This document shows, piece by piece, positions 1 through 57,295 of a stretch of 57,295 nucleotides of DNA. The first letter of the stretch is position 1. The number at the start of each line of letters is the position of its first letter. The notes beneath the pieces are model-generated. The model saw nothing but the letters and a program-made list of their open reading frames with translations, was not told where the DNA came from and searched no databases. A program made the translations under genes and the position numbers. Source of the DNA: Bacteroidota bacterium (GTDB lineage Bacteria > Bacteroidota > Ignavibacteria > UBA10030 > BY39); NCBI GenBank assembly GCA_030682385.1, contig JAUXOG010000054.1, positions 1 through 57,295 on the forward strand, given 5' to 3'.

Positions 1-211
1 AAATTCATTTTGCTTTCTTGTCTATTTGTCTTAAAATATTCTCCTCAAATTTAACAATAATTTTTCTTTCTTCATACAGTTTTGTATATTAATTTCAGTT
101 TCGTTCTTTAATTATCACACAGTCTCTTAAGCGTGGGGTTACAAAAACATACTAATCTCTGCGGACTTTAGTCCTTAATTCAAGTTTTTAGAGATGCCCT
201 TAAGTAAATAG
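1..211. other. AT-rich intergenic edge of the window
   Basis: This stretch lies downstream of the ABC ATPase stop codon. I see no open frame of useful length, RNA gene or clear terminator in it. Confidence 0.5.
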
Positions 212-1309
212 TCATATAGCTTTTTCATTATCTTTATCAAAAAAGTGTAATTTGGTTGTATCAATAAAAAGCGGAAAATTCTCGTTCACTTTTAACCTGT
301 TATCGGGAGGCACACGAGCCACTAACTTTTCGCCGTTTCCAGTTGCGAAATAAACAAACATTTCGTTCCCTACAGTTTCTATAACTTCGATGAATCCTGT
401 TATCTCCTTCAACGCCGCTGAATTAGAATGCGTGTGAATGTGCTCGGGCCTGATTCCTAATACAATTTCTTTATTTGTATAAGCTGCTAATTTATTTCTG
501 AATTCATCTGGTAAATTACATTCAAAAGTTTTATTCAGCGACGTGTACATCAGTTGGACATCAGTATGAATTTTACCTTCTATAAAATTCATCGTCGGAC
601 TTCCAATAAACGAAGCAACAAATTTATTTACGGGATTATTGTAGATGTTTAGCGGTGTATCAACTTGATGTATGTGACCGTCTTTCATTACAACAATCCT
701 GTCGCCCATGGACATTGCTTCAACTTGGTCGTGTGTTACGTAAATCATCGTGGTTTCAATTTGGTGATGAAGTCTCGAAATTTCGGTTCGCATTTGAACA
801 CGCAGGTTTGCATCGAGATTGCTGAGCGGCTCATCGAACAAAAATACTTTCGGTTGACGCACAATCGCTCTGCCCAGAGCAACTCGCTGCCGCTGTCCGC
901 CCGAAAGGGCTTTCGGTTTACGCTCTAACAACTGGCTAATGCCAAGTATATCGGCAGCTTTTTGAACACGTTTGATTATCTCGGCTTTATCATACTTCCT
1001 TAATTTCAAGCCGAAAGCTAAATTTTCAAACACATTCATATGCGGGTAGAGAGCGTAATTTTGAAATACCATTGCAATGTCCCTGTCTTTCGGAGGGATG
1101 TCGTTCACGACTTTTTCGTCAATTGAAATCGTGCCGCTTGTAATTTCTTCGAGTCCGGCAATCATCCTCAATGTTGTCGATTTACCGCATCCCGAAGGTC
1201 CAACCAACACGATAAACTCCTTATCCGGAATTTCCAAGTTAACATCGTGAACAACCGTTACGTTTGGTTCGTATGTTTTCCGAACCTTTTCCAATTTTAC
1301 TGAGCCCAT
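212..1309 (-). CDS. ABC transporter ATP-binding protein, MalK/UgpC/MsmX family
   Basis: A 365-residue ATPase that would energise a carbohydrate-type ABC importer from the cytoplasmic face. Visible motifs are Walker A GPSGCGKST (about residue 38), the signature LSGGQRQRVALGRA, Walker B VFLFDEPLSNLDA and the switch-region THDQVEAM. The C-terminal third, including LGIRPEHI, is the TOBE/OB-fold regulatory domain typical of MalK, UgpC and MsmX. Length matches the family. The ATG at 1307-1309 has a purine-rich GAGAG upstream. No permease or binding-protein genes are next to it in the window, so it may be a shared ATPase serving remote transporters or lie at the edge of a cluster to the left. The substrate cannot be read from the sequence. 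Confidence 0.93.
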   Translation of the reverse strand: MGSVKLEKVRKTYEPNVTVVHDVNLEIPDKEFIVLVGPSGCGKSTTLRMIAGLEEITSGTISIDEKVVNDIPPKDRDIAMVFQNYALYPHMNVFENLAFGLKLRKYDKAEIIKRVQKAADILGISQLLERKPKALSGGQRQRVALGRAIVRQPKVFLFDEPLSNLDANLRVQMRTEISRLHHQIETTMIYVTHDQVEAMSMGDRIVVMKDGHIHQVDTPLNIYNNPVNKFVASFIGSPTMNFIEGKIHTDVQLMYTSLNKTFECNLPDEFRNKLAAYTNKEIVLGIRPEHIHTHSNSAALKEITGFIEVIETVGNEMFVYFATGNGEKLVARVPPDNRLKVNENFPLFIDTTKLHFFDKDNEKAI

Positions 1310-1410
1310 ATTTTTCTCTCATTTATTCTTGTAAAATATATATATTTTTCTTTTAACTTAAAAACACTTATCTTTTTACTGAATTTATCAAATACTCATA
1401 AACTTAGCAA

Positions 1411-2088
1411 ATGGAAAAAATTATCGAACATCTATATATACTACCGATCCTGTTATTCTCTGTTATCGTCCACGAAATTTCACACGGTTATATGGCTTTG
1501 CGTTTAGGCGATCCAACCGCAAAAATGATGGGGCGACTAACATTCAATCCAATTCCCCACATTGATCCAATCGGTTCAGTCCTTGTTCCTCTGTTCTCTT
1601 TATTTATGGCTGGTCAGATTTTTATTGCATGGGCAAAACCGGTTCCTGTAAATCCAATGAACTTTTCGAATTTCAAACGAGACGATATACTTGTTTCAGT
1701 AGTAGGTCCACTCTCGAATATCGCCCTTGCCTTCGTTTGCGCCCTTGCATTCATTTTGGCTCACACATTCACTCCTTTAGTCCAACAAGCGAATATCGAA
1801 TTGTTAACCGAAATGTGGGGCTTCTTAAACAAAATGTTCTTGGGAGGGCTGTATCTCAACGTAATACTCGCCGTGTTCAATATGTTACCGATTCCACCTT
1901 TAGACGGTTCGCACGTCGTCGCATCGCTTTTACCGGATAGTATCAGCGAACAATATCGTAACATCGGCTTCTTCGGAATATTCATCGTAATTTTATTGAT
2001 GCGTGTTGACGCTTTCAGAACAATTTTTTTCGGTATCATCAATACTATCGCATTTCCCTTTTTATTGTTAATAAATATTCTTACATAA
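1411..2088 (+). CDS. Site-2 protease family (M50) membrane metalloprotease
   Basis: A 225-residue integral membrane zinc protease of the rhomboid-like/YwhC S2P group. The catalytic motif VHEISHGYMAL gives H21, E22 and H25. The second zinc-ligand motif is NMLPIPPLDGSHV near residue 165, where the Asp completes the site. Several hydrophobic segments flank both motifs, and no PDZ domain is present, so this is the minimal form. It is transcribed divergently from the ABC ATPase and sits 18 bases ahead of asd on the same strand, so it may be co-transcribed with asd, although no functional link is known. Its natural substrate is unknown. Confidence 0.9.
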   Translation: MEKIIEHLYILPILLFSVIVHEISHGYMALRLGDPTAKMMGRLTFNPIPHIDPIGSVLVPLFSLFMAGQIFIAWAKPVPVNPMNFSNFKRDDILVSVVGPLSNIALAFVCALAFILAHTFTPLVQQANIELLTEMWGFLNKMFLGGLYLNVILAVFNMLPIPPLDGSHVVASLLPDSISEQYRNIGFFGIFIVILLMRVDAFRTIFFGIINTIAFPFLLLINILT

Positions 2089-2106
2089 ATATTTGAGAGG
2101 AAAGCA

Positions 2107-3108
2107 ATGAAACTTTATGACATCGGAATTGTAGGTTCCACCGGATTAGTTGGAAGAAAAATTTTGGAAGTTCTCGAACAACGCAAGTTTCCCGTCGGCA
2201 AATTACATCTTCTTGCTACCGAAAAATCGATAGGCACGCAAATTGACTTTAAAGGAAAAACTTATTTTGTCGAAAAGTTAACTGCCGATGTATTGTCAGG
2301 TTTCGATTTTGTGTTTTTTAGTGCAGGCGGTCCCGTCAGTAAAGAGTTCGCTCCCATCGCGGCTCAAAAAGGAGCGCTCGTAATTGATAACAGCAGCACG
2401 TTTCGCATGGAAGATTGGGTTCCGCTTGTTGTGCCCGAAGTAAACCCGCACAAAGTGTTAAAACATAAAGGCATCATTGCCAATCCCAACTGCTCGACAA
2501 TTCAAATGGTAGTTGCCTTAAAACCGCTGCACGATAAGTGGAAAATAAAAAGAATAATCGTATCAACGTATCAGTCCGTAACGGGCGCCGGTCAGTATGC
2601 TGTTGACCAGCTTGAAGATGAGGTGCATAAAGTTCCGATGCGAAAACAAAAATTCCCTCATCAAATTGCGTATAATTGTTTTCCGCACATTGATATTTTT
2701 TATGAAGATGGTTATACACGTGAAGAATTAAAGATGGTGAACGAAACCCGAAAAATTATGGAAGAGCCGGCACTGAAAATTACAGCAACCTGTGTGCGTA
2801 TTCCGTCAATCGGAGGACACGGCGAAGCAATCAATATTGAATTTGAAAAACCGTTTGAACTTGAAGAAGTTAAAAAAGTTTTAAGCAGTGCACCGGGAGT
2901 TGTGCTGCAGGACGACCCGATGCAAAATATTTATCCAATGCCAATTTGGGCGCATAATCGCGATGAAGTATTCGTCGGACGGTTACGAAGGGATGAAACA
3001 ATTAAGAACGGTTTGAATATGTGGGTTGTTTCCGATAATCTGCGTAAAGGTGCCGCAACTAATGCCGTGCAGATTGCCGAGGAGTACATTTTAAGAAAAT
3101 CAGTTTAG
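2107..3108 (+). CDS. asd: Aspartate-semialdehyde dehydrogenase
   Basis: This enzyme reduces aspartyl-4-phosphate to aspartate semialdehyde with NADPH, the branch point to lysine/diaminopimelate, threonine and methionine. The N-terminal Rossmann motif GIVGSTGLVGRKIL binds NADP. The active-site motif ANPNCSTIQM places the catalytic cysteine at C129. The base region reads RIPSIGGHGEAINIEF, with a GHGE variant of the usual GHSE. At 333 residues it is full length. A GAGAGGAAAG ribosome-binding site precedes the ATG. The stop is followed two bases later by the methionine-synthesis fusion gene, which fits an amino-acid biosynthesis operon. Confidence 0.96.
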   Translation: MKLYDIGIVGSTGLVGRKILEVLEQRKFPVGKLHLLATEKSIGTQIDFKGKTYFVEKLTADVLSGFDFVFFSAGGPVSKEFAPIAAQKGALVIDNSSTFRMEDWVPLVVPEVNPHKVLKHKGIIANPNCSTIQMVVALKPLHDKWKIKRIIVSTYQSVTGAGQYAVDQLEDEVHKVPMRKQKFPHQIAYNCFPHIDIFYEDGYTREELKMVNETRKIMEEPALKITATCVRIPSIGGHGEAINIEFEKPFELEEVKKVLSSAPGVVLQDDPMQNIYPMPIWAHNRDEVFVGRLRRDETIKNGLNMWVVSDNLRKGAATNAVQIAEEYILRKSV

Positions 3109-3110
3109 GT

Positions 3111-4958
3111 ATGAAAATACCATTTAGAGACCGATTAAAATTGGGACCGATTCTGTGCGACGGTGCAATGGGAACGCTGCTCGATTTATACGAGTACGAC
3201 GAACTTCCGCACGAAATCCAAAACATTAAAAACCCGGACATCGTTGAACGGCTTCATTGCGAATATATTGAAGCCGGCTCAGAGATAATCGAGACAAATA
3301 CATTTTCAGCAAACCGTTTCCGTTTGGCAGATTATCATTTAGAAGACAAAATAAGAGAGATAAATTTAGCAGGAGTTGAAATTGCTCGCCGCGCTGCCGG
3401 CGATAAAGTTTATGTTGCCGGTGCAGTTGGTCCAACCGGAAAATTAATGGAACCAATCGGAAAAGTAAAACGGCAGCAGGTGCGCGATGCGTTCAAAGAA
3501 CAGGTTGAGTATTTGCTTGAAGGTGGTATCGACCTGATAATGCTTGAAACTTTTGTAAGCATTCAGGAACTCGATGAAGCAATCGAAGCTGTGAAATCGC
3601 TTACAAACATTCCCCTTATTGCACAAAAAGCTTTTGCCGAAGACGGCTCGATACTCGCAGGCAATTATCCAATCGAAGTTGTCGAGCACATAATCGAAAA
3701 AGGTGTAGATATAGTTGGGGCAAATTGTACTATCGGACCGCAGCGGATGTTCGGGATTATCCGCAATCTTCATAAAGAGGGAATCTATCTTGTTGCTCAA
3801 CCTGCTGCAGGAATTCCAACACTGCAGGATGGACGATCGATTTATCACACATCTCCTGAATATTTAGCAACTTATGCGCGCGAGCTTGTTCAAAGCGGAG
3901 TTACAATAATTGGCGCCTGCTGCGGCTCAACGCCGGCTCATATCCGTGCTATCAGAGATGCAATTAAAGATGTTCAAGTTAAAAGAGGTGATATTAAATC
4001 TTCGGCTAATCCGTCAACTGACGGACGATTGGTACCACTCGAAGCAGAGAAGGAATTGCAATATGATGCAGAAAAATTTCGTAAATCGAAATTTGCACGG
4101 AACATCGGCAAAAAAGTTTTAACTACTGTTGAACTCGATATTCCTCGCGGCGTTGATATGCGAAAAGTAATTGAGGGGGCGCAAAAATGTTACGAGCTTG
4201 GAGTTGATGCAGTAAACATCACAGATGGCGCCCGAGCCAGGCTAAGGATGAGCCCTGTAGCCGTTTCGCAACTGATTATGCAAAAGGTTGGTATCGAAAC
4301 AATTACACACTTTACAGCCCGCGACAAAAATTTATTGGCTCTACAAGCTGACTTACTCGGCTCGCATGCCCTCGGCATTAAAAATTTGCTTTGTATAACG
4401 GGCGACCCGGCAAACATCGGCGATTATCCACAAGCACGATCCGTCTTCGATGTTGACTCAATCGGATTAATAAGAGCGGTGAGTTCTATGAACCGCGGCG
4501 TCGATTTGTTAGGACACACAATCGGTGAGCCGACTTCTTTTTTAATTGCGTGTGCTGCAAATCCGTTAGCCGCCGATATGGATTTTGAGATTGAGCGGCT
4601 TGAGAAGAAAGCCGAAGCCGGCGCCGAAATAATTTTTACTCAACCCTTATACGAATTGAAAACTCTTGAAGATTTTATAAAACGGATTGAAGTTTTGAAT
4701 TTACCGCTAATGGTTGGTGTGCTGCCTTTACGAAGTTACAAGCATACCGACTTTTTGCATAACGAAGTCCCGGGAATGATAATACCTGAAAAAATCAGAG
4801 AAAAAATCCGGAATGCCGGTAGCGATGCTGCAAAAGTTGGCATTGAGTTATCGAAAGAATTTATCAAAGAAGCAACACAGTTTGTTCAGGGAATTTACAT
4901 GATGCCGCCGTTTGGAAAGTATAATGTTGTAAGCGAGTTGATGGAGGTTATAAGGTGA
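3111..4958 (+). CDS. Bifunctional homocysteine S-methyltransferase / methylenetetrahydrofolate reductase
   Basis: A 615-residue fusion with the domain order of Bacillus subtilis YitJ. Residues 1 to about 285 are a homocysteine methyltransferase barrel: DGAMGTLL at the N-terminus and zinc ligands C206 (GANCTIG) and C270-C271 (GACCGSTPAH). From about residue 335 a MetF-type TIM barrel follows, with LGHTIGEPTSFLIACAANP and EIIFTQPLYE for FAD/folate binding. The protein would produce methyl-THF and pass a methyl group to homocysteine; the methyl donor of the first domain (S-methylmethionine, SAM or folate) is not settled by sequence. Lying directly downstream of asd, it suggests coordinated methionine synthesis. 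No SAM or cobalamin riboswitch has room upstream. Confidence 0.92.
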   Translation: MKIPFRDRLKLGPILCDGAMGTLLDLYEYDELPHEIQNIKNPDIVERLHCEYIEAGSEIIETNTFSANRFRLADYHLEDKIREINLAGVEIARRAAGDKVYVAGAVGPTGKLMEPIGKVKRQQVRDAFKEQVEYLLEGGIDLIMLETFVSIQELDEAIEAVKSLTNIPLIAQKAFAEDGSILAGNYPIEVVEHIIEKGVDIVGANCTIGPQRMFGIIRNLHKEGIYLVAQPAAGIPTLQDGRSIYHTSPEYLATYARELVQSGVTIIGACCGSTPAHIRAIRDAIKDVQVKRGDIKSSANPSTDGRLVPLEAEKELQYDAEKFRKSKFARNIGKKVLTTVELDIPRGVDMRKVIEGAQKCYELGVDAVNITDGARARLRMSPVAVSQLIMQKVGIETITHFTARDKNLLALQADLLGSHALGIKNLLCITGDPANIGDYPQARSVFDVDSIGLIRAVSSMNRGVDLLGHTIGEPTSFLIACAANPLAADMDFEIERLEKKAEAGAEIIFTQPLYELKTLEDFIKRIEVLNLPLMVGVLPLRSYKHTDFLHNEVPGMIIPEKIREKIRNAGSDAAKVGIELSKEFIKEATQFVQGIYMMPPFGKYNVVSELMEVIR

Positions 4959-4999
4959 GATCATTGTATCAATGGAAAAATGCCCGCCTGCCTTAATTG

Positions 5000-5078
5000 A
5001 GCCGATTTCTTGATATTGGGAACGTTTTAAAACGTTTTACGTTTTTTACGTTCTAAAGAAGTCGGCTTTTTTTTTATA
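5000..5078 (+). terminator. Rho-independent terminator after the asd/methionine operon
   Basis: Arms AGCCGATTTCTT (5000-5011) and AAGAAGTCGGCT (5056-5067) pair with one G-T wobble and are followed by a run of T. The loop contains the smaller palindrome AACGTTTTAAAACGTT. It separates the fusion gene from the class II aldolase. Confidence 0.8.
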
Positions 5079-5098
5079 TCCTTTTTTGTTATTTTCAA

Positions 5099-5851
5099 AT
5101 GTCTATGTTAATCAAAAATAAACTTATAGAAGATTTTATCAGCGTATGCCGCCGCATGTATGAAAAGGGCTTTGTTTCGGCAACCGACGGTAATGTGAGC
5201 GTTCGGCTTGAAACGGGAACATTCCTGACCACACGAACCGGTGTGAACAAAGGAATAGTTTCCGCGGAAGATATTATCGAAGTAAATCGGCAAGGCGAGG
5301 TTGTTTCGGGCAGCTACGCTCCCTCAACTGAGTTAGCAATGCACTTATTTATTTACCTTCAGCGTCCCGATGTAAAGGCAGTCGTACACGCACATCCGCC
5401 GTATGCAACAGGATTTGCCACAGCCCGCCAGCCGTTAACCGGATGCGTGTTTCCGGAAGTCATCGTAGGTTTGGGAGCAATCCCCCTTGCAGAATACGCA
5501 ACTCCATCAACACTCGAAGTAGTTAAAGCTATTGAACCGTTTGTTAAACAAGCTAACGCAATTCTGCTTGCTAATCACGGTGTTGTAACTTACGGCAGCG
5601 ATTTATACGATGCTTATTACAAAATGGAAAAAGTTGAACACGCAGCTCACATTACATTCGTAGCACGGATGTTGGGAGGCGAAAATCTCTTGTCGCAGCA
5701 AGATGTAGAGAAACTAAAATCTATTAGCAAAGATTTTTCAGACAGGCTTGCTTGCGAAACTTCCGACACATGCAAACAGAGTGGGACGCCGGGACAAACC
5801 GAAAATTCAGAAGACGATTTAAAAACTTATATAAAAAAGTATTATCTATGA
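5099..5851 (+). CDS. Class II aldolase/adducin-family protein (fuculose-phosphate-aldolase-like)
   Basis: A 250-residue zinc-dependent aldolase-fold protein, related to L-fuculose-1-phosphate aldolase and ribulose-phosphate epimerase-like sugar aldolases. Visible metal ligands are H97 and H99 in VVHAHPPYATG and H160 in LANHGVVTYG. DGNVSVRL near residue 33 is the phosphate-binding loop. The last 30 or so residues are polar and go beyond the usual core. The start at 5099 lies 140 bases after the previous gene, behind a terminator. The stop TGA overlaps the ATG of ddl (ATGA), so the two are translationally coupled although no metabolic link is obvious. The exact substrate cannot be assigned. Confidence 0.88.
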   Translation: MSMLIKNKLIEDFISVCRRMYEKGFVSATDGNVSVRLETGTFLTTRTGVNKGIVSAEDIIEVNRQGEVVSGSYAPSTELAMHLFIYLQRPDVKAVVHAHPPYATGFATARQPLTGCVFPEVIVGLGAIPLAEYATPSTLEVVKAIEPFVKQANAILLANHGVVTYGSDLYDAYYKMEKVEHAAHITFVARMLGGENLLSQQDVEKLKSISKDFSDRLACETSDTCKQSGTPGQTENSEDDLKTYIKKYYL

Positions 5852-6972
5852 AACGCAAACTTAAAATAGGTGTTTTATTTGGTGGAAGGTCTGCCGAGCA
5901 CGAAGTATCGTTAGTTTCTGCAACTTCAGTAATCAACGCACTCGACAAGAAGAAGTATGATGTTGTTCCGATTGGAATTACTTTAGATGGCAGGTGGATA
6001 AGTTCGTCCGATACACTTGAAGTTTTGAAATCAAGAAAAAAAATAAACCAGCAGCCACAAAAAATTCTACTGCCGGATCCAAACTTACAAGGTATAGTAG
6101 AAATATTTTCAAAAATAAATTCTAAAGAAAATATTGATGTAGTACTTCCGGTTCTTCACGGGACGTTCGGCGAGGATGGAACGGTGCAAGGGTTACTTGA
6201 GCTTGCTAACATTCCGTATGTGGGGGCTGGCGTGCTGGCATCGTCAGTTGCGATGGATAAAATTGTGGCACGCCGGCTTTACAAGGCAGCGGGCATTCCT
6301 GTAATACCGGATATCTGGTTTCTTTGGAAAGAATTCCAAGTAAATAAAAAGTATTTTTTATCTCAAGTAGCAAGTGAACTTGGTTTTCCGTGTTTTGTTA
6401 AACCGGCGAATATGGGTTCGAGCGTAGGTATTACAAAAGCGCACAACAGTAGTGAGCTTGAAGGTGCAGTCGTGCTTGCCGCAAATTATGACCGGAAAAT
6501 TTTAGTCGAGAAAGCAGTTCCGAATGCTCGCGAAATCGAGGTTAGTTTGTTAGGCAACGACAATCCGATAGTTTCGGTGCCGGGCGAGATAATTTCGTCG
6601 AACGAATTTTACGACTACGATGCAAAATATGTGGATGGCAAGTCAACTTCGGAAATACCTGCAAACATTCCCAAACGGATTGCAGATAAAATTAAAGAAT
6701 ATGCTTTGCGGGGATACAAGGCAATAGATTGTTCGGGTATGGCGCGTGCCGACTTTTTAGTAGGAAGAGATTCTAACAAAATCTATTTAAACGAACTCAA
6801 CACAATTCCCGGATTCACATCGATTAGTATGTATCCGAAACTCTTGGAAGCATCGGGAATCCCATATCCCAAACTGTTAGATATGTTAATTAAGGTAGCG
6901 ATTGAAAGATTCGAAGAGAAGTCGAAGTTGAAGACCGCTTACAGACCGAAGAAAGATTGGTATAAAAACTAG
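5848..6972 (+). CDS. ddl: D-alanine--D-alanine ligase
   Basis: This ATP-grasp enzyme makes the D-Ala-D-Ala dipeptide for peptidoglycan. The start ATG at 5848 was chosen because it opens with the family N-terminus MKRKLKIGVLFGGRSAEHEV and overlaps the upstream stop; the frame is open further 5' but that part is shadow sequence from the aldolase. Motifs include SAEHEVSL, VLPVLHGTFGEDGTVQG, the ATP-binding segment FPCFVKPANMGSSVG and the metal-binding ARADF...YLNELNTIPGFT. At 374 residues it has normal length for the D-Ala form. Confidence 0.95.
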   Translation: MKRKLKIGVLFGGRSAEHEVSLVSATSVINALDKKKYDVVPIGITLDGRWISSSDTLEVLKSRKKINQQPQKILLPDPNLQGIVEIFSKINSKENIDVVLPVLHGTFGEDGTVQGLLELANIPYVGAGVLASSVAMDKIVARRLYKAAGIPVIPDIWFLWKEFQVNKKYFLSQVASELGFPCFVKPANMGSSVGITKAHNSSELEGAVVLAANYDRKILVEKAVPNAREIEVSLLGNDNPIVSVPGEIISSNEFYDYDAKYVDGKSTSEIPANIPKRIADKIKEYALRGYKAIDCSGMARADFLVGRDSNKIYLNELNTIPGFTSISMYPKLLEASGIPYPKLLDMLIKVAIERFEEKSKLKTAYRPKKDWYKN

Positions 6973-7040
6973 GAGATGTTAAAAGGCTTCATTGTTGTTC
7001 ACTCAAGGTGACAAATTATTGCTATTTAGTCAACCCCTTG

Positions 7041-7090
7041 CATTCGTGTACATTCGTGCGATTCGTGGCTTATTTTTTTTCGCCACGAAT
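7041..7090. repeat. ATTCGTG direct repeats ending in a hairpin
   Basis: CATTCGTG occurs at 7041 and 7051 and a third copy, ATTCGTGGC, at 7061-7069. The last pairs with GCCACGAAT at 7082-7090 around a T-rich loop. It lies between two convergent genes (ddl and the P-type ATPase) and may help terminate both. Its wording matches a dispersed repeat style seen in many environmental bacterial genomes. Confidence 0.65.
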
Positions 7091-7095
7091 TTTCA

Positions 7096-9213
7096 CTAAT
7101 AAGGGTTCCTCTTCAGCAACCTCAATCCGTTTAATATTACTAACAGTGCCGCCCCGTCGTCTGCTAAAATTGCAAGCCACAAAGTAGCAATACCCGAAGC
7201 ACCCAATATCAAAAATATCCCTTTAGTTACTAATGCAATTGTAATGTTTTGCTTTATAATTCGAAGTGTTTTTCTGGATAACTCAATAGTTTCAGAAACT
7301 TTCGAGAGGTTATCCGACATTAACACGATGTTCGAAGTTTCGATAGCGGCATCAGTTCCGGCTGTTCCCATTGCAATTCCAATTGATGCTGCTGCCAAAG
7401 CAGGCGCATCGTTTACGCCGTCGCCTACCATACCGACATTTCCATAAATATTTTTTAACTCATTAATCGCTTCAACTTTATGTTCAGGGAGTAATTGTGA
7501 ACGCACATCATCGATGCCAAGTTCGCCGGCAATCGAGCGGGCTGTTGCTTCATTGTCGCCCGTAAGCATGATAACTTTTTTGATGCCAGCATTGTGAAGA
7601 AGCGATATTGCTTGTTTACTTTCTTCCCGCGCAGTATCTACAACAGAGATCACTCCAACAGGAATGTTGTCTTCAATTATAACTACAACAGTTTTTCCCT
7701 CGTTCTCTAATTGATGAAGTTTACTTTCCACTTGATTGTTGCACGCTTGCAGTTCTTCACAAAAATTGTGATTGCCGAGTATATATGTTTTTCCCTCAAC
7801 AACTCCTTTAATACCTTTTCCCGGAAACGATTCAAACTCATGAACGACAATATCTTGAAATGATATATCTTCTTCGATTGCTTTCAGTTCAATTGCCGCA
7901 GCTAACGGATGTTCCGACTTTGCCTCAATTGCTGCAGCAATCCTTAAAAGTTCAGTATTAGAAACTGAATTCAAAGGAACCACATCAACAACTTTTGGCT
8001 TACCTTCCGTTAAAGTGCCAGTTTTATCAATCGCGATTGCAGATATTTTACCGATTTCTTCCAAATATCTGCCGCCTTTTATAAGAACTCCGTTGCGAGC
8101 AGCGCTTGTTATTCCGCTTACAATCGTTACCGGCGTTGAGATTACGAGAGCGCAGGGACAAGCGATTACAAGCATTACTAATGAGCGGTAAAACCATTCG
8201 CTGAATGGTTGAGAAAACAAGAGAGGCGGAAGGGCTGCAATCAAAATTGCAATAATAACTACCGATGGAGTATAATAGCGCGCAAACTTTTCGATAAATG
8301 TTTGACTCTGTGATTTCTCCGATTGTGCCTCTTCAACAAGATGAGTGATGTATGCTAATTTAGTATCGCGATAACTATGTGTAACTTTAAACTCAACAAT
8401 TCCTTTTCCATTGATAGTGCCTGCATACACAGCATCACTTTCGCTTTTAAAAACCGGCAGCGATTCACCGGTTATAAGCGATTCATTCACAGAAGTTTTT
8501 CCGTGAGTAATAATTCCATCGAGCGAAACTCTCTCGCCGGGGCGAACAATAATTATTTCTCCGATATTAATATCTTCAACTTTTTTTGTAATCTCCCCGT
8601 TGCCGTTTTTAACAGAGGCAGTTTGAGGCGAAAGTTCCATCAGCGATCGAATTGCATTACGAGTTCGTTCGATGCTGTACGATTCGAGTAACAAAGCTAA
8701 CGAAAACATAAATATTACCGCCGCTGCTTCGGCGAACTCACCGATTATTACAGCACCGATTGTTGCAACGGACATAAGAAAGTTCATGTCTAACGCAAGA
8801 TTGAGAGCAGCTTTGTACGCTTTTATTGCAATCTGCCATCCTCCGCTGCAAATTGCTGCAACGAAAATTACTATAGTTACCGACTGAGTTACTCCGAAAT
8901 AACTTAGCACGATACCCAAAAAAGTTAAGGAACCGGCAATGGTTGTAAAGAACAAATTAGAGTGTTTTTCCCAAAAATATTTTGGTTTAACAGAAGCTTC
9001 AAACCTTTGAGTTTTAAAACCGGCTGAGTCGAGCACGCTTATAATTTTTTCTTCCGGGCAAGTATGTGTTACGCTTAATCGTTGTGTGATGATGTTGAAG
9101 TTAAATTGATCAATACCGTCGGTTGAAGAAAGTTTTTTCCGCACAACAACCTCTTCTTCTGCGCAGCAAACTCCTTTTACATAAAGAAGCGTATTTTTAC
9201 TTTTTTTACTCAT
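7096..9213 (-). CDS. Heavy-metal-translocating P-type ATPase (P1B, Zn/Cd/Pb type)
   Basis: A 705-residue P1B ATPase that would export Zn, Cd or Pb across the inner membrane. It starts with a ferredoxin-like metal-binding domain whose motif is GVCCAEEE, a CC-x-EE variant associated with divalent Zn/Cd/Pb pumps rather than Cu. The transmembrane CPC motif is VIACPCALVISTPV. Phosphorylation motif DKTGTLTEGKP, the HP motif (SEHPLAAAI) and the hinge GDGVNDAPALAAA are all present. TGES is present as ITGESLPV. It sits five bases downstream of an ArsR/CadC-type sensor gene on the same strand, the standard arrangement for metal-induced efflux. It is intact and full length. Confidence 0.94.
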   Translation of the reverse strand: MSKKSKNTLLYVKGVCCAEEEVVVRKKLSSTDGIDQFNFNIITQRLSVTHTCPEEKIISVLDSAGFKTQRFEASVKPKYFWEKHSNLFFTTIAGSLTFLGIVLSYFGVTQSVTIVIFVAAICSGGWQIAIKAYKAALNLALDMNFLMSVATIGAVIIGEFAEAAAVIFMFSLALLLESYSIERTRNAIRSLMELSPQTASVKNGNGEITKKVEDINIGEIIIVRPGERVSLDGIITHGKTSVNESLITGESLPVFKSESDAVYAGTINGKGIVEFKVTHSYRDTKLAYITHLVEEAQSEKSQSQTFIEKFARYYTPSVVIIAILIAALPPLLFSQPFSEWFYRSLVMLVIACPCALVISTPVTIVSGITSAARNGVLIKGGRYLEEIGKISAIAIDKTGTLTEGKPKVVDVVPLNSVSNTELLRIAAAIEAKSEHPLAAAIELKAIEEDISFQDIVVHEFESFPGKGIKGVVEGKTYILGNHNFCEELQACNNQVESKLHQLENEGKTVVVIIEDNIPVGVISVVDTAREESKQAISLLHNAGIKKVIMLTGDNEATARSIAGELGIDDVRSQLLPEHKVEAINELKNIYGNVGMVGDGVNDAPALAAASIGIAMGTAGTDAAIETSNIVLMSDNLSKVSETIELSRKTLRIIKQNITIALVTKGIFLILGASGIATLWLAILADDGAALLVILNGLRLLKRNPY

Positions 9214-9218
9214 GCAGC

Positions 9219-9575
9219 TTACTCCGTTGTATGCTGTAAAGCAGCTTTTATTAAATCTTCGATATGCTCATCGTCTAATGTATAATAAGCCATTTTGCCA
9301 TCGCGGCGATGTTTTACAATTCGGGAGTTTTTAAGCAGACGAAGCTGGTGTGAAATTGCAGACTCAGTTAAGTTGAGAAGAGCTGCGATGTCGCAAACAC
9401 AGAGTTCTTCTTTTGCTAATGCCATTACAATTTTTAAACGGGTAGGGTCGCTCAGTATTTTAAAGATTTCGGAAGCTTCTAAAATATTGTGTTCGTTTTT
9501 AATTGCACTCTGGGCTGATTTAACTTTGTCTTTGTGCACAATTCCAATTTTGCAAACGGGGATTGGTTTAGTCAT
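9219..9575 (-). CDS. ArsR/SmtB/CadC-family metal-sensing repressor
   Basis: A 118-residue winged-helix repressor. The recognition helix is in NLTESAISHQLRLLKNSRIV. Two metal sites are visible: an alpha-3N-like site with C59 and C61 in ELCVCD plus an N-terminal C8, and an alpha-5 site in the form D102-x-H104...H115-x2-E118 at the C-terminus. CadC has both sites, with the Cys site sensing Cd/Pb; by analogy this protein should release DNA on binding Cd, Pb or Zn. It directly precedes the P-type ATPase gene, and a candidate operator lies 23 bases upstream of its ATG. Confidence 0.93.
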   Translation of the reverse strand: MTKPIPVCKIGIVHKDKVKSAQSAIKNEHNILEASEIFKILSDPTRLKIVMALAKEELCVCDIAALLNLTESAISHQLRLLKNSRIVKHRRDGKMAYYTLDDEHIEDLIKAALQHTTE

Positions 9576-9597
9576 ATTTATTCTTTCATATTAACGA

Positions 9598-9613
9598 TTG
9601 AGCAATTGTTCAA
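9598..9613. promoter_or_regulatory. Candidate ArsR/SmtB operator
   Basis: TTGAGCAATTGTTCAA is a near-perfect 16-base inverted repeat with one mismatched pair, placed just upstream of the repressor ATG. Such TGA-rich palindromes are typical binding sites of SmtB/CadC-type repressors. Autoregulation of the repressor-ATPase operon is inferred. Confidence 0.6.
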
Positions 9614-9776
9614 CTGAATGATAGTTTAATTTTCTTTAAAAAGCAAGAGGGCAAGTAAAATCGAGGAGGTTGGGTAGATTGGAGTTATGGAATATGCAGC
9701 GAGCCTTGGTTTTGAAGAAGAGTGAATCGGTGAAAAGGTGAGTGGACAATTAGTGCCCAATTTTTATGAATAGAAA

Positions 9777-9828
9777 AGCCGGCTCCCAAAACATAGATTG
9801 TCGCTTGTTCTGAAGAAACCGGCTAATA
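9777..9828 (-). terminator. Terminator-like hairpin downstream of the glyoxalase-fold gene
   Basis: Read on the minus strand, AGCCGG and CCGGCT form a stem around a loop of about 35 bases and are followed by TTTTCTATT. It lies just past the stop of the minus-strand gene ending at 9856. The 5' arm continues as TTTCTTC, resembling the 5' arm of the terminator at 5000. Confidence 0.45.
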
Positions 9829-9855
9829 ATTTTTTTGAACTTGTTACAGTGGAAC

Positions 9856-10212
9856 TTACTTCTTCTTGGCACTTTCCCAGAGGGTTACATGGCAGCCGTC
9901 AGGAGTTTCAAACTTTGCCCACCAGCCCATCTGACCGATAGAAGATTTCGGAATTAAAACTTTTCCTTTTAGTGTTTTAATTTCTTTTAATTTTATATCA
10001 ATAGAATCTACCTCGATGTAAATTAATACCGTATGCTTCTTTACCATTTTCTTCACTTTATAAAATCCACCGTGTGGCTTTTGTGGTGCATAAAAAAGCA
10101 TGTAATCCCAATCGGGCACTTCCTCAAATTTCCAACCGAATAATTTACCAAAAAACTTTTGTGTCATCTTAAAATCAGTTGTCGGTAATTCTATATGTCC
10201 AACACTATGCAT
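9856..10212 (-). CDS. VOC-superfamily (glyoxalase/bleomycin-resistance fold) protein
   Basis: A 118-residue single-domain protein with the beta-alpha-beta-beta-beta pattern of the vicinal-oxygen-chelate fold. It opens with SVGHIELPTTDFKMTQKFFGKLFGW and ends with GWWAKFETPDGCHVTLWES, both characteristic of the YdcF/CFP30-like branch annotated as glyoxalase-like. Possible metal ligands are the N-terminal His and the C-terminal Asp/His region, but the substrate is unknown. It forms a small minus-strand unit with the genes to its right; the neighbouring zinc-ribbon gene ends 34 bases upstream. Confidence 0.8.
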   Translation of the reverse strand: MHSVGHIELPTTDFKMTQKFFGKLFGWKFEEVPDWDYMLFYAPQKPHGGFYKVKKMVKKHTVLIYIEVDSIDIKLKEIKTLKGKVLIPKSSIGQMGWWAKFETPDGCHVTLWESAKKK

Positions 10213-10245
10213 GTAATCTCCTTAAGTATAATTTATTATTGTTAA

Positions 10246-11535
10246 TTAATTTCTTTTCTCCATTTGATATATCACCGAATCCATTCCCTCGATTACCAAT
10301 GTATCTAATAAACTGTCGGGCGATTTTTCAGAGGGCTGATCGAGGTTACCGATATTATCAATTGCTTTTTGTGTGTTTGGCATTATCGAATCGGTAAGAT
10401 TCTTGAAGTTGTCATTCGACACAATCTTCCGCAGCATGTTTTTATTGGCAGTGCTTTTGGCTAACTTTGTGCCGAGGTCGTTTATCGACTTCGAAGTTTC
10501 GGGAGTTAATGCCTGAGAGCTTGCATTAATCATTCTTCCAATATCTATCACGCTATCTCTTAAAATCTTGTTTGGTTTACCCATTGCAGAAGTAATTGCA
10601 TAAGCGGTGTGGCTCAAGCTTGCGCTGAGAAGTCCGACCATACTTTGAAGTGCCCGATTCAAGCTTCCGCCGGCTTGCTCGATATTTTCTCCGAAAACCT
10701 CCAAGCCATAACTCAGTGAGCTACCTAAAGATTCGAGACCTTTTCGGATTTCGGCACCCTGACTTTCGTTTCCGTAAGCGGAAATTTTAGCAGCTTCAAT
10801 TTCCGATAAACCACGTGTATATGACGAAAGAAGTTTGGTAGTCTGATCGATATCGAATTGTATTCGTTCAACAAGTTGCGAGGCTTTTTTATCAAAGTAA
10901 AAGTTTCTTGCACGATAAAAATGCCATAACGCAATTTGCATCATTGTTTGCAGAAGTGCCGGGTCGGTGCTAATAGTTGCCATTGCTTTTTCACCAACAT
11001 GCAGATTGATAGCGGCTTCCCATTCTTTAGCGTCAAGACGTAAAAACCATTGCCGCGCCGCAATCAGGTCGCCCAAATCTTCAATCCTCTGAATTTCTTT
11101 TTCGATGCCGCGCTGCAAATATGCTGTGGCTATCATATAAGCACAGCTTGCAGCCGATTTTTGTAAGCCGGTCTCGGAAAACAAACGGAAGCAAAATATC
11201 AATTGTTCAACTACCTTCTCTGAAACTGCGCCCTGATAATAGTATGGTTGTATTTTAGCAAAAATGTCTTTAGCGCGGACTAAATATAAATCGGTAGTTT
11301 CGCGGTATCGCTGTTTTAAAACTGCAGCTCGTTTGGTGTGCTTATCTAAATATTGTTTATCTTCGTTGCGGAGTGCAGAGATTGCATTTTTTATGTCGGA
11401 AAGTGAGAGAGTTTCCGAAATGTTCTTCCTGCCACACATATAGCAGAACTCGCGCGATTGCGAATAGTCGATCCACTTGTGTCCGCAGTGGATACATCTC
11501 TCGACTCCAATTTTAATAGATATTGTTTGTGCCAT
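10246..11535 (-). CDS. Zinc-ribbon helical protein of unknown function
   Basis: A 429-residue protein I do not recognise. Residues about 13 to 40 form a four-cysteine zinc ribbon (CIHCGHKW then CYMCGRKN). The rest is predicted helical, with alanine- and leucine-rich stretches (residues roughly 90-240) resembling a TPR-like solenoid. A long glycine/serine-containing amphipathic helical region at 250-400 (SLGSSLSYGLEVFGENIEQA) follows. There is no signal peptide. It follows the 388-residue solenoid protein by 19 bases on the same strand, so the two probably act together. It could be an adaptor or scaffold. Confidence 0.7.
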   Translation of the reverse strand: MAQTISIKIGVERCIHCGHKWIDYSQSREFCYMCGRKNISETLSLSDIKNAISALRNEDKQYLDKHTKRAAVLKQRYRETTDLYLVRAKDIFAKIQPYYYQGAVSEKVVEQLIFCFRLFSETGLQKSAASCAYMIATAYLQRGIEKEIQRIEDLGDLIAARQWFLRLDAKEWEAAINLHVGEKAMATISTDPALLQTMMQIALWHFYRARNFYFDKKASQLVERIQFDIDQTTKLLSSYTRGLSEIEAAKISAYGNESQGAEIRKGLESLGSSLSYGLEVFGENIEQAGGSLNRALQSMVGLLSASLSHTAYAITSAMGKPNKILRDSVIDIGRMINASSQALTPETSKSINDLGTKLAKSTANKNMLRKIVSNDNFKNLTDSIMPNTQKAIDNIGNLDQPSEKSPDSLLDTLVIEGMDSVIYQMEKRN

Positions 11536-11554
11536 ACTTTAACCCTGAAATTAA

Positions 11555-12721
11555 TTAATGACGTCTATCGCGAAGTTGTGTAATCAAGCGTACATATTCT
11601 TCTTCTGTTAATTCACCGAATGCGTATTTATTCTCGACTGTCTCTCGATCGAAACGAGCAGCCGGAATCGAAGCAACTTTTTGATATGCTTCGTTAGAGC
11701 GAATCCTGTTGAAGCCGCGTAATGTTTCAAGCTCTTGCTCGAACATATTTTTAACAGCGGCATCGGTTAAATCGCTGTTCAACGAGTTTGATAATTGCCG
11801 CATCGATGTTAAAGAGGCAAACTCTTTTATTCCTATGTTCTGTAATATATCGAGGGCAATTTCAAACTCTTTGCCTTTATAATAAAAATGGTAAGCGAGT
11901 TTATATTCGTTCTCGGCTAAATACCATTCTGCAATTTCTTTATACTCTGCCGGTGTCAGATTTGCTGAATCGTAAAAATAAAAAGCCGATTTAAAATCGT
12001 TTTCAGACCGTTTGATTTCAGCCATGCTTCTCTTGTCGTCTTCTGCCCAATAAATCCATTCAACATATTCGTTACGGTTTAAGTCGCGGGCAAATTCTAT
12101 TAATTCCGCAATGTTATCGAACCCTTTGTAAAAAAGGTACATCAATTGCTCGATATCGCGGTTGTGAGGATTTTGGATAATGGTCTGTTTTAGAATCTCG
12201 AAAAGTTCAAGTAAGTAATTTTGTGAGATTGCAAAAAAAAGCTTGATAGGAATTTTGGGTAACCTACGGAGGAAACGCATCTCGTCTAAAAAAAGAAAAC
12301 TGCGCTGATTATTTGAGAGGGGAACATCAATTTCTAATTGTTCGACTGCTTTATCAAATTTTTCTTTCAGGAATATTTTTCGGTTACCTGAATACCAAGC
12401 GGCTTCGGTTGTTCTGAAAGTTGATTCAAGAAATTGTCGCCAACATCCTAACGAAGATTCGGAATAAGAATTTTCTGCTAAAGGTAGTGTGGTTTTTAAC
12501 ACCTCTATCAGATTTTTATTACGAGCTTCTATCGAATCGGTCGTACCTGTGTCGCGTAAAATTTGTGTTAGAAAATGATGCTTAATCCACGGACGGCTAA
12601 ACTTTTCACTGATTTCGTGCTTCTTCTGGTTTCCCTCTTTATCGACTTCAATAACAGAGTTCGGATATCCGCCGTTGCCGCCTAAAATTAAACGATCTTT
12701 ATGAGTTAAAAAAATTTGCAT
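11555..12721 (-). CDS. Alpha-solenoid protein of unknown function
   Basis: A 388-residue cytoplasmic protein without recognisable catalytic motifs. The N-terminal 40 residues include GGNGGYPNSVIEVDKEG, which looks like a beta-propeller-type or WD-like blade remnant. From about residue 210 to 330 short helical pairs such as AEWYLAENEYKLAYHFYYKG recur, consistent with TPR/SEL1-like packing. It is the upstream partner of the zinc-ribbon gene and follows a CDGSH protein gene by eight bases. No function is assigned. Confidence 0.65.
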   Translation of the reverse strand: MQIFLTHKDRLILGGNGGYPNSVIEVDKEGNQKKHEISEKFSRPWIKHHFLTQILRDTGTTDSIEARNKNLIEVLKTTLPLAENSYSESSLGCWRQFLESTFRTTEAAWYSGNRKIFLKEKFDKAVEQLEIDVPLSNNQRSFLFLDEMRFLRRLPKIPIKLFFAISQNYLLELFEILKQTIIQNPHNRDIEQLMYLFYKGFDNIAELIEFARDLNRNEYVEWIYWAEDDKRSMAEIKRSENDFKSAFYFYDSANLTPAEYKEIAEWYLAENEYKLAYHFYYKGKEFEIALDILQNIGIKEFASLTSMRQLSNSLNSDLTDAAVKNMFEQELETLRGFNRIRSNEAYQKVASIPAARFDRETVENKYAFGELTEEEYVRLITQLRDRRH

Positions 12722-12729
12722 CTATTTAT

Positions 12730-12966
12730 TTACAGCGTTTTATGTGTACCGTCGCATTTAGGTTTGTTTTTTGTGTGCTTGCAGCCGCAAAGAGCGATCT
12801 TAGATTTCTCGGCTAACTCAAACATTTCCGGTTTGATATCGGTAGTTTTATGCGCTCCATTGCAGAATGGCTGGTTAGTGGATAAACCACAAGCGCACCA
12901 ATAATATTTTCCTGGCTCAAGCTCTAAAACAATTGGAGCTTTCTGAGCTATTTTAGGTTCTGTCAT
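12730..12966 (-). CDS. CDGSH iron-sulfur domain protein
   Basis: A 78-residue protein with two CDGSH-type motifs, each able to bind a 2Fe-2S cluster through three Cys and one His. The first reads CACGLSTNQPFCNGAHK, the second CGCKHTKNKPKCDGTHK. This tandem arrangement is common in small bacterial mitoNEET-like proteins, whose role in redox or cluster transfer is poorly defined. There is no membrane anchor. It heads the minus-strand group that includes the solenoid and zinc-ribbon genes; an AGGAGG-like site lies upstream of its ATG. Confidence 0.9.
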   Translation of the reverse strand: MTEPKIAQKAPIVLELEPGKYYWCACGLSTNQPFCNGAHKTTDIKPEMFELAEKSKIALCGCKHTKNKPKCDGTHKTL

Positions 12967-13098
12967 AACAAACCTCCTTTATTTTGTTTAAAGTATAATG
13001 CTTATTTTTGAAATAATCAAGTTTTTTGTTAAAAATATATGAGTTACCCTTTTTTACTTCAGTTTTAGGATAATCTTTAACGGTTATAATCAATAAAA

Positions 13099-14757
13099 TC
13101 AACATTTCATCATCGGTACTTTTACATTAAACTTTTTAGCATTATCAATTGCACGTTCGTAACTGGCATCTGCATGACGGATGATTCCCATTCCGGGATC
13201 GTATGTTAGAACGCGTTCAAGCCGGCGTTCAGCTTCTTTTGTTCCGTCGGCAACTACAACCATTCCCGCGTGAATCGACATTCCAATTCCGACACCGCCG
13301 CCGTGATGTACACTTACCCAACTTGCACCTCCGACCGCATTAAGCAGGGCGTTAAGAATGGGCCAATCGGCAATTGCATCGCTGCCGTCTTTCATTTTTT
13401 CTGTTTCGCGATTTGGTGATGCGACTGAACCGCAGTCGAGATGATCGCGCCCGATTACAATCGGGGCTTTGACTTCTCCTCTTGCAACAAGGTCGTTAAA
13501 AATTTTTCCCATCTTTGCTCGCTCACCATAACCGAGCCAGCAAATTCGTGCAGGCAGTCCTTGAAAATGAATTTGTTTCTGTGCTTTTTCAATCCAACGA
13601 ATAAGCGATTTATTTTCAGGAAATGTTTCTATCAATGCTTTGTCGGTTCGGTATATATCTTCGGGGTCGCCTGAAAGCGCAGCCCAGCGGAAAGGACCTT
13701 TGCCGTCGCAGAAAAGCGGGCGGATATATTCAGGAACAAAACCGGGAATATCGAAAGCGTTCTTCACTCCATTTGCAAAAGCTTCGCCGCGTATGTTGTT
13801 GCCATAATCGAAAGTAACAGCTCCTCGTTTTTGTAGTTCTATCATCGCCAGCAGATGCTCGACAATTGAAACACGCGACATTGCAATATATTTTTGTGGA
13901 TCGCTGTGCCGAAGTGCAAGAGCTTGCTGATATGAGATTCCTGCGGGTACGTAACCATTTAGCGTGTCGTGTGCCGATGTTTGGTCGGTGAGAATATCAG
14001 GAACAATTCCGCGCTTAACAATCTCCGGTAAAACTTCGGCAGCATTGCCAAGCAATCCGACACTGAGCGCTTCCTTTTTCGCTTTAGCATCGAGAATAAG
14101 TTTGAGTGCTTCATCAAGATTGTCTGTTGTTTTATCGAGGTAGCCGGTTTTTAATCGTTTCTCGATTCTTACTCGATCCACTTCGATTACAAGTATAGCG
14201 GCACCGTTCATTGTTGCGGCGAGCGGTTGAGCGCCGCCCATTCCGCCAAGACCAGCAGTGAGTATGAATTTTCCTGAAAGATTTCCACCAAAGTATTTAT
14301 TGCCACATTCTACAAATGTTTCATAAGTGCCTTGCAGAATTCCTTGCGAGCCAATGTATATCCAGCTACCGGCTGTCATTTGTCCATACATTGTTAAGCC
14401 AAGTCCTTCCAACCGGCGGAATTCATCCCACGTAGCCCAATGCGGAACGAGCATAGAATTAGAAATCAGAACTCGCGGTGCATCGGCGTGGGTTTTAAAA
14501 ATCCCCACAGGTTTTCCTGATTGAACGAGAAGTGTTTCATCGTTTTCAAGTTCTTTCAAGCTGCGAACTATTGCATCGTAGCATTCCCAGTTTCGCGCAG
14601 CTTTTCCTGTTCCGCCGTAAACTATAAGTTCTTCCGGCTTTTCTGCAACTTCCGCATCAAGATTGTTCATTAACATACGAAGTGCGGCTTCCTGTATCCA
14701 TCCTTTGCAGGAAATTTGAGTTCCTCTTGGCGCTTTAATATTTGTATGATTACTCAT
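13099..14757 (-). CDS. hutU: Urocanate hydratase
   Basis: This NAD-dependent enzyme converts urocanate to imidazolonepropionate, the second step of histidine degradation. The 552-residue length is standard. Recognisable segments are the N-terminal [20 protein letters not shown], the NAD-binding [13 protein letters not shown] and the C-terminal [14 protein letters not shown]. The active-site cysteine region [14 protein letters not shown] is present. No hutH, hutI or hutG lies in the window, so the pathway genes are either elsewhere or absent. The upstream gap of 70 bases carries no clear regulatory element. Confidence 0.96.
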
Positions 14758-14827
14758 AATGATTCCAGTTTAGTTTTAAACAAAATAATTTATTTCCGAT
14801 ATTCAGGATTCGGTTCTTTAATTCCTG

Positions 14828-15310
14828 CTATAGTTTATAACCTATTTTTCTTAAAAACTCTTTTCTATATTTAATATCGTCATCTGTTTCGACGCCCTTA
14901 GTCTTTACCCCATCAATTACACCGAGGATTCCACGGCCTTGTTCGGTTTCAGCAATGATTACTTCGACTGGGTTGGCTGTTGCGCAAAAGATATTGCAAA
15001 CCTCCGGCACCATTTTAATCGTATTTAGTATGTTTATCGGAAAACCATTTTCCATAAACAAAACAAAGGAATGACCGGCGGATAAAATCATAGCATTCTT
15101 CTTTGCAATTTCGATTAAGTTTTGGTCGTTACCTATATAGCGTGCGAGCGACGGACCTGACGCTTCACAAAACGCAAGCCCGAATTTGATATTAGGGTTT
15201 GTCGAAACCACAGCTTCGTAAATATCTTCGACAGTTTTTATAAAGTGCGACTGCCCGAGTATGAAGTTCATATCGGCTGGTTTTTCAATTTTTACAATTT
15301 TCAGTTCCAT
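14828..15310 (-). CDS. Adenosine-specific kinase (DUF355 family)
   Basis: A 160-residue protein matching the small archaeal/bacterial family characterised as adenosine-specific kinase by structure and binding. Signature segments are GLAFCEASGPSLARYIG, AGHSFVLFMENGFPINIL and the C-terminal GRGILGVIDGVKTKGVET. It is cytoplasmic and single-domain. The likely role is salvage phosphorylation of adenosine to AMP, which is based on family knowledge. It lies 24 bases downstream of the Mut7-C gene on the same strand and may be co-transcribed with it. Confidence 0.88.
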   Translation of the reverse strand: MELKIVKIEKPADMNFILGQSHFIKTVEDIYEAVVSTNPNIKFGLAFCEASGPSLARYIGNDQNLIEIAKKNAMILSAGHSFVLFMENGFPINILNTIKMVPEVCNIFCATANPVEVIIAETEQGRGILGVIDGVKTKGVETDDDIKYRKEFLRKIGYKL

Positions 15311-15334
15311 ACTATTCTCCTATAATAAAGTATA

Positions 15335-15799
15335 TTAAATTTTCTTATCCAAAATCCGACTTAATTTTTTCATGGTATTAATTATATGCGCCCCTTTCCA
15401 AAATACCTTCTTGCATTTCGGGCATTCGTAAAACTCAGTAAACCCTTCCCACGACCGTTGCGGAACCCTGTCTTTAACAGTTTCCTTATCAATGACTTTT
15501 TCTACTTCTACATTACATTCAACACATCGTGTAAAAAGTTTAGCGTTAATATCTAAACTAAACTGTGCGATAACACGTTTCATCTGAACGTCAAAGTTTT
15601 CGCTGCAGATGTCGTAAAGAGTAACCGGTGTAATGCTCTCGGGAAAAGATTTCCGGCGAGTTAGAAACACCCGCTCCTCGCTGTTGCTTATATCTACCAG
15701 TTCTTTAAGCGGTTTATAGGAATCGTAAACAACATCGTTTCCTATAAGGCGAAGCCAACGGGCTAATTTCTCGAGCATCGTATCAGCCACAAATTTCAT
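15335..15799 (-). CDS. Mut7-C RNase domain protein with zinc ribbon
   Basis: A 154-residue protein of the Mut7-C/DUF82 family. The N-terminal half is a PIN-like fold starting KFVADTMLEKLARWLRLIG, with the acidic D5 typical of the predicted nuclease site. The C-terminal half is a zinc ribbon, with CVECNVEV and YECPKCKKVFWKG giving four cysteines. Family members are predicted RNases; the substrate is unknown. It marks the left border of the inserted methylase-ATPase-Vsr cassette, which is transcribed away from it. Confidence 0.87.
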   Translation of the reverse strand: MKFVADTMLEKLARWLRLIGNDVVYDSYKPLKELVDISNSEERVFLTRRKSFPESITPVTLYDICSENFDVQMKRVIAQFSLDINAKLFTRCVECNVEVEKVIDKETVKDRVPQRSWEGFTEFYECPKCKKVFWKGAHIINTMKKLSRILDKKI

Positions 15800-15874
15800 G
15801 ATAAACCTCTAAAGACTTTTACTAAATTTACGGATTTATTAGTTCAAAAATCAAGTTAATACAAACAATTATTC

Positions 15875-15903
15875 TTGACGGAGGTTGTGTAAGAATTTAT
15901 TTT
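15875..15903 (+). promoter_or_regulatory. Candidate promoter for the methylase cassette
   Basis: TTGACG (15875-15880) and TATTTT (15898-15903) are separated by 17 bases and lie 40 bases before the methyltransferase ATG. The -35 fits the consensus well, the -10 only partly. A similar pair, TTGACT-17-TAATTT, precedes the FG-GAP gene. Confidence 0.4.
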
Positions 15904-15943
15904 TACATATATTCAAACACGAAATAATCTAAAATAGTTATTA

Positions 15944-17014
15944 ATGAAGAGTAAGAGAAACCATACTACAAAAAAGAGAATCGTTGCGACGGATATTTTC
16001 TGTGGAGTTGGGGGACTTACAAGAGGTTTGCTAGACGCGGGTATAGAAGTAGTGGCTGGCTATGATATTGATGAAGCATGCAAGTATCCTTATGAAAAAA
16101 ATAATTACCCAGCGATATTCAAAAGGGAAAGCGTTACTGAACTAAGTGGTGGTGAACTTTCAGCATTATATCCAGATGATTGTTTGAAGGTATTAGTCGG
16201 ATGTGCGCCTTGCCAACCATTCTCGAAGTACACACAAGGTAACGATAACTCAAAAGATGAAAAATGGGGTTTACTTTATCAGTTCGGTAGATTGATCGAA
16301 GAATTGAAACCTGATGTATTGAGTATGGAAAATGTTCCTGATTTGAAACGGCACGATGTTTTCAAAGATTTCATTGGGTTACTTGCAAAGAACAAATACA
16401 AAGTTTCCGTTTATGAAGTATATTGCCCTGATTATGGAATACCTCAAAACAGAACACGGTTAGTTCTGTTCGCTTCGTTGTTGGGACCAATCGAAATCAT
16501 TCCTCCGACACACTCGAAGGATCGCTACAAAACCGTAAAAGATGCGATTGGAGGATTACTTCCAATAAAAGCGGGGGGTATTCATCCGAAGGATAAACTC
16601 CATAAAAGTGTAAGACTTGAAGAAATCAATATCAAAAGAATACAATCGTCGATTCCTGGGGGGACTTGGCGGGACTGGCCTGAAAGCTTAATCGCGAATT
16701 GCCATAAAGATGAAAAAGGGAAAACATATTCCAGCGTATATGGCAGGATGAAATGGGATGAACCTTCTCCTACAATTACGACACAATTTTATGGTTTCGG
16801 TAATGGAAGATTTGGACACCCGGAACAAGATAGAGCTATATCATTAAGAGAAGGTGCAATTTTGCAATCCTTTCCTAAGTATTATCGATTTGTTGAACCA
16901 AGAAAAGAATTGTCTTTCAAGGAAATCGGTAGAATGATTGGAAATGCTGTACCTGTTCGGTTAGGGAAAATTGTGGGTCTATCAATATTAAATCATATGG
17001 GAAAAAATGGCTAA
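15944..17014 (+). CDS. DNA (cytosine-5)-methyltransferase
   Basis: A 356-residue C5 DNA methyltransferase with motifs in the usual order: I (DIFCGVGGLTRGLLDAG), IV with the catalytic PCQ (GCAPCQPFSKY), VI (MENVPDL), VIII (QNRTRLVLFAS), IX (LREGAILQSFP) and X (GNAVPVRLG). The target-recognition region is short, between VIII and IX. It would methylate a short site and protect it from a partner nuclease. Its last eight bases overlap the GHKL ATPase gene and a Vsr gene follows, forming a three-gene cassette. The specificity cannot be read. Confidence 0.95.
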   Translation: MKSKRNHTTKKRIVATDIFCGVGGLTRGLLDAGIEVVAGYDIDEACKYPYEKNNYPAIFKRESVTELSGGELSALYPDDCLKVLVGCAPCQPFSKYTQGNDNSKDEKWGLLYQFGRLIEELKPDVLSMENVPDLKRHDVFKDFIGLLAKNKYKVSVYEVYCPDYGIPQNRTRLVLFASLLGPIEIIPPTHSKDRYKTVKDAIGGLLPIKAGGIHPKDKLHKSVRLEEINIKRIQSSIPGGTWRDWPESLIANCHKDEKGKTYSSVYGRMKWDEPSPTITTQFYGFGNGRFGHPEQDRAISLREGAILQSFPKYYRFVEPRKELSFKEIGRMIGNAVPVRLGKIVGLSILNHMGKNG

Positions 17015-18659
17015 AATAAGTAGAGATCAATTTACATTCAATATTTCACTGAGTGTATTAAATCATTTAGGAAGAAATTTATATAGGAGTTTTGTGACTG
17101 TTCTGGGAGAGGCGATTTCAAACTCGTGGGATGCCGATGCAAAAAATGTCTGGATCCATGTGGATAAAGATAAAAACAGTTTTTTCATAAAGGACGATGG
17201 GATTGGAATGACGGGAGTTGATTTTCAAAATAAATTTTTGAAAATAGGGTACTCTAAAAGAAAAGATGGAACCTCTGAATCGCCAAAGGGCAGACCATAT
17301 ATAGGAAGAAAAGGTATAGGAAAATTGGCGTTGTTGTCTTGCGCAGATAAAATTACTGTCATATCCAAAACGAAGAGTACAGAATATGTTGGTGGAACTA
17401 TTGATAATTCAGGATTGGATGATGCTATAACAGCTGATTTAACTCCACAAGAATATTCTTTAGGAAATTATGACGAAAAAATATTTGCGAAATATACGAA
17501 GGGCCATAAGCAAGGGACAATTATTTATTTCGAAAGTATAAAAGGTGGGATAAAGAACAGCTTGGGGCTTCTTAAAAAAATTATTGCACTATATTTCAGA
17601 TTTTCTCTATTAGATAAATCGTTTAATATTTTCATTGATGCTGATAAAATTACATATAAACATCTCAGCGAACTTGCTGAAAAAACAGAATTTGTGTGGA
17701 ACATCAATAATTTAAGCGATCCATATATCGAAAAACAGCTTACGAGCCTAAAGGAGAAGAAAAATTTAAAAGTAAAAGGTAAGATTCAAGGTTTTATAGC
17801 TTCTGTAGATAAATATAGAGACCTTACGATTATGAATCTTGCTGAAAGGGTTAGTATCGACCTATTTGTAAATGGCCGGTTACGTGAAAGAGATATATTA
17901 AAACACATTTCTAAATCTCGAATAGTCGATAATTATTTGTATGGACAGATTCATTTTGATGAGTTGGACGATAATACGAAAGATAGATTTACAAGCAATC
18001 GGGAGGGTGTGATTGCTGATGATTCAAAATATCAAGGATTTCTGAAGATATTGAGTGATGAGGTTTTAAATATTATTATTGATGACTGGGACAAATGGAG
18101 AAGAAAACATAGGAAGCCTGGTGATGCAGACAATCCAAGCATATCTCTAAAAGATAGAAAATCTGAAGAATTGTTTGATGTTGTTTCGGAAGAATATTCA
18201 CCTCCGAGGGGTTCTGCTAACAAAACAAAGGTAGATGGATGGGTCAATGGCTTGACTGATGATGCAAAATACAATTTCGGTTCCTATGCGGAGTGTTTTA
18301 TCTCCGAAAACTTAATTCGAAAATATATTGAAGAAAAGAAAATCCCATTATCAAAAGAAGCCAAAGAAGCCAGAGATAAATGGAAAAAAGCAGAAGTTGA
18401 CAACAAAAATAAAGGAAATATAAGCATAGAAATAAGAAGAACGAGTAGTGATTTGAGTTATTTGGCGATGAATGATTTGGCGTATTTGGTGGATAAAAAG
18501 GATCCTACCAAGGAAGCTTGTCTTGCAAGAGATGCAAACGAATACAAGCCGATTAGAGATGCGTTATCGCATACTGCTCTTTTGACCGATGTAGCAAAAC
18601 AAAAATTAACATCGGTCTATGAAAATATTAAAGAAAGAATAAAGACTTTATTGTCTTAG
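17007..18659 (+). CDS. MORC/MutL-like GHKL ATPase with HEPN-like C-terminus, R-M associated
   Basis: A 550-residue protein starting with a GHKL ATPase fold: N-box GEAISNSWDADA (E35-N39), DDGIGM (D63-G67) and the lid GRKGIGKLALL (G100-G105). This matches the MORC/Hsp90-like ATPases that Iyer, Abhiman and Aravind linked to restriction-modification loci. A conserved S5-like region follows to about residue 350. No PD-(D/E)XK motif is visible. The last 60 residues read as two helices with R517-D-A-L-S-H522, an R-x4-H pattern of HEPN ribonucleases. It is translationally coupled to the methyltransferase, so it is probably the restriction or sensor component. HEPN nuclease activity is inference. Confidence 0.85.
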   Translation: MAKISRDQFTFNISLSVLNHLGRNLYRSFVTVLGEAISNSWDADAKNVWIHVDKDKNSFFIKDDGIGMTGVDFQNKFLKIGYSKRKDGTSESPKGRPYIGRKGIGKLALLSCADKITVISKTKSTEYVGGTIDNSGLDDAITADLTPQEYSLGNYDEKIFAKYTKGHKQGTIIYFESIKGGIKNSLGLLKKIIALYFRFSLLDKSFNIFIDADKITYKHLSELAEKTEFVWNINNLSDPYIEKQLTSLKEKKNLKVKGKIQGFIASVDKYRDLTIMNLAERVSIDLFVNGRLRERDILKHISKSRIVDNYLYGQIHFDELDDNTKDRFTSNREGVIADDSKYQGFLKILSDEVLNIIIDDWDKWRRKHRKPGDADNPSISLKDRKSEELFDVVSEEYSPPRGSANKTKVDGWVNGLTDDAKYNFGSYAECFISENLIRKYIEEKKIPLSKEAKEARDKWKKAEVDNKNKGNISIEIRRTSSDLSYLAMNDLAYLVDKKDPTKEACLARDANEYKPIRDALSHTALLTDVAKQKLTSVYENIKERIKTLLS

Positions 18660-18712
18660 CAGATAAGTATTGTATATACTCCAAAATAATTATCATCATA
18701 GAGAATCTAGTT

Positions 18713-19123
18713 TTGGATATAGTATCAAAAAGAAAACGCTCTTGGATAATGTCGCGAGTTTCACAGAAGAACACTCCTCTCGAGAAAATTATCCAACGCG
18801 AATTGAGAAAACGGGGAATAAAGTTTTCACATCACGTTAAAACCTTACCAGGAAGTCCCGACATCGTTTTTCAAGATATGAAAATTGCGGTATTCGTAGA
18901 CGGTGATTTTTGGCATGGCTGGAGATTTCCTGTTTGGGAACACAAACTCACTTCATTCTGGCATAAAAAAATTTCTACCAATAGAAAGCGTGATCAACGT
19001 AACTTCCGAAAACTTAGGTCACTCGGATGGCGTGTTATTCGAATATGGCAGCATCAGTTGATAAACAATAAAGAGCTATCAATCCAGAAGATTCTTCAAG
19101 GAGTATCTCATAGGCGAAGATGA
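18713..19123 (+). CDS. vsr: Very short patch repair (Vsr) endonuclease
   Basis: A 136-residue Vsr-family nuclease, which in E. coli nicks at T-G mismatches created by deamination of 5mC. Visible: SKRKRSWIMSRVSQKNTPLE at the N-terminus, the metal/active-site PDIVF, VFVDGDFWHG and the C-terminal GWRVIRIWQHQL. The TTG start at 18713 is preferred over the ATG at 18749 because it retains the conserved SxRSxxMSxI segment. The cassette lacks a separate classical restriction nuclease, so this protein may act as repair enzyme or as the nuclease of the system. Confidence 0.9.
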   Translation: MDIVSKRKRSWIMSRVSQKNTPLEKIIQRELRKRGIKFSHHVKTLPGSPDIVFQDMKIAVFVDGDFWHGWRFPVWEHKLTSFWHKKISTNRKRDQRNFRKLRSLGWRVIRIWQHQLINNKELSIQKILQGVSHRRR

Positions 19124-19150
19124 TATCAATTTTAACTCCAATCAGAACTC

Positions 19151-19681
19151 ATGAATCTAAAACAAGAAATTCTCCGAGAACATTCTAAACGTCAGGTGAA
19201 GAAGATTGCAAGCTGGGTCGGAGGCGATAAAAGTCGTTTGAAAAAGTTGATGGAATTGTTCCTCTCCGACGATTACATCATAAGTCAGCGTTCGGCATGG
19301 TGTATAAGTCAATGTGCCGACAACAATCCGGAACTTTTGAATCCGTGGCTTAAGCCGATGATTAGGAAAATGCAGGAACCCGGTGTGCACGATGCAGTAA
19401 AACGTAATGTTCTCCGGATTCTTCAAAAAGCTGACATCCCAACTTCGCTCCTCGGCATAGTTGTGTCGCTCTGCTTTGATTATCTTAACTCCCTCAAAGC
19501 TCCTATTGCCGTTAAAGTATATTCCATGGCGATATTGATGAATGCTGCAAAACGAGAAAAGGGACTTAGGAACGAGCTTAAATTGGTTTTAGAAAATATG
19601 CAGCCATACGTTGGTCCGGCGCTTCAAGCCAGAAGCAAGGCAATATTACGAGAACTTATGGGTGGTTCTAATCCGCCTTAG
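19151..19681 (+). CDS. Helical (HEAT-like) repeat protein, C-terminus supplied by a repeat
   Basis: A 176-residue all-helical protein. Three to four helical pairs are visible, for example DYIISQRSAWCISQCADNNP and HDAVKRNVLRILQKADIP, similar to HEAT repeats. There is no signal peptide. The final residues GGSNPP and the stop codon come from a dispersed palindrome (TCCGCCTTAGGCGGA at 19672-19686), so the natural C-terminus may have been altered. It starts 28 bases after vsr, but its sequence looks like a host conserved gene rather than part of the cassette. Confidence 0.65.
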   Translation: MNLKQEILREHSKRQVKKIASWVGGDKSRLKKLMELFLSDDYIISQRSAWCISQCADNNPELLNPWLKPMIRKMQEPGVHDAVKRNVLRILQKADIPTSLLGIVVSLCFDYLNSLKAPIAVKVYSMAILMNAAKREKGLRNELKLVLENMQPYVGPALQARSKAILRELMGGSNPP

Positions 19682-19716
19682 GCGGACAAAAGAATATCGA
19701 ATCCGTCTCTGGCGGA
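19672..19716. repeat. Two copies of a TCCGCC...GGCGGA palindrome
   Basis: TCCGCCTTAGGCGGA (19672-19686) and TCCGTCTCTGGCGGA (19702-19716) are tandem variants of one palindrome. The first encodes the stop codon of the helical-repeat gene. Confidence 0.7.
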
Positions 19717-19724
19717 ATTATTAG

Positions 19725-20114
19725 TTAAAAAAAACTACCCTTATGAGAATCTAAATAATTCCCATCTCTATCAATCCCAAATCCCCAAACTTGTGGTGAG
19801 CGAAGTCGATATTCTTTTGGAGGATAAGTTCTGATGTCAGAAAAATCTAAATCAAGGCTAACTAAAACCTTTTTCTCTTTTTTGCAAATGTCAGCAATTG
19901 TTGAATCAGGTTTTCCGCTTAAATGTTCTTCATAAACTGTGCAAGCTTCCCAATTTTCTGATTTTAATAAATCAGCTAATTCGACAGGTAAATTTTCATC
20001 TAATTTGAAAATTACAGTTATGCGGAAATTTTTGTTATAATTATTCGTTCCTTTGATGCACGCTTTACCATGACATACGTTTGGGTCGACCGAAACTTGA
20101 TCGAGTAAATTCAT
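19725..20114 (-). pseudogene. Decayed DUF433-DUF5615 antitoxin/toxin fusion remnant
   Basis: The 129-residue frame starts like a DUF433 antitoxin (MNLLDQVSVDPNVCHGKACI) but switches after about 24 residues to a DUF5615 PIN-like protein (FKLDENLPVELADLL, LSGKPDSTIADIC, VLVSLDLDFSDI). A deletion seems to have fused the start of the antitoxin to the toxin, removing nearly all the antitoxin. After TYPPKEY the expected PGIIVLRL ending is missing; the last 27 residues derive from the dispersed repeat that reads CTTGTGGTGAGC on the plus strand. The PIN-like acidic residues remain, so residual activity cannot be excluded, but the structure suggests a broken module. Confidence 0.7.
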
Positions 20115-20194
20115 ATTAATCCGTTAATTATTCACTTAAAATTTATTCATAATTAAATTAATAATCAATCATGAATCCGAAATTCCCAAACTTG

Positions 20195-20236
20195 TGGTGA
20201 GCTTGCCCCGAAAACCTTCGGGGCGAGTCGAACCAT
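20195..20236. repeat. CTTGTGGTGAGC...GAGTCGAACCA dispersed repeat
   Basis: CTTGTGGTGAGCTTGCCCCG is followed by ACCTTCGGGGCGAGTCGAACCA, giving nested inverted arms (GCCCCGAA/TTCGGGGC and GGT/ACC). Related copies lie inside the remnant gene near 19790 and at 47814-47852. The family is REP-like. Confidence 0.65.
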
Positions 20237-20237
20237 C

Positions 20238-22724
20238 CTAATACGTCGTCCTCTGCTTTGTAATCTTCACGTCTTGCAACTGCGAGGCTTTCACTCGTAT
20301 CTCAAGTTTGTAATGCTTGTAGTTACCCATAGGAACCCATTCGAAATTCATAACCCAGCAATGAAGGTCGCGGTCGATATTTATACTTGGTGCAGAAATT
20401 TCTTTCCGTATCAAATCATAATTGCCGTTCATTCTGAATTTCCAATTTTCTGTAAGATTAAATTCGAGAGATGTTGATATATTTGCTGACCGGTGTTTTG
20501 CTCTTGGTATATAACTTTCAGAAAAATTCCAGCTAAAAGATAGCCGCCAAGGAATTGAGAAATCTGGTTCGTTCCGTTGGTATAAGCCCTGATATCCGCT
20601 TTTGCGTTGTTGAACTGTATCGGTTTCCGATAATTCACCGGTTTTTTGCTTCTGATCTCCCGAAAGCGAAGTTGATAAGCTGAGGGAGAAATTTTCCAAC
20701 CGTGCTAACTTACCCTCGCTGATCATAAACTTATTAACCAACCGGTTTGACGTTTCATCAAATTTATACAAATTAAAACTGCTTGAGCCGCTGAAGTTCA
20801 ATAATTCACCAATACTTGTCCGGTACCCAACTCCGACGTTCGATAAATTTAAACTGTCGGCTGAAAAATTGTAGGAAACATTTGCACCAACATTCAGCAG
20901 TTGAATTTTTTGTTCTTCCTGCTCTTCGGCTTTTGGTTTCAATTTCATTTCGAACTGATTGCCAACATCGAAGCTTGCGAGCATCTGTCCCTTGGTGATG
21001 TTCTTCCCATACATCTGTTTTGAATAATTGAATGCAAGATTTGGCGTAACTGTGTGGCGGAATGCTGTAACGCCCAAAACATTCGGTTGAACAATTCCGT
21101 ACAAACGTGTATTTGCTGAAACGCCCGACGAAATATATCCGGCAAAATAATAATCTTTTTCTTTTATTTCCTGCAGAGTGCTATCGGCTGTATTTAGCAT
21201 CGGAACAAAATTATTACTCTGCTTTCTTTCATCACGGAACGACAAACTTGGTGTAACAGAGATATATCCGAATTTGGGCGATATGCTAATGCCGGAACTT
21301 TGACTTAATGCTTGTCGATTATCGCGTCTGAAAGTTTCAATATTTACAACCGGAACTGTTATAGGAATTTTTGCTCGACTGTTAGAAGCATTTGCCCGAT
21401 AATCATATCCGATTTGTTCATACCAAAGAAGATCTCCGATTACTTTTTTTCGTCGAAACGGAAAACTTGTACTTCTGTTGAAATTTAATGAAGGCAATAT
21501 TTCATCAATTCTTCCGTTTGTTAAATTTTGTGTTCGCGATAAGTTCATTGAGCCGCTATTTTTTGTTCCTTCCCAGGATTTTGAGATTGTAGCATTTGAA
21601 TATATCGTTTGCTGTAACGCTTCCGATAAAGAGTTAGTTAATCTAAAATTATTATTACTCATAAATGAAAAATTTACATCAGCACGCATCGTCGGATCAA
21701 TTTCTTGATTGTGCCGCAGGTTTAAGTTGTAGCCTTCATCTATTGAATAATTTGGATCGTTCTTTTCAGATGTCATAAATCGTTTGTACGCTCCTGAAAT
21801 TCCACCGCTAAATTTATAACGAAGTATGTAGTTAAATTCAGAATTTACAATGTAGCTTCCGTTCGTGTACCAATCGCCGTGCAAAGCCAAATCGGTGTAG
21901 TCGCTCATCGCCCAGTAGTAACCAATTTTTCTGAGAAATCGTCCGTAGGTTGCGTTATCGCCATAAGCAGGAGCGAAAAAACCGGAACGCCTGCCGCTCT
22001 TACTCGGAAAAACTCCAAAGGGAAGTGCAAACACCGGAACATCCGCAATGTGAAAGTAAATCGGTTCTGCAATTACTTTGTCGCGCACAATCATTTTCAT
22101 TTTGGGGGATAGAAAATAAAAATGCGGTTGGTCCTTATCGCAAGTGGTGTATTTACCATCGGCGATGAATAGCACATCTTTGCTCATCTTTTTAACCCGA
22201 CTGCCGTAGTAAATACCTTCATCCGATTTTGTGTCGGCGAGTTTAATGTTGCCTTTCTGAGTTTTGAAGTTGTATAAAAGCTCGTGTCCTCTGAATTCCT
22301 CGCCGCCGTCAATCATTATCGGCGTGCCGGCATATTTTTTACCGGTCGTATCTGCGGTGTCGATAATGCCATGTGCATTCATCATCGCTGTGTGCCAGTT
22401 GATATTGATACGTTCCGATTTCAACTCCATCAATTTATATTTGATGTTCGATTTACCATATAGCATCATCTTGCGATTTGAAATTGAGTAAACAATAGAA
22501 TCTGTTGATGAATATGTGATGGTCGTGTCGATACCGGATTGGCGCGGAGCTATTTCGGTTTTGAGAGTGTCTTGAACTAATGTTGTGTCTGCAATCAAAC
22601 TTGACTGTGGGGTAAAAATAGAATCAACAGATCTATTTTTCTTCCCCCAAGTGTAAGCCGTATTGAGATGGGCTATAGACAGAAGTAAAATTAAGAGTAA
22701 AATATTTAAAAAGTTTTGAAACAT
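20238..22724 (-). CDS. lptD: LPS-assembly protein LptD-like outer-membrane protein
   Basis: An 828-residue outer-membrane protein that would insert lipopolysaccharide into the outer leaflet. The N-terminus is a signal peptide (FLNILLLILLLSIAHL). Residues about 60-200 form the OstA-like jelly-roll, with the typical ISNRKMMLYGKSNIKYK and EDEGIYYGSR-type repeats. The rest is a beta-barrel rich in aromatic and Asn/Ser turns (LPFGVFPSKSGRRSGFFAPAYG is the family LptD box). It is the last gene of a minus-strand run, 16 bases after the ROK kinase. Bacteroidota LptD proteins differ from E. coli and often lack the four cysteines; few Cys are visible here. Confidence 0.85.
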   Translation of the reverse strand: MFQNFLNILLLILLLSIAHLNTAYTWGKKNRSVDSIFTPQSSLIADTTLVQDTLKTEIAPRQSGIDTTITYSSTDSIVYSISNRKMMLYGKSNIKYKLMELKSERININWHTAMMNAHGIIDTADTTGKKYAGTPIMIDGGEEFRGHELLYNFKTQKGNIKLADTKSDEGIYYGSRVKKMSKDVLFIADGKYTTCDKDQPHFYFLSPKMKMIVRDKVIAEPIYFHIADVPVFALPFGVFPSKSGRRSGFFAPAYGDNATYGRFLRKIGYYWAMSDYTDLALHGDWYTNGSYIVNSEFNYILRYKFSGGISGAYKRFMTSEKNDPNYSIDEGYNLNLRHNQEIDPTMRADVNFSFMSNNNFRLTNSLSEALQQTIYSNATISKSWEGTKNSGSMNLSRTQNLTNGRIDEILPSLNFNRSTSFPFRRKKVIGDLLWYEQIGYDYRANASNSRAKIPITVPVVNIETFRRDNRQALSQSSGISISPKFGYISVTPSLSFRDERKQSNNFVPMLNTADSTLQEIKEKDYYFAGYISSGVSANTRLYGIVQPNVLGVTAFRHTVTPNLAFNYSKQMYGKNITKGQMLASFDVGNQFEMKLKPKAEEQEEQKIQLLNVGANVSYNFSADSLNLSNVGVGYRTSIGELLNFSGSSSFNLYKFDETSNRLVNKFMISEGKLARLENFSLSLSTSLSGDQKQKTGELSETDTVQQRKSGYQGLYQRNEPDFSIPWRLSFSWNFSESYIPRAKHRSANISTSLEFNLTENWKFRMNGNYDLIRKEISAPSINIDRDLHCWVMNFEWVPMGNYKHYKLEIRVKASQLQDVKITKQRTTY

Positions 22725-22740
22725 TAATGACTTATGTTAT

Positions 22741-23712
22741 TCATTTATTAATCACAAGACTTGCGGCGCCAAAAATTCCTGCTGTGTTGCCAAGTTTTGC
22801 AGGTATCACTTTCACATCGGGCTTGATAGAAGTTAAAACTCTGCTGCGGACAGATTTTGTAATCGCATTAAAAACATATTCGCCCGCCGCCGAAATCCCG
22901 CCGCCAACGACTACAATTCTTAAATCAAGAACATTCAAAATCGAAGCTATTGCCACTCCTAACAAATTACCGGCTTCTGATAATATTTCTTTTGCAAACG
23001 GATCGCCTTGTTCCGCTGCGACTGAAATAATATACGGCTCAATCAAACCAAGGTTACCTTTTACAAGCTGAATAATTTTTGATTGCGGTGCTTCTTTAGG
23101 CAGCTGCTCAAGTTTTTGCCGCGTTCGCTCGGAAAGATATCGCTGTCCGATGTAACTTTCGATGCAGCCGCGATTTCCACAATTACACAAAGGTCCGTTG
23201 TAATCGATAGTTGTATGTCCGATTTCGCCGGCTCCGCCAAAAGGACCACGGTAAATTTTGTTATCGAGTATTATTCCGCCGCCCACCCCGGTTCCCCAAA
23301 TAATGAATAAAAAATTTTGATAATCGATTCCGGCTCCAAATTTAGCCTCACCGAGTGCGGCTGCATTTGCATCGTTCTCTACAACTACTGGAAGATTAAA
23401 TTCCTTTTTGATTACTTCACCTAGATTCACTTCAGTCCAATCTGTAAAATTGGGTGGATTCTTTACTGTGCTGTTATCGTTATCAACAATTCCGGGCGCA
23501 CCGATTCCGATACCGGTAAATTCATCGTACCGATATTCTAACATCAATTCCTTGATGATTAAGTTCAATTGTTGTAAAACAGCACTCGGTCCTCGTAATG
23601 CAAACGTATCAACTTTTTGCTGTGAAAGAATTTTACTTTCGACGATATCCACAACTCCGCCTTTAATAGTCGTAGCGCCGACGTCAATGCCGATTGTGAG
23701 ATTGCGTTTCAT
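22741..23712 (-). CDS. ROK-family sugar kinase (glucokinase-like)
   Basis: This cytoplasmic kinase probably phosphorylates glucose or an amino sugar with ATP. The ATP motif is TIGIDVGATTIKGGVVD, the active-site segment VVENDANAAALGEAKFG contains the catalytic Asp, and the ROK zinc motif is CNCGNRGCIESYIG. I set the start at the ATG 23710-23712, which overlaps the rarA stop (ATGA) and directly precedes the conserved KRNLTIGID; the frame is open six codons further upstream. It is about 323 residues, the normal length. The substrate is not fixed by sequence. Confidence 0.92.
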   Translation of the reverse strand: MKRNLTIGIDVGATTIKGGVVDIVESKILSQQKVDTFALRGPSAVLQQLNLIIKELMLEYRYDEFTGIGIGAPGIVDNDNSTVKNPPNFTDWTEVNLGEVIKKEFNLPVVVENDANAAALGEAKFGAGIDYQNFLFIIWGTGVGGGIILDNKIYRGPFGGAGEIGHTTIDYNGPLCNCGNRGCIESYIGQRYLSERTRQKLEQLPKEAPQSKIIQLVKGNLGLIEPYIISVAAEQGDPFAKEILSEAGNLLGVAIASILNVLDLRIVVVGGGISAAGEYVFNAITKSVRSRVLTSIKPDVKVIPAKLGNTAGIFGAASLVINK

Positions 23713-25052
23713 CTTTTCTTTTTCTTCCAAAGCTGGTTTAATCTTTCTCTCAAAGTTTTCTCTCTTCCATAATCGGTCGGCTTATAATAAACTTTATCTT
23801 TTAAATTGTCGGGAAGAAACTGCATTTCCACAAAACCGTCTTCGTAATTGTGGGCATACTTATAATCTTTTGAATATCCAAGTTCTTCCATCAATTTTGT
23901 CGGGGCGTTGCGGATGTGAAGCGGCACCGCTTCGTTTGGCAAGTTTCGCACATCAGCCATAGCTTTTTCGATGGCAGTGTACGAAGCGTTGCTTTTCGGA
24001 ACAGATGCCAGATAAGTGGCAGTTTGTGAAAGCACGATACGGGCTTCCGGCATTCCGATGTAATCAACAGCAGTGAAACAACTTGTAGCCAGCGTAAGTG
24101 AATACGGGTCGGCATTGCCGATGTCTTCCGATGCAAGCACAATCATTCTGCGGGCAATAAATTTCGGGTCTTCGCCGGCTTCTAACATTCGGGCGAGCCA
24201 ATAAACCGCAGCGTCGGGATCGCTGCCGCGAATGCTTTTTATGAATGCTGAAATTATGCTATAATGTTCCTCGCCTGCTTTATCGTACTTGATTGCCTTC
24301 CGTTGAAATGCTGCCTCGATAATTTTTTTTGTAAGAACTTTTTCGCCCGCTTTGTTTTGCTTGATTAGCTGTACACTTGTTTCAATTCCATTTAATAAAA
24401 TTCGTGCATCGCCGCCTGAAAGTAAAATAAGATGGTCGATCACATCATCCGGAAATTGCAGCTTTTGTTTTTTTAGAAATTCATCATTATCGACAGCTTG
24501 ATTTAATATTTGGATGAGTTCAACTTTCGAGAGAGGTTCAAGCACATAAACTTTGCATCGCGATAGAAGTGGTGAGATGACCTCGAAAGAAGGATTTTCA
24601 GTTGTAGCGCCGATTAGTGTTATCGCGCCATCTTCAACGCTGTGAAGAAGTGCATCTTGTTGTGCTTTGTTGAAGCGGTGGATTTCGTCGATGAAAAGTA
24701 TTGTCTTTTTATTGAAATGTTTGCGGTTTGCTTCTGCCCGCTCAATCACAGTGCGAACATCTTTTACTCCTGACGAAACTGCACTGAGTTGAAAAAAATC
24801 GGCTTTTGTGTGGATTGCAATGATACGCGCGAGTGTGGTTTTCCCGCACCCCGGCGGTCCCCAAAATATTATGGAGGGAAGCTCATCGTGCTCGATTAAA
24901 AGTTGCAGCGGCATCGTTTCGCCAAGCAAATGTGTCTGCCCAACAAACTGATCCAAAGTTTTCGGACGTGCTCGCTCGGCTAATGGACTAAAACCCGCTT
25001 TGTTACTTTTTTGATATGTGTTCTTAAATAATTCCAATTTGTGCAAATCCAA
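23709..25052 (-). CDS. rarA: Replication-associated recombination protein A (RarA/MgsA)
   Basis: A 447-residue AAA+ ATPase of the RarA/Mgs1/WRNIP1 family that acts at stalled replication forks. The N-terminus SPLAERARPKTLDQFVGQTH precedes Walker A GPPGCGKTTLARI, Walker B ILFIDEIHRFNKAQQDALL and sensor motif GATTENPSFEV. The C-terminal domain contains the conserved YWLARMLEAGEDPKFIARR. Full length. It overlaps the ROK kinase gene downstream and follows the four-helix-bundle gene by 57 bases. Confidence 0.95.
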   Translation of the reverse strand: MDLHKLELFKNTYQKSNKAGFSPLAERARPKTLDQFVGQTHLLGETMPLQLLIEHDELPSIIFWGPPGCGKTTLARIIAIHTKADFFQLSAVSSGVKDVRTVIERAEANRKHFNKKTILFIDEIHRFNKAQQDALLHSVEDGAITLIGATTENPSFEVISPLLSRCKVYVLEPLSKVELIQILNQAVDNDEFLKKQKLQFPDDVIDHLILLSGGDARILLNGIETSVQLIKQNKAGEKVLTKKIIEAAFQRKAIKYDKAGEEHYSIISAFIKSIRGSDPDAAVYWLARMLEAGEDPKFIARRMIVLASEDIGNADPYSLTLATSCFTAVDYIGMPEARIVLSQTATYLASVPKSNASYTAIEKAMADVRNLPNEAVPLHIRNAPTKLMEELGYSKDYKYAHNYEDGFVEMQFLPDNLKDKVYYKPTDYGREKTLRERLNQLWKKKKR

Positions 25053-25109
25053 ATTTCAAATACTACTAAATAAATCCCAAATGCAAAAACAAAATACAAA
25101 ATGGCAAAT

Positions 25110-25568
25110 TTATCTTTGTGGCGATTTGGTTTTATTTATTATCGAACTTAAAATTTTTATTATTTCTTGTGATTCTATAATATCGTTTTCAATAAATTCC
25201 GCTTTTATGTATTTCCCGCTGATAAGCCTTAACCAATATCTTGATTCTTTGGCTTCTTTTCTTGCAATTGTAAATTTGTTTGCGAAGTCCTTTTTAGTTA
25301 CGCATCCATCTCCTTCTTCAACATTGGCACCTGTTGATGTACCGGCTTTTACTAATTGAGTTCGTATTACGGTACATTCAACGGTTTTAGGTAACATTTC
25401 TGCGATTTCCAAGATTCTTTGGGCAAATCTAAATGTTCTTTCACGGATATCATATATTTTTTCATCTTTTGAATTTGTTTTTTTTTCATACTCTTGTAAA
25501 TTTTCTGAAATAAAACTGTAAAATTCAGAAAAATTATTTTGAGCTTTGTAATATTTGGTTTTTGTCAT
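25110..25568 (-). CDS. Four-helix-bundle protein (23S rRNA intervening-sequence family)
   Basis: A 152-residue four-helix bundle. The signature segments are IYDIRERTFRFAQRI, QLVKAGTSTGANVEEGDG and EAKESRYWLRLI, typical of the S23/IVS protein family, related in fold to the bAvd accessory protein of diversity-generating retroelements. No reverse transcriptase or rRNA gene is nearby, so this is a stand-alone member of unknown role. Its ATG overlaps the ftsB-like stop (ATGA), implying coupled translation. Confidence 0.85.
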   Translation of the reverse strand: MTKTKYYKAQNNFSEFYSFISENLQEYEKKTNSKDEKIYDIRERTFRFAQRILEIAEMLPKTVECTVIRTQLVKAGTSTGANVEEGDGCVTKKDFANKFTIARKEAKESRYWLRLISGKYIKAEFIENDIIESQEIIKILSSIINKTKSPQR

Positions 25569-25939
25569 TTAGCGTCGCTTTCTTTCAGCTTGTAAATCGT
25601 GTCCCCTTCTTTCACCATTCCGTGTTTTTCGCGAGCTGCTTTTTCAATTGCGAATTTATCTTTATCGAGTGCCTTCGATTCTTGCTGAAGCCGTTTCTGT
25701 TCTTCGTTTGCTTCTTTAATTCTTTCAATCCACATTTTTTTCTCTTGTTCAAGCTGAGATCGTTTCAAGGGTCCTTTGTCGCTGATCAAGAAAACGGTAA
25801 TTAGAATCAAAAATGGAATAATTCCCCACTTAAAAAGCTTGTTTTTAAAAAGCTTTTTGATCCATCGTTCGGGTTGCCGCCAAGTCGGATTTTCTTTTCT
25901 GTAAAACTGGTCGTCCATTGTAAACGAAATGTAACTCAA
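25565..25939 (-). CDS. Septum-formation initiator (FtsB/DivIC-like) protein
   Basis: A 124-residue bitopic membrane protein. A short cytoplasmic N-terminus with many basic residues is followed by a membrane segment (WGIIPFLILITVFLIS, about residues 38-53) and a coiled coil of roughly 50 residues (EQEKKMWIERIKEANEEQKR). The tail MVKEGDTIYKLKE is characteristic of the FtsB/DivIC family. It would bind FtsL/FtsQ homologues in the divisome. Situated between an FkbM methyltransferase (three bases away) and the four-helix-bundle gene. Confidence 0.85.
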   Translation of the reverse strand: MSYISFTMDDQFYRKENPTWRQPERWIKKLFKNKLFKWGIIPFLILITVFLISDKGPLKRSQLEQEKKMWIERIKEANEEQKRLQQESKALDKDKFAIEKAAREKHGMVKEGDTIYKLKESDAK

Positions 25940-25942
25940 AAT

Positions 25943-26776
25943 TTAAGATTTTGCAAGCATTGGTTTTTCAAACAGCACCTCAAGCTCAGTCCCTCTTTGA
26001 ATTGATTTTATAGCGGTGAAGTTGTTCAATTCCATTAGCATAAAAATATTTTCTTGTGTCCCCCCGAAAAGTGGAAGTATCTTTGGATGAATTTCGATTT
26101 GAACTATTCGTATTAACGGCGAAGATAAAATTGTTTCCATTCCACGCAATACATTCAACTCGGCACCTTCGACATCTATCTTAATTGCGGTTGGAGAAAG
26201 AATCGCATTATGTTTTATTAAATCGTCCCCTTTTTGAATCTGAATCTTTTGTCCTTTCCCCGAAACCGGATAGTCGGTGCGAACGGCAAGACTGTGCGTT
26301 CCGATGTTGGCTGATTCAGAAGTATGTAATTCGGTTATGCCCTCAATATCACCAAGTGCCATTTGCAGTGGTGTTACATTCTTTAAATTATTTAGTTGAA
26401 TATTTTTGGTTAGAAGTTTATAGGTGGATTTTTCCGGCTCAAAAGCAAAAACATTTCCTTTATTAACTTTTAGAGAAGAAAAGATGGTATAAATTCCATA
26501 ACTCGCTCCGATATCCCACACCGTATCGTCCGGTTGTAGTTTCTCTAAAAGAGTTTTTAAAACTTCCGATTCCCCCAGAAGCGATTCGATATCTTCTTTT
26601 ATTTTAAAAGTCGGTGTTCGAAATTTTGCAGTCAAATCCGAAAATGTTAACTCGGTTTTCGCATTGAAGAGAAAAATAAAATTATATACCGAGCGGAGAG
26701 GCTTAAACAAACCAACCATCTTCAAAAATGTTTTGAGCTTCAATTTTATGTTTTGTAATTCCATATTTGTGTTCAA
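25943..26776 (-). CDS. FkbM-family methyltransferase
   Basis: A 277-residue SAM-dependent methyltransferase. The SAM-binding motif I is DTVWDIGASYGIYTIFSS near residue 90, followed by VFAFEPEKSTYKLLTKNI and the FkbM hallmark TAIKIDVEGAELNVLRGME. FkbM proteins methylate hydroxyl or carboxyl groups on sugars or polyketides; the likely target is a surface glycan, although no glycosyltransferases are present nearby. It is the first gene of the minus-strand run FkbM-FtsB-four-helix bundle. Confidence 0.88.
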   Translation of the reverse strand: MNTNMELQNIKLKLKTFLKMVGLFKPLRSVYNFIFLFNAKTELTFSDLTAKFRTPTFKIKEDIESLLGESEVLKTLLEKLQPDDTVWDIGASYGIYTIFSSLKVNKGNVFAFEPEKSTYKLLTKNIQLNNLKNVTPLQMALGDIEGITELHTSESANIGTHSLAVRTDYPVSGKGQKIQIQKGDDLIKHNAILSPTAIKIDVEGAELNVLRGMETILSSPLIRIVQIEIHPKILPLFGGTQENIFMLMELNNFTAIKSIQRGTELEVLFEKPMLAKS

Positions 26777-26834
26777 ATATAAGAAATAATTTTTGAGTTT
26801 TGTAATATATGATTTTTGAAATTATATTGAACCA

Positions 26835-28538
26835 ATGTTTATACCGACTACAAAAGAAGAAATAAAGAAATTAGGCTGGAAAGAGTTGGATGTAATTCTG
26901 ATAAGTGGCGATACTTACATCGATAGCTCGTATAACGGCGCCGCCATCATCGGTAAACTGTTGATGAAATATGGATATAAGGTCGGAATTATTGCTCAAC
27001 CCGATTTAAAGTCGGATAAAGATATTACTCGACTCGGCGAGCCGAAATTATTTTGGGGAGTTACTTCGGGATGCGTCGATTCAATGGTAGCAAACTTTAC
27101 GGCAACAAAAAAAAGAAGACGAAGCGACGATTTTACACCCGGCGGTTTGAACACAAAACGACCCGACAGAGCAGTGATTGTGTATTCAAATCTAATCAGG
27201 CATCATTTTAAGAAAACTAAACCGATTGTTTTAGGCGGAGTTGAAGCAAGTTTGAGAAGAATTGCTCACTACGATTATTGGGACGATAAAATCCGGAAAC
27301 CAATTTTGTTGGATGCCAAAGCCGATTTTCTGGTTTATGGTATGGGGGAAAAACCGGTTTTAGAATTGGCTGAGAAACTTTCCAAGAATGAAACTCCGTT
27401 GGAAATTCGCGGGTTGTGTTATATATCGAAAGAACCGAAAGAAAAATTTTTACTCCTGTCTTCTTTCGAAGAGGTTGCTGCTGATAAAAAAAAGTTAATC
27501 GAGATGTTTCACACCTTCTATAACAACAATGATTCGTTAACGGCGAGAGGATTAAATCAAAAGTGTGCCGACAGGTATGTAATTCAAAATCCTCCTGCTC
27601 ACCAAAATACACAGGAAGAGCTTGATACAATTTATGACCTCGATTACGAGCGGGACGTTCATCCGTTTTACATAAAGGACGGAAAAGTAAAGGCGCTGGA
27701 AACAATTCGCTTTTCTATAACAACACACAGAGGTTGTTTCGGTGAATGTAATTTTTGTTCGATAGGTGTTCATCAGGGAGAAAATATTGTATCAAGAAGC
27801 GAAGCATCAATTTTGCGGGAAGCAGAAATTTTAACCGGTCTGCCCGGCTTCAAAGGATACATTCACGATGTTGGAGGACCGACGGCGAATATGTTTGGGA
27901 TGCACTGTAAAGTTAAGAAGCATACAGGTTTGTGCATCAATAAAAATTGTGCGTTCCCGCAAACCTGCAACGAATTAAACGTTAGCCACGAACCGCAAAT
28001 TAAATTACTCAAAAAAATCAGAAAGCTTGATGGCGTTAAGAAAGTTTTTGTAGCTTCAGGTTTGCGTTACGATTTGATAATCGACGATAAAAAATTTGGA
28101 AATGAATACATTCAGGAGTTAGCGGCTCATCACGTGTCGGGACAGATTAAAGTAGCCCCCGAACACACCGACAAAAATGTTTTGAAGTTAATGCGAAAAC
28201 CCGATACGAAATATTTGGAAGAATTTAAAAAACGGTTTGATAAAACAAACAAACAGATTGGGAAGAAACAGTTTTTAACTTATTACTTAATAGCCGCACA
28301 TCCGGGTTGCAGCGAGAACGATATGAAGAAATTAAAAAAATATGCAACCGAGGAACTTCATACAAATCCTGAACAAGTTCAGATATTTACGCCGCTGCCT
28401 TCAACTTATTCAGCATTAATGTATTATACTGAAATTGATCCCTTTACAGGTAATCGATTATTCGTTGAGAAAGAAATTGGGAAGAAAGAGAGACAGAAGA
28501 GAGCGGTGGTGAATGAAAAGGGAGAAGGCAGAAAATAG
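26835..28538 (+). CDS. YgiQ-family radical SAM protein
   Basis: A 567-residue radical SAM enzyme of the YgiQ/UPF0313 family. The N-terminal conserved region includes VILISGDTYIDSSYNGAAII, a B12-binding-like region, followed by the cluster motif TTHRGCFGECNFCSIG near residues 297-309, giving the C-x3-C-x2-C ligands. Further on, ASGLRYDL and the C-terminal QVQIFTPLPSTYSALMYYT are family signatures. It is shorter than the E. coli 739-residue protein because the C-terminal extension is missing, as in many bacterial members. The reaction is unknown. It is transcribed alone, converging on the restriction-methylase gene. Confidence 0.9.
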   Translation: MFIPTTKEEIKKLGWKELDVILISGDTYIDSSYNGAAIIGKLLMKYGYKVGIIAQPDLKSDKDITRLGEPKLFWGVTSGCVDSMVANFTATKKRRRSDDFTPGGLNTKRPDRAVIVYSNLIRHHFKKTKPIVLGGVEASLRRIAHYDYWDDKIRKPILLDAKADFLVYGMGEKPVLELAEKLSKNETPLEIRGLCYISKEPKEKFLLLSSFEEVAADKKKLIEMFHTFYNNNDSLTARGLNQKCADRYVIQNPPAHQNTQEELDTIYDLDYERDVHPFYIKDGKVKALETIRFSITTHRGCFGECNFCSIGVHQGENIVSRSEASILREAEILTGLPGFKGYIHDVGGPTANMFGMHCKVKKHTGLCINKNCAFPQTCNELNVSHEPQIKLLKKIRKLDGVKKVFVASGLRYDLIIDDKKFGNEYIQELAAHHVSGQIKVAPEHTDKNVLKLMRKPDTKYLEEFKKRFDKTNKQIGKKQFLTYYLIAAHPGCSENDMKKLKKYATEELHTNPEQVQIFTPLPSTYSALMYYTEIDPFTGNRLFVEKEIGKKERQKRAVVNEKGEGRK

Positions 28539-28575
28539 TTGGCAATTGGCAGTAGGCAGTTTGCAGTTGGTAGCT
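28539..28575. repeat. Short imperfect tandem repeat of (T)TGGCAGT
   Basis: Five imperfect units such as TTGGCAAT, TGGCAGT, AGGCAGT, TTGCAGT and TGGTAGC fill the space between two convergent stop codons. Such GGCAGT strings are frequent in Bacteroidota-type intergenic DNA. Confidence 0.55.
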
Positions 28576-31500
28576 AAACGAGTGTTAAAAGTTTTTCCTC
28601 TACATCATCATAAATCTTATCAACTTGATTTTGGATTTCGATAGTGTAACTTAATGCCGTGATAATTTTGCAATAGGTTTGAACTTCATCTAACGATAAC
28701 TTCCGGCTTTTACGGTCTTTTAACCATTTCTCGCAAACTTTATAACCGCCAATTTGATATTCCCACACTTCAGGTTTCACGCCGCTAAAAAATTGAAATG
28801 CGTTGATGTTTACACGTTTGGTTTTTGGATCGTAAGTTACTTTTTCGATTTCTGAATCGCCCGAACCTTCAAATTTTGAGACGGGTTTGTTTAATAACTT
28901 TGAGTTCAGAAGATGAAGCCCGGCTAATTTTTCACCTAAACTTGAAAGTTTTTGAAATAATTTGTAATCGGAGGTGATTGGAATCTTTGGGAAATCGATT
29001 TTTAAAAACTCCGCGTATTTTTTTCTGTAAACAGTTGAATACATTACGCCGTAAACATAATAAAATATCTGTTCCGGAGTCGGAGTTTTTTTATAAGTGA
29101 TTTTTAATTGCTCAATAAGTGCTTTTGAAATATTGGATATCCGGGTTTCGTATTCTGCTTCGGGTTCAAAAAGAAGTAAAACATTTTTCAAAGTTTTTCT
29201 TTTTGGATTATTCTTATGACCATATAAATATAACGGGAAAATATAACCGGTTTCTTTTGTTCTTATAGAAACACAACAAATGTCTGCGATATTATTTGTA
29301 ATAAAAGCGTGCGAAAATTCTTCTACTGCTAATTGTCGCGTTACACACAGTCCGATATTTGGTTTTAGGAAATGTTTCATTATTTCATATCTATCTCTAT
29401 CGATAAGTTCTGATTTATAACAAATATTTCGGTTATCGAAGGGACGATATGTATATGGGCGTATGAATTCTTGTAGATTTGTGTCTTTTAATATTTTTCG
29501 TACATTACTCAATTTAAAATCTGTAGTATCGGTTAAACCCAAAGATTTTTTTACAATCGCATCTTCCAAATTACTTGTAAAAGTCCTAATTCGTTGTTTT
29601 ATTTCTTCTTCTGTGAATCCAATTACAAAATGGTCGCGATGCGTTTTTACACCGCTCGAATTTTCTATAAAAATATCCTTCACCGAAACAAACTTATTGT
29701 AACGTCTTGATTGAGCAAAATCTTTCTGAACAAAAAAATAATATGGTTCGGTTGGAGTTAGCTTCTTCCATTTTGTTGTATCTGTGTTGTTCTTTTCTAA
29801 GTAATCGTATTTTTTATCCCTCAATCCATAAACATCTTGATAAAAAACTTTCCCAAGTTCGTCCGATTTTTGATGCTTTACAAAAATTGAAATTGTTACA
29901 CCTTGCATAATATCAAATATGTTTTCGTCTTTACTTCCATCCGGACTTGTTTCGCCGATGCGGCTGCTTCCGTGTAAATTCAGTATGTAAATTTCGTTGA
30001 AACTTTCCAACAATCTTTTCCGCATCCCGCGATGAATCAAGCCTGATAAATACGAGTTGTTCGTAATCATTCCAATTACACCGAAGCCGGCTTTCTCAAT
30101 TTTCCATTGTGCAAAGCGTATAAACTTAATGTAGTCGTCCGAAAGCGGCTGTATGTTCCGCTCGCTTCTGACATCCTTCTTGTAGATCTCCATTTCTTTT
30201 TCGATAAAAGCCGATTTGTTCAGCGAACTGACTGAGTAGGGCGGGTTTCCAACGATAACCAATATCGGCTGTTCCTTTTTAACTTTTGCTGCAAGATGCG
30301 ATTCTTCCGAAATTGCCGACATACCCGGTAAATTTATCTGTGCTAACTCTTCCATCTCTAATGTATTTGTTAGATACAGTTTGAACCTGTCGCTTTCCTG
30401 CAAATGATAACCGAGTTCGTCTAACAGAAATCCCATTTTGAGATGACCAACAGCATACGGGGCCATCATTAATTCGAGAGCATAAAAATTTTGAAGAATA
30501 TGTTCCTGAATAAATTTATTTTTACCGCCAGCGCCGTATTTATTTTGAAATTCAGTAACTGCTTGTTTTGTTGCCTCAGCCAAAAATGTAAGCGTTCCGG
30601 CTGCGGGATCCAGCACAGTAATATTTTTAGATGCAAGCCCATCCGGTTTATTAAAGTTTCCCTGAAGAATATTATGAACAGAATGAACAATGTATTTTAC
30701 AACCGGTTCGGGAGTGTAATAAACTCCGCGGGTTTCACGCACCGACGGATTGTATTCACTCAAAAATGTTTCGTAAAAATGAACAATCGGGTCGGAGCCT
30801 TTGCCGTTTGAAAAATATTCGTGCAGGATTTTTCCGACATCGGCTACATTAAGTATGTTTGCAATTTCGTCTATCGTCCATTCCATTTGTTTCGGAACAT
30901 TGCCTAAAGAAATGAATTGGAAAACTTCCCGCAATATACCAATCGTGCGGGGAATGTATTTGAGTGCGAGTTCACGGTTGAAATCGCCCTCACATCTCGT
31001 TCGTGCGGCAAACAAACCATAAGTTACCGTTTGTGAATATAAGTCGGCAAATTCAGCTTTGGTTAAACCCGCATTCAGTGTTTGTTTGAATGCTTCGTAG
31101 AATCCGCTCAAGTAACCTGTTTTTGGTTCTTCCTCTAATTGATGTATGATTACTTCTTCGTGCAGGAAACGTGTCCGCTTTGCAAGGTCAACAGCTAACG
31201 ACTTTGCCGTAAAACGCTGCGGCTGACTAAACGAGAAAAACTTTTCTAATAACTCGTAAAACTCTTTTTCGTTTTCTACAACCGGAACAGTTTTTAGTTT
31301 TGTTAAAAGATATGGTCGGCTGATTTGAACTTTGTCGATGAGTTGACCTTCACGATACAATCGAAATTCAAAAAAGTTTGTGAGTATTATGTTCGGGAAA
31401 GTGTATAAGTATCGCTTTAATTGTTCTGTAGTTTCGACCTGGTCTAAATTTTCGATAAGCGGTTGTTTTGCTTCAATGTAGCCGGTTATGTGAAATTTGC

Positions 31501-31690
31501 CGTCCCAAATTCTGAAGTCGGGGTTTCCGGCTTCGGTTGGTTTTGGCAAGACTGTAATATGAACCAATTTCTTTTTTGCGGATTTTGCAAAATCCTGAAG
31601 GAGATTTTCCAAAGCACCATAGAAGCTTTCTTCCCGTGCATCGCCCCGGTTTGAGATTTCGAATATATTTTGGAGATATAGTTTGAGCAT
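28574..31690 (-). CDS. Type ISP/IIG-like restriction-modification enzyme without helicase
   Basis: A 1038-residue single-chain enzyme. The N-terminus has a PD-(D/E)XK-like nuclease: D58 in GNPDFRIWDG and E73-A-K75 in YIEAKQP. A helical linker leads to an N6-adenine methyltransferase core, with SAM motif LDPAAGTLTFLAEA near residue 365 and catalytic NPPY in IVGNPPYSVSS near 482. The C-terminal 350 residues match the target-recognition region of type ISP enzymes (LlaGI group), including PYTYRPFDNRNICY and YDPKTKRVNIN. Type ISP enzymes carry a helicase of several hundred residues between nuclease and methylase; it is absent, so cleavage would be type IIG-like. Recognition site unknown. Confidence 0.88.
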   Translation of the reverse strand: MLKLYLQNIFEISNRGDAREESFYGALENLLQDFAKSAKKKLVHITVLPKPTEAGNPDFRIWDGKFHITGYIEAKQPLIENLDQVETTEQLKRYLYTFPNIILTNFFEFRLYREGQLIDKVQISRPYLLTKLKTVPVVENEKEFYELLEKFFSFSQPQRFTAKSLAVDLAKRTRFLHEEVIIHQLEEEPKTGYLSGFYEAFKQTLNAGLTKAEFADLYSQTVTYGLFAARTRCEGDFNRELALKYIPRTIGILREVFQFISLGNVPKQMEWTIDEIANILNVADVGKILHEYFSNGKGSDPIVHFYETFLSEYNPSVRETRGVYYTPEPVVKYIVHSVHNILQGNFNKPDGLASKNITVLDPAAGTLTFLAEATKQAVTEFQNKYGAGGKNKFIQEHILQNFYALELMMAPYAVGHLKMGFLLDELGYHLQESDRFKLYLTNTLEMEELAQINLPGMSAISEESHLAAKVKKEQPILVIVGNPPYSVSSLNKSAFIEKEMEIYKKDVRSERNIQPLSDDYIKFIRFAQWKIEKAGFGVIGMITNNSYLSGLIHRGMRKRLLESFNEIYILNLHGSSRIGETSPDGSKDENIFDIMQGVTISIFVKHQKSDELGKVFYQDVYGLRDKKYDYLEKNNTDTTKWKKLTPTEPYYFFVQKDFAQSRRYNKFVSVKDIFIENSSGVKTHRDHFVIGFTEEEIKQRIRTFTSNLEDAIVKKSLGLTDTTDFKLSNVRKILKDTNLQEFIRPYTYRPFDNRNICYKSELIDRDRYEIMKHFLKPNIGLCVTRQLAVEEFSHAFITNNIADICCVSIRTKETGYIFPLYLYGHKNNPKRKTLKNVLLLFEPEAEYETRISNISKALIEQLKITYKKTPTPEQIFYYVYGVMYSTVYRKKYAEFLKIDFPKIPITSDYKLFQKLSSLGEKLAGLHLLNSKLLNKPVSKFEGSGDSEIEKVTYDPKTKRVNINAFQFFSGVKPEVWEYQIGGYKVCEKWLKDRKSRKLSLDEVQTYCKIITALSYTIEIQNQVDKIYDDVEEKLLTLV

Positions 31691-31791
31691 GATTAAGCGT
31701 GAGCCAATTTACTAAATGAGTGCGAATAATACAAATATCTCCCATTTTTGAGTAATAATCAAAGTATTTAAAAATTTTCTGAACGTTTTCC

Positions 31792-31820
31792 TTGACTTTA
31801 CAAAAAATTTAACTTAATTT
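31792..31820 (+). promoter_or_regulatory. Candidate promoter for the FG-GAP protein gene
   Basis: TTGACT (31792-31797) and TAATTT (31815-31820) are separated by 17 bases in an otherwise gene-free stretch, about 50 bases before the start codon. Confidence 0.4.
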
Positions 31821-31872
31821 AAAGGCAAGATTTAACTAAATAAAATGTTAAACTTTTAAAGCGGGGTGCTCT

Positions 31873-33858
31873 ATGTTAATGAAGATGAATTATTCAATAC
31901 TAAAATTCTTGCTTTTACTGTTAGTATTATTATCGCATGCACAACTCATGTGGGGAGAGGACAATTTTACTTCCACTGAAATGCAACAACATTTCTTTGT
32001 TGAATCGACATACCTAGATACTACAACATTCACAGATATCGACGCTCAACTTATCGGCGGATTTTTCAGTTCCGTTGTGTGGGGTGATTATGATAATGAT
32101 GGCGACCTCGACCTTCTTGTAAATGGATCAACCGATACAGATAGTATGTATGCAAAGATTTATCGGAACGATGCGGGAGTGTTTGTCGATATCAATGCAC
32201 CTCTTGTTGGAGTTCAGTCGGCACACGCTGAATCATGGGTGGATTTTGATAATGACGATGACCTCGATCTGATAATTCAAGGTGCAACAGGTCCAAATAA
32301 TTATCAACCGATAACAAAGATTTATCGTAACGATACGGGAAGCTTTGTTGATATAAACGCCGGACTTCCCGGAGTTGTTTATGGTTCAACTTCGTGGGGC
32401 GATTATGACAACGATGGCGATTTAGATTTGTTACTGACAGGTTCTCCGGATGGCGGAGGTTCCTTTATCTCTCACATCTATCAAAATAATAATGGTTCGT
32501 TTGTAAATATTGATGCAGGGCTTCCGGGTGTTTGGGGAAGTTCGTCTGCATGGGTTGATTACGACAATGACGGCGATTTAGATATTTCACTTAGCGGCTA
32601 CGGTGATCGGGGTGTTACGAATCTATTGTTCCGAAACAATGATAGAGTATTTACAGTCTTTGATGCTCAATTTGCTCGTGCTAACAGCGGAGCAATGGCT
32701 TGGGGTGATTATGATAACGACGGCGATTTAGATTTATTATATACAGGTTTGTTAATAAATGGCGGTGGAACATTCACGACAATTTACCGGAACGATAGTG
32801 GAAGCTTTGTTGATATTAGACCCCAATTAGTAAATGTTATGGCGAGTGCAGTCGCTTGGGGCGATTATGATAACGATGGTTTGCTTGATATCCTTATTTC
32901 CGGGGCAACAAAATTTTTACCGGGAATGGCAAAGATGTCAATTCATGAAATTATGGTGGCTCTCTCTAAAGGAGGTGGACCTTATATTACAGATCCCGTA
33001 ACGAAGGTATATCATAATGATGGTGGGACATTTTCTGAAGTAAACGTTCAACTACCAGGTTTGCATAACTGTGCTGTTGGTTGGGGGGATTTCGATAACG
33101 ATGGTGATCTCGATATTGCTCTTACCGGAGGAACAAGTCATACAACACAATTTAAACCTTATCTTCCTATCACCAAAATTTTTCGTAATAATGGAGGGAC
33201 AAATGTATATACAAAGAATGCTAAACCAAGTGTCCCGGATGGGTTAAAGGCTGAGATGCAAGAGCAAACTATTATACTAACATGGAATCGGTCAACCGAC
33301 GATCACACACCTCAGAACGGTATAATATATAACCTCCGCTTAGGTACAACCAATTCTGGTGTTCAACACTTCTCTCCCGTTGCAAATATAAGTACTGGTT
33401 ATCAACGTGTACCCAAATTGGCAAACGCACACCAACAGAATCAATGGAAAATCAAAAACCTACCGCGAGGAACATATTACTGGAGTGTTCAAGCTATAGA
33501 TAATAGTTATTCCGGTTCGCCTTTTGCTAATGAACATACTTTTACCGTTACATCAACAGGTGAAATCATAGATGGTAGTTTACCAAATGAATACTATTTG
33601 TTTCAAAATTATCCAAATCCCTTCAACCCATCAACTACTATAAGCTTCACATTAGCAGAGCAGTCAGTTGTATCTTTGAAAGTTTACAATCTACTCGGAC
33701 AGGAAGTTGCAACCCTAATTAACAACGAAGAATTAGGCGAAGGTGAGCAATCAATCAATTTTGTTGCCGATGGATTATCAAGCGGAGTGTATTTTTACAG
33801 GCTTTTGGTGAATAACGGTGAGTATCAAGATTTTAAGAAGATGGTTTATATAAAATAA
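31873..33858 (+). CDS. FG-GAP/VCBS-repeat surface protein with T9SS sorting domain
   Basis: A 661-residue secreted protein. A signal peptide (LKFLLLLLVLLSHAQ) is followed by about seven repeats built around WGDYDNDGDLDLL, each with a calcium-binding DxDNDGDxD loop, which together form an integrin-like beta-propeller (about residues 50-440). A fibronectin-type III-like domain begins at PSVPDGLKAEM. The last 90 residues are a type A sorting domain: FQNYPNPFNPSTTISF, VYNLLGQEVATL and SGVYFYRLL. Secretion across the outer membrane by the type IX system and surface attachment are expected. M1, M3 and M5 are possible starts. Confidence 0.9.
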   Translation: MLMKMNYSILKFLLLLLVLLSHAQLMWGEDNFTSTEMQQHFFVESTYLDTTTFTDIDAQLIGGFFSSVVWGDYDNDGDLDLLVNGSTDTDSMYAKIYRNDAGVFVDINAPLVGVQSAHAESWVDFDNDDDLDLIIQGATGPNNYQPITKIYRNDTGSFVDINAGLPGVVYGSTSWGDYDNDGDLDLLLTGSPDGGGSFISHIYQNNNGSFVNIDAGLPGVWGSSSAWVDYDNDGDLDISLSGYGDRGVTNLLFRNNDRVFTVFDAQFARANSGAMAWGDYDNDGDLDLLYTGLLINGGGTFTTIYRNDSGSFVDIRPQLVNVMASAVAWGDYDNDGLLDILISGATKFLPGMAKMSIHEIMVALSKGGGPYITDPVTKVYHNDGGTFSEVNVQLPGLHNCAVGWGDFDNDGDLDIALTGGTSHTTQFKPYLPITKIFRNNGGTNVYTKNAKPSVPDGLKAEMQEQTIILTWNRSTDDHTPQNGIIYNLRLGTTNSGVQHFSPVANISTGYQRVPKLANAHQQNQWKIKNLPRGTYYWSVQAIDNSYSGSPFANEHTFTVTSTGEIIDGSLPNEYYLFQNYPNPFNPSTTISFTLAEQSVVSLKVYNLLGQEVATLINNEELGEGEQSINFVADGLSSGVYFYRLLVNNGEYQDFKKMVYIK

Positions 33859-33894
33859 ATACAACACACAATTAACAATAAAAGGAGATATATA

Positions 33895-34440
33895 ATGAAA
33901 AAATTATTAGCAGTTTTTATTTTAATTGCAGCTCTATGCAACCCGATGGATGCGCAGTTTGTGAAAAATGAGAATTACATCGGTCCAAGTCTTGGTCTCT
34001 ATTTTTACGGTTCAACTCCAATTTTTGGTTTGAATTTTGAACACGCTATGGACACTGATCTCGGCGATGGCATACTTGGCATTGGTGGCATATTCCGATA
34101 CTGGAGTTGGAGTACAGACGAAGGGTATTATTATGATCAGTCGTGGGGTTGGACTTATACCGATATTATGATTGGTGTACAGGGCAATTATCACTTTAAG
34201 GTGGGCGATGGAAAGTTGGATCCATGGGCTGGACTTACATTAGCTTACGATGCTGCATCTGTAAAATATAAAGGTCCATCAGGTTTTAACTATTCAAGCC
34301 CAACATCAGGCGGATTATTTTTGGGCGCTAATGCCGGTGCTCGCTATTGGTTCTCGAAATCTATGAGCGTTGTAGCAAGAATCGGATTAGGTACACTTAG
34401 CTATTCTGCATTAGATATTGGAATAGACTTTAGACTTTAG
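33895..34440 (+). CDS. Small outer-membrane beta-barrel protein
   Basis: A 181-residue protein with a cleavable signal peptide (LLAVFILIAALCNPMDAQ) followed by eight or so alternating beta strands rich in Gly, Tyr and Trp, ending RLGLGTLSYSALDIGIDFRL with a terminal aromatic/leucine pattern suited to BAM insertion. It resembles OmpW/porin-like small barrels generally, but no subfamily can be named. An AAAGGAGATATATA ribosome-binding site precedes the ATG. It is 36 bases after the FG-GAP gene and probably co-transcribed. Confidence 0.75.
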   Translation: MKKLLAVFILIAALCNPMDAQFVKNENYIGPSLGLYFYGSTPIFGLNFEHAMDTDLGDGILGIGGIFRYWSWSTDEGYYYDQSWGWTYTDIMIGVQGNYHFKVGDGKLDPWAGLTLAYDAASVKYKGPSGFNYSSPTSGGLFLGANAGARYWFSKSMSVVARIGLGTLSYSALDIGIDFRL

Positions 34441-34443
34441 AAA

Positions 34444-34502
34444 ATTTATTTTTTGAGACTCGGCATAAGCAGCTAATTATGCCGGGTCTCAGAAATAATT
34501 TC
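34444..34502. terminator. Long hairpin between convergent genes
   Basis: GAGACTCGGCATAA (34455-34468) pairs with TTATGCCGGGTCTC (34477-34490) with one mismatch, and the stem can extend through flanking AT-rich sequence (ATTTATTTTTT with AGAAATAATTT). There is no clean T-run on either side, so it is a candidate bidirectional terminator only. Confidence 0.5.
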
Positions 34503-34512
34503 AAATATGTTC

Positions 34513-34872
34513 TTAGTCTTCGGTGGCTTTTAGCTCATTCATTTCATCAAGAAAAGCTACAGCTCTCCGCAGGTGTGGTATTACAATCGAGCCGCCGACC
34601 GTCAGCGCTACACTGAATATCTCGAACATCTCTTCATCAGTTACACCTTCCTTTTTGCATTCCATTATATGATAAGATACGCAATCATCGCATCGCAGTA
34701 CCATCGAAGATACAAGTCCTAACATCTCTTTTGTTTTTGTATCTAATTTTCCAGGCTCATAAGTAAGTGTATCCACACCGAAAAATCTTTTAATCGCCCG
34801 GTTATCAGCACCCAATATTCGTTCGTTCATCTTCTTGCGGAACGATTGAAATTCTTCTACACGTTTCGACAT
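34513..34872 (-). CDS. Carboxymuconolactone decarboxylase / AhpD-like protein
   Basis: A 119-residue all-helical protein of the AhpD/CMD superfamily. The redox motif is VLRCDDCVSYHI, a C-x2-C with the proton-relay His four residues later, which supports peroxidase-like or disulfide chemistry over a ring-decarboxylase role. ALTVGGSIVIPHLRRAV is the conserved oligomer helix. Its start codon overlaps the stop of the membrane protein gene upstream (TAATG). It is the last gene of the six-gene minus-strand operon. Confidence 0.85.
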   Translation of the reverse strand: MSKRVEEFQSFRKKMNERILGADNRAIKRFFGVDTLTYEPGKLDTKTKEMLGLVSSMVLRCDDCVSYHIMECKKEGVTDEEMFEIFSVALTVGGSIVIPHLRRAVAFLDEMNELKATED

Positions 34873-35435
34873 TATGGTCTTTCTTTAATAAATGCTGCAA
34901 TAACTAATCCGGCTAAAATCCAACCGATAATCAAATCAGCCGACATCGCAGTGGCATATTTGATTGGAAAATACATCCAGTTCCAGTTAGAAATATGAAT
35001 TGTGATAGATGCAAAAATTGCCAACACACCAACAAATGAAACCCGTGCGAAATAAGATTGTTTACTAGCCGTACTCCTCGATAAAATCCAGGCTGCCAAC
35101 ATTGCGGTGATTATGTTGATGATAGTGCCGTACAGAACATCCTTCATCATAGTCGGGTCGCCGCCGGTTGGATGAAAAAAAATCGTAACAATCGGTCCGC
35201 TTTTAATTTTATCCCGCCAAACTTTTTGTGCTTCTTCCGTTTGCGAGTCGGGCATAGCCGGTATCACATATACGCCCTCCTCCTTCATTGAATTTACAAA
35301 AATGTGAGAGAAGATTTCATCTTCCGGGCAACTCTTCATCGTGTCTTTGTGAAAATTTAGGCCCATCCAGGCAATAAAACCCCAGAGGGTGATAACGATA
35401 CCGCCGATTATTCCGGCAATAATAATTTTTTTCAT
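34872..35435 (-). CDS. Four-pass membrane protein of unknown function
   Basis: A 187-residue integral membrane protein. It starts with a membrane helix (IIIAGIIGGIVITLWGFIAWMGL), followed by a soluble loop of about 70 residues, then three more hydrophobic segments at roughly 98-118, 130-150 and 163-183. No motif is recognised. The loop sequence HKDTMKSCPEDEIFS and the conserved FFHPTGGDP may be extracytoplasmic. Tightly packed between a lipoprotein and the AhpD-like gene. Confidence 0.7.
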   Translation of the reverse strand: MKKIIIAGIIGGIVITLWGFIAWMGLNFHKDTMKSCPEDEIFSHIFVNSMKEEGVYVIPAMPDSQTEEAQKVWRDKIKSGPIVTIFFHPTGGDPTMMKDVLYGTIINIITAMLAAWILSRSTASKQSYFARVSFVGVLAIFASITIHISNWNWMYFPIKYATAMSADLIIGWILAGLVIAAFIKERP

Positions 35436-35449
35436 AAGTTCTCCTTTGT

Positions 35450-36097
35450 TTATTTTTTTTGAATTCCTTTTTCTGCAGATTCAACAGCTTCTTTCCAGCT
35501 ATCCGCTTGTTCGGGTGCCCTCTGAATTGTTCTGTTTGTTGCATCGCCGTCGGGACCATGCAGAAAATAGCGGCCACGATCTTCTGATTTAGAGCGTCCC
35601 GAAGTTTCAGCAGGTTTTGTTTCCGCAATACCTGAAATTTTGTTCAGTTCCTGTTTTGCCGGTTCTACAAATTTCTTCCAATTGAACGGGTCGTGTGCCG
35701 GCGGAGCTGTCGAAAAAAAACGAGTCAGGTCGGCGTTCGTTGTAGTTATGTACATTTTAATGTTCTCAACTGCATGTAAATATTGCTCTGCTAATATTTT
35801 AGTTTTTTCTTCAGGCATTTGTTCTATAAAACGGGCTTCTTGTATTTTTGAATCGAGAAGTTGTAACAGAGAATCTAATTCGTGCCGCTTGGTGTTGTAA
35901 GCGGTTTTCCACTCCTTTGTTTGTTTCTTCCGGGCGTAACGTGTTTCGCTTGCTTCAACTTGAAGTATAATATCGGATGTTTGAACTGCTAATTCGATAA
36001 TCCGTTTCTCCGATTCAGAAATCTTTTGTTCTTGGCTGCTGCATCCGGAAACTGAAATTAAAAAAACAAACAAGTATAACATTTTTTTGTAAAGCAT
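35450..36097 (-). CDS. Lipoprotein of unknown function
   Basis: A 215-residue lipoprotein. The signal sequence MLYLFVFLISVSGCSSQEQK carries a lipobox with Cys at about residue 19. The mature part is highly charged and helical, with ETRYARKKQTKEWKTAYNTK suggesting a coiled coil. Residues 160-205 are low-complexity and rich in Glu, Lys and Ser. No family recognised. Fourteen bases upstream of the membrane protein gene in the same operon. Confidence 0.65.
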   Translation of the reverse strand: MLYKKMLYLFVFLISVSGCSSQEQKISESEKRIIELAVQTSDIILQVEASETRYARKKQTKEWKTAYNTKRHELDSLLQLLDSKIQEARFIEQMPEEKTKILAEQYLHAVENIKMYITTTNADLTRFFSTAPPAHDPFNWKKFVEPAKQELNKISGIAETKPAETSGRSKSEDRGRYFLHGPDGDATNRTIQRAPEQADSWKEAVESAEKGIQKK

Positions 36098-36105
36098 TCT
36101 TTTCC

Positions 36106-36957
36106 TTAATTAATTTTTACAGATGTTAACACGATATTTTGCGTTAAGTCGATGTAGCCCATTCCCTCCGGACTTTCCGAAGTTGTAATCATTATATCTT
36201 TAATCGTGAAGACCCTTTTGACAAGTCCGACTGCGTGAAGATATTCAGTAACGATAATATCCGGGTCGTAAATTTGATTCATATCCATATCATAGTACCA
36301 TCTGATGACATAGGCATTGAAATTCCCGGCGGGGGTTCTTATAACTTCTTTATCTATAACTTCCTTTTCGATTAAAAACGGTTTGCCATAGTCTCGAAAT
36401 GTCCATTTTATTCCAACTTGTAATGGATATTGATAGACTTTCGGAGTGGGGTTCTCTATATAAACAGAGTCGGAATAATGATTCACTTTTTGTTCGATAA
36501 AATCTATTAGACTTTGAAAATTGTAAAAAGTTTTTCCGTGAAAGATTAATTTAGTTGAAGAGTTAGTTTTTGGAGCAAGCAGCGAACCTCCCGAATATCC
36601 ATAAAGATAAAGAGCTTCAGGAGTTTTAATATAATATGAAAAAGATGGACGCAGGCGATTTTCTATCCCTTCATATGATAGGAGCGAATATGTTTCTACT
36701 CCGTTGTTAAAAATATGTATGCCCCTCGATTCAACTCTTCCGGTGTAGGTATCAACACGTTCTTCGAATGTTTGTCCCGGTGTTAAAGGGCGGAAGTTTG
36801 AGAATTCGACTTTATTTTCATACTCCCACACATTTCCTTCTCTGAGTGGAGAATTATACATGGTATCCAACCCATAAGGCGAATCCGAACAACTCCAGAG
36901 AATACTAATAATAAATACAGATAATGCAAGTATTATTGTTTTCATTTTCTTCTCCAA
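36106..36957 (-). CDS. Lipoprotein of unknown function
   Basis: A 283-residue predicted lipoprotein with lipobox SILWSCSDS and Cys at about residue 23. The ATG four codons in (MKTIILALS) is an equally good start. The mature protein is beta-rich, with GLDTMYNSPLREGNVWEYEN, a wording often seen in Ignavibacteria proteins that begin with an "empty" beta-barrel-like domain. VGIKWTFRDYG and the C-terminal LVKRVFTIKDIMI are further conserved segments of that group. One base separates it from the histidine-kinase gene. Confidence 0.65.
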   Translation of the reverse strand: MEKKMKTIILALSVFIISILWSCSDSPYGLDTMYNSPLREGNVWEYENKVEFSNFRPLTPGQTFEERVDTYTGRVESRGIHIFNNGVETYSLLSYEGIENRLRPSFSYYIKTPEALYLYGYSGGSLLAPKTNSSTKLIFHGKTFYNFQSLIDFIEQKVNHYSDSVYIENPTPKVYQYPLQVGIKWTFRDYGKPFLIEKEVIDKEVIRTPAGNFNAYVIRWYYDMDMNQIYDPDIIVTEYLHAVGLVKRVFTIKDIMITTSESPEGMGYIDLTQNIVLTSVKIN

Positions 36958-36958
36958 A

Positions 36959-39157
36959 TTATTTTATGTATTTCATTACAGCTTTTTGTAAATCGTCTTT
37001 GTTCGCAGGTTTGATAAATATTTCTTTAACGCCGTACTGCATTAAAGCTTCGGCATCAGCTTTTGACTCGAATGAAGTAATGATAATTACCGGTGTGTTT
37101 TTGGTTTGCGGTTGCGAGCGGAGTTCTTTCAGTAAACGCAATCCGTCCATACCGGGCATTGCGAAGTCGGCTAATATCAGAACAGGAAGTCGTGATAATG
37201 CAATCGACATAGCTTCGTATCCGTCGAGTGCCTCAAGAAGCAAGACGTCGGGAAGAATTTGTTCCATATAATGAACTGCAAGCGAGCGGTCGCCTTTATT
37301 GTCGTCAACTATCAACACGGATTTTTGGACAGCCGGAATAGTGAAGATGAAGGACGTTCCTTGATCTACCTCGCTATCGATTGTGATAGTGCCACCATGC
37401 TTTTGCACTACTTCGGCAACAAGAGCTAAACCTAACCCGGAACCTTCTTCGCCTTCAGTTCCGCGTGAAAAATATTTTGTATCTATACGAAATAATTTAT
37501 CGAAATCTTCTTTTGGAATGCCAACGCCTGTATCGCGCACAGCTATTTTCACAAAACTTCCCTCGTCTTCAATAAAATCCACCCAAACTTTTCCGTTTTG
37601 AGGTGTAAATTTAACAGCGTTTGAAATTAAATTACCGAACAACTGAAGCATCAGGTTTTCATCGACATTGACGATGGTCCGTTCTGGAATGTTTGCAAAA
37701 AGTTTAATATTTTTTCTAAACGCATTACCTGCCAACGAAACAATACTACGCCCGACAAGTTCATGTAAATCAATCGGTCGTGGTTCAAATCTGATACGCC
37801 CGGTTTCTAACCGCGACCAATCGAGGAGGTTGTTTAATAAGTGAAGTTGTTGTTCTGCAGCCTGCCGGATGAATTGTAGAAATTCCTTCTTCTCCTCTTG
37901 TGTAAATTCGGTTTTATCGTCGAGCAGCATTTCAGTGAATCCGAGTATGCTGTTGAAAGGTGCGCGCAGATCGTGAGAGACGATTGAAAGAAATTTATCC
38001 TTCTGCAAGTTCAGCGAACGAATGGCATTCTCTGCTGCTTTCCGGTTCGTAATATCTTGTATCATTCCTTCATAATATAGAATATTTCCTTCGAGGTCTG
38101 TAACTGCGCGTGAATTTTCAAGAACGGTAATTTCGGTGCCATCTTTTCTTTTGAGACGTATTTCGTAGTCGCTAACTTTTCCGTCTCTATCCATCAAAGA
38201 TTGGAAAGCTTTTCGGTCGTCGGGGTTTACATAAAATTGCGATGCAGGAATATCAGAAAATTCTTCCATATTCGAATATCCCAACATATCCAATAAGGCT
38301 TTATTAGCAGTAATAATTCTACCTTCGCCCAACGATTGGTATATTCCTTCGATAGAATTTTCGAAAATAGATTTAAATTTTGCCTCTGCTTGTTCGGCAG
38401 TTTTATTTGCTTTTAATTCTTCAGTAATGTTGCGCTTGATTTCTACAACATTAATCAACTTTCCGGATTCATCGAAAACAGGATTTATTGTCAACTCTTC
38501 GTCGTATAAAGTTCCATCTTTTTTCTTGTTTTTAAAATATCCGTGCCACACTTTACCGCTGAGAACCTGCTGCCAAATATTATGAATATAGTTTTTGGTT
38601 TGATTGTCGGAATCCAGAATCGAGAGTTGCTTACCGATAGCTTCCGATTTTGAATATTGTGTAGTTTTCTCGAAAGCCGAATTGACGTATTGTATTATAC
38701 CTTTTTTATCGGTAACAACAATCATCTCGGTCGTTTGATCAATTATTTTGGAAAGAGTGAGGGTTTCCTGATCGACTAATTTTCGGATAGTAATATCGAA
38801 AGCGATTGCCTGGAAACCCGTTGCCTTACCGTTGTCCAGCAGCAGTGTTGTGCTCTGACCAAACCATTTTACTTTACCGGTTTTTGTAAGAATGGGAAAT
38901 TCTAAATAAGTTCGGAAAATTTTTTCTTTGAGCTGGTTAGAGTAATGCGACTTCACGGTTTCGAAATATTCTTTCTGAACTATGTCGAAAAATTTTTTCT
39001 TTAGAAGTTCCTTTTCTTCAAACCCGGATAATTTTACAAAAAAGGGATTTACAAAAACAAACCTCCCGGTTTTGTTAGTCAGGAAAAAAACAGCATCTGT
39101 TCTTTCTATTATTTGCTTGAAATCGAAACTCGCTTCACTTTTCTTCTGTGTATTCAT
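36959..39157 (-). CDS. PAS-domain hybrid histidine kinase with C-terminal receiver
   Basis: A 732-residue signalling protein, without membrane segments. Three PAS domains lie at about 10-130, 133-250 and 258-375 (for example TGRFVFVNPFFVKLSGFEEK and ITVLENSRAVTDLEGNIL). HisKA has the phosphoacceptor His near residue 395 in FLSIVSHDLRAPFNSIL. The ATPase domain shows NLISNAVKFTPQNGKVW, DTGVGIP and GSGLGLALV. The last 120 residues are a receiver, SVLIVDDNKGDRSL, with the phosphoacceptor Asp in ILADFAMPGMDG. There is no output domain, so a downstream phosphotransfer partner is expected. It is six bases from the peptidase gene. Confidence 0.92.
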   Translation of the reverse strand: MNTQKKSEASFDFKQIIERTDAVFFLTNKTGRFVFVNPFFVKLSGFEEKELLKKKFFDIVQKEYFETVKSHYSNQLKEKIFRTYLEFPILTKTGKVKWFGQSTTLLLDNGKATGFQAIAFDITIRKLVDQETLTLSKIIDQTTEMIVVTDKKGIIQYVNSAFEKTTQYSKSEAIGKQLSILDSDNQTKNYIHNIWQQVLSGKVWHGYFKNKKKDGTLYDEELTINPVFDESGKLINVVEIKRNITEELKANKTAEQAEAKFKSIFENSIEGIYQSLGEGRIITANKALLDMLGYSNMEEFSDIPASQFYVNPDDRKAFQSLMDRDGKVSDYEIRLKRKDGTEITVLENSRAVTDLEGNILYYEGMIQDITNRKAAENAIRSLNLQKDKFLSIVSHDLRAPFNSILGFTEMLLDDKTEFTQEEKKEFLQFIRQAAEQQLHLLNNLLDWSRLETGRIRFEPRPIDLHELVGRSIVSLAGNAFRKNIKLFANIPERTIVNVDENLMLQLFGNLISNAVKFTPQNGKVWVDFIEDEGSFVKIAVRDTGVGIPKEDFDKLFRIDTKYFSRGTEGEEGSGLGLALVAEVVQKHGGTITIDSEVDQGTSFIFTIPAVQKSVLIVDDNKGDRSLAVHYMEQILPDVLLLEALDGYEAMSIALSRLPVLILADFAMPGMDGLRLLKELRSQPQTKNTPVIIITSFESKADAEALMQYGVKEIFIKPANKDDLQKAVMKYIK

Positions 39158-39163
39158 ATTAGA

Positions 39164-40792
39164 TTAATCCATAATTTTCAGCGTGCGGAGATATGCCCCT
39201 GTTTCAAGCGACTTGCCGGTAGTGTTTCGGATGCGCTCGTACCATTCCTGAACTTCGCCGTTTGCGTAAAGGTGTTCGATAATCCAACCGCTTAATTCGG
39301 GGTTTGATATCTTTGAGCTGCCAAATTTGTTTACGATTACTTCATAAACCTGTGCCGAAATCATTTTAGATAAAATGTAATTTTGATAGTAGCACGGATA
39401 CATTGTGTACCAGATCGAAGACGCATAGCGGTGAGGCATTGTGCTGTCGATTTCAACTAAAAGATATTTTTTATACATCTCGCGTTCGAGTGTCGCCAAA
39501 TCTTGATCGGGGTTTTTGTACATTTCGTACTCGAAGAAGAAATCTTTTAAAGTTCTGCGTAAGTAATAGAGGTCGCCGAATGTCCGCGTTGCAACATATT
39601 TTTCAGCGTCATCTTGTGAAGCTGATGTATATGTCCTCAGCCATTCGGGGTCGTTTACAAATTCCGCTTGAAGTTCTGCGACTCCTTCAGCGTAAGCCCC
39701 GCACGAGGCGCCCGGAATCCACTCGTACCCTTTCAATATCGGATATCGAATGTGGGTGTGTACTGTGTGAAGGGCATGACCATATTCGTGAAAGGCAACG
39801 TTGTAAAATCGTTTGCCCGTTATCGGATTCAATAAATAGCGCGAGTCGTGCGGAATATTAATTCCGATATTTAAACCGCCGAAGGGAATGTCTTTAATTG
39901 TTTCTTTAATCGGTAATGAATCGACTTTGAAACCGATGTTTTTGTGAAACCTATGTAGAATAGGGAATATAGAATCTTTCGGGAAATGTGAATCGGAAAT
40001 TGAAGCCCATCGGTAAACAGCAGCATCGAAATCCCAAGGATGAAATTTCTTGGTCTTTAATTTTTTCTTGGACGATTCAATAAATTCTTGAAAATTAGCA
40101 CGTGTTTTTTCTTCAAGATTATTCAGCGTCTTTAACAGCCAGTCTTCTTTTATTTGCTGAAGAAACAACGATAACGAGTAATAATTATAAAATCCGAGTT
40201 GTTTTGCTTTTTCGTTTCTCAATTTCACTAATTCAACCAGCTCATCTTGAGCGTTGTCCGACAATTGCGATGTGATAAGCCAATAATTTTTTCTTTGTTT
40301 CGGGTTTTGCTCTACTCGTAGGCGCGTCCCTATTTCTGCTAATGAAATTCGATTTCCTAAATAGGAGAATTTAAAATTTGTGATTTTCTTCTGTAGATAA
40401 TTTTCGTTAGCTGCAATAGCAGAATCGGAATAAATGTTGCCGCCCAAGAAACACCGCCACCAGAGTTCAAGCCGGCGTGCCAGTGTATCGTCGGCTAACG
40501 CGCTCGACTTTCCACGCCAAACTTCAATTAGTTTTTTGTTGGACGAATCGAGGAATATTTTTGCAAATTTTGCTTTAGCTGCATCGAGATTATGGACTGC
40601 TTCTCCCGAATATAAATTCCAATTTGCCATCCCGGTTTGAATGCAGGCTTCCTCATACGCCTGCTCCAATGTGTCGAGGTATATCAGTAATTCGTTTTTG
40701 GTGCTGACGGTATCTCTCGGATGTTCACAAGAAGCGAATAAAAAAAGTGAAACAATTAAAAAATAAGTATAATGAGATTTGTATCGAAACAT
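39164..40792 (-). CDS. M2/M3-like zinc metallopeptidase lipoprotein
   Basis: A gluzincin peptidase anchored as a lipoprotein. I place the start at the ATG 40790-40792, which has GGAGAT upstream and begins a lipoprotein signal (YFLIVSLFLFASCEHP); the frame is open 28 codons further up. The zinc site is FHEYGHALHTVH with the distal ligand in EGVAELQAEF, matching the peptidyl-dipeptidase A/oligopeptidase fold. The protein of about 540 residues resembles periplasmic dipeptidyl carboxypeptidases (M2/M3); which of the two is uncertain. It is the first gene of the operon containing the hybrid kinase. Confidence 0.85.
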   Translation of the reverse strand: MFRYKSHYTYFLIVSLFLFASCEHPRDTVSTKNELLIYLDTLEQAYEEACIQTGMANWNLYSGEAVHNLDAAKAKFAKIFLDSSNKKLIEVWRGKSSALADDTLARRLELWWRCFLGGNIYSDSAIAANENYLQKKITNFKFSYLGNRISLAEIGTRLRVEQNPKQRKNYWLITSQLSDNAQDELVELVKLRNEKAKQLGFYNYYSLSLFLQQIKEDWLLKTLNNLEEKTRANFQEFIESSKKKLKTKKFHPWDFDAAVYRWASISDSHFPKDSIFPILHRFHKNIGFKVDSLPIKETIKDIPFGGLNIGINIPHDSRYLLNPITGKRFYNVAFHEYGHALHTVHTHIRYPILKGYEWIPGASCGAYAEGVAELQAEFVNDPEWLRTYTSASQDDAEKYVATRTFGDLYYLRRTLKDFFFEYEMYKNPDQDLATLEREMYKKYLLVEIDSTMPHRYASSIWYTMYPCYYQNYILSKMISAQVYEVIVNKFGSSKISNPELSGWIIEHLYANGEVQEWYERIRNTTGKSLETGAYLRTLKIMD

Positions 40793-40920
40793 TAGTTTAT
40801 CTCCTGCATAATGTAACCGGTTCAAAAGGTTTGTAGCTATTTTTGTGTTAAGATAAGAAAAAAAAGGCTGAAACAAAACCTCAATCTCGTTGTTAAAGCC
40901 CCCTCGGTTTTACTCTAAAA

Positions 40921-41493
40921 TTATTGAATTGTTACTTGCAAACTATCTATTTTTAAAATAGAAAAGTTATTTATATAATTTCCGTCGCTTTTCTTAATTT
41001 CTAATTTATTCTTGTTGATTTTAAACCAAGCATTGCCGGCTGCAATGGCTTTGGCTTTCAACTTTATAACTACGCCGCTTCCACCCGAAACAAGTCCGCT
41101 GTTTTTGATATACGAAATGCCGAGACTTGCCCTGCCAAAACCTTGTTCAACTTTTTTTAACATCATTATTTTGGATGTGTCGCCCGTTTGAAAATAAGGT
41201 CCCACCAACATTTTTGTTTGGTCCGGAATTTCTACAAGGTTTTTATCGTACAATATTTCGACCGCTGAGCCGAACACATTCTGCATATTATAAAATACTA
41301 ATTTAACATCGAAGTTGCCGCCTGAACTAACAGCGGTTGAACTCGATATTAGCCGTACAGAAAAACTCGTGTCGGCAGGAAATGTAAAATCTTCCGGCGG
41401 TGGTGGCGGTGGCGGAGTTACAGGATCTTTTTTGCAACTTGAAAATTGTATGAAGCTAAGAATTATAGTCAAAGTTAAAATGTATTTTTTCAT
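40921..41493 (-). CDS. Cohesin-domain lipoprotein
   Basis: A 190-residue lipoprotein with signal ILTLTIILSFIQFSSCKKDP and lipobox Cys near 20. A proline stretch (TPPPPPPPEDF) links the anchor to a single beta-sandwich module: VSSGGNFDVKLVFYNMQNVF, EILYDKNLVEI and a C-terminal SGVVIKLKAKAI, the pattern of the cohesin type I/II fold. It is transcribed after, and overlaps by four bases (ATGA), a gene encoding dockerin repeats, which suggests an outer-membrane receptor for the dockerin protein. The fold assignment is from the strand pattern. Confidence 0.7.
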   Translation of the reverse strand: MKKYILTLTIILSFIQFSSCKKDPVTPPPPPPPEDFTFPADTSFSVRLISSSTAVSSGGNFDVKLVFYNMQNVFGSAVEILYDKNLVEIPDQTKMLVGPYFQTGDTSKIMMLKKVEQGFGRASLGISYIKNSGLVSGGSGVVIKLKAKAIAAGNAWFKINKNKLEIKKSDGNYINNFSILKIDSLQVTIQ

Positions 41494-44400
41494 TTTGCCA
41501 GCACCATTTTCTTTGTGATTTGAATATTGTTTGCCTTTATCGGTTCGATAGAACTTACCACAAGCCTATATACATAAACACCGCTTGAAACTTTCGCGTT
41601 TCGGTGGTCTGTTCCGTCCCACTCAAACGAATTGTATCCGGGCAGAACATCATACTTAACAAAATCTTTCACAACTTTTCCGGTAATATCAAAAATTTTC
41701 AGAGTTACTGTGCCCGCTTCTTCGGGCAGATTGAATCTGATTGTAGTGTTCGGATTGAACGGGTTGGGATAGTTTTGTTCGAGTATGTAATCGTTTGGGA
41801 TGCCGAGTAATTGTGAACGATACCGAAGAATTTCTGTTCTGATTTCACTCAAAGCGGGGTCTTTTGGATTGGGTTCAATCTCTCTTAATAACTCTTCACA
41901 AATTGCAACGCTGTTAGTTTGTTGAGTTGAAAGCGGATTCCGTGTAAAATACCAATTTTGTATCACCCCCTGAATATCGTTTGCCTTTACAATTCCATCG
42001 CCGTTACAATCAGCATAAGCGGCTTCAATAGGATTGAATGGTCCGCTTAACGCTTGAGGCACCCAATTTAATGAAGCGTTATTACGTGGAGAACCAGATA
42101 CATTGAAATAAAATGCAATTGGTAATAAATCACGTGAATCAACTATCCCATCGTTGTTTGCATCGCCAGGATAGATTGTATCTTTTGGAGCAATCATACT
42201 GAGAGGGAAACTTAGCTTAAACATTCCTCTGCCGTGTGTTGCTGCAAACACGTAGTTATCGCGGCGTAAATCTAAATCTGCAATTTGAACATTTGCCAAA
42301 CCGAGATTTTGCTGCACCCAATTTGTACCGCCGTTCATAGTTTCAAAAACACCTAAATCGGTTCCGACTAACAAATGATTGTTATTGCTCGGGTTGATTA
42401 TGATTGCGTTTACCGGCACATCAGGTAAATCGCCGCTGACATCAGCCCAAGTAGTACCCCGATTAGTTGTTAAAAAAATGTGTCCGGGAGTTGCCGGCGT
42501 ATTTGTATTGTATCCTGAATATCCAACTAAAACGTAGTCGGTGTCGGCTGTATCAACTGCGATGCTTGTAACCCAGCGATTGGGCAGTGGTAGTTTGGTT
42601 ACATTTGTCCAGCTTGTTCCGGTGTTAGTTGTAATTTGAATGCGCGAGGTTGATGTACCTGAACCTGTAGTCCCGATATAAATAAATGCAGATGATTTTT
42701 TTGCAATTGCAATTGCAGAAATTTTTGAACCTATAGCACCCGTCCCATCTCCGGTTACGTCGATGTTATTTGATGTCCACGAAGTTGCCGAATTTGTTGT
42801 GCGGAAAATTCTGTAAGTTCCGGCAGCTAATATTTGTGGATTAGTCGGGTCCATCACAAACGGAGCAATAAATAAAACCCGATCTGTAGTTCCGTCGTAA
42901 TGACCGGCGGTTGTGGGAATACCCGACATTGCCTTAGCCCAATTGATGCCGGCATCAGTAGTTTTTTGAATGTTTAGATTTACATACTCTGTAAAAACTG
43001 TGCTTGCGTTGTTGTAATCTACAGCAGTTGCGCCGCCGTCGCCGCCAAAAACCATTGACCAGTTTGGAATAGTATTGGATTTCAACGTTCCGTTATCCTG
43101 AGTTCCGCCGTAGTAAATTTCAGATGTCGGGTGAACAGCGCCGCTATAAAATTGAGTCGTTGCCAGACCGTTGTTAAGTTCAGTGAAGGTAGAACCTGTA
43201 TTTGTGGATTTGAAAACTCCGCCATCAGTTCCAAAATATATTATAGCAGAATTTGTTGGATGAAATTCTATTTCGTGATGATCGACATGAACATAAGGAT
43301 ATTTATTAGGAGGTGCTGTATAAGTAGGATAACCGAATGCAATCATCGACCAGCTCGTTCCGCCGTTTGTAGATTTGAATAAATTAATACCGGCAGTAAA
43401 TACGATATTCGGGTCGGTCGGATGAACGGTGATAACATTGTTGTACCAACCCTGCCCACCTAAGTGTGAACCACCTAATTCAATATCAATTGGTTTTGCT
43501 ACAGTTGTCCAAGTCGCTCCTCCGTCTGTAGATTTTTGAATGCTGTGTGTATAATGTAATGAAGCAGAATCTAATGAAGCAAATAAAATATTTGGATTGC
43601 TTTTCGAGACGGCTAAAGCAATCCGATTATATCCTGCAGTTGGAAAACCACCGGCTAATTTTGTAAACGCTCCGCCGCCGTTTATAGTTTTGTAAATTCC
43701 ATCTTGCGAATGATTTCCATAGCATACATAAAAAGTAGCAGGCGTTAAAGGGTCGCCGACTATCTGAGTGGCTCGGACGGAAGAAGAACCTTGATGTATA
43801 AAACTCCAATTATTTCCCGAATTAGTCGTTTTGAAAAGTCCGTTGTTTGTAGCAGCGTATAAAATGTTAGTGCTATCAGAACGCAAATATAAATCGTTAA
43901 CGAAGTACGGAAAACTTGCAGTGCCACTGAAGTTTTTCAGAATTGTCCAGCTAACTCCGGCATCAGTCGATTTTAGAACTCCTTCACCCCGAACTGCATC
44001 ATAATTAAAAAATCCCTCACCCGTTCCGGCGTAAATAATATTGTTATTGTTCGGGTCGATAACTATCGATGAGATAGCTAAATTTGCAGCGAAGTCGCTA
44101 ACCGGAAGCCACGCTGATCCGCCGTTTGTCGATTTGAAAATTCCGCCGCTGACAGAACTTGCATAAACAATTTCAGGGTTAGCATTCGAGATAGCTATGG
44201 CACGAACTCTACCGCCAACATTATGCGGACCAACACTTGACCAGCTAATTGCTGCTTTACCGGTTTTTTGCAAATTTGTTTTTTCGATATGCGTTAATGC
44301 TTTAGTTCTCCAATCTGTAGGAATATTTCCAGCGGGATATGCCCGTTGTTCGAACATCCATTTTACTGCTTCACCCGGTTGATCGGATTTAGGAAGCCCC

Positions 44401-44546
44401 AACTTTACACGATTTATCGCCCGGTTGCCTTTAGGGTTGCTTATATGCAGTCCGCTAATATTTCTCTCTGTGTATTGAAATAATAGCGAGGAACCAAAAC
44501 CGATCACACATATTAAAATTAGTATTGCTGATTTATTAATCTTCAT
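41490..44546 (-). CDS. BNR/sortilin-repeat secreted protein with dockerin and T9SS sorting domain
   Basis: A 1018-residue secreted protein. A signal sequence (SAILILICVIGFGSSLLF) is followed by a long run of beta-propeller blades with Asp-box motifs (STNGGSAWLP, STDGGATWTTV, TTNRGTTWADV), typical of sortilin/VPS10- and xyloglucanase-like propellers. Near residue 790-870 two dockerin-type calcium loops appear: DANNDGIVDSRDL and DCNGDGIVKANDI. The last 90 residues are a T9SS type A domain with LEQNYPNPFNPNTTIRF and SGVYVYRLVVSS. No glycosidase catalytic residues can be assigned confidently. It overlaps the flanking lipoprotein genes at both ends. Confidence 0.85.
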   Translation of the reverse strand: MKINKSAILILICVIGFGSSLLFQYTERNISGLHISNPKGNRAINRVKLGLPKSDQPGEAVKWMFEQRAYPAGNIPTDWRTKALTHIEKTNLQKTGKAAISWSSVGPHNVGGRVRAIAISNANPEIVYASSVSGGIFKSTNGGSAWLPVSDFAANLAISSIVIDPNNNNIIYAGTGEGFFNYDAVRGEGVLKSTDAGVSWTILKNFSGTASFPYFVNDLYLRSDSTNILYAATNNGLFKTTNSGNNWSFIHQGSSSVRATQIVGDPLTPATFYVCYGNHSQDGIYKTINGGGAFTKLAGGFPTAGYNRIALAVSKSNPNILFASLDSASLHYTHSIQKSTDGGATWTTVAKPIDIELGGSHLGGQGWYNNVITVHPTDPNIVFTAGINLFKSTNGGTSWSMIAFGYPTYTAPPNKYPYVHVDHHEIEFHPTNSAIIYFGTDGGVFKSTNTGSTFTELNNGLATTQFYSGAVHPTSEIYYGGTQDNGTLKSNTIPNWSMVFGGDGGATAVDYNNASTVFTEYVNLNIQKTTDAGINWAKAMSGIPTTAGHYDGTTDRVLFIAPFVMDPTNPQILAAGTYRIFRTTNSATSWTSNNIDVTGDGTGAIGSKISAIAIAKKSSAFIYIGTTGSGTSTSRIQITTNTGTSWTNVTKLPLPNRWVTSIAVDTADTDYVLVGYSGYNTNTPATPGHIFLTTNRGTTWADVSGDLPDVPVNAIIINPSNNNHLLVGTDLGVFETMNGGTNWVQQNLGLANVQIADLDLRRDNYVFAATHGRGMFKLSFPLSMIAPKDTIYPGDANNDGIVDSRDLLPIAFYFNVSGSPRNNASLNWVPQALSGPFNPIEAAYADCNGDGIVKANDIQGVIQNWYFTRNPLSTQQTNSVAICEELLREIEPNPKDPALSEIRTEILRYRSQLLGIPNDYILEQNYPNPFNPNTTIRFNLPEEAGTVTLKIFDITGKVVKDFVKYDVLPGYNSFEWDGTDHRNAKVSSGVYVYRLVVSSIEPIKANNIQITKKMVLAK

Positions 44547-45033
44547 TATTTACCCCTTCAGGTGGGTTTTGAAATACATCTACTTCGGTTATGTAACATT
44601 TATTGTCGGGTGCAACAGTTAATTTGCCGATAAAATATCCTTTCTTTTTGAGAATTCTTAATTCGAGTAATTTTTTATTAATAGGATTATTCATATCTAC
44701 ATCATTATTTTCATCTAAAATAAACGCCGGAAAAACTTCCACTGATTGTCCGGGTTCCAATAGTGTTGGCATCGAATGATCAGCGATGGCTGTCTGAAGA
44801 TTTACTTTAAATTTGTAATTTATACTGTCTATCAAATCGACCGTAACTACTACAGCCCCTACAAAAGTACTGTTTTCTTTAATCGCTGCACGCGGATTCA
44901 TGACCGGCTGTTGAATAACAGGTGGTGGCGGCGGCAATTCTTCTTTTACAACTTCTTTTTTAGAAGAACAACTAATTAAAAGTGCAAACAGAATTAAAAA
45001 TATTTTTTTATCAACGAGTTGAGTTGTCAACAT
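44536..45033 (-). CDS. Lipoprotein, first gene of the cohesin-dockerin operon
   Basis: A 165-residue lipoprotein: IFLILFALLISCSSKKEVV gives the lipobox, and a Pro-rich linker (ELPPPPPVIQQP) precedes a beta-rich domain of about 110 residues. SFVGAVVVTVDLIDSINYKF and PDNKCYITEVDVFQ are its conserved-looking strands. Function unknown. Its stop overlaps the start of the dockerin gene by 11 bases, so the three genes form one unit. Confidence 0.65.
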   Translation of the reverse strand: MLTTQLVDKKIFLILFALLISCSSKKEVVKEELPPPPPVIQQPVMNPRAAIKENSTFVGAVVVTVDLIDSINYKFKVNLQTAIADHSMPTLLEPGQSVEVFPAFILDENNDVDMNNPINKKLLELRILKKKGYFIGKLTVAPDNKCYITEVDVFQNPPEGVNNED

Positions 45034-45147
45034 ACAAATCCTTTATTAATTTTCTATAAAAATATCAGAAGTATTTACATCAAAATCAAGCCGAGCGATA
45101 AACCGGCATTTTGAAATCTCACAAAATTATCATATTTTTCAACCGAA

Positions 45148-45675
45148 ATGAACGAATTTCCAATATTTAAAGAATCCAAAACTGCCAAACTTTCCCTTTT
45201 AGCAATTGTATTTGGAACAATTTTTTGGCTTGGGGCTGTTCACATTCGAGATGTTATCAGCAATGCAATACTGATTATGGGCACGCTCGAGTTCAAACCA
45301 AACATCAATCCGATGGTCGAGAGCGCGATTATGGGGCTTATTGCAAAAAGCTCGATGGTAGTTTTAGGCGGCTATATAACCGTTTGGATTGCGGGCATCG
45401 TTTATTTATCGAACACCCGATTGGTTATGAAAAAGAACGGATGGCTGCTTATGAGTGCCATATTATTTTACTTTTTTACACCCGTTGAGATTTATACCGG
45501 CATCCTCGATGGACGTATGATTTTTGAAGATTTATTTGCAAAGGGCGATTTGGTTGAATTCCGAAAATTGTTGATTCACCGGATGGCAGCATTAGCCGGA
45601 GCTCCACGTATCGCCCAGTTTAGTTATTATACTATTATTGCAATAATAATTTTCCAACCGTTTAAAAAACATTAG
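45148..45675 (+). CDS. Multi-pass membrane protein of unknown function
   Basis: A 175-residue protein with four hydrophobic segments, about 15-45, 65-88, 95-115 and 150-170. No motif is recognised. It is the first of four tightly coupled plus-strand genes; the next starts one base after its stop. A divergent promoter region of 114 bases separates it from the lipoprotein gene to the left. Confidence 0.65.
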   Translation: MNEFPIFKESKTAKLSLLAIVFGTIFWLGAVHIRDVISNAILIMGTLEFKPNINPMVESAIMGLIAKSSMVVLGGYITVWIAGIVYLSNTRLVMKKNGWLLMSAILFYFFTPVEIYTGILDGRMIFEDLFAKGDLVEFRKLLIHRMAALAGAPRIAQFSYYTIIAIIIFQPFKKH

Positions 45676-45676
45676 T

Positions 45677-45952
45677 ATGGAATATTTAACATTAATAAAA
45701 GAACTCGAAGATTTAGCAACACAATTAGGAATAAAGATCCGCTACGAAAAAGGTAACTTTGAAGGCGGCTATTGTATTTTAAAAGAACAAAAGATTTTAG
45801 TAGTGAATAAAAAATTATTCGACAACCGCAAAACGTCTGTGCTGGCGCAGGGTATTGCTGAAATTGGTATTGACGATGTTTTTGTAAAACCAATTGTGCG
45901 GCAATATATTGAAGACGAGAATGTTCGAATCGCAAAGGAAAAAAATAAATGA
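45677..45952 (+). CDS. Small conserved-looking protein of unknown function
   Basis: A 91-residue soluble protein, EYLTLIKELEDLATQLGIKI at the start, with YEKGNFEGGYCILKEQKILV in the middle. The pattern resembles short proteins found beside HAD or AcpS genes in Chlorobi/Ignavibacteria, but I cannot name a family. Its last four bases overlap the HAD gene. Confidence 0.6.
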   Translation: MEYLTLIKELEDLATQLGIKIRYEKGNFEGGYCILKEQKILVVNKKLFDNRKTSVLAQGIAEIGIDDVFVKPIVRQYIEDENVRIAKEKNK

Positions 45953-46629
45953 TACGGGCTGTTGTTTTCGATTTAGATAATACACTCGTCGATTTTATGG
46001 CGATGAAGCGGCAGGCAATTAATGCCGCTGTAGATGCGATGATTGATGCAGGCATCGGTTTGCAAAAATCTGAAATCCACCAACGTATAGATGCAATTTA
46101 TCAGGAACGTGGAATCGAGTTCCAAAAAGTTTTCGACGAACTTTTGTATGATATATTTCAAAAAGTCGATTATAAAATTTTATCGGCTGGAATAATTGCA
46201 TACAGGCGGGCGCGTGAAGCTGCACTCGTTCCGTATCCTCACGTTTATATGACGCTGATAGAATTAGCAAAGATGGGGATGAAGTTAGCCGTTATTTCCG
46301 ATGCACCTTCGCGGGAAGCCTGGCTGCGGTTGTGTTATCTGAACCTCCACCACATATTCGATTGTATTGTTACTTTCGACGATACCGGCGAACGGAAGCC
46401 AAGCCCTGTTCCGTTTCAAAAAGTTTTAGAAATGCTGAATGTTAAAGGGGGCGATGCAATTATGATTGGCGACTGGGCTGAACGTGATATGGTGGGCGCT
46501 GCAAAAGTCGGTATGAAAACTGTTTTTGCCCGCTACGGAAACACTTTCGGAACGATCGAGTCGGGTGCCGATTACGATGTGAACGACATTCAAGAATTGA
46601 TTGAAATTGTAAAGAAAGAAAACGGATGA
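45949..46629 (+). CDS. HAD-superfamily hydrolase
   Basis: A 226-residue phosphatase-like protein: motif I VVFDLDNTLVDF (nucleophile D8, acid D10), motif II VISDAPSRE, motif III Lys in GERKPSPVPF and motif IV MIGDWAERDMVGA. The inserted helical cap is C1 type. It belongs to the general haloacid dehalogenase/phosphoglycolate-phosphatase-like group; substrate unknown. It overlaps both neighbours by four bases. Confidence 0.9.
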   Translation: MIRAVVFDLDNTLVDFMAMKRQAINAAVDAMIDAGIGLQKSEIHQRIDAIYQERGIEFQKVFDELLYDIFQKVDYKILSAGIIAYRRAREAALVPYPHVYMTLIELAKMGMKLAVISDAPSREAWLRLCYLNLHHIFDCIVTFDDTGERKPSPVPFQKVLEMLNVKGGDAIMIGDWAERDMVGAAKVGMKTVFARYGNTFGTIESGADYDVNDIQELIEIVKKENG

Positions 46630-46997
46630 TAAGCGGCATCGGAATAGATGTAGTGGAAATACATCGCATGAAGAAGATTATTAATGAGTGGGGAAATACT
46701 TTTTTAGAAAAAATATTTACCGAAAACGAACTGAGCTATGCTCAATCGAAAAAAGAATATGTTCAGCATTTAGCCGCTCGTTTTGCCGCCAAAGAAGCTG
46801 TCGCAAAAGCAATATCGACCGGCTGGTCGGGTGGCTTCCGGTGGAAGGATGTTGAAGTAACCAACGATGAATCTGGGAAACCTACAATAATTTTATCTGG
46901 GAAAATATCAGAAACTTTTAATAAACACAATATATTTATCTCGCTATCGCATTCCGAAAATGTAGTAGTAGCGTTTGCGGTGGTTGAGGCGAAATAA
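46626..46997 (+). CDS. acpS: Holo-[acyl-carrier-protein] synthase
   Basis: A 123-residue enzyme that transfers 4'-phosphopantetheine from CoA to apo-ACP for fatty-acid synthesis. The Mg-binding Asp is D8 in GIGIDVVEIHRM, and the second acidic site is the Glu of RFAAKEAVAKAI. Length is normal for AcpS. It is the last gene of the plus-strand operon and overlaps the HAD gene. Confidence 0.94.
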   Translation: MISGIGIDVVEIHRMKKIINEWGNTFLEKIFTENELSYAQSKKEYVQHLAARFAAKEAVAKAISTGWSGGFRWKDVEVTNDESGKPTIILSGKISETFNKHNIFISLSHSENVVVAFAVVEAK

Positions 46998-47063
46998 GTA
47001 GTTTGTTTTTCAAAACGAATTTTCTTATTATTCATTCGAAATTAATATCAAAATGAGCAGCTT

Positions 47064-47468
47064 ATGAAACAGTTGGGGATTAAAAAACTTTATTACTCAA
47101 TCAGCGAAGTGAGTAAAATAACCGACTTAGAACAATACGTTTTAAGGTATTGGGAATCAGAGTTTGAAAATTTGCAACCGGCAAAAAACCGTGCCGGTAA
47201 CAGAATTTATACAAATAAGGACATAAAACTTATTTTGTATATCAAAAAGCTTCTTCGTGATGAGCGTTATACGATAGAAGGGGCAAAACAAGTGATGGCG
47301 TCTTATGTTCCCGAAGAAGATGGGGGCGAACAATTAGAATTGATTCCAGCAGTTTCAACAACCGGAGAGCAGGCTGCAGCTCAGCCGAAGCAGCCAGACA
47401 ACCGGTTGAGAAATGATTTAATAGAGATTAAGAAATTTTTTGAAGAATTTCTCGTAAGGTTGACTTAA
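47064..47468 (+). CDS. MerR-family transcriptional regulator
   Basis: A 134-residue protein with a MerR winged helix: YYSISEVSKITDLEQYVLRYW and AGNRIYTNKDIKLILYIKKL. The rest is an acidic, Gln-rich linker (ISPAVSTTGEQAAAQ-like region) and a short helix, with no effector domain, as in the small MerR proteins common in Bacteroidota and Chlorobi. Targets are unknown. Confidence 0.88.
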   Translation: MKQLGIKKLYYSISEVSKITDLEQYVLRYWESEFENLQPAKNRAGNRIYTNKDIKLILYIKKLLRDERYTIEGAKQVMASYVPEEDGGEQLELIPAVSTTGEQAAAQPKQPDNRLRNDLIEIKKFFEEFLVRLT

Positions 47469-47503
47469 TATTTCATTTATATATTACAAAGTGAAAAGAA
47501 TGG

Positions 47504-47656
47504 TTCGTATTATATTGTCCATGGAAGTTAATCTACTATGAAAAGTATGAAACCCGTAGCGAAGCAGTCATTCGAGAACGCGAAATAAAATCTCATAAGA
47601 AAAGAAAATTTATTGAAAATTTAATTACAACTCGGAACGTAGCGCAGCCCGGCTAG
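47504..47656 (+). pseudogene. GIY-YIG endonuclease relic
   Basis: An open frame from 47504 reads FVLY followed at once by CPWKLIYYEKYETRSEAV, then REREIKSHKKRKFIENLI, which is the C-terminal half of a YhbQ-type GIY-YIG nuclease. The central catalytic part between the FVY start and PWKLVYYE is missing, so this is an internally deleted relic. The frame runs into the tRNA-Pro gene and stops inside it. Confidence 0.75.
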
Positions 47657-47707
47657 CGCACTTGCTTGGGGTGCAAGGGGTCGCGGGTTCAAATCCCGCC
47701 GTTCCGA
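47633..47707 (+). tRNA. tRNA-Pro (anticodon GGG)
   Basis: A full cloverleaf: acceptor arms CGGAACG/CGTTCCG, D arm GCGC/GCGC, anticodon stem CTTGC/GCAAG around loop TTGGGGT with anticodon GGG, T arm GCGGG-TTCAAAT-CCCGC and discriminator A. The 3' CCA is not encoded. Confidence 0.95.
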
Positions 47708-47713
47708 CAAAGC

Positions 47714-47740
47714 AAAGCCTCCACTACAGGAGGCTTTTTT
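47714..47740 (+). terminator. Terminator after tRNA-Pro
   Basis: AGCCTCC (47716-47722) pairs with GGAGGCT (47729-47735) around a six-base loop, followed by a T-run. Confidence 0.85.
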
Positions 47741-47779
47741 ATTTGATGAAATTCAGGGGGATAGTAGAAATGGAATCCT

Positions 47780-47807
47780 GTAGAGACACACCATGGCGTG
47801 TCTCTAC
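47780..47807. repeat. GTAGAGACAC...GTGTCTCTAC palindrome
   Basis: A 28-base palindrome with central CCATGG and one wobble pair. The same design (GTAGAGACGCGCCATGGCG) is a well-known dispersed repeat in several bacterial phyla. Confidence 0.75.
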
Positions 47808-47813
47808 TAGTTT

Positions 47814-47933
47814 GCTTGTGGTGAGCGAGGAGCTACGCGACGAGTCGAACCAGATCGTACTCTGCTGAAATCAGATAAGTAAATTAGAATTAAACCCCAT
47901 TCACTGTAGTTCGACGAGTCTCGTCGACCTACA
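47814..47933. repeat. REP-like elements between tRNA-Pro and the cas operon
   Basis: CTTGTGGTGAGCGAGG begins at 47814 and continues to CGAGTCGAACCA (to about 47850), a copy of the repeat at 20195. At 47904-47932 TGTAGTTCGACGAG faces TCGTCGACCTACA, an imperfect palindrome. Together with the preceding element this makes a repeat cluster of about 150 bases with no gene. Confidence 0.65.
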
Positions 47934-48013
47934 TTTAGATTCACTTATGTTGTTTGACTTTAAAATTCTTTTTTCTCATATTTCAAGTGGAAAAAAAAGG
48001 AAAGACAACACTT

Positions 48014-48826
48014 TTGAGAATTAAACTAACACTTAAAGCATTAGAAAAAAGCCCCGCTATCCCGATAAATTACCAGTATCCACTTTCGGCTGCGATTTAT
48101 AAAATCTTGAATAAAGCCGAACCTCAATTCGCCGAATTACTCCACAGCAAAGGTTACCCCACAACCCATAACCGCAGGTTTAAGTTTTTTACATTTTCAA
48201 AACTTTTCTTCAAATATCCTGCGAAGGTAAACAAGAATGTTTTATTATTGGACAGTACTGATCAACCGCAACTGCAAGTAACCTCATTTTTTGACAACAC
48301 CTTCATTCAAAATTTTATAATTGGTATATTTGAAACCCAGGAACTGCCAATAGGTTTGAGGGATGTTTGTCATACAACATTTAAAATAGAGCTTGTTGAA
48401 TCTCTGCCAGAACCTGAACTGAACGGAGATCTGAAATGCACCGCGCTTGCCCCTATAAGCGTTTCGGTAAAATCAGCAAATAATCAACCCGATTATTTGC
48501 TGGCGTTGGATAATCGTTTATCGAAGGCAATAAAAGATAATTTAATATGGAAATATAAAACCATTTATGAAACCGAACCCCAGGATAATAATTTAATATT
48601 TGCTGTTGATGAGGAGTATATTCACCGACGCGGCGGAGAGGCAAAAGTTTCTAAACTGATTACGATAAAAGAAAATGAACCCGAAGAAACAAGATTAAAA
48701 GCATTTATTGCGCCGTTCAAATTGAGCGGTTCAAAAGAGTTGATACAAATCGCATACAGATGTGGTATAGGCGAGAAGAATTCACTTGGGTTTGGCATGT
48801 TTGTAGTTGTTCATTCTGAAAATTAA
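48014..48826 (+). CDS. cas6: CRISPR pre-crRNA endonuclease Cas6 (first copy)
   Basis: A Cas6-family ribonuclease of about 270 residues. The N-terminal RRM-like domain starts RIKLTLKALEKSPAIPINYQ, and the C-terminal glycine-rich loop is RCGIGEKNSLGFGMF, the family hallmark. A likely catalytic His is in the first 60 residues (AELLHSKGY). I favour the TTG at 48014, directly before the conserved RIKL and nine bases after GGAAAG, over the further-upstream TTG at 47954. It would cut repeat RNA to make crRNAs. A second, different Cas6 follows at 50312. Confidence 0.85.
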   Translation: MRIKLTLKALEKSPAIPINYQYPLSAAIYKILNKAEPQFAELLHSKGYPTTHNRRFKFFTFSKLFFKYPAKVNKNVLLLDSTDQPQLQVTSFFDNTFIQNFIIGIFETQELPIGLRDVCHTTFKIELVESLPEPELNGDLKCTALAPISVSVKSANNQPDYLLALDNRLSKAIKDNLIWKYKTIYETEPQDNNLIFAVDEEYIHRRGGEAKVSKLITIKENEPEETRLKAFIAPFKLSGSKELIQIAYRCGIGEKNSLGFGMFVVVHSEN

Positions 48827-48841
48827 AAAAAAAATCACAAA

Positions 48842-49474
48842 TTGGAGTTCAAATTGAAAACGATATATAAACAACGAAGACGTTGGCAACCCGACGAGAC
48901 ATTAAAGTTGAAACAAATATATTCCAAATGGGGACCTTCCTATGCTGCCGAGCAGTTAGGACGGCCTTATAGCACCGTAAGCATGAAAGCACATCTCTTT
49001 GGACTTGTCTTTCAGGCACATCGTTCTTGGACGAAGGAGGAGGTTGACTTCCTACGTAGTTGGTATGGTAAGATGAAAATTCGAGAGATTGCACAGAGAC
49101 TTCGGCGACAACCACATGTTGTCTCTATGAAAGCAAAACTTCTTGGATTGAAAAGGGAGGATGGAAAGCATAATCGTTGGACAGAGGATGAAGATAAATT
49201 CGTGTGTCACTGGTATAGTAAGATGAAAATTCGAGAGATTGCACAGAAACTTCAACGAACACCCTCTACAATTTATGTGAGAGCTAATATCCTCGGAGTT
49301 AGAAAGCGGGAAAGAAAAATCTGGACTGAACACGATAATGAATTTCTGCAACACAACTACCTTACGACGCGCTGTAAGCAAATCGCACAGCATCTAGGAC
49401 GAACATTATATTCTATTTATAAACAGGCGTATAAGTTGCGATTGCGAAAATATTCAAAATACAAAATGAAATAG
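48842..49474 (+). CDS. Four-module Myb/SANT-like DNA-binding protein inside the cas operon
   Basis: A 210-residue basic protein made almost entirely of four repeats of about 48 residues, each a helix-turn-helix with a tryptophan start: RRWQPDETLKLKQIYSKW, RSWTKEEVDFLRSWYGKM, NRWTEDEDKFVCHWYSKM and KIWTEHDNEFLQHNY. Each is followed by IAQxLxRxxxxVxxKAxxLGL. The WTxEE...FLxxxY pattern is that of Myb/SANT and GcrA-like modules. Units 2 and 3 share a 36-base segment (49061- and 49212-) with one change, so at least one duplication is recent. It lies 15 bases after cas6. DNA binding is inferred; it is not a known Cas protein. Confidence 0.75.
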   Translation: MEFKLKTIYKQRRRWQPDETLKLKQIYSKWGPSYAAEQLGRPYSTVSMKAHLFGLVFQAHRSWTKEEVDFLRSWYGKMKIREIAQRLRRQPHVVSMKAKLLGLKREDGKHNRWTEDEDKFVCHWYSKMKIREIAQKLQRTPSTIYVRANILGVRKRERKIWTEHDNEFLQHNYLTTRCKQIAQHLGRTLYSIYKQAYKLRLRKYSKYKMK

Positions 49475-49488
49475 ATTAACTGTTTATC

Positions 49489-49683
49489 ATGGGTATTATG
49501 GAAGCAGATAAAAAAGAAGTACAACCCGTAATTGGAGAATTTAATGACAAACCGGTTATACAGATTCCATTGGTTGACAACGCATCGCCCGAAAATTCGT
49601 GGCAATGGTTTACGTTTGGTAAAAGTAAAGCGAAAGCAATTGTTAAGTTCTACGACGTTATTAAGAAGTTCGCGGAAGAGTAA
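49489..49683 (+). CDS. Small protein of unknown function in the cas operon
   Basis: A 64-residue acidic/basic mixed protein: MEADKKEVQPVIGEFNDKPV, then SWQWFTFGKSKAKAIVKFYD and a short C-terminal helix. The central WQWFTFGKSKA and helical tail suggest a compact fold. No family recognised. It sits 14 bases after the Myb-like gene, and the ATG at 49498 is an alternative start. Confidence 0.55.
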   Translation: MGIMEADKKEVQPVIGEFNDKPVIQIPLVDNASPENSWQWFTFGKSKAKAIVKFYDVIKKFAEE

Positions 49684-49733
49684 ATGAGGTTAAGGTCAAT
49701 TGCAATAGATAAACAAAAAGGGAAAAAAACAAA

Positions 49734-50201
49734 ATGGAAAGATGGAAACTGGTGTTGAATAATAGGAATGTCGAGGTTGATATTTCACCCGAAGATTTTG
49801 CTTGGGCCGATGCACTCGATAGTCAATACCCTTATTTGCCAAAGCGAACTTGGGTTTACATCCCATATGCTGAAGTTCCGCTGTACGAAATTGGTTTCTC
49901 GCTCGACAGATTGAATGAAATTAAGCACGGTGCAGAACCAACATTTGAAGAACAGTCCATAATACGCTGGGCAATACTGCTTACCCGTGCAGTAAGCGAA
50001 GCGGTACGAAACATTGATACAGACAAGGAGCTCGATTTCATTATCAAGGCGAGCGACATCGCACACGAACGACTCGATAACGAACAGGCATCTCGTGTTC
50101 AAAAGGCACTCCGCCAGATTTTGACCGAAACACCATTAGTCGAGTGGTACATACAAGTACAGAATAAAATTGTGGGGAAGATATTTAAAGACTTATTATA
50201 A
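49734..50201 (+). CDS. Protein of unknown function in the cas operon
   Basis: A 155-residue soluble protein with a beta-rich N-terminus (ERWKLVLNNRNVEVDISPED) and a helical C-terminal half (EEQSIIRWAILLTRAVSEAV, LDFIIKASDIAHERLDNEQA). No catalytic motif is visible. A purine-rich ribosome-binding site lies upstream. Its place between two cas6 genes suggests a role in the locus or passenger status; neither can be shown. Confidence 0.6.
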   Translation: MERWKLVLNNRNVEVDISPEDFAWADALDSQYPYLPKRTWVYIPYAEVPLYEIGFSLDRLNEIKHGAEPTFEEQSIIRWAILLTRAVSEAVRNIDTDKELDFIIKASDIAHERLDNEQASRVQKALRQILTETPLVEWYIQVQNKIVGKIFKDLL

Positions 50202-50311
50202 TACAAATGATAAAAATAGCAAACTGAAAATTGAAGCTTGTGAAAAGAAAAAGATATGAGTAACTTTGAACGAACTATGAAAAAGCTAAAAATGGAAAAG
50301 GAAAAATAAAC
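50202..50311. other. Intergenic leader ahead of the second cas6
   Basis: A purine-rich 110-base stretch with no hairpin. A 17-codon ATG frame (50256-50309) ends two bases before the cas6 ATG and probably just reflects the A-rich ribosome-binding region. Confidence 0.4.
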
Positions 50312-50968
50312 ATGAGACTTTATTTTGATTTAACACCGAACACTGAACCAGTACCATTTGATTACCAACATTTCTTGATTGGTGCATTACACAAATGGCT
50401 TGGTTTAAATAAAATTCATGATGATGTTAGTTTATATTCTTTAAGCTGGCTATTTGAGGGTAAGATAGAAAATGACAATTTGGATTTCCCTAACGGTTCA
50501 AAGTGGTTTATAAGCTTCTTTGATATCGAATCTGCTAAGTTGGTTTTAAAAAATGTATTGACTGAACCTGAAGTTTGCTGTGGTATGAAAGTAAAGGAGG
50601 TAAAAATTCAAGATACTCCACAATTTGGTACGGCATATAGATTTATGGTCGCAAGTCCTGTTCTAATTCGAAAATATGATGGAGTAGGATTAAAACACCT
50701 TTTATATGATAACCCTGAAACAGATGCATTGCTGACCCAGACACTAAAAACAAAGTTAGGAAAAGCGGGCATGATTGCAGATAGAGTTCAAGTGAGATTT
50801 GATAGAACATATACAAAAGCGAGAACGAAGCTTGTTACGATCAAAGGAATACAGAACCGAGCAAGCTTGTGCCCAATTATAGTTGAAGGCAATCAAGAAG
50901 TTGTATCATTTGCGTGGGATGTTGGTGTTGGTCATTCAACGGGTAGTGGTTTCGGAGCACTTTGTTAA
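50312..50968 (+). CDS. cas6: Cas6-family endonuclease (second copy)
   Basis: A 218-residue Cas6: an RRM-like start MRLYFDLTPNTEPVPFDYQH, a middle segment KEVKIQDTPQFGTAYRFMVA (the usual strand before the second RRM), and the C-terminal glycine-rich loop WDVGVGHSTGSGFGALC. The His near residue 20 (DYQHFLIGALHKWLG) is a candidate catalytic residue. It is shorter and clearly not a duplicate of the first Cas6. Its neighbours cas5 and cas3 make it the likely processing enzyme for this effector. Confidence 0.8.
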   Translation: MRLYFDLTPNTEPVPFDYQHFLIGALHKWLGLNKIHDDVSLYSLSWLFEGKIENDNLDFPNGSKWFISFFDIESAKLVLKNVLTEPEVCCGMKVKEVKIQDTPQFGTAYRFMVASPVLIRKYDGVGLKHLLYDNPETDALLTQTLKTKLGKAGMIADRVQVRFDRTYTKARTKLVTIKGIQNRASLCPIIVEGNQEVVSFAWDVGVGHSTGSGFGALC

Positions 50969-50989
50969 ATTATTGGAAAGGAAAAACTA

Positions 50990-51562
50990 ATGCTTTATAT
51001 CATAAAATATAGCGGTCCATTTGGATTTATCAAACCGTGGACGGCAGTACGAGATGGTGAAACTTTTAGTCAACAGTTTTTAACACCATCAATTGTGTTG
51101 GGAATTGAATTAAAACTATTTCCGGAATTGTTGGGTAATTCTTCCGTACAAAAAATTAAAAGGCATCGTTTATCCTACAAATCAATTTCTATACAGCAAG
51201 AACAAATTCATCCAAAATCATTTATTGTGAAAAGGCAAATTGCATCCAGACCCAAAGCAATATTGAATAGAGGTGTAATGATAAATCCCGTCCTCCATTT
51301 GGCATTTGAAAATTTGCAAGACGCAGAGAAGGCCTCGATGGAACATATCTGCCTTTGTAGAAATGAGGATCTTTTATTTCCAGAAGAAGAAATAAGAACA
51401 ATGAGCGAAGATGATTTTAATATGATAGAAGGTTTCGAGCTAATCTTTGGTAAAAGCGAAGAATCTTTTATGGTTGGTTTCAACCGTTTTGAAAATGCAA
51501 ATCCAATGTATGGACGAATGGAAATTCACGGGAATCCAGTAAAAAGTGAATCAGAAGAATGA
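50990..51562 (+). CDS. cas5: Cas5-like RAMP protein
   Basis: A 190-residue protein with a Cas5-type start, LYIIKYSGPFGFIKPWTAVR, and GETFSQQFLTPSIVLGIELK, where the FxxP-to-LxPS pattern matches the conserved N-terminal RRM region of Cas5. It would cap the 5' handle of crRNA in a Cascade complex. The sequence is divergent from I-B, I-C and I-E references I know, so the subtype is uncertain. The stop overlaps the cas3 start by four bases (ATGA). Confidence 0.7.
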   Translation: MLYIIKYSGPFGFIKPWTAVRDGETFSQQFLTPSIVLGIELKLFPELLGNSSVQKIKRHRLSYKSISIQQEQIHPKSFIVKRQIASRPKAILNRGVMINPVLHLAFENLQDAEKASMEHICLCRNEDLLFPEEEIRTMSEDDFNMIEGFELIFGKSEESFMVGFNRFENANPMYGRMEIHGNPVKSESEE

Positions 51563-53721
51563 GTGATAATATTCATTTGCTCCTTGCTAAAGGAGAAAAA
51601 AATGGCGGGACAAAACTTATTGATCATATTCAATATGTTGTTTCTGCTGTTCAAAAAGTGGCATCAAATTCAAACCTTGATTTAGATATAGCGCGAATAG
51701 GTGCGGTACTGCATGATCTTGGTAAAATTCACCCTTCGTTCCAAAACAAGTTGAAGAAAGATGAGTTTGATCCACTTGATTTCCTTACTGAAATACCATT
51801 AAGACATGAAATATCATCAATTTTATTTTTGCCCGTTTTCCCACAATCAAAATGGGCTTATTTAATTGAAATGGTGATTGGCCATCATAAGTCAGTTAAA
51901 GCACAAGTCGATAATTCAAACGGGAAAGGGATACTTGATTTAGTAAATGCTTATGGTGATAAACCTATTTTTGAAAGACACGCAGAACATTGGGAGTTGT
52001 GGTCAAATTCTGCATTTGATGTTCTGAAATATTTTGGTTATGACACAAAAGTTATTAACAAAGCTGAAGCAGAAGGAGCTTTCAAGTATACGGTTGATTA
52101 TTGTGAAAGAGAGAAATTGGGCTGGTCTGAATGGCGTGGTTTATTAGTTGCTGCCGATCATTTTGCTTCTGCATTAATAGAACAAACTGAAGAACAAATC
52201 AGAAAATCTTTTCATAAACCAGATCTTAGTTTTTTCTTTGATGATAAAAGAAGAAGTGATTTATATCACTTGTCAATTGTAAATACATCTGATAAACGTC
52301 CTCATACTCTTGTAGTTGCCCCAACTGGAGCTGGTAAAACAGATTTTCTAATCAAACGTTGTAAAGGAAGAATTTTTTATACATTGCCTTTTCAAGCATC
52401 CATCAACGCGATGTATAAGAGAATAAAAGATACTTGTCCGAATGATGATATTCGTGTATTGCACGCTTCAAGCAAACTGATTATTGATAAAACAAATAAA
52501 GTATATGAAGAAAAATTATTACAACCGTTAAGCGGCGCTTCAATAAAAGTATTGACTCCGTATCAAATCGCTTCAGTTGCATTAGGGACAAAGGGCTATG
52601 AAGCAATAGCTCTCGATCTTTATGGTACTGATGTAATTCTTGATGAAATACATTCTTATACTGAAGTATCAATGGCTATTGTTTATGAGATTATAAAAGT
52701 GCTTATAAGGTTGAATTGTAAAATCCACGTTGGAAGTGCAACTATGCCAACAGAATTGCAAAATATTATTTATAGTTTATTAGGTGGTGAGTCGTTTGCT
52801 TATCGCGTAACATTAACAGAAAAGGAACTTAAAACTTTCAACAGACACATCATTCATAAAAATGAAAGTTTTGAAGAAACTCTTGAGATAATCAAGGATG
52901 CTTTAAATAATCAAGAAAAAGTTCTTATTGTATGTAACCGTGTAAATACAGCTCAAGAAAGATTTGATGTAATTGATCATTTATTCCCATCGATTCCCAA
53001 AATGCTTTTACATAGCAGATATAAGAGAATCGATAGATCATATTTAGAAGAAAAAATCAAAAAAGAATTTGATGAAAAGGATGCCCCATGTATCGTTGTA
53101 TCGACACAAGTTGTTGAAGTAAGCTTGGATATTAGTTTTGATAGAATGATTACCGATGCCGCGCCTCTGGATAGTTTAATTCAAAGATTCGGTAGAATAA
53201 ACAGAAGGCGTAATATTAATACAATTGGAGTATTTAAAAATGTTCATGTAATAAAACCGCCTCAAAAGAAAAACGATACTTTACCCTATAGATACGAAAT
53301 TGTTGAAAAAAGTTTTGATGAACTGCCAAATGAATCTTTGTTAGAAGAAAATGAGATTCAGTGTATTTTGGATAAAGTTTATCCCTCTATAAATATCGGG
53401 ACACTAATTTCCCATAGCATAATAAACGAAAATGGATTTCGCATTCCCAAGTTATGCGATTACCCAAAATCCGTATTGCTAGAGATGCTTGAGATTGAAA
53501 CCGCCAGCTGCATTATTGAATCGGATAAAGAGAAATATCTAAAAGCTAAAGCAGAAGAAAAAATTCCTTATGAGATACCAATCTCTGCAAAAATGATTTT
53601 TAGTAAAAAGTTACAAACTGTTGGACGTTTAGAATGCGGTTCGTGGCCATTTATTATACCCGATGAATTGTACGACTCAACTAAAGGACTTGTATTAAAA
53701 GAAGTATCAAATTTTTTATAA
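51559..53721 (+). CDS. cas3: CRISPR-associated helicase-nuclease Cas3
   Basis: A 720-residue Cas3. The HD nuclease comes first: H52-D53 in AVLHDLGKIHPSFQ, plus RHEISS and IGHHKSVKAQ supplying further metal ligands. The SF2 helicase follows with Walker A VVAPTGAGKTDFL (about 254), DEIH in VILDEIHSY (about 360), GSATMP, and motif VI SLIQRFGRINRR. It would degrade DNA after Cascade recognises a protospacer. Its position between cas5 and the Cas8-like gene is unusual. Confidence 0.94.
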   Translation: MSDNIHLLLAKGEKNGGTKLIDHIQYVVSAVQKVASNSNLDLDIARIGAVLHDLGKIHPSFQNKLKKDEFDPLDFLTEIPLRHEISSILFLPVFPQSKWAYLIEMVIGHHKSVKAQVDNSNGKGILDLVNAYGDKPIFERHAEHWELWSNSAFDVLKYFGYDTKVINKAEAEGAFKYTVDYCEREKLGWSEWRGLLVAADHFASALIEQTEEQIRKSFHKPDLSFFFDDKRRSDLYHLSIVNTSDKRPHTLVVAPTGAGKTDFLIKRCKGRIFYTLPFQASINAMYKRIKDTCPNDDIRVLHASSKLIIDKTNKVYEEKLLQPLSGASIKVLTPYQIASVALGTKGYEAIALDLYGTDVILDEIHSYTEVSMAIVYEIIKVLIRLNCKIHVGSATMPTELQNIIYSLLGGESFAYRVTLTEKELKTFNRHIIHKNESFEETLEIIKDALNNQEKVLIVCNRVNTAQERFDVIDHLFPSIPKMLLHSRYKRIDRSYLEEKIKKEFDEKDAPCIVVSTQVVEVSLDISFDRMITDAAPLDSLIQRFGRINRRRNINTIGVFKNVHVIKPPQKKNDTLPYRYEIVEKSFDELPNESLLEENEIQCILDKVYPSINIGTLISHSIINENGFRIPKLCDYPKSVLLEMLEIETASCIIESDKEKYLKAKAEEKIPYEIPISAKMIFSKKLQTVGRLECGSWPFIIPDELYDSTKGLVLKEVSNFL

Positions 53722-53739
53722 GTAGAACGGAGTTTAATT

Positions 53740-55047
53740 ATGTATGCGTCAGTAATTGGTAAAAAGTTGGTTGAATTAATAAATAAAGAAGAAAAGAAAG
53801 AGAGAACTCCAAAAGAATTTTTCAACGAAGTATATTTCCCTCTTTTTTATGATCATCCAAAATATTTCCATTGGACGATTAATTCTCCATTTGTTCAAGG
53901 ATATAAATCAAGTAGACCCCCCAGCAAAGAACAGAGGGCACAAAAACTGGAAGAATTACACAACAAAGTAAGAACCTTAAAACCAGACGCAAGTTTTTCG
54001 ATTGGTTTTGGTGCGGCAGATGATACAGCTACAACATCTGGTCAGATTACTTCTTTAACTCTTCCTATTGAAAGCCATGATATTTACTATTCTTGGATTG
54101 GAGCTGGTTTTGGTATTGGAATGGCTGGTGGTCTCGTAATGCTAATTGATAATCCGGAAATATTAAAAATAATTTATGAAGGTTGGTGTAAATATAGACA
54201 ACTCTTGAATGAAACTGGAATTCTAAAAGGAAATCAAATAGAAACTTGGAACGGACAGTGGTTAAGTTATGCTCTGAACAATAATGATTACCTCACAAAA
54301 TTATTCAATCCAGTTGAAGTTAAAAAAGAAGGGGCTGCAATACCAACTCAAAGTTGGATCAAAGTATTATTTGCGATTGCCAAAAAATTCCCAAACGGAA
54401 AATTAATGGCTTATGTCTATAACTTAGGGCAAACAAATACTACTATAGGATTTATACAAATCAATCTTCCTGAGATAAAACGGGAAATTGAGATGTATAA
54501 TCTTCTGTTTGGCGACTTTGATGTAAATCTTAAAAAAGCAATAGAGGATGTTTATACTACTCAGTATTCATTTAAATATGTTTGTCAAAATGGTGCTATC
54601 GGGTTAAAAGAAATTGAGCCTAAAGGTCTAAAAGAATATTTACCAAGTAAAAATAAAGAAGCAAAAGAAATAAAATTTAAGAGAGACGAGAAAAATTTAA
54701 TTAACTATAACATTTACTTATCATGGGTGATAGCTATGCTAAATAACAAAACTATAATTCAGAAAGCTGAAGAAGCAGCTAATATGCTGTTATCTTATGC
54801 ATCAAAATCTTCAAGAGGAAAGACAACCGAATCAAATAAAGTTAAAATACTATTGGATTCAGTTTCTCGAAGAGCATTTATAGAAAACCTTGTTCCTTTG
54901 ATTGAGGGAAGTAAAAACGATTTTTTCAACGCATTAGTTGAGGAAATTGATAAAATGCAAGCAGACAAGTTCCCTTACTTTCTTACCTTACTAAAATTTA
55001 AATATGTTTATTTAACCAACAAAAATCTTAAAGGAGAAAAGAAATGA
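53740..55047 (+). CDS. Putative large subunit (Cas8-like) of the type I effector
   Basis: A 435-residue protein lacking similarity I can name. The N-terminal half contains a beta-rich segment SFSIGFGAADDTATTSGQIT followed by YYSWIGAGFGIGMAGGLVML; the C-terminal quarter is helical (FIENLVPLIEGSKNDFFNAL). There are no CxxC zinc motifs, which many Cas8a/b proteins have. Its position between cas3 and the Cas7-like gene and its size make Cas8 likely. Overlaps the next gene by four bases. Confidence 0.55.
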   Translation: MYASVIGKKLVELINKEEKKERTPKEFFNEVYFPLFYDHPKYFHWTINSPFVQGYKSSRPPSKEQRAQKLEELHNKVRTLKPDASFSIGFGAADDTATTSGQITSLTLPIESHDIYYSWIGAGFGIGMAGGLVMLIDNPEILKIIYEGWCKYRQLLNETGILKGNQIETWNGQWLSYALNNNDYLTKLFNPVEVKKEGAAIPTQSWIKVLFAIAKKFPNGKLMAYVYNLGQTNTTIGFIQINLPEIKREIEMYNLLFGDFDVNLKKAIEDVYTTQYSFKYVCQNGAIGLKEIEPKGLKEYLPSKNKEAKEIKFKRDEKNLINYNIYLSWVIAMLNNKTIIQKAEEAANMLLSYASKSSRGKTTESNKVKILLDSVSRRAFIENLVPLIEGSKNDFFNALVEEIDKMQADKFPYFLTLLKFKYVYLTNKNLKGEKK

Positions 55048-56099
55048 ATAATTTTATTTATTTACGTGGTCTTCGTCGTGTAGAACATACGGTATTCTGT
55101 GTTCAAGAGGGGCAAAAGTCGTACTACGATCAACAGTTTGGTGTGCGTTGTGCTTATTCAAGTGGTCAACAAGTTAAAAGATCAATTCTTGATTCAGTAC
55201 TTGAATCCCTAAATGAACCACAAGCTCCAATCACATTTAACTATGAAATAACCAATGATAAAAACATTGCAAATAAAGAACCGTGGTCACCATGTGATCC
55301 TTCCTATACCGATCAGTTACTTGGTGGTTGGATGCGTGCACAAACTGGTGTCACACCAGTAAAAAGAAGAAGTGCATTTTCTATCTCTGCAATGAGGCCT
55401 TTACATCCATTACTTGGTGGATTAGAATGGGATAAAGAAAATTTGACATTTGATAGAAGTAATAATCCAAATCAGCATCCGGTGATAGTAAAAGATACTG
55501 CTGGAAGAGTTATGACTGAAGAGGAAATTAAAAGTTTTCTCTCTGAAAACAAAAGGGTTCTACCCCGCCGGAACTGGATACCAGACAATACTCGTGCAAC
55601 TGGTTTGTTTATTTATGATGTGGCCGTGGATTTAAGAACTTTATTTTGTATTTCTACTAATGTTCACGAACCGGAATTAACTAATGAAATAAAAGAAAAA
55701 TTAATAGCTGACGGCTGGATTAAAAGTAAAAACGTTTTTGGCGAATGCTTGTTATGTCCAGAAGCAAGACGTAATACAATTATTGATGCTGTTGCCAAAG
55801 GATTAATTGACTGGCGTATTACGAGTAACCAATCAAGAACATTTAGTTTGATGGAAACTCTTGCAATTGCCATTAGTGATAATGCGAATAAAATTGCCGC
55901 AACAATAAGAGCTGATTTAAATGAAGAAAAAGAAAGAAGTGCAAAACCAATAATTGATAGAGCGGTTGGCGCTAATCTATTTATTACTTTGCCATGTAAC
56001 GGTTATATAGCTGGCGCTGGCGGTGAGCTAAATGCTCTTGAAAATGCGGAAAATAAATTAAAAGAAATGATGCTATCATTTGATTATGAAAACCAATGA
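55044..56099 (+). CDS. Putative Cas7-like backbone subunit
   Basis: A 351-residue protein. The N-terminus FIYLRGLRRVEHTVFCVQEG and GVRCAYSSGQQVKRSILDSV resemble the first strand and the basic helix (DevR-type GxxLRxxI) of Cas7 proteins, and FISISAMRPLHPLLGG-like sequences at residue about 110 the thumb region. C-terminal NLFITLPCNGYIAGAGGELN contains a small glycine loop. It would coat crRNA in Cascade. Weak in familiar Cas7 motifs, so the call rests on context as well. Confidence 0.6.
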   Translation: MNNFIYLRGLRRVEHTVFCVQEGQKSYYDQQFGVRCAYSSGQQVKRSILDSVLESLNEPQAPITFNYEITNDKNIANKEPWSPCDPSYTDQLLGGWMRAQTGVTPVKRRSAFSISAMRPLHPLLGGLEWDKENLTFDRSNNPNQHPVIVKDTAGRVMTEEEIKSFLSENKRVLPRRNWIPDNTRATGLFIYDVAVDLRTLFCISTNVHEPELTNEIKEKLIADGWIKSKNVFGECLLCPEARRNTIIDAVAKGLIDWRITSNQSRTFSLMETLAIAISDNANKIAATIRADLNEEKERSAKPIIDRAVGANLFITLPCNGYIAGAGGELNALENAENKLKEMMLSFDYENQ

Positions 56100-56119
56100 T
56101 AAAAATTGCCTTTTAAACT

Positions 56120-56160
56120 TCAAAAAAATCCGCTCCGTCTGAAACTTTGAGCATCAGTAA
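56120..56160 (+). pseudogene. 5' fragment of a BRO gene (duplicate remnant)
   Basis: AAAAAAATCCGCTCCG at 56122 recurs at 56409 inside the BRO gene, and both continue with similar bases (translated, KKIRS followed by W/stop-N). The fragment is 41 bases, out of register with any start, and precedes the intact copy by about 290 bases. Confidence 0.55.
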
Positions 56161-56197
56161 ATCGGAATATTTATGCTGACGAATGATGATATGTTAA

Positions 56198-56350
56198 GTC
56201 GGATTAATAATCCGACCTACTATTCTGTACTCACTTGAACTACTACTTCGTCTGCCATCGCAAGCTTTGGCTTTTTTGTCGCGGTGTGCAGGTGGAACAA
56301 ACATCGGATGGTGTTTCCCTCGGCAAGTTTCAAACTTTGAAGAAGGAAAC
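56198..56350. repeat. Palindromic repeats between cas7-like and BRO genes
   Basis: GTCGGATTAATAATCCGAC (56198-56216) is a near-perfect palindrome. At 56313-56350 GTTTCC and GGAAAC enclose AAGTTTCAAACTT, another common Bacteroidota-type palindrome. No gene is present in 56161-56381. Confidence 0.6.
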
Positions 56351-56381
56351 CTTATGATGTGAATTAAAAAAGGAAAAACGT

Positions 56382-57086
56382 ATGAATGCTATAAAATTAT
56401 TTGAGTCGAAAAAAATCCGCTCCGCCTGGAACATCGAAGAACAGAAGTGGCATTTCTCCGTTGCAGACGTTGTAGAAGCATTGACGGATACCGTTAATGC
56501 GAAAGATTACATCAAAAAGATGCGGAAAAGAGACCCCGAGTTAAATTCCAACTGGGGGACAATTTGTCCCCCTCTTGAACTTATCGCCCCAGACGGGAAA
56601 AGACGGAAAACACAATGCGCAAACGTTGAAGGACTGCTGCGAATCATCCAATCCATTCCTTCACCCAAAGCCGAACCCTTTAAACGCTGGCTTGCTCGTG
56701 TTGGATACGAGCGCTTGGAAGAAATTGAGAATCCGGAATTGGCTTCCAAGCGGATGAGAGAACTTTATAAAGCAAAAGGATATTCTGATGAGTGGGTCGA
56801 AAAGCGAATACGTGGAATTGCGATAAGAGATGAATTAACAGATGAGTGGAAAAAACGAGGTGTAAAAGAAAAGAAAGAATTTGCGATATTGACTTCTGAA
56901 ATATCCAAAGCAACCTTTAACCTGACACCGGCTGAATATAAAGATTATAAGGGATTGGCGAAGCCGTCGGATAATCTTTGGGATCACATGAACGATCTCG
57001 AACTGATCTTCAGTATGCTCGGAGAAGCATCTACAACGGACAGAATCAAAAAAAAGGCGCTTGCGAAAATGATATCGCTTACATAA
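56382..57086 (+). CDS. BRO-N domain (antirepressor-like) protein
   Basis: A 234-residue protein with an N-terminal BRO domain: IKLFESKKIRSAWNIEEQKW, VADVVEALTDTVNAKDYIKK, LLRIIQSIPSPKAEPFKRWL. The C-terminal half resembles the phage KilA-C/BRO-C-type helical region (SDEWVEKRIRGIAIRDELTD). BRO proteins occur in phages and as host genes of unknown role; they bind nucleic acid. It lies between the cas7-like gene and cas4 and ends 18 bases before the cas4 TTG. An insertion into the operon is likely. Confidence 0.85.
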   Translation: MNAIKLFESKKIRSAWNIEEQKWHFSVADVVEALTDTVNAKDYIKKMRKRDPELNSNWGTICPPLELIAPDGKRRKTQCANVEGLLRIIQSIPSPKAEPFKRWLARVGYERLEEIENPELASKRMRELYKAKGYSDEWVEKRIRGIAIRDELTDEWKKRGVKEKKEFAILTSEISKATFNLTPAEYKDYKGLAKPSDNLWDHMNDLELIFSMLGEASTTDRIKKKALAKMISLT

Positions 57087-57104
57087 TTGTAATTAATTTG
57101 ACAC

Positions 57105-57295
57105 TTGACCACCGGAACACATATAAACTATTACTTTGTTTGTCACCGAAAACTATGGTTATTTTCTCACGGTTTATCTATGGAGCAAACATCAGATACC
57201 GTGTTAATCGGCAAACTCATCGACGAGAACTCGTACTCACGCGAAGAGAAAGGCATTGATATCGACGGCGTTATAAACATCGATTGGATTGACCT
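57105..57295 (+). CDS. cas4: Cas4 endonuclease, N-terminal part (cut by window end)
   Basis: From the TTG at 57105 the frame reads [20 protein letters not shown], then MEQTSDTVLIGKLIDENSY and ends IDGVINIDWID at the window edge. This is the N-terminus of type I-B-like Cas4: the first Cys of the 4Fe-4S site ([10 protein letters not shown]) and the RecB-type GKLIDE start are visible. An in-frame TGA lies two codons before the TTG, so the start cannot be further upstream. Cas4 trims prespacers for Cas1-Cas2, so an adaptation module should follow immediately to the right. Confidence 0.9.
   Translation, partial: MTTGTHINYYFVCHRKLWLFSHGLSMEQTSDTVLIGKLIDENSYSREEKGIDIDGVINIDWID

Follow-up and report, generated by a model that had tools for sequence, protein, structure and literature searches.

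A restriction-modification-like cassette in a Bacteroidota genome with a probable Swt1-like HEPN domain in place of the DNase of a BbrUII/HgiDII-type ATPase

Introduction

ParaMORC proteins were described in 2008 in restriction-modification (R-M) loci together with methyltransferases and Vsr (PMC2292703), which bears out the remark in a preliminary description of the present locus, credited to Iyer, Abhiman and Aravind, that MORC/MutL-like ATPases have been reported in such loci. MORC proper is defined by the S5 motif GhXhhpXXRhl (PMC2292703). Among the closest described systems are the BbrUII/HgiDII Type II restriction enzymes (NF050001; paraMORC3-like), in which a GHKL and S5 region of ~370 aa is followed by a C-terminal PD-(D/E)xK nuclease region of ~290 aa, and which are encoded next to an overlapping C5-cytosine methyltransferase (MTase) gene; M.HgiDII, an MTase of this type, recognises GTCGAC (PMC5867850).

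Other tails are also known on this kind of ATPase. Fusions of paraMORC to a Ymh HEPN domain in R-M loci were predicted in 2013 to be analogues of PrrC/RloC (Anantharaman et al. 2013, PMC3710099), and GHKL-TIR proteins of the paraMORC4 type have been reported (Iyer et al. 2008). In the literature PrrC and RloC are HEPN RNases tied to DNA-modification systems and proposed to act as a suicidal back-up, PrrC having an ABC-type ATPase and a Type I linkage. The catalytic motif of HEPN RNases is R-x4-6-H with a polar residue after the arginine, and the characterised HEPN nucleases cut RNA without metal (PMC3710099). Vsr itself is best placed by the Dcm-Vsr pair of Escherichia coli, which serves VSP repair. 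Here we compare with these systems a three-gene cassette found in a 57,295-nucleotide stretch of a Bacteroidota genome (the window; contig JAUXOG010000054.1). The open-licence papers searched contain no description of the Swt1-like HEPN clade to which it belongs, and no experiment on either type of paraMORC-HEPN protein.

Results

A three-gene unit gained or lost as a whole

ORF, Pfam and NCBIfam analyses confirm that an MTase gene overlaps a GHKL ATPase gene and is followed by a vsr gene, each where the preliminary description had placed it (Table 1). The overlap of the first two, which likely couples their translation, recurs in 63 of the 75 homologous MTase-ATPase pairs scored.

Table 1. 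Features of the cassette and their positions in the window.
Feature	Position	Strand	Size or residues	Evidence
Whole unit	15850..19161		~3.3 kb	Segment missing at the same site in same-genus genome G001 (blastn of flanks)
C5-cytosine DNA methyltransferase	15944..17014	+	356 aa	PF00145 E 2e-51; motifs PCQ, ENV, QxRxR, GN
MTase/ATPase gene overlap	17007..17014	+	8 nt	
GHKL/S5 ATPase with C-terminal HEPN-like domain	17007..18659	+	550 aa	PF13589 E 8e-21
BbrUII/HgiDII-type GHKL + S5 region	17031..18125	+	residues 9-373	NF050001 294 bits
Swt1-like HEPN-like domain (probable)	18147..18656	+	residues about 381-550	Helical model, VIA, profile links
E434-N435-L-I-R438 motif	18306..18320	+		E434, N435, R438 invariant; aligned with EN(S)LR in Swt1-like proteins
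Predicted RNase active site R517-x4-H522 (form R-x4-6-H)	18555..18572	+		Invariant 76/76
Vsr mismatch endonuclease	18713..19123	+	136 aa, TTG start	PF03852 E 2e-20; TIGR00632; 1cw0 E 7e-19

Comparison with a genome of the same genus (G001) shows how the cassette is delimited. G001 DNA aligns to window positions 14829-15849 and resumes from 19162, with ~91 unrelated bases between (blastn). Because the same site thus exists without the cassette, and the left Mut7-C gene and the right HEAT-like gene lie side by side there, the cassette is a single unit, gained or lost as one. The block missing from G001 contains only the MTase, ATPase and Vsr genes. The proposal of an R-M-type cassette with no separate restriction nuclease is upheld. 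The association is also more than chance: the unit is missing as a whole in G001, and the MTase is kept beside the ATPase in 81 of 84 homologous Swt1-HEPN loci from many phyla (tblastn). DISARM was considered, the best PADLOC hit of the MTase being DrmMII, and was rejected, the drmA, drmB and drmC partners being absent and the block having three genes only.

Two neighbouring ORFs may be mentioned. The HEAT-like ORF that adjoins the cassette (19151-19681, plus strand) has a counterpart in G001 with an in-frame stop and ~200 missing bases, so that the G001 copy may be decaying. Further right, one ORF on the minus strand (19725-20114) joins a short DUF433-like N-terminus (a 17-residue match) to a DUF5615 PIN-like domain. 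Since the two usually occur in separate antitoxin and toxin genes, this ORF may represent a toxin-antitoxin pair that has fused or decayed.

The ATPase has a restriction-enzyme N-terminus but lacks the DNase

The second gene had been described as a MORC ATPase. Its product is indeed a MORC-like GHKL ATPase, with the four GHKL ATP-binding motifs and the S5 fold; the ATP-site residues E35, N39, D63-D64-G65-x-G67, G100-x-K-G-I-G-K106 and G170-T171 are invariant in 75 homologues, and a model of the full-length protein (pLDDT 84) matches Hsp90, TRAP1 and MORC2 in Foldseek at E about 1e-13 to 1e-12. The motif of MORC proper, however, is replaced by SIDLFVNGRLR at residues 283-293, in which S stands in place of G and the last aliphatic position is taken by the invariant R293, and for this reason the sequence assigns the protein to the paraMORCs and not to MORC proper. 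Its first 365-370 residues or so match NF050001 over model positions 1-369 of 659, where the match stops, so that the score of 294 bits stays below the cut-off of 550 bits. By sequence, then, it has the same N-terminal region as the BbrUII/HgiDII (paraMORC) restriction enzymes and belongs to their lineage.

What follows this region is different. Long relatives score above the NF050001 cut-off (about 650 bits for L011, 801 bits for L013) and have a D...(x)ELK-type nuclease motif; a C-terminal PD-(D/E)xK nuclease of this kind is present in L011, L012, L097, L099, L101 and L126. The nuclease of MORC-associated systems, which the preliminary description held to be often unclear, is therefore not always so, as full-length NF050001 members bring their own DNase. 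The window ATPase lacks the D...ELK-type motif and also the segment that separates S5 from the nuclease in the long relatives, which may help them to recognise DNA. The sequence comparison thus indicates that the PD-(D/E)xK domain has been lost in the window clade and that a HEPN-like domain has taken its place.

A probable Swt1-like HEPN domain

The C-terminal domain comprises ~170 residues, is all helical, and has R-x4-H and E-N-x-x-R motifs that are invariant in 75 of 75 homologues; across the homologue alignment R384, C430, E434, N435, R438, R517, H522, T523 and L534 do not vary. The first motif reads R517-D-A-L-S-H522, with a polar D or N after the arginine, and has the form of the HEPN R-x4-6-H motif in a helical bundle. 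Modelled alone (pLDDT 93), the domain forms such a bundle with R517 near a helix end and H522 just before the last helix. VIA-align places structures already known as HEPN or HEPN-like (MntA-HepT, Csm6, HI0074, 2q00 / SSO SsR10) at all of ranks 1-7, with Z 6.7-7.2; among helical bundles a Z of about 7 is modest.

A link to Swt1 comes through intermediate sequences. A profile of the C-terminal domain finds two proteins of about 255 aa in other genomes of the phylum, L115 and L116, at E 2e-4 with ENxxR and Rx4H aligned; both carry a Swt1-like HEPN tail, L115 scoring above the curated cut-off of PF18731 (HEPN_Swt1) and L116 just below it. Their profile scores of 24-25 bits lie above those of about 3,600 shuffles, of which the best reached 12.1, and above the 9.3 of the best unrelated ORF. 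By eye, DUF262/HNH-type and RhuM-like ORFs, which may be additional defence genes, are seen near L116.

No Pfam or NCBIfam model, the Pfam HEPN models included, matches the domain directly; the sequence profile gives only weak DEPTOR hits against the PDB (E 0.28 and worse), and Foldseek with the domain model finds no significant match. As the best Foldseek E is 1.7, the HEPN assignment relies on the motif, the topology, the VIA ranking and the intermediate sequences, from which we conclude that this is very probably a Swt1-like HEPN domain. Ymh HEPN (PF09509) was rejected as its identity, since PF09509 matches neither the window protein nor appears among the families listed for the 75 homologues; none occurs in the whole genome that carries the window. 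Swt1-like HEPN domains form a predicted RNase family, and the replacement of a DNase domain by one of them points to RNA cleavage. The earlier argument that DNA cleavage must come from the ATPase or from Vsr finds no support here, Vsr being moreover optional.

Distribution and associated genes

A homologue scan with one genome per species gave 80 full-length ATPase relatives with 48-76% identity, all about 550 aa, from Bacteroidota, Chloroflexota, Patescibacteria, proteobacteria, archaea and more. Apart from the MTase and Vsr, no gene recurs across the Swt1-HEPN loci. On the Celeribacter plasmid pP73D (L010, 6475-7896) an IS1380 element has inserted into the family ATPase gene and splits it, leaving the MTase intact. 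This fits a picture in which protection depends on the MTase whereas the effector can be dispensed with.

The MTase resembles the M.HgiDII group by sequence rather than the CCWGG-specific Dcm of E. coli, and its target-recognition region aligns with that of M.HgiDII relatives. One conserved target-recognition stretch (PGGTWxDWP...CH...SVYGRMxW...TTQ...GNGRFGHP) is common to the MTases of the Swt1-HEPN, DNase and TIR types, which are mostly 49-57% identical to the window MTase. Because this stretch is conserved and M.HgiDII recognises GTCGAC, a GTCGAC-like site is predicted for the window enzyme. MTase and ATPase distances are correlated (r 0.65, Mantel p 0.0005).

A looser relationship is seen with Vsr. 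The window protein passes the curated cut-off of TIGR00632 (100.6 against 97.85 bits) and, like E. coli Vsr, lies near a C5 MTase and keeps the catalytic residues (E24, D50, FWH and RD), but it differs from the E. coli protein in lacking the zinc ligands (C66, H71, C73 and C117 are not conserved) and in having D in place of H64. Vsr is directly downstream in only about 22 of the 84 Swt1-HEPN loci and occurs anywhere in the fetched flanks in 34 (tblastn). The Vsr partners of the clade fall into several lineages, and even in the locus with the closest ATPase (L014) Vsr is 43% identical to that of the window, against 77% for the ATPase. Vsr also stands beside relatives with a DNase (L126, L129), a TIR domain (L102, L139) or a Ymh HEPN domain (L137, L140). 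Vsr thus tracks the 5mC MTase, a pattern to be expected if it repairs deaminated 5mC.

Exchange of effectors on a shared chassis

NF050001 relatives from the same phylum include DNase types (L126-L129), GHKL proteins with Ymh HEPN and GHKL proteins with TIR. The Ymh type, previously predicted as paraMORC-Ymh fusions, is represented by L137 and L140 (PF09509, E 3e-25 and 6e-13) and, by motif, L138. As in the window, a GHKL ATPase with a C-terminal HEPN domain is encoded beside a C5 MTase; in contrast, the HEPN domain is PF09509 and not Swt1-like, the MTase is of another subgroup (39-40% identical to the window MTase) and the ATPase falls in a separate clade. A tree built on the N-terminal region separates the Swt1-HEPN proteins from the rest with support 100 and places the Ymh-HEPN proteins in a distant clade. 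Since the two are separate and distant, the tree indicates that HEPN has been acquired at least twice on this chassis.

L139 and L102 (6001-9499, on a viral contig) encode a GHKL ATPase with a C-terminal TIR domain, of the paraMORC4 type, together with an MTase 52-56% identical to that of the window and an adjacent Vsr. The L139 tail matches SpbK (E 3e-7), a TIR protein of abortive infection. By sequence these loci are a TIR version of the window cassette, sharing its GHKL chassis, MTase type and Vsr and differing in having a SpbK-like TIR effector where the window has HEPN. The same MTase type with another effector is what would be expected if the chassis were the sensor and the tail a swappable effector.

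Discussion

We think it fairly probable that this is an R-M-like defence cassette of abortive-infection type, guarded by modification, with a HEPN (predicted RNase) effector in place of a DNase. The computations establish which genes and domains are present, that the motifs are invariant, that the DNase domain has been lost, and that the MTase is linked while Vsr is optional; the trigger, dimer activation, RNA target and phage defence are projected from the protein families, and the Vsr role and methylation site are likewise predictions. A plausible scenario is that the MTase would mark a fixed site in host DNA, by prediction GTCGAC-like, and that the GHKL/S5 part would sense foreign or unmethylated DNA or the loss of methylation. 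ATP-dependent dimer closure would then pair two HEPN domains, and the R517-x4-H522 site would cut RNA and so arrest the infected cell. Vsr would repair the T:G mismatches that arise by deamination of the system's own 5mC, sparing methylated host sites from mutation. The likeness to PrrC/RloC lies in a HEPN RNase tied to DNA modification, but in the window the HEPN domain replaces the DNase inside a restriction-type protein.

The main alternative within the same R-M/HEPN frame, possible if unlikely, is a guard or toxin-antitoxin logic, in which the MTase protein or methylation restrains the HEPN RNase and phage attack on the MTase or host DNA frees it, individual unmethylated sites not being sensed. 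The overlapping genes and near-universal MTase pairing would suit it, and HEPN toxins tied to R-M systems, like PrrC, have been proposed to act so (PMC3710099); direct sensing of DNA is nevertheless favoured by analogy, as the GHKL/S5 part is shared with enzymes that restrict unmethylated sites. That ancestry, the MTase family shared with the DNA-restricting BbrUII/HgiDII systems, and best PADLOC hits labelled Type II REase could also be taken to mean that DNA is cut at unmethylated sites by the ATPase-HEPN protein, which would then be a Type II restriction enzyme of the usual kind but for its unusual nuclease domain. This is quite improbable: the PD-(D/E)xK domain is absent, and the domain present is HEPN-like, whereas those HEPN nucleases that have been characterised act on RNA and need no metal (PMC3710099).

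It is also improbable that unmethylated sites in DNA are cut by Vsr, brought in by the MutL-like ATPase, with the HEPN-like domain serving only as structure. Vsr does lie directly downstream within the block missing from G001 with its catalytic residues kept, Vsr-family endonucleases were predicted in MORC operons (Iyer et al. 2008), and a Vsr-like protein of Caulobacter is required for the DNA-damage response upon loss of methylation (PMC12907096), by analogy with which Vsr may have some restriction-like effect. But its optional presence, the different lineages found even beside the closest ATPases, and its occurrence next to DNase, TIR and Ymh-HEPN relatives argue that Vsr is probably not the missing cutter, and such a role would leave the invariant R-x4-H unexplained. 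Lastly, the MTase could have a regulatory or DNA-maintenance ATPase partner with no part in defence, and the literature searched yielded no phage test of the Swt1-HEPN clade; we regard this as very improbable given the patchy presence of the cassette, its carriage on plasmids, the second MTase or Vsr genes nearby in several loci, the swappable effectors, TIR and HEPN among them, and the restriction-enzyme ancestry of the ATPase.

The wider proposition, for which we put the chances at about even, is that unmethylated DNA is answered with RNA cleavage by one member of a family in which a single combination of 5mC MTase and GHKL/S5 chassis has been fitted with swapped DNase, Swt1-like HEPN, Ymh HEPN and TIR effectors, HEPN having been gained at least twice. 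The common Vsr neighbour would, as argued above, be a repair accessory and not a hidden restriction nuclease. If this is true, R-M, which destroys foreign DNA, and abortive infection, which stops the cell, would be one domain swap apart on a shared sensor of self and non-self, and many genes annotated as Type II restriction enzyme or 'ATP-binding protein' would become RNase effectors. One chassis that occurs with DNase, HEPN or TIR tails, and with MTases to match, would then offer a tractable set for learning what prokaryotic MORC-like ATPases sense.
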